Positions 1-12,464 of a stretch of DNA of 12,464 bases are shown here, one piece after another; position 1 is the stretch's first letter; each line of letters starts with the position of its first letter. Source of the DNA: an uncultured Eubacteriales bacterium (lineage in GTDB: Bacteria > Bacillota > Clostridia > Peptostreptococcales > Anaerovoracaceae); assembly GCA_902803185.1 (NCBI GenBank), contig CADCOV010000101.1, positions 1 to 12,464 of the forward strand. Reading direction: 5' to 3'. Under the pieces are notes generated by a model, which searched no databases, was not told where the DNA came from, and was given only the letters and a program-made list of their open reading frames with translations. Both the position numbers and the translations under genes were made by a program.

Positions 1-1902
1 GGCAGGGACGGTGAGCTCTGCCTGGATCCGCTGCTCCGCGGCGGCCTGCCCGGCGCCCAGATACCGGAAGCCCAGCATCGTGATGTCGTCGAACTGCGGC
101 GCTTCCTCCACGAAGCCGCCGATGGCGTCGTACAGGCCGTCGATCAAGGCCTTCGGCGAGGCGTCCGGGTCCCGGTTCAGGCTCTCGGTGAGACGCTCTT
201 CCCCGAAGAGCTCCTCCGCTTTGTTGGTGGCTTCGGTGACGCCGTCGGTGTACTCGAAGAAGCAGTCGCCCGGCTCCAGGGTCAGCTCGTAGTCACTGAA
301 GCGCAGGCCATCCCGGAGGCCCAGCGGCGGGTCGTGGCGGTATTTGATCAGCTCGAACTGCCCGTTCTTCCGGCGGACCACCGGATACTCGTGGCCCGCG
401 TTGGCGGCGGTGAGTTTGCCGGTCTTGAGGTCCAGGATGCCCAGCCAGACGGTGCAGAACATGAAGGCCGTGTTGTTTTGGGCGAGCTGGTGGTTGACGA
501 AGGTCAGGATCTCGCCCGGGGAGCCGCCGGCCTGGGCGTGGTTCTGGATCAGGGTCTTGGAAATGACCATGAACAGAGAGGCCGGGATCCCCTTGCCGGA
601 GACGTCGGCGATGGTGAGGGCCAGGCGGTCCTGGTCCACGAAGTAGAAGTCGTAGAAGTCGCCGCCCACCTCTTTGGCCGGCGTCATGCTGGCGTAGAGG
701 TCGATCTCCGTGCGGTCAGGGAACGGCGGGAAGATGCCCGGGAGCATGTCCCGCTGGATCCTGGAAGCGACGTCGAGCTCCGTCCCGATCTTCTCCCTCT
801 CGGAGGTCGCCTGCTCCAGGTTCCTGGTGTAGGTGTCGATCTCCTTGACCAGGTTGATGCTGGCCCGGGTCAGGCTGCTGACTTCGCCGTAGCCGTAGCG
901 GTACGGCTTGCACGGGTCCGTGACGATCTCCGGCCGGAGCGCGTTGTCCGCCTCCGCCGTGTAGGTCTCCAGGGCGCCGGCCAGGCTCAGGATCGGGCGG
1001 GTCACCTTCTTCTCCATGGAGCGCATGAACAAAACCTCCAGCAGCAGGAGGCCGTTCAGCATGGCCGCGATCATCACGTAGAACCGGTTCCAGAAGGCCT
1101 GATAGCCCTCGTAGGCCGCCTGCTCCCGGTCGGTCCAGGTCTCCGTCGCGATCTTGGCGGCGCGCTCGTATTCCTCAAACAGGTCCGGCTTCATGTACAG
1201 GGTGTTGCGGTACACCAGATAGGCACCCAGCAGCGAGGCCAGCACGCCCAGGGCGATGAAGCCCAGCACCATCCGCTCGTTGATGGTGAAGGTGCGGTGG
1301 CGGATCGCGGAGATCAGGATGACCAGCGGCAGGCCGAAGATCAGCATGATGTCCAGGTACTGGAAGAAGGTCAGGAGCCAGCCCCTCCAGCTCACGTCAG
1401 CGTAGTAGTCCCGGAACTGCACCGCGCTGATCAAAACGTACAGCGCTACCGTCGCCACCATGATCAGGTAGTATTTGATCACGTGGGCGGTGGTCTCCAT
1501 CCGCGGATAGCCCGGACGCTTCTCCCCCGGCACCGGGATGGTGTACCAGAGCAGGCACGGCAGGGCGCAGTAGACGATCAGGGAGACGGCCGCCGGCAGA
1601 TAGACCCGCGGGTCGAAGATCGCCTCCTGCATTCCCATGGACAGGAGGGCATAGACCGAGGACGCCAGCGACTCCAGCAGGCAGCCCAGGACGCCCCAGC
1701 CGCCCAGCAGGAACCCCACCACCGGCATGAAGGCGATGGACGGGTCGAACTCCGAGACCAGCCGCACTCTGGAAACGAAGAGCGGCAGGATCTCCAGGGC
1801 CAGGCATATCAGGAAACCTGCCAGCAGTGCCAGCAGGTTCCTCTTCCAGCCGAAGTTGCGGAGCAGACCCAGTTCTTTTTGGTTCTTTCCGAATTCGTTC
1901 AT
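1..1902 (-). CDS. Membrane-anchored SpoIIE-family PP2C serine phosphatase (3' end beyond window)
   Basis: Predicted to dephosphorylate a phospho-serine STAS protein, the step that flips a partner switch. 634 residues are visible and the frame is still open at base 1. About seven hydrophobic segments lie near residues 22-43, 57-88, 100-122, 142-161, 176-200, 209-231 and 273-293, followed by a HAMP-like linker (about 294-360). The PP2C domain spans about 370-616 with acidic metal-ligand motifs in the expected order: EVGGDFYD (411-418), DVSGKG (433-438), TDGVTEA (552-558) and FDDIT (604-608). The last visible residues, ELTVPA, look like the opening of an RsbW-type HATPase domain, so the full protein is probably a PP2C-kinase fusion (inference). 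The ATG lies 4 bases after the stop of the upstream STAS gene with only a weak GGAA in front, suggesting translational coupling. The STAS protein is its likely substrate. Confidence 0.93.
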   Translation of the reverse strand, partial: MNEFGKNQKELGLLRNFGWKRNLLALLAGFLICLALEILPLFVSRVRLVSEFDPSIAFMPVVGFLLGGWGVLGCLLESLASSVYALLSMGMQEAIFDPRVYLPAAVSLIVYCALPCLLWYTIPVPGEKRPGYPRMETTAHVIKYYLIMVATVALYVLISAVQFRDYYADVSWRGWLLTFFQYLDIMLIFGLPLVILISAIRHRTFTINERMVLGFIALGVLASLLGAYLVYRNTLYMKPDLFEEYERAAKIATETWTDREQAAYEGYQAFWNRFYVMIAAMLNGLLLLEVLFMRSMEKKVTRPILSLAGALETYTAEADNALRPEIVTDPCKPYRYGYGEVSSLTRASINLVKEIDTYTRNLEQATSEREKIGTELDVASRIQRDMLPGIFPPFPDRTEIDLYASMTPAKEVGGDFYDFYFVDQDRLALTIADVSGKGIPASLFMVISKTLIQNHAQAGGSPGEILTFVNHQLAQNNTAFMFCTVWLGILDLKTGKLTAANAGHEYPVVRRKNGQFELIKYRHDPPLGLRDGLRFSDYELTLEPGDCFFEYTDGVTEATNKAEELFGEERLTESLNRDPDASPKALIDGLYDAIGGFVEEAPQFDDITMLGFRYLGAGQAAAEQRIQAELTVPA

Positions 1903-1906
1903 GATG

Positions 1907-2206
1907 CTATTCCAAAGTCAGGAAGTTGTCGAACCCCGTGACGGTGAAGATGCTCTTGATGTTCTTACCGGCGCCGCGGATGACCATGGTGCCGTTCTTT
2001 TTGTCCATCCAGTTCTGGGCGGCCAGGACGACTCTGAGGCCGGCGGAAGAGATGTAGTTCACGCCGGTGAAATCCAGCACCAGATCGGTCACGCCCTCGA
2101 TGGCATCCTTCAGATAGCTTTCGAGCTCCGGCGAGGTCTGGGTGTCGATCCTGCCCTCGATGGCCACGGTCAGCGCGGTTCCTTCTAACTGTTTGTTGAT
2201 CGTCAT
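1907..2206 (-). CDS. STAS-domain anti-sigma-factor antagonist (SpoIIAA/RsbV-like)
   Basis: A 99-residue protein that is a single STAS domain, the normal size for SpoIIAA/RsbV proteins. Such proteins bind an RsbW-type kinase/anti-sigma factor when unphosphorylated and are released when phosphorylated. The signature LVLDFTGVNYISSAGLRVVL (42-61) contains the phosphorylatable serine, by alignment with RsbV most likely Ser54. The residue aligned with the Asp before the phospho-serine of SpoIIAA and RsbV is Ser here, a variant I believe is common in this family. A strong AGGAGGAA sits 6 bases before the ATG. The acyltransferase-like gene ends 27 bases upstream and the phosphatase gene starts 4 bases downstream, so the protein and its presumed phosphatase are co-translated. 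No sigma factor is in the window, so the final target is unknown. Confidence 0.93.
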   Translation of the reverse strand: MTINKQLEGTALTVAIEGRIDTQTSPELESYLKDAIEGVTDLVLDFTGVNYISSAGLRVVLAAQNWMDKKNGTMVIRGAGKNIKSIFTVTGFDNFLTLE

Positions 2207-2212
2207 AGATGG

Positions 2213-2220
2213 TTCCTCCT
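2213..2220 (-). promoter_or_regulatory. Strong ribosome binding site of the STAS gene
   Basis: AGGAGGAA on the minus strand, 6 bases before the ATG at 2206. It is clearly stronger than the site of the following phosphatase gene, which fits more antagonist than phosphatase being made from one mRNA. Confidence 0.75.
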
Positions 2221-2233
2221 CATTTTCTTCCCG

Positions 2234-3442
2234 TTACGGGATCAGATATTCATTCCAGATGTTCGCGAACTCGTCGATCCGCGGATAGGCGTAGGCGGCG
2301 ATGGCGATGGTGGCGATCCAGACCGCAGCGACAAAGACGATCCGCCCGGTCCCCTTCAGCGTGGTGAAATGGATGTGCCAGTATTTGTCGTTCAGGGTGA
2401 TGATCCAGTAGCACAGGAAGGTCACCAGGCAGCCGTACAGGAACGGCACCAGGATCCCGTCCATCAGTTCGCCGGTCGCCGCGATCAGGATCGTCTGCAA
2501 CGGCAGAACGAACATGTAGTGGATGCAGTAGTAGCTGTTGATGTTCGCCGAGAAGTGCATGATCACCTTCGGGAGCCTGCCGCCCGCCGCCTTCACGATC
2601 TTGTACAAGAGGGCGATGAAGCCCAGGGTGAAGATGCTGATGAAGATGGCGTCCGGCGTCGGCTGCATGTTGTACTGCAGGTCCCCTCCCACCTCAGGCA
2701 GATAGGACCACTCCCGCGTGAAGCGGAAGAAATAGTAGACGACGGTGAGCGGGAAGCAGATCAGCATGACCCGGTTCGCCAGGCCGTCCTTATCCTTGAT
2801 GTGCGGATAGTAGCTGCCGATGAAGTATCCCAGCGCAGGGAAGATGAAGTAGCACAGCAGCGGGAAGTAGGCTTCCGCGTCGGTGATGACGAAGTAGGCC
2901 AGCAGCTGGCTCACGAAGTAGTTGTCCGGCGACTCCATGCCGTGCCACAGGATCAAAGCGATCAGGTTCAGCAGGACGCCGATCGCCAGGATGTGGCCCG
3001 CCTTCAGATCCAGCTTCTTCAGGAGGCCCATCAGGAAGAAGGCCAGGCCCGCGAAGCTCAGGATGTCCGACTGCAGGACCAGGAAGGAGTTCGCGATGAA
3101 GAACTGCCCGCCGACGAGCCAGTAGGCGATCAGGTTCGGGATGGCGTTCCTCACGATGTTCAGGAACTGTCCGATGGTCAGCAGCGCGAAGCCCCGGATG
3201 AAGTACCCACGCGGAGACTGGTCCCTGGTGTAGCACATGCCGATGCCCATGCAGATCATGAAGGTGTTGGCGCCGAAGAAGTGGGTCACATAGGCGTCGA
3301 ACTCGCCAGGGAGCGCATCGTTCCTCAGATCCAGCAGCACGTGGGTGAAGATCATGCCGATGACGCACAGCGCCTTCAGCAGATCGATCTCCGGCTGCCT
3401 GCCGGTGTTGACCCTTTCCTCAGAGAAATAGCGGCTGTCCAT
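2234..3442 (-). CDS. Polytopic membrane acyltransferase-like protein (AT3/DUF1624-like)
   Basis: 402 residues with roughly ten to eleven hydrophobic segments spread over the whole length. The N-terminus, with EIDLLKALCVIGMIFTHVLL (18-37), resembles the first helix of acyltransferase-3 and heparan-glucosaminide-acetyltransferase-like (DUF1624) proteins, which carry a basic/acidic pair followed by a conserved His, here His34. Those families move acyl groups onto glycans, lipids or polymers at the membrane. The assignment rests on this motif and topology only. The acceptor is unknown. The ATG is 2 bases after the stop of the adenylating-enzyme gene, and its ribosome binding site (AAGGAGATC) lies inside that gene's end, so the two are translationally coupled. 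A donor made by the upstream acyl-CoA-synthetase-like enzyme would be a natural substrate (inference). Confidence 0.65.
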   Translation of the reverse strand: MDSRYFSEERVNTGRQPEIDLLKALCVIGMIFTHVLLDLRNDALPGEFDAYVTHFFGANTFMICMGIGMCYTRDQSPRGYFIRGFALLTIGQFLNIVRNAIPNLIAYWLVGGQFFIANSFLVLQSDILSFAGLAFFLMGLLKKLDLKAGHILAIGVLLNLIALILWHGMESPDNYFVSQLLAYFVITDAEAYFPLLCYFIFPALGYFIGSYYPHIKDKDGLANRVMLICFPLTVVYYFFRFTREWSYLPEVGGDLQYNMQPTPDAIFISIFTLGFIALLYKIVKAAGGRLPKVIMHFSANINSYYCIHYMFVLPLQTILIAATGELMDGILVPFLYGCLVTFLCYWIITLNDKYWHIHFTTLKGTGRIVFVAAVWIATIAIAAYAYPRIDEFANIWNEYLIP

Positions 3443-3444
3443 GG

Positions 3445-5454
3445 TTAACGGATCTCCTTGTACTGTTTGAGATAATCTTTGACGTTGAACTCATCGCTGT
3501 ACAGGAAGTCTAAGCTGTATTCGGTCTCTCCCTTTTCGTTCTCGCCGGAGGCGTAGGAGTCCACATTGTCCAGGATGATGCGGGCGCTCAGGGAAGCGTC
3601 CTCGGATTCGAGGGAGTACTTGCGGCCGGTGTCGGTGAAGCGCAGGCGCAGCCACTGCGGCATCAGCAGGACCTCCATCCGGATCTCGCCGTCCTCCTCG
3701 AAGGCGTTGTCGATGCGGTCGGTGAGCATCTCCTCGACGCCCAGGCGGATGCGCATCGCCTTCTCCTCGTCGAACCCGATCTGATCCGCCAGCTGCTGGA
3801 TCAAAGAGCAGCTCGGCACGATGGTGTAGCTGCGGTTCTTGACCTTGAGGTCGAGGACCCGGAAGCCCGCGTTCACCGCGGCGGTCAGGTTGAGGTCGTA
3901 GAGCTTGGCCAGCATGTCCGCGTGCAGCGTCCTCTGGTCCAGCTTGCCGTTCTCGTTCAGCGGGAAGGCCTGGTAGACGAAGAAGTGGGACGGTACCTTG
4001 AAGCCGCCCAGCTTGGCTTTGATGCGGGCCTTGAGGTCCTCCTCGTCCAGCTCAGGCTGGCGCAGCATCAGGCAGGCCTCGATGCTCTCGCCCCAGATCG
4101 GGTGGGCGGCGCCCATGACCTTGGCGCCGGCGATCTCCGGCTGCTCCAGCAGGGTCCGCTCGATCTCCACCGGGGAGATGTTCTCGCCGCTCTTGATGAT
4201 GATGTCTTTGATGCGGCCGGCGAACTGCAGCATGCCGTCCGGTTCGAAGCGGCCCAGGTCGCCGGTGTGGAGCCAGCCGTCGTCGTCGATGGCCTGCTTC
4301 TCCTTCGGCAGCCCGTAGTAGCCGTTCATGAGGCTCGGGCCCCTGACGACGATCTCGCCGATCTCGCCCTGGGCAGCAAAGCCGGTCCCCTCGTTCCAGA
4401 TGCGGACCTCGTGGTTCGGCAGGCTCCTGCCGACGGAGACCGCCCTCTTCTCCAGCGGGTCGCTGCAGGACTCCAGGGTGATGACCGGGGAGCACTCGGT
4501 CTGGCCGTAGCCGCAGAGCAGCTTGCCGCCGCCCAGGAGCTTCTCGAAGCGCATCATCTCCACCGGCGTCGTGAAGCCGCCGCCGACGATGCAGAGCCTG
4601 AGCTGGCCGGAGAGCTTTTGTTCGAATTCCGGCATGGCGGTCAGCATGCCGTAGATGGCGCCGACGGAGCACATGTCGGTGATCTTGTTCCGGTAGATCA
4701 TCTCCAGCAGCGTGTCCGGCTTGAGCATCGGCGTCATGAACACATGACGACCCATGGCCAGGTAGGCGTGGGCCACGGTCAGGCCGTAGCTGTGGAAGGT
4801 CGGCAGGGCCAGGCAGAGCTTGTCGCCGGTGTCCTGCTCGATCATCTCGATGCAGCCTTCCACGTTGCTCAGGATGGAATAGGAGGACTGCAGCACCGCC
4901 TTCGGCATCGAAGTCGTGCCGGAGGTGTAGATGATGACCGCGTCATCCTTTGGCACCTCCCGCTTGCGGAGTTCCGCCATCGCAGCGTCTTCCTCCGCCG
5001 ACAGCGGCATGAAGCAGGCCATCTCCACGAACGCGGTGGCCGTGAAGACGTGATCCATCGGCACGCCGCCCTGGATCAAAGCCATGCCCGCCGCCTGCGG
5101 ATCCGCCATGCTGATGGAGTTGCCGCCGATGATGCCCCAGCTGGCCCCGACCATCTTCGTCAGCGCGCTGACGTCCGGTCCCTTGAGGCCGTAGTTCATC
5201 AAAGTCGCGACGCCGCCGGCCTGGACGATCCCGAAGAACGGTACCATCCACTCGATGCCGTTGACGCCCCAGATGACCGCCCGGTCACCCTTCTGGAAGC
5301 CCATCGCCGCCAGCTTGAGGGCGCAGCGGTCCGCCGCGGTCTTCAGCTGCCCGTAGGTGATGGTCTTGTCCCGGCAGGTGATCGCCGGCCGGTCCGGATA
5401 CTCCTTCGCACCCCGGATCAGCGTCTCGGAGAAGACTTTCGATTCATACAACAT
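3445..5454 (-). CDS. Acyl-CoA-synthetase-like adenylating enzyme fused to an RsbW-like HATPase domain
   Basis: 669 residues; stand-alone acyl-CoA ligases are usually about 500-560. The ANL adenylation domain (about 1-515) is complete: P-loop YTSGTTSMPK (176-185), GYGQTE (315-320), TGDL (397-400), hinge FAGRIKDII (411-419) and the C-terminal catalytic-lysine region NENGKLD (500-506, Lys504). It should activate a carboxylic acid with ATP; the acid is unknown. Residues about 520-655 resemble the HATPase domain of RsbW/SpoIIAB-type kinases: GVEEMLTDRIDNAF (572-585) as N-box and FTDTG (606-610) as G1 box. The usual N-box Asn is Asp579 and no GLGL-type ATP-lid motif is visible, so kinase activity is doubtful. 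The start MLYES (ATG 5454) is preferred to an in-frame ATG at 5544 because the ligase homology begins there and GAGGGGGAA precedes it by 7 bases. First gene of its operon. Confidence 0.92.
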   Translation of the reverse strand: MLYESKVFSETLIRGAKEYPDRPAITCRDKTITYGQLKTAADRCALKLAAMGFQKGDRAVIWGVNGIEWMVPFFGIVQAGGVATLMNYGLKGPDVSALTKMVGASWGIIGGNSISMADPQAAGMALIQGGVPMDHVFTATAFVEMACFMPLSAEEDAAMAELRKREVPKDDAVIIYTSGTTSMPKAVLQSSYSILSNVEGCIEMIEQDTGDKLCLALPTFHSYGLTVAHAYLAMGRHVFMTPMLKPDTLLEMIYRNKITDMCSVGAIYGMLTAMPEFEQKLSGQLRLCIVGGGFTTPVEMMRFEKLLGGGKLLCGYGQTECSPVITLESCSDPLEKRAVSVGRSLPNHEVRIWNEGTGFAAQGEIGEIVVRGPSLMNGYYGLPKEKQAIDDDGWLHTGDLGRFEPDGMLQFAGRIKDIIIKSGENISPVEIERTLLEQPEIAGAKVMGAAHPIWGESIEACLMLRQPELDEEDLKARIKAKLGGFKVPSHFFVYQAFPLNENGKLDQRTLHADMLAKLYDLNLTAAVNAGFRVLDLKVKNRSYTIVPSCSLIQQLADQIGFDEEKAMRIRLGVEEMLTDRIDNAFEEDGEIRMEVLLMPQWLRLRFTDTGRKYSLESEDASLSARIILDNVDSYASGENEKGETEYSLDFLYSDEFNVKDYLKQYKEIR

Positions 5455-5461
5455 GTGCGCA

Positions 5462-5470
5462 TTCCCCCTC
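5462..5470 (-). promoter_or_regulatory. Ribosome binding site fixing the start of the adenylating-enzyme gene
   Basis: GAGGGGGAA on the minus strand, 7 bases before the ATG at 5454. The alternative in-frame ATG at 5544 lies upstream of the predicted transcription start and within the inverted repeat, so it is unlikely to be used. Confidence 0.65.
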
Positions 5471-5515
5471 AGTGATATCAAAATGTGTTCCAAATAAGCA
5501 GAATTCTCTAAGTTT

Positions 5516-5544
5516 ATATTAGCACTCCAATCTTTGGAATGCAA
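5516..5544 (-). promoter_or_regulatory. Predicted promoter of the ligase/partner-switch operon
   Basis: On the minus strand, TTGCAT (5539-5544) and TAATAT (5516-5521) are separated by exactly 17 bases, and the -10 is preceded by TGC, forming an extended -10 (TGcTAATAT). Transcription would begin near 5509, giving a 5' leader of about 55 bases. It sits in the AT-rich gap between the esterase remnant and the ligase gene, the only such gap in this half of the window. The -35 is a weak match (3 of 6). Confidence 0.5.
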
Positions 5545-5545
5545 T
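5519..5545. promoter_or_regulatory. CIRCE-like inverted repeat overlapping the promoter (possible operator)
   Basis: Read on the plus strand, TTAGCACTC (5519-5527) is a perfect match to the left half of the HrcA operator CIRCE (TTAGCACTC-N9-GAGTGCTAA). After exactly nine bases comes GAATGCAAT (5537-5545), matching 6 of 9 positions of the right half. The nine-base spacer extends the dyad inward (CCAA-TCT-TTGG), so it can also be read as 12-base arms with 9 pairs around a 3-base centre. The half-sites cover the -35 and -10 of the predicted promoter, a geometry that suits a repressor. HrcA is only one candidate, because the right half is imperfect. Confidence 0.4.
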
Positions 5546-5553
5546 CAAAGGCC

Positions 5554-5910
5554 CTACTGACTTTGGCTGATTAGTTTGCTCTTGTTCATCCGGACGATGA
5601 GCCAGACTCCCAGGATCATAGCGTCGACGACGAACAGGGAGAAGAGGCCCCGGACGAACCGCTTCCTGAGGTAGAGGAGCGCGTAGTCCACCATCATGTA
5701 GTAGCCGTTGAACCGGTACTTCACCATCGGCTCGATCAGGATCCGCTGGCCGCTCATCAGGTCGTACTCCAGACCGATCTCGTCCCCCAGCACCATGGTG
5801 GCCCGGTTCTCCGGATCGAAGCGCATCCAGCGGTGCGCCTCTGTGGACGGGTTCCCGGTCTTCGCGAAGTTCACCCACATCTGCTGGACCTCCGGCGTCC
5901 CGCCGGATCC
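5554..5910 (-). pseudogene. C-terminal remnant of a type-B carboxylesterase with a trailing membrane segment
   Basis: The open frame after the terminator encodes about 118 residues. The stretch MWVNFAKTGNPST, then FDPENRATMVLGDEIGLEYD, is typical of the last 80 or so residues of type-B carboxylesterases. The catalytic Ser/Glu/His regions of such enzymes (normally around 500 residues) are absent, because upstream the sequence runs straight into the terminator and the flavodiiron gene. After the esterase-like part comes a basic stretch and a hydrophobic helix (GLFSLFVVDAMILGVWLIV), an unusual tail for this family. An ATG at 5880 has GGAGGT 7 bases ahead and would yield a 108-residue product ending at 5554, so a short membrane protein could still be made. 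Most likely a decayed or deletion-truncated gene. No esterase activity is expected. Confidence 0.6.
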
Positions 5911-5945
5911 AAAAAAACGCCCTGTTCCAGAGGTGGAACAGGGCG
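5911..5945 (-). terminator. Rho-independent terminator after the flavodiiron gene
   Basis: On the minus strand a perfect 12-bp stem (CGCCCTGTTCCA with TGGAACAGGGCG) closes on a 4-base loop (CCTC) and is followed directly by seven T residues. It starts 9 bases after the flavodiiron stop codon and should end the operon that begins near 12.18 kb. Confidence 0.93.
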
Positions 5946-5954
5946 ACTGTAGCT

Positions 5955-7259
5955 TTACGCTTCTTCGAACAGGTCCGGACCGACGCCGCAGACCGGGCAC
6001 TCGTAGTCCTCCGGCAGGGCTTCGCCCTCGTAGACGTAGCCGCAGATGGAGCAGACCCACTTCTGCGCCGCCGGCGCTTCGGCCTCCGCCTCTTCCTCCT
6101 GGGCGCCGACCAGCTCGGCAGCCAGGGCGTCGATGGTCTCCTTATTGGCGTCCGTCAGTGCGCTCTTGATAGTGACCGTGGTCTCCGCGAAGGTCAGCGG
6201 GCAGCCCTCCAGGTAGCCCTTCATGCGCTTTGCCGCTTGCGGGGCCCAGGTGCCGTTCTCGATGAAGGCCACCTCCCTGTTCTGGAAGCCCCTCTCCACC
6301 AGGTGATCGATGAAGGTCCTCATGAACGGGAAGCAGTCGTTGTTGTAGGTGGTGGTGGCCAGGACCAGCTTGCTGTGGCGGAAGGCGTCCTCCACGCACT
6401 CGAACATGTCCTCCCTGGCCAGGTCCGCGATGGCGACCCTCGGGCAGCCCTTCTCCTCCAGCTTCTCAGCCAGGAGCTCGGCGGCCTCCTTGGTGTGGCC
6501 GTAGACGGAGGTGTAGGCGATGAACACGCCCTCGTCCTCCGGTTCATAGGAGGACCAGGTGTTGTAGGTGGTCAGATAGTAGTCCAGATCCTCGTCGAGC
6601 ACCGGTCCGTGGAGCGGGCAGATGGCTTTGATCTCGAGGCCCTGGATGGCCTGGAACAGCTTCTGGACGTGGGCGCCGTACTTGCCCACGATGCCGAAGT
6701 AGTAGCGGCGGGCTTCGCAGGCCCAGCCTTCCGGATCCTCCACGTCGTTGGCGCCGAACTTGCCGAAGGCGTCAGCGGAGAAGAAGACCTTGTCGGTCTT
6801 GTCGTAGGTCATCATGACCTCCGGCCAGTGGACCATCGGTGCGAAGACGAAGCAGAGCTCGTGGCGGCCCAGGCTCAGGGTGTCGCCGTTCTTGACGACC
6901 AGCTTGTTCATCGCCGGGTCCTCGCCGTAGAACTGGTTCATCATGGTGAAGGTCTTGGCGTTGCCCACGACGGTGACCTGCGGGTACTTGGCGGTCAGCG
7001 CCCTGATGTTCGCGGAGTGATCCGGCTCCATGTGCTGCACGATCAGGTAGTCCGGGGTCTTGCCCTCCAGCGCGTTCTCGATGTTCTCGAGCCACTCCTC
7101 GCCGAAGTCCGCCTCCACGGAGTCGAAGACCGCGATCTTCTCGTCCAGGATGACGTAGGAGTTATAGGCCATGCCCAGCGGCACCTCGTACTGGCCTTCA
7201 AACAGATCGATTTTGTGGTCGTTCACGCCCACGTATTTGATGTCATTGGTGATTCTCAT
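5955..7259 (-). CDS. fprA: Flavodiiron protein with C-terminal rubredoxin-like domain (O2/NO reductase)
   Basis: A cytosolic flavodiiron protein, a family that reduces O2 to water or NO to N2O and protects anaerobes. Residues 1-245 are the metallo-beta-lactamase-like diiron domain with ligands in the expected pattern: HMEPDH (His76, Glu78, Asp80, His81), His144, Asp163 and His217. Residues about 246-385 are the flavodoxin domain, with the FMN phosphate loop YTSVYGHT (249-256). An acidic/Ala linker (386-399) leads to a 35-residue rubredoxin-like domain with CSIC (403-406) and CPVC (421-424), which should carry one iron and pass electrons to FMN. That domain is of the short rubrerythrin type, not the roughly 50-residue classical rubredoxin. 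AGGAGGA lies 4 bases before the ATG. The thioesterase gene ends 21 bases upstream and the terminator follows. Confidence 0.96.
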
Positions 7260-7280
7260 TGTTTCCTCCTTGTATTGCCC

Positions 7281-7736
7281 TTATACCCGGCTGCCCGGGG
7301 CCTTTCCCTGCGTGATGACGAAACTTCCCTGCGCGGTGGCGCACAGCAGGTCCTGATCCGTGTCGATCGCCTTGCCGATGCAGCGGATCATCCGGCTGCC
7401 CAGCTGGGTGTACTCGATGTGGAACCGGTAGTGGGTCCCCATCATCGGCTTCAGGTAGCTGACCGACAGGTCCGTCGTGGAGACGAAGCCGTTGCTCAGC
7501 GCCGCCGCCCCGTAGCCCATGCAGGTGTCGAACAGCGTGCAGATGACGCCGCCGTGGACCCCGCCGTACGGGTTCAGCCAGACCTCCCTGTCGTTGTCGA
7601 AGGCGAAATCGACGAACAGTTCCTCCCGGCTGCAGTCGAGGAGCTTCAGACCCAGCTGCTGGTTCATCCGCTCCGGGAACCGGGCGTTGTACTCGAACCG
7701 GGCGTCGATCGCCTTCTGGAGTTCCAGATCTTTCAT
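7281..7736 (-). CDS. PaaI-family hotdog-fold thioesterase
   Basis: 151 residues, the normal size for a single hotdog domain of the PaaI/ACOT13 family, which hydrolyses acyl-CoA thioesters as a tetramer in the cytosol. The motif NPYGGVHGGVICTLFDTCMG (55-74) is the family signature, with His61-Gly-Gly and the candidate catalytic acid Asp70. SVSYLKPM (91-98) is the usual second conserved strand. The substrate cannot be read from the sequence. The start was chosen at the ATG at 7736, preceded by a rather distant AAGGG. The gene lies 25 bases after the cytidylyltransferase-oxidoreductase fusion and 21 bases before the flavodiiron gene, so it is probably co-transcribed. A functional tie to the polymer genes is not evident; it might serve the acyl-CoA ligase of the next operon (speculation). 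Confidence 0.88.
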   Translation of the reverse strand: MKDLELQKAIDARFEYNARFPERMNQQLGLKLLDCSREELFVDFAFDNDREVWLNPYGGVHGGVICTLFDTCMGYGAAALSNGFVSTTDLSVSYLKPMMGTHYRFHIEYTQLGSRMIRCIGKAIDTDQDLLCATAQGSFVITQGKAPGSRV

Positions 7737-7761
7737 ATGCGCTTGTTACCCTTTCTCTTCC

Positions 7762-9060
7762 TTATCTCCTGTGGATCTCCTCCAGGATCTCGCTGATCTT
7801 GACGGACTCCTCCGGGAACAGGCCGGCGGATTCCGTCTTGTTGTTGCCGAACATGACCAGCATCTCCTTGAGGAGGAACTTGAAGCCGTTGCCGGCGAAG
7901 TTCATGTTGTAGATCTTCGTCTCGCCGGTCTCGGTGTCCTCCATCTCAAAGTAGTTGGACTTCCACCAGTTGTCCTTGAGGCGGATGGTGCCCTTGCTGC
8001 CGATGATCTCCATCTGGTTCTTGACCCGGACGTTGTTGCCCACCTTGACGATGGCCTCCGCCGACGGATACTCGAAGACGATGGAACCGAACTCGACGCC
8101 GTCTCCCTCGCGGATCAGCCGCGGGATCATCTTGGTGTAGTCCGTGCCCATGATCTTCACCATCGGGGTCAGGGCCAAAGCCATCAGCTCGTCGAAGAAG
8201 TCCTTGATGTTCTTGTCGTTCTTGGAGACGGAGCAGTTGAACTGGAGGATGTCTCCGATCAGGCCGCCGTGGCACATCCACATGATCTGGTTGAAGACCC
8301 TCACGTAGACCATCTTGACGTTGTCGATCAAAGCCACGCCCCTGTCCTTCGCCAGGTCGAAGAGCTCTCTCTGCTTCTTCGCGCTGATGGTGAACGGCGG
8401 GTCGCAGATCACGTGCTTGCCCATCTCCAGGGCTTCCTTGATGTAGTCGTAGCGGTCCTCGATCCGGGTGCGGACGTAGACGATGTCAGAAGCCTCGAAA
8501 AGGGCCATCTCGCTGTCGAAAGCCGTCTCCAGCTGGTACTTTTCCCTGAACTTCTCTCTCAGCTCCTCGTCGTCCGCGTAGACGCCGCTGATCTTGAAGC
8601 CGCTCACCAGCTTGGACTCGCTGACGATGGTGTTGTCGTTCTCCTGGTCGGTGATGATGCCGATGTGATGGGCCGGGAAGTTCTCCTCCCTGAGCTGGGT
8701 GCTGGAGATGTTCTTGGTCCGCTCCAGGTAGACCACGTCGCAGTACTTGCCCAGGTGGTCGAACTTGCCCCGCCAGTCGTCGCCGATGACGAAGGTGTCG
8801 ATGTCGTATTTGATCACGTCGCTGATCTTCTGGCCCAGGTATTCCTCGATGATGATCGCGTCCACCAGGCCGGTGTTCTTGACGTTCTCGATGCGGGTCG
8901 CGATGTCGTCGTGGACGGAGAGCTTGCCCCGGCTGATGTCGTAGCTGTCGCCGGTGACGCCGACGATCAGGTAGTCGCCGTACTCCTTGGCCCGCTTCAG
9001 GATGTTGTAGTGGCCCTGGTGGAACAGGTCAAAGGTCCCGTAGGTGATGACTTTTCTCAT
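7762..9060 (-). CDS. TagD-like nucleotidyltransferase fused to a Gfo/Idh/MocA-like oxidoreductase domain
   Basis: 432 residues in two parts. Residues 1-128 form a cytidylyltransferase with HQGH (14-17) and RTKNISSTQ (114-122), clearly paralogous to the adjacent TagD: the first twelve residues are identical and DTFVIGDDWRGKFD is nearly so. The central region differs, with no EHRK or RYVD equivalents, suggesting another substrate. Residues about 131-432 resemble Gfo/Idh/MocA oxidoreductases, including ALEMGKHVIC (209-219) and MEIIGSKGTIRLKD (350-363). The Rossmann glycine motif is not recognisable near IGIITDQEN, the EKP motif reads CDPP (219-222), and the usual catalytic His region reads LALTPM. 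NAD-dependent activity is therefore uncertain. By analogy with fused CDP-ribitol synthases it may reduce and activate a sugar phosphate (inference). Start and upstream stop overlap as ATGA, indicating coupling to tagD. Confidence 0.88.
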   Translation of the reverse strand: MRKVITYGTFDLFHQGHYNILKRAKEYGDYLIVGVTGDSYDISRGKLSVHDDIATRIENVKNTGLVDAIIIEEYLGQKISDVIKYDIDTFVIGDDWRGKFDHLGKYCDVVYLERTKNISSTQLREENFPAHHIGIITDQENDNTIVSESKLVSGFKISGVYADDEELREKFREKYQLETAFDSEMALFEASDIVYVRTRIEDRYDYIKEALEMGKHVICDPPFTISAKKQRELFDLAKDRGVALIDNVKMVYVRVFNQIMWMCHGGLIGDILQFNCSVSKNDKNIKDFFDELMALALTPMVKIMGTDYTKMIPRLIREGDGVEFGSIVFEYPSAEAIVKVGNNVRVKNQMEIIGSKGTIRLKDNWWKSNYFEMEDTETGETKIYNMNFAGNGFKFLLKEMLVMFGNNKTESAGLFPEESVKISEILEEIHRR

Positions 9061-9473
9061 TTGGTCTCGCCCTCCTTCTTCTTTTGGGACAGATCCTTCT
9101 TGATGGTCGTGGTGGAGATCTCAGGGGTGCGCGGCAGGTAGACCACCTCGGCGCCCTCCTCTCTCAGGAAGTCGAACTTGCCTTCCCAGTCATCCCCCAT
9201 GACAAAGGTGTCGATGTGGTACTCGTGGATGTCGCTGCGCTTCTGCTCCCAGTTCTCCTCCGGGATCACCAGATCCACGTAGCGGATGGCCTCCAGGAGC
9301 ATCTTGCGGTGCTCGTAGTTGAAGTAGCACTTCTTCTGCTTCTGGTTCCAGTTGAACTCGTCGGTGGACAGCGCCACGATCAGATAGTCTCCCAGCTCCT
9401 TGGCCCTTCTCAGGAGATTGATGTGCCCGTAGTGGAGCAGGTCGAATGTTCCGTAGGTGATGACCTTTCTCAC
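9057..9473 (-). CDS. tagD: Glycerol-3-phosphate cytidylyltransferase (TagD)
   Basis: 138 residues, close to the about 130 of Bacillus TagD, which makes CDP-glycerol from CTP and sn-glycerol-3-phosphate for teichoic acid synthesis in the cytosol. All family motifs are present: GTFDLLHYGH (8-17), EHRKMLLEAIRYVD (54-67), DTFVMGDDWEGKFDFL (88-103) and RTPEISTT (115-122). The start is GTG, supported by AGGAGG 8 bases upstream; no ATG fits the conserved N-terminus. A short Lys/Glu-rich tail (SQKKKEGETK) extends past the catalytic fold. The gene begins one base after the stop of the glycerophosphotransferase gene and its own stop overlaps the next start by 4 bases, so all three are tightly coupled. 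Confidence 0.97.
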   Translation of the reverse strand: MRKVITYGTFDLLHYGHINLLRRAKELGDYLIVALSTDEFNWNQKQKKCYFNYEHRKMLLEAIRYVDLVIPEENWEQKRSDIHEYHIDTFVMGDDWEGKFDFLREEGAEVVYLPRTPEISTTTIKKDLSQKKKEGETK

Positions 9474-9474
9474 G

Positions 9475-10581
9475 TTAGTTGCCTCCTAATCGATTCCGGA
9501 TGAACGCCGCCATCTTCTCGGTGCAGCGGTCGGTGTTCTCCACGTACTTTTCGCCGAAGCGTGAGGCGAGAGCCCGGTCGCAGGCCCCTGCCCTGACCGC
9601 CGCGCAGAGTTCGTCCGGATCGTCAAAGACGCATCCCGGCATCTCGCTGCGGAGGTCGATATTGATACCGCGGTTGGTGTCGTATTCCTCGCGGTCAGGA
9701 ACGAAGAAATAGAGTTCTCTCTCCAGCACGGCGGCCTCGAAGGCGCAGGCGGAGTAGTCGGTGATCACCGCGTCCGCCGCTTTGATGAGGTCCATGGTGT
9801 TGTAGGAACCGTTGATCCCCCGGCTGACCTTGATGCCGCTCAGCGGGTGGACCGACGGGATGAATTTGATGTCAGGCTGATCCTCGAAGACCCGCCGGAG
9901 GCTCTCCACCGCCGCTTCCTCGCCGGACCGGAAGGTCGGCAGGTACACGACGATCTTCTTCCCCACGGCGTCCGGGTTCTCCGCGAGGAACCGCTCCCGG
10001 GTCTCCGCCACGTCCCGCATCAGGTAGTCGATCCGCGGGAGCGTGTAGAAGAAGATCTTGTCCTCCGTGACGTCAAAGGCCTCCATGTAGAAGGCGCCGG
10101 TGGCTTTGGACGGTGCGAAAACGCAGTCGTAGCCCCGGTGCATGTCCATGGCGCGGCTCACCGCCGCGCTCCTGCCCTCCTTCTTGCCGATGGACTGGTA
10201 GCCGAACTGCTTGAGGGCCCCCATGGAATGCCACATCTGGATGACGTAGAGGGACGGCTTGTGGTGCAGGCAGGACACCGGGATGGAATAGGTGTCGCAG
10301 ATCGCGATCCTCGCCCCCGCCAGGGCCCACATGTCCCCCAGCATGTGCCAGCCGTAGGCGATCTTGCCGGAAAGCCCCGGCTCCATCATGAAGAGCCGGA
10401 AGACCTGCTCTATTTCCGGAGCGGTCCGGGCGAGCTCCTCCGACAGGAGCCGCATGTCCAGGGACTTCTTCTTGCTCTCCCGGGACAGGAAGACCACCCG
10501 GTCCTTCACCGGCCTGAGCTTCATCGGAAGATACAGAAGGCGCAGTATGTACTTGACGATGAGGAATGCGATGTACTTCAT
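9475..10581 (-). CDS. CDP-glycerol glycerophosphotransferase-family protein (TagB/TagF-like)
   Basis: 368 residues, matching a single-domain TagB-type enzyme; TagF is about twice as long. The family transfers glycerol-phosphate (or another polyol-phosphate) from a CDP donor to a lipid-linked acceptor on the inner membrane face. Characteristic stretches are QMWHSMGALKQFGYQSIGKK (115-134), FAPS (155-158), YLPTFR (213-218), PSVHPL (242-247) and VITDYSACAFE (272-282). His118 and His245 match the two essential histidines known in TagF. The basic, hydrophobic N-terminus (1-20) could attach it to the membrane. Whether it primes (TagB) or polymerises (TagF) cannot be decided. It follows the ABC ATPase by 17 bases and overlaps the tagD ribosome binding site at its end. 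Confidence 0.93.
   Translation of the reverse strand: MKYIAFLIVKYILRLLYLPMKLRPVKDRVVFLSRESKKKSLDMRLLSEELARTAPEIEQVFRLFMMEPGLSGKIAYGWHMLGDMWALAGARIAICDTYSIPVSCLHHKPSLYVIQMWHSMGALKQFGYQSIGKKEGRSAAVSRAMDMHRGYDCVFAPSKATGAFYMEAFDVTEDKIFFYTLPRIDYLMRDVAETRERFLAENPDAVGKKIVVYLPTFRSGEEAAVESLRRVFEDQPDIKFIPSVHPLSGIKVSRGINGSYNTMDLIKAADAVITDYSACAFEAAVLERELYFFVPDREEYDTNRGINIDLRSEMPGCVFDDPDELCAAVRAGACDRALASRFGEKYVENTDRCTEKMAAFIRNRLGGN
9482..9487 (-). promoter_or_regulatory. Ribosome binding site supporting the GTG start of tagD
   Basis: AGGAGG on the minus strand, 8 bases before the GTG at 9473. It lies within the final codons of the upstream gene and decides the non-ATG start. Confidence 0.8.
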
Positions 10582-10598
10582 CTTTCCCTTCCGCGCTC

Positions 10599-11342
10599 CT
10601 ACTCCAGGATCCTCTGGTAGATCTCCGCGACCTCGTCGATATCGCCGTAGGCCAGCATGCTGCCGTGGTCCAGGATCATGGCTTTGTTGCAGATCCTCTT
10701 CACCTGGGCCAGGGAGTGGGAGACGAACATCACGCTGACGCCGGTGTCGAACATGCTCAGCACCTTCTCCTCGCTCTTCTTGCGGAACTTGGCGTCGCCG
10801 ACGGAGAGCACCTCGTCCAGGATCAGGATGTCCGGGCTGACCGCGGTGCAGATGGAAAAACCGAGCCGCGACTTCATGCCCGAGGAAAAATTCTTGACCG
10901 GAACGTCCACGAACTTGCGGAGTTCCGCGAAATCTATGATCTCATCGAACTTCTCGTCGATGAACTTCTTGCTGTATCCGAGCACCGCCCCGTAGAGATA
11001 GATGTTCTCCTTGGCGGTGTACTGGGAATCGAATCCCGCGCCCAGCTCCAGGAGCGGGGCCAGGACGCCCTTTCTGGTCACCTTGCCGTAGGTCGGCTTG
11101 TAGACGCCGGCCACCGCCTTGCACAGGGTGCTCTTCCCCGCGCCGTTCAGCCCCAGGATCCCCAGACGCTCTCCCCTGTACAGCGTGAAATCCACGTTGC
11201 GCAAGGCCCAGAACTCGTCGTAGTTGATCTCCCGCTTCAGCAGGCCGAAGACGTACTCCTTCAGGGAATCGTGCTTCTCGCTGCTCAGGCTGAACTTGAT
11301 GCTGACGTCCTCCACTCTGACCGCTACATTATCCTTCGCCAT
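10599..11342 (-). CDS. tagH: ABC exporter ATPase, TagH/RfbB type
   Basis: 247 residues. Walker A GLNGAGKST (64-72), signature NFSSGMKSRL (151-160), Walker B DILILDEV (171-178) followed by the D-loop SVGD, and the H-loop His209 in VSHS are all intact. The N-terminal VRVEDVSIKF and the FSSGM form of the signature are typical of polysaccharide and teichoic-acid exporters. It ends right after the ATPase core, so it lacks the long C-terminal region of Bacillus TagH and the glycan-binding domain of some O-antigen ATPases. The start was set at the ATG at 11342, because AGGAG lies 7 bases before it and only 1 base before the ATG at 11348. It follows the permease by 10 bases, and the permease stop is part of its ribosome binding site (TAGGAG). 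Confidence 0.95.
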   Translation of the reverse strand: MAKDNVAVRVEDVSIKFSLSSEKHDSLKEYVFGLLKREINYDEFWALRNVDFTLYRGERLGILGLNGAGKSTLCKAVAGVYKPTYGKVTRKGVLAPLLELGAGFDSQYTAKENIYLYGAVLGYSKKFIDEKFDEIIDFAELRKFVDVPVKNFSSGMKSRLGFSICTAVSPDILILDEVLSVGDAKFRKKSEEKVLSMFDTGVSVMFVSHSLAQVKRICNKAMILDHGSMLAYGDIDEVAEIYQRILE

Positions 11343-11349
11343 TCCCATG

Positions 11350-11354
11350 CTCCT
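11350..11354 (-). promoter_or_regulatory. Ribosome binding site deciding the start of the ABC ATPase gene
   Basis: AGGAG on the minus strand, 7 bases from the ATG at 11342. It overlaps the TAG stop of the permease (11353-11355). Confidence 0.7.
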
Positions 11355-12126
11355 AAATGTGCAGAATAAACTTGTCCTGGTTCTTCCGGAAGAAGGCCAG
11401 GCCCACGAACAGGCAGACGCAGGCCGCCGCCGCCGCATACATCACGTGGTGCGGATGCCAGGGCTCGCTGTAGACCGCGTTCCGGAAGCACTCGATGATG
11501 CAGTACAGCGGGTTGAACTTCAGGATCCAGGCGTACCCGCTCTTCATCAGCCGCTCCGGATAATAGAAGATGGCGCTCATGTACATGATCAAAAGGCACG
11601 CCACGTTCCACAGGTACTCGATGTCCCGGAAAAACACGTTCAGCGTCGCCAGGATCATGCCGATGCCGGTGCACATGACCAGCAGGATCACCAGCGCAGG
11701 GATCGCCTTGATGATCTGCCAGGTCGGCATGACCCGGCAGTAGACCATCATGATCACCAGCACGATCAAAGAGATCAGGAAGATGACGAAGTTGTGCAGG
11801 ATCAGCGAGATCGGATACATGTACTTCGGCACGTAGACCTTCTTGATCATGCCGGAATTGGCCCGGATCGACCTACAGGCGCCCTTGGTGGAGTTCGCGA
11901 AGTAGGTGTAGATGAGCCTGCCGGAGATGATGTACAGCGGGTAGGTCGGGTCCTTGACGCCGAACAGCGTACCGAAGACCACCACCAGGACGATGGTCGT
12001 CAGCAGCGGCTCGATCAAAGACCAGATGATGCCCAGATAGGACCTCCGGTATTTCAGCCGGATGCCCTTCTTCACCAGCTCTGACATCAGGAATCTGTAT
12101 TTTTGGATCTGTTTGAGATATTTCAT
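11353..12126 (-). CDS. tagG: ABC-2 type polymer export permease, TagG type
   Basis: 257 residues with about six hydrophobic segments (near 31-55, 63-80, 105-129, 141-165, 171-189, 227-246). The N-terminus with LKYRRSYLGIIWSLIEPLLT (24-43), the internal FFRDI (165-169) and the C-terminal FNPLYCIIECFRNAVY (204-219) are hallmarks of TagG/RfbA/Wzm permeases, which move lipid-linked polymer from the inner to the outer face of the membrane. It pairs with the ATPase 10 bases downstream. The ATG at 12126 fits the family N-terminus and has GGAGG in front, although only 3 bases separate them. An in-frame TTG at 12174 would add 16 residues but has no ribosome binding site and sits at the predicted transcription start. 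First gene of the operon. Confidence 0.93.
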   Translation of the reverse strand: MKYLKQIQKYRFLMSELVKKGIRLKYRRSYLGIIWSLIEPLLTTIVLVVVFGTLFGVKDPTYPLYIISGRLIYTYFANSTKGACRSIRANSGMIKKVYVPKYMYPISLILHNFVIFLISLIVLVIMMVYCRVMPTWQIIKAIPALVILLVMCTGIGMILATLNVFFRDIEYLWNVACLLIMYMSAIFYYPERLMKSGYAWILKFNPLYCIIECFRNAVYSEPWHPHHVMYAAAAACVCLFVGLAFFRKNQDKFILHI

Positions 12127-12136
12127 AGGCCTCCAG

Positions 12137-12155
12137 GGGCTGCGGCACGCAGCCC
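12137..12155 (-). promoter_or_regulatory. Hairpin in the leader just before the permease ribosome binding site
   Basis: GGGCTGCG and CGCAGCCC form a perfect 8-bp GC-rich stem with a 3-base loop. It ends 2 bases before GGAGG (12130-12134). No T-run follows, so it is not a terminator. It may influence ribosome access or mRNA stability. Confidence 0.55.
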
Positions 12156-12182
12156 TTCGAAGTGTTTTGCTCAATCTTATTA

Positions 12183-12211
12183 ATTATACTACAATCGGCC
12201 GGAAAAGGGAA
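12183..12211 (-). promoter_or_regulatory. Predicted promoter of the tagGH operon
   Basis: A perfect TATAAT lies at 12183-12188 on the minus strand within an AT-rich patch. The hexamer 17 bases further upstream is TTCCCT (12206-12211), a poor -35. Transcription would start near 12176 and give a leader of about 50 bases. This is the first suitable site upstream of the permease, and all following genes are tightly packed down to the terminator at 5911. Confidence 0.6.
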
Positions 12212-12241
12212 TAAGCCGCATTGGGCGGGTATGTCCCGGCT

Positions 12242-12403
12242 GAGGGAGTATGCCTTGCAGGCCGGAAAGTCCCGGTTGAGTGCTTATGCCTTGCCGGGGG
12301 AGTACGCCTTGCGGGCCGGTAAATCCCGGCAGCATGCCAACGCCTTGCCAGGGGAGTACGCCTTGCAGTCCGATAAATCCCGGCAGCATGCCAACGCCCC
12401 GCC
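12242..12403. repeat. Three tandem 54-bp repeats, plus a degenerate partial copy
   Basis: Units at 12242-12295, 12296-12349 and 12350-12403. The second and third agree at 48 of 54 positions, the first and second at about 41 of 54. A decayed partial copy (around GTATGTCCCGGCT) precedes them at about 12227-12241. The array starts exactly at the stop codon of the gene at the right edge and ends shortly before the tagG promoter. Within units, CCCGGCA and TGCCGGG can pair around a 14-base loop. The unit is 18 codons long, but differences between copies fall on all codon positions, so it does not look like protein-coding sequence. It fills most of the gap between genes at 12127-12402. Confidence 0.85.
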
Positions 12404-12464
12404 TAGCGGATCCGCTCCACGGCCTCTAAGACCCGGCGGCAGTTGCCCTTGTCCCGGAAGGCGA
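12403..12464 (-). CDS. 3' end of an unidentified gene entering from the right edge
   Basis: Only 19 codons and a TAG stop are visible; the encoded end is AFRDKGNCRRVLEAVERIR. The strand, the GC-rich codons and a position just before the repeat array fit a real gene end. The pattern of a Gly-Asn followed by Arg-Val and a short helix is reminiscent of the C-termini of glycerophosphotransferases or UDP-GlcNAc 2-epimerases, but this is too short to assign. Confidence 0.5.
   Translation of the reverse strand, partial: AFRDKGNCRRVLEAVERIR

Follow-up and report, generated by a model that had tools for sequence, protein, structure and literature searches.

Partner switching is best known for freeing sigma factors. 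The closest precedent for the locus described here acts on a different enzyme: the SiaABCD system of Pseudomonas aeruginosa consists of the PP2C phosphatase SiaA, the kinase SiaB, SiaC, and the diguanylate cyclase SiaD, and the STAS-controlled enzymes named in the Introduction of one paper, SiaD, HsbD, and BgrR, are all diguanylate cyclases (PMC8457831). The enzymes of the TmAT superfamily, as described in a review, use acyl-CoA as donor (PMC12423673). In this report we analyze a window of 12,464 nucleotides, the whole stretch of DNA under study, in which genes for a STAS protein and a PP2C phosphatase stand beside those of an acyl-CoA/AMP ligase (LIG) and a membrane acyltransferase (ACYL). 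It is probably a variant of partner switching, in which the switch has been built onto the acid-activating enzyme in some gut bacteria and controls the timing at which a membrane enzyme attaches the acids to a target outside the cell. Neither this gene set nor a ligase-RsbW fusion is described in the titles and abstract openings of open-licence PMC papers among the matches listed.

Organization of the Locus

The four open reading frames all occupy the minus strand, ordered LIG, ACYL, STAS, and PP2C (Table 1) and tightly packed with gaps of 2, 27, and 4 bases, as the initial annotation of this DNA had given them. The window is an entire contig, and therefore the PP2C gene is truncated at its end. 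The single promoter proposed for the set was not recovered: a sigma-70 consensus scan of positions 1-7300, which leaves room for other promoter types, returned one promoter-like site, inside the STAS gene, against 1.5 expected from shuffles.

Table 1. Features of the four-gene module and its upstream junction.
Feature	Position	Strand	Evidence
LIG, acyl-CoA/AMP ligase with C-terminal RsbW-fold domain	3445..5454	-	Pfam AMP-binding, AMP-binding_C, weak HATPase_c_2
LIG tail, RsbW/SpoIIAB-fold domain without kinase motifs	3448..3912	-	Asp579 in place of the N-box Asn; glycine box missing
ACYL, TmAT-type membrane acyltransferase	2234..3442	-	Pfam Acyl_transf_3, HGSNAT_cat; fold and motifs
STAS-only protein, YISSAGLR loop	1907..2206	-	Pfam STAS, NCBIfam ant_ant_sig above cut-off
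PP2C (SpoIIE) phosphatase, cut by contig end	1..1902	-	SpoIIE 8.6e-50; 7 N-terminal hydrophobic segments
Carboxylesterase C-terminal remnant	about 5554..5889	-	COesterase match; identity to relatives' esterases
Terminator-like hairpin of upstream FprA-like gene	5918..5945	-	12-pair stem and T run

Ahead of LIG lies the remnant of a carboxylesterase, a neighbor of the module that had been overlooked, which is 47-52% identical over 95-107 residues to the esterases of three relatives. A membrane-anchored carboxylesterase precedes LIG in five of ten relatives and also in the divergent relative L110; the other five have no esterase at that place. In the window the remnant starts 28 bases past the FprA hairpin, and the spot between the two looks like a rearrangement point. 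Such a point, together with the fact that, when the 12 further genomes from the window's own genus are compared, the best LIG match has E 1.1e-45 and 27% identity, could be the mark of a mis-binned or chimeric contig, or of genes that are neighbors by chance. Composition argues against the former, as the tetranucleotide profile and GC of the two contig halves are similar, both between the halves and to further contigs from this genome, and GC3 is alike; FprA copies are up to 68% identical in near relatives and up to 70% in module carriers, figures that have no bearing on mis-binning. Moreover, the four genes occur together in independent assemblies, one of them from FE2018. An artefact is thus highly improbable, and for the four-gene module it is already refuted by the relatives.

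Conservation in Related Genomes

LIG matches were found in 49 of 61 near-relative genomes, the window's own genome included. LIG orthologues are 73-79% identical in ten loci, and in every one of these ACYL adjoins LIG, with an overlap of 1-4 bases in nine of them. All nine relative loci with enough DNA carry the same four genes in the same order, and thus the arrangement is more than chance would give; in the tenth locus, L050, which was left out of alignments A3 and A5, the contig ends after LIG and ACYL. The four genes are also together in L110, where the gene order is different. The initial annotation had read these families as one module and had considered that they might rarely co-occur in related genomes; wherever this was tested, co-occurrence was kept (9/9 relatives and L110), and the reading as a module holds. 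Three of the best other ligase loci (L005-L007) have open reading frames of 821-843 amino acids, in which the match to LIG stops by residue 520. Distance matrices of nine loci, uncorrected for genome relatedness, gave correlations of r = 0.77 for LIG-ACYL, 0.76 for LIG-PP2C, 0.62 for ACYL-STAS, 0.51 for LIG-STAS, 0.37 for ACYL-PP2C, and 0.33 for STAS-PP2C; STAS thus co-varies modestly with its three partner proteins (r 0.33-0.62), which counts against the explanation that we favor below. It had also been suggested that the module might modify a polymer made by the neighboring tag-like genes. We dropped this link, as blastp with the window proteins as queries found no homologue of TagD, TagD-oxidoreductase, or TagF in the DNA available around the module in any of the ten relative loci.

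The STAS and PP2C Proteins

The STAS protein matches Pfam STAS at 4.5e-16 (PF01740/PF13466) and consists of this domain only. Its YISSAGLR loop is invariant in 10/10 aligned STAS proteins and holds a serine that is predicted from sequence to be phosphorylatable. The SpoIIE-type domain is likewise conserved in 10/10 aligned PP2C proteins. In all nine relatives the PP2C protein continues into a C-terminal RsbW-type HATPase kinase domain with intact motifs, and the window PP2C stops, at the contig end, just before that domain. The L110 PP2C lacks the HATPase, and none was found elsewhere in the 16 kb of L110 examined, thus a kinase within the module is not universal.

The Ligase and its RsbW-Fold Tail

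The ligase part of LIG spans residues 1 to about 512 and comprises both ANL domains (AMP-binding, 8.3e-70; AMP-binding_C, 2.6e-11). The phosphate loop (G179-S182, P184, and K185; GTTSxPK) and the C-terminal Lys504, which we take to be the ANL catalytic motifs, are present and invariant in 11/11 aligned copies. None of the best 25 of 107 NCBIfam models reached its own cut-off on LIG, and its nearest solved relatives have differing substrates.

The HATPase_c_2 match on LIG is weak (2.6e-4 and 21.4 bits, under the curated Pfam value of 27.4), as are all matches in a profile search of the tail against PDB sequences, where RsbW appears at E 0.28 with unrelated proteins at similar E. A GHKL/RsbW fold was found by structure comparison. 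The N-box Asn, a residue of the kinase motif, is replaced by Asp in 11/11 aligned tails and by Glu in L110, and no glycine box or GxG motif was seen in the aligned region. Given this loss of motifs, we rejected a plain kinase. Judging from its residues, the tail looks like a dead kinase that has been retained for docking, although Asp at the N-box, taken alone, is no proof that ATP binding was lost. It is quite doubtful that the tail is a still-active STAS kinase using Asp for Asn, through which the ligase would report its own state via STAS phosphorylation: although the remainder of the fold is retained, L110 has no other HATPase in the DNA examined, and the Asn kept in 13 of 15 MATE fusions inspected makes effector-fused kinases plausible, the Asn is replaced in every LIG copy including that of L110, the glycine box is missing, and an intact HATPase is already available on PP2C in 9/9 relatives. 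The PP2C-borne kinase, the dead-kinase nature of the tail, and the esterase were all absent from the initial reading of the locus.

The best structural matches of the tail include anti-sigma factors bound to their sigma factors (8jzt, 1l0o). They agree with another scenario, in which STAS and PP2C are a classic regulatory pair whose target, a sigma factor or a transcription regulator, has its gene elsewhere, and the tail is an enzyme-fused anti-sigma factor linking acid activation to transcription. Transcription regulators do lie downstream of the module in three of eight relatives scanned, however they fall into two types that are unrelated to each other, L052 having an AraC-type response regulator and L056 and L058 a PucR-type one, and are not common to the remaining relatives scanned. 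These three cases count against the proposal, made in the initial annotation, that the switch acts directly and not through transcription. No sigma factor was seen by Pfam among ten downstream proteins of the eight relatives; three of these proteins had no match at all. The larger sigma-factor operon once considered for STAS and PP2C did not appear in the proteins scanned. Because a cytosolic enzyme domain stands ahead of the tail in 11/11 copies, the enzyme itself is suggested to be the output, and we regard the anti-sigma scenario as unlikely.

The Membrane Acyltransferase

ACYL matches Pfam Acyl_transf_3 (3.5e-11) and HGSNAT_cat (4.3e-11). A profile search against PDB sequences gave no match, and the assignment was settled by a fold search, in which ACYL has a ten-helix fold in common with HGSNAT. 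D20xxK23, H34, F61xxxxG66, and R83 are invariant in 10/10 aligned ACYL proteins (alignment A4, from which the L052 protein, split into two open reading frames, was left out). The TmAT hallmarks with which they were compared, and which we count as present, are DxxR in TMH1 (DxxRx10H in AT3), FxxxxG in TMH2, and an Arg in TMH3, to which R83 presumably corresponds. Lys23 replaces the TMH1 Arg, a substitution that the review reports in another two of the clan's families (PMC12423673). ACYL thus agrees with the TmAT superfamily in both fold and hallmarks.

The esterase found in half of the relatives and in L110 could also belong to a catabolic set, where it would free acids outside the cell for LIG to activate for breakdown, with ACYL doing a separate job and the switch tuning the scavenging. 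That the other half lacks it at this place speaks against such a set, and with ACYL beside LIG in 10/10 loci (overlapping in nine) and acyl-CoA used by TmAT enzymes (PMC12423673), a chain shared by the two enzymes is simpler; we consider the catabolic alternative rather improbable.

A Model for the Switch and its Implications

The best explanation, to which we give moderate credence, is that the module works as a partner switch with an enzyme, and not a sigma factor, as its output. Going by the protein families and motifs, the membrane PP2C, which combines a multi-helix sensor with an RsbW-type kinase domain seen in relatives and not in the window, would set the phosphorylation of STAS. The kinase domain missing from the window, its absence in L110, and the transcription regulators after the module in three of eight relatives weigh against this explanation. 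Unphosphorylated STAS would dock on the LIG tail, whose RsbW fold and lost kinase motifs fit a receptor, and docking would switch the ligase on or off, either sign being compatible with the model. The acyl-CoA made by LIG would be the donor for the co-encoded ACYL, predicted from its fold and motifs to carry the acyl group over the membrane to an outside acceptor, and the membrane-tethered carboxylesterase of about half of the relatives may strip the group again or free the acid for re-use. The initial annotation had proposed direct control of the acyltransferase or the ligase; because an RsbW-fold domain without kinase motifs is part of LIG, the switch more likely acts directly on the ligase.

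A broader idea, which we offer only tentatively, is that RsbW-fold domains which have lost kinase activity are plug-in receptors, through which STAS directly controls enzymes and transporters that are not related to one another. Examples would be the ligase here, the MATE exporter in L069 and L070, and perhaps the amino-acid ABC ATPase in L040. The pairing of N-box loss with a kinase in the same module, true of the ligase module, L069, and L070 and not of L110 (16 kb), is no more than suggestive. If plug-in receptors of this kind exist, the membrane PP2C-kinase sensor of the ligase module could control acylation outside the cell fast and without transcription. A kinase-dead receptor fused to a metabolic ligase would, if true, mean that domain fusion re-wires a partner switch to metabolism, and in gut anaerobes it would offer a direct, testable path by which a signal at the membrane governs acylation outside the cell. 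Being self-contained and small, with four or five genes, the module is simple to test.

Comparison with Known Systems

Compared with SiaABCD, the output here is an AMP-forming acyl-CoA ligase with a TmAT acyltransferase, whereas SiaD is a diguanylate cyclase; the STAS protein is of the PF01740 type, whereas SiaC is DUF1987; kinase and phosphatase are in one protein in 9/9 relatives; and the enzyme bears an RsbW-fold tail. RsbU/RsbV/RsbW and SpoIIE/SpoIIAA/SpoIIAB are built from the same three protein families, and the fold of the LIG tail is also the same, but here no sigma factor is seen beside the module among the downstream proteins scanned and one RsbW-fold domain, without the N-box Asn and glycine box, sits on the enzyme. 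Within the TmAT superfamily (AT3/OafB, HGSNAT, GWT1), ACYL differs in its Lys for the TMH1 Arg and in being paired with a dedicated ligase and switch. LIG shares both domains and the catalytic motifs with ANL acyl-CoA ligases such as FadD13 and the oxalyl-CoA and succinylbenzoyl-CoA ligases, and differs from them in its additional C-terminal RsbW-fold domain.

Gene order in the window

The source assembly is a 1.73 Mb draft of 304 contigs (79% complete), and the 12,464 bp of the window make up one entire contig. Followed leftward along the minus strand, it opens with ABC transporter genes, assigned from their ORFs. Next are a CDP-glycerol glycerophosphotransferase-like gene and a pair of cytidylyltransferase genes, one of which carries an oxidoreductase domain, and then a thioesterase-like gene and an FprA-like flavoprotein gene with a rubredoxin-like end. 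The stand-alone TagD-like gene adjoins the fusion gene, and the two have repeated DNA in common. A terminator-like hairpin and then an esterase remnant separate the FprA-like gene from the four-gene module, whose gaps of 2, 27 and 4 bases match the initial annotation; its four-gene observation is confirmed. The phosphatase (PP2C) gene is incomplete, being interrupted by the contig end.

Coordinates of the features discussed
Location	Source	Feature
5554-5945	window	truncated esterase gene directly after the FprA terminator
7762-9060	window	TagD-like cytidylyltransferase fused to GFO/IDH/MocA oxidoreductase domain
12239-12400	window, close to right contig end	54-base direct repeat, three copies
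L072:2789-5021	G411, contig C151	second ligase gene, 69% identical to that of the window, then acyltransferase start at contig end
L092:1099-2853	own genome of the window, contig C259	MATE-HATPase fusion
L069:4266-9688	G166	MATE fusion without N-box Asn; adjoining PP2C, HATPase, STAS
L070:3959-9543	G595	MATE fusion without N-box Asn; adjoining PP2C, HATPase
L040:793-1884 / L071:8131-9222	G009	GlnQ-like ABC ATPase with RsbW-like C-terminal tail; Gln replaces N-box Asn

Conservation and distribution of the module

A single scan of genome contigs with the ligase recovered 10 loci at 73-79% identity, with record titles naming Lachnospiraceae (8), Clostridiales (1) and Blautia (1); the sources given for four are goat omasum, reindeer, sheep jejunum and roe deer caecum. 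The proposed co-occurrence of the four families holds in relatives, where the complete ordered set is present in all nine loci with enough DNA; the tenth, L050, meets its contig end after the acyltransferase gene. Of the 10 pairs of ligase and acyltransferase genes, seven overlap by 4 bases and two by 1 base; in the remaining pair the genes lie 58 bases apart. One genome, G411, has an extra partial copy (ligase and acyltransferase start) in addition to a full module at L073.

Among the genomes searched the module is rare and scattered. With the ligase tail, an orthologue was found in none of 392 genomes drawn from the order of the window besides its own genome (seven weak matches were other proteins), and in none of 390 other genomes of its class. 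The family of carrier G410 gave three in 397 genomes, all previously found carriers, and two weak matches that were again other proteins; its genus gave one in five, G410 itself. Within the genus of G413, 5/19 genomes have an orthologue, four of them previously found.

Upstream of the ligase, on the same strand, five of the 10 loci (L050, L051, L053, L055, L059) encode a carboxylesterase-family protein of about 600 residues with a GESAG motif, the family being assigned by Pfam for L053 and L059; each esterase checked (n=3) has one hydrophobic segment at either end. Elsewhere this place is held by PAP2 (L054), GH1 (L057), a Big_2 protein (L052), a peptidase M15 itself after a CoA-transferase (L056), and, by clustering, a relative of that CoA-transferase (L058). 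Of this protein the window retains no more than roughly 110 C-terminal residues, which are 47-52% identical to the esterases of relatives. The remnant starts 28 bases past the FprA terminator, and the site has the look of a deletion or rearrangement.

The best evidence that these families act as one system is a divergent locus, L110 (G1193), with the order esterase, acyltransferase, ligase, STAS, PP2C. Its ligase and acyltransferase are 54% and 45% identical to those of the window and reversed in order, its phosphatase resembles the window PP2C in the C-terminal part only, and that phosphatase has no HATPase domain. That the same families stay together despite such divergence and reordering suggests that the module works as one system.

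Downstream neighbours

Ten downstream proteins from eight relatives were scanned with Pfam, leaving out two short opposite-strand ORFs (L056, L058). They included neither a sigma factor nor a carrier or MBOAT protein, and three had no Pfam match. Three of the eight relatives have a same-strand transcription regulator downstream, an AraC-type response regulator in L052 and PucR-type proteins in L056 and L058, which counts somewhat against a purely non-transcriptional role; these differ in type, and the other scanned relatives are without them. No tag-like homologue was detected in the flanks of relative loci, and the suggested link to the tag-like genes is not borne out.

MATE exporter fusions as a parallel

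MATE exporters that end in an RsbW-like tail came to light through weak matches of the ligase tail. When 297 genomes of the order were searched with one such tail, 11 gave matches, that of the window among them, and 15 fusions were inspected (14 from these 11 genomes, one from G595). The N-box Asn is retained in 13 (L092 and L093-L104) and lost in two, L069 and L070, the only fusions with both PP2C and HATPase adjacent. Among those keeping Asn, L095 has a STAS gene alone nearby and L101 a PP2C gene alone on the opposite strand; the remaining 11 have neither in the surrounding DNA examined. Small as the sample is, L069 and L070 show the switch layout of the ligase module with a different effector, a transporter being the likely output. 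Neither STAS nor PP2C lies near the GlnQ-like ABC ATPase gene of G009.

Comparison with known systems

The direct switch on the ligase suggested initially, now with a specific putative mechanism, is our best reading and is offered as a proposal. No description of the module was found in the open-licence papers searched, and we rate it as a variant of known partner switching that is apparently undescribed in that literature. It is not a member of SiaABCD, yet in this reading it would work in a similar way.
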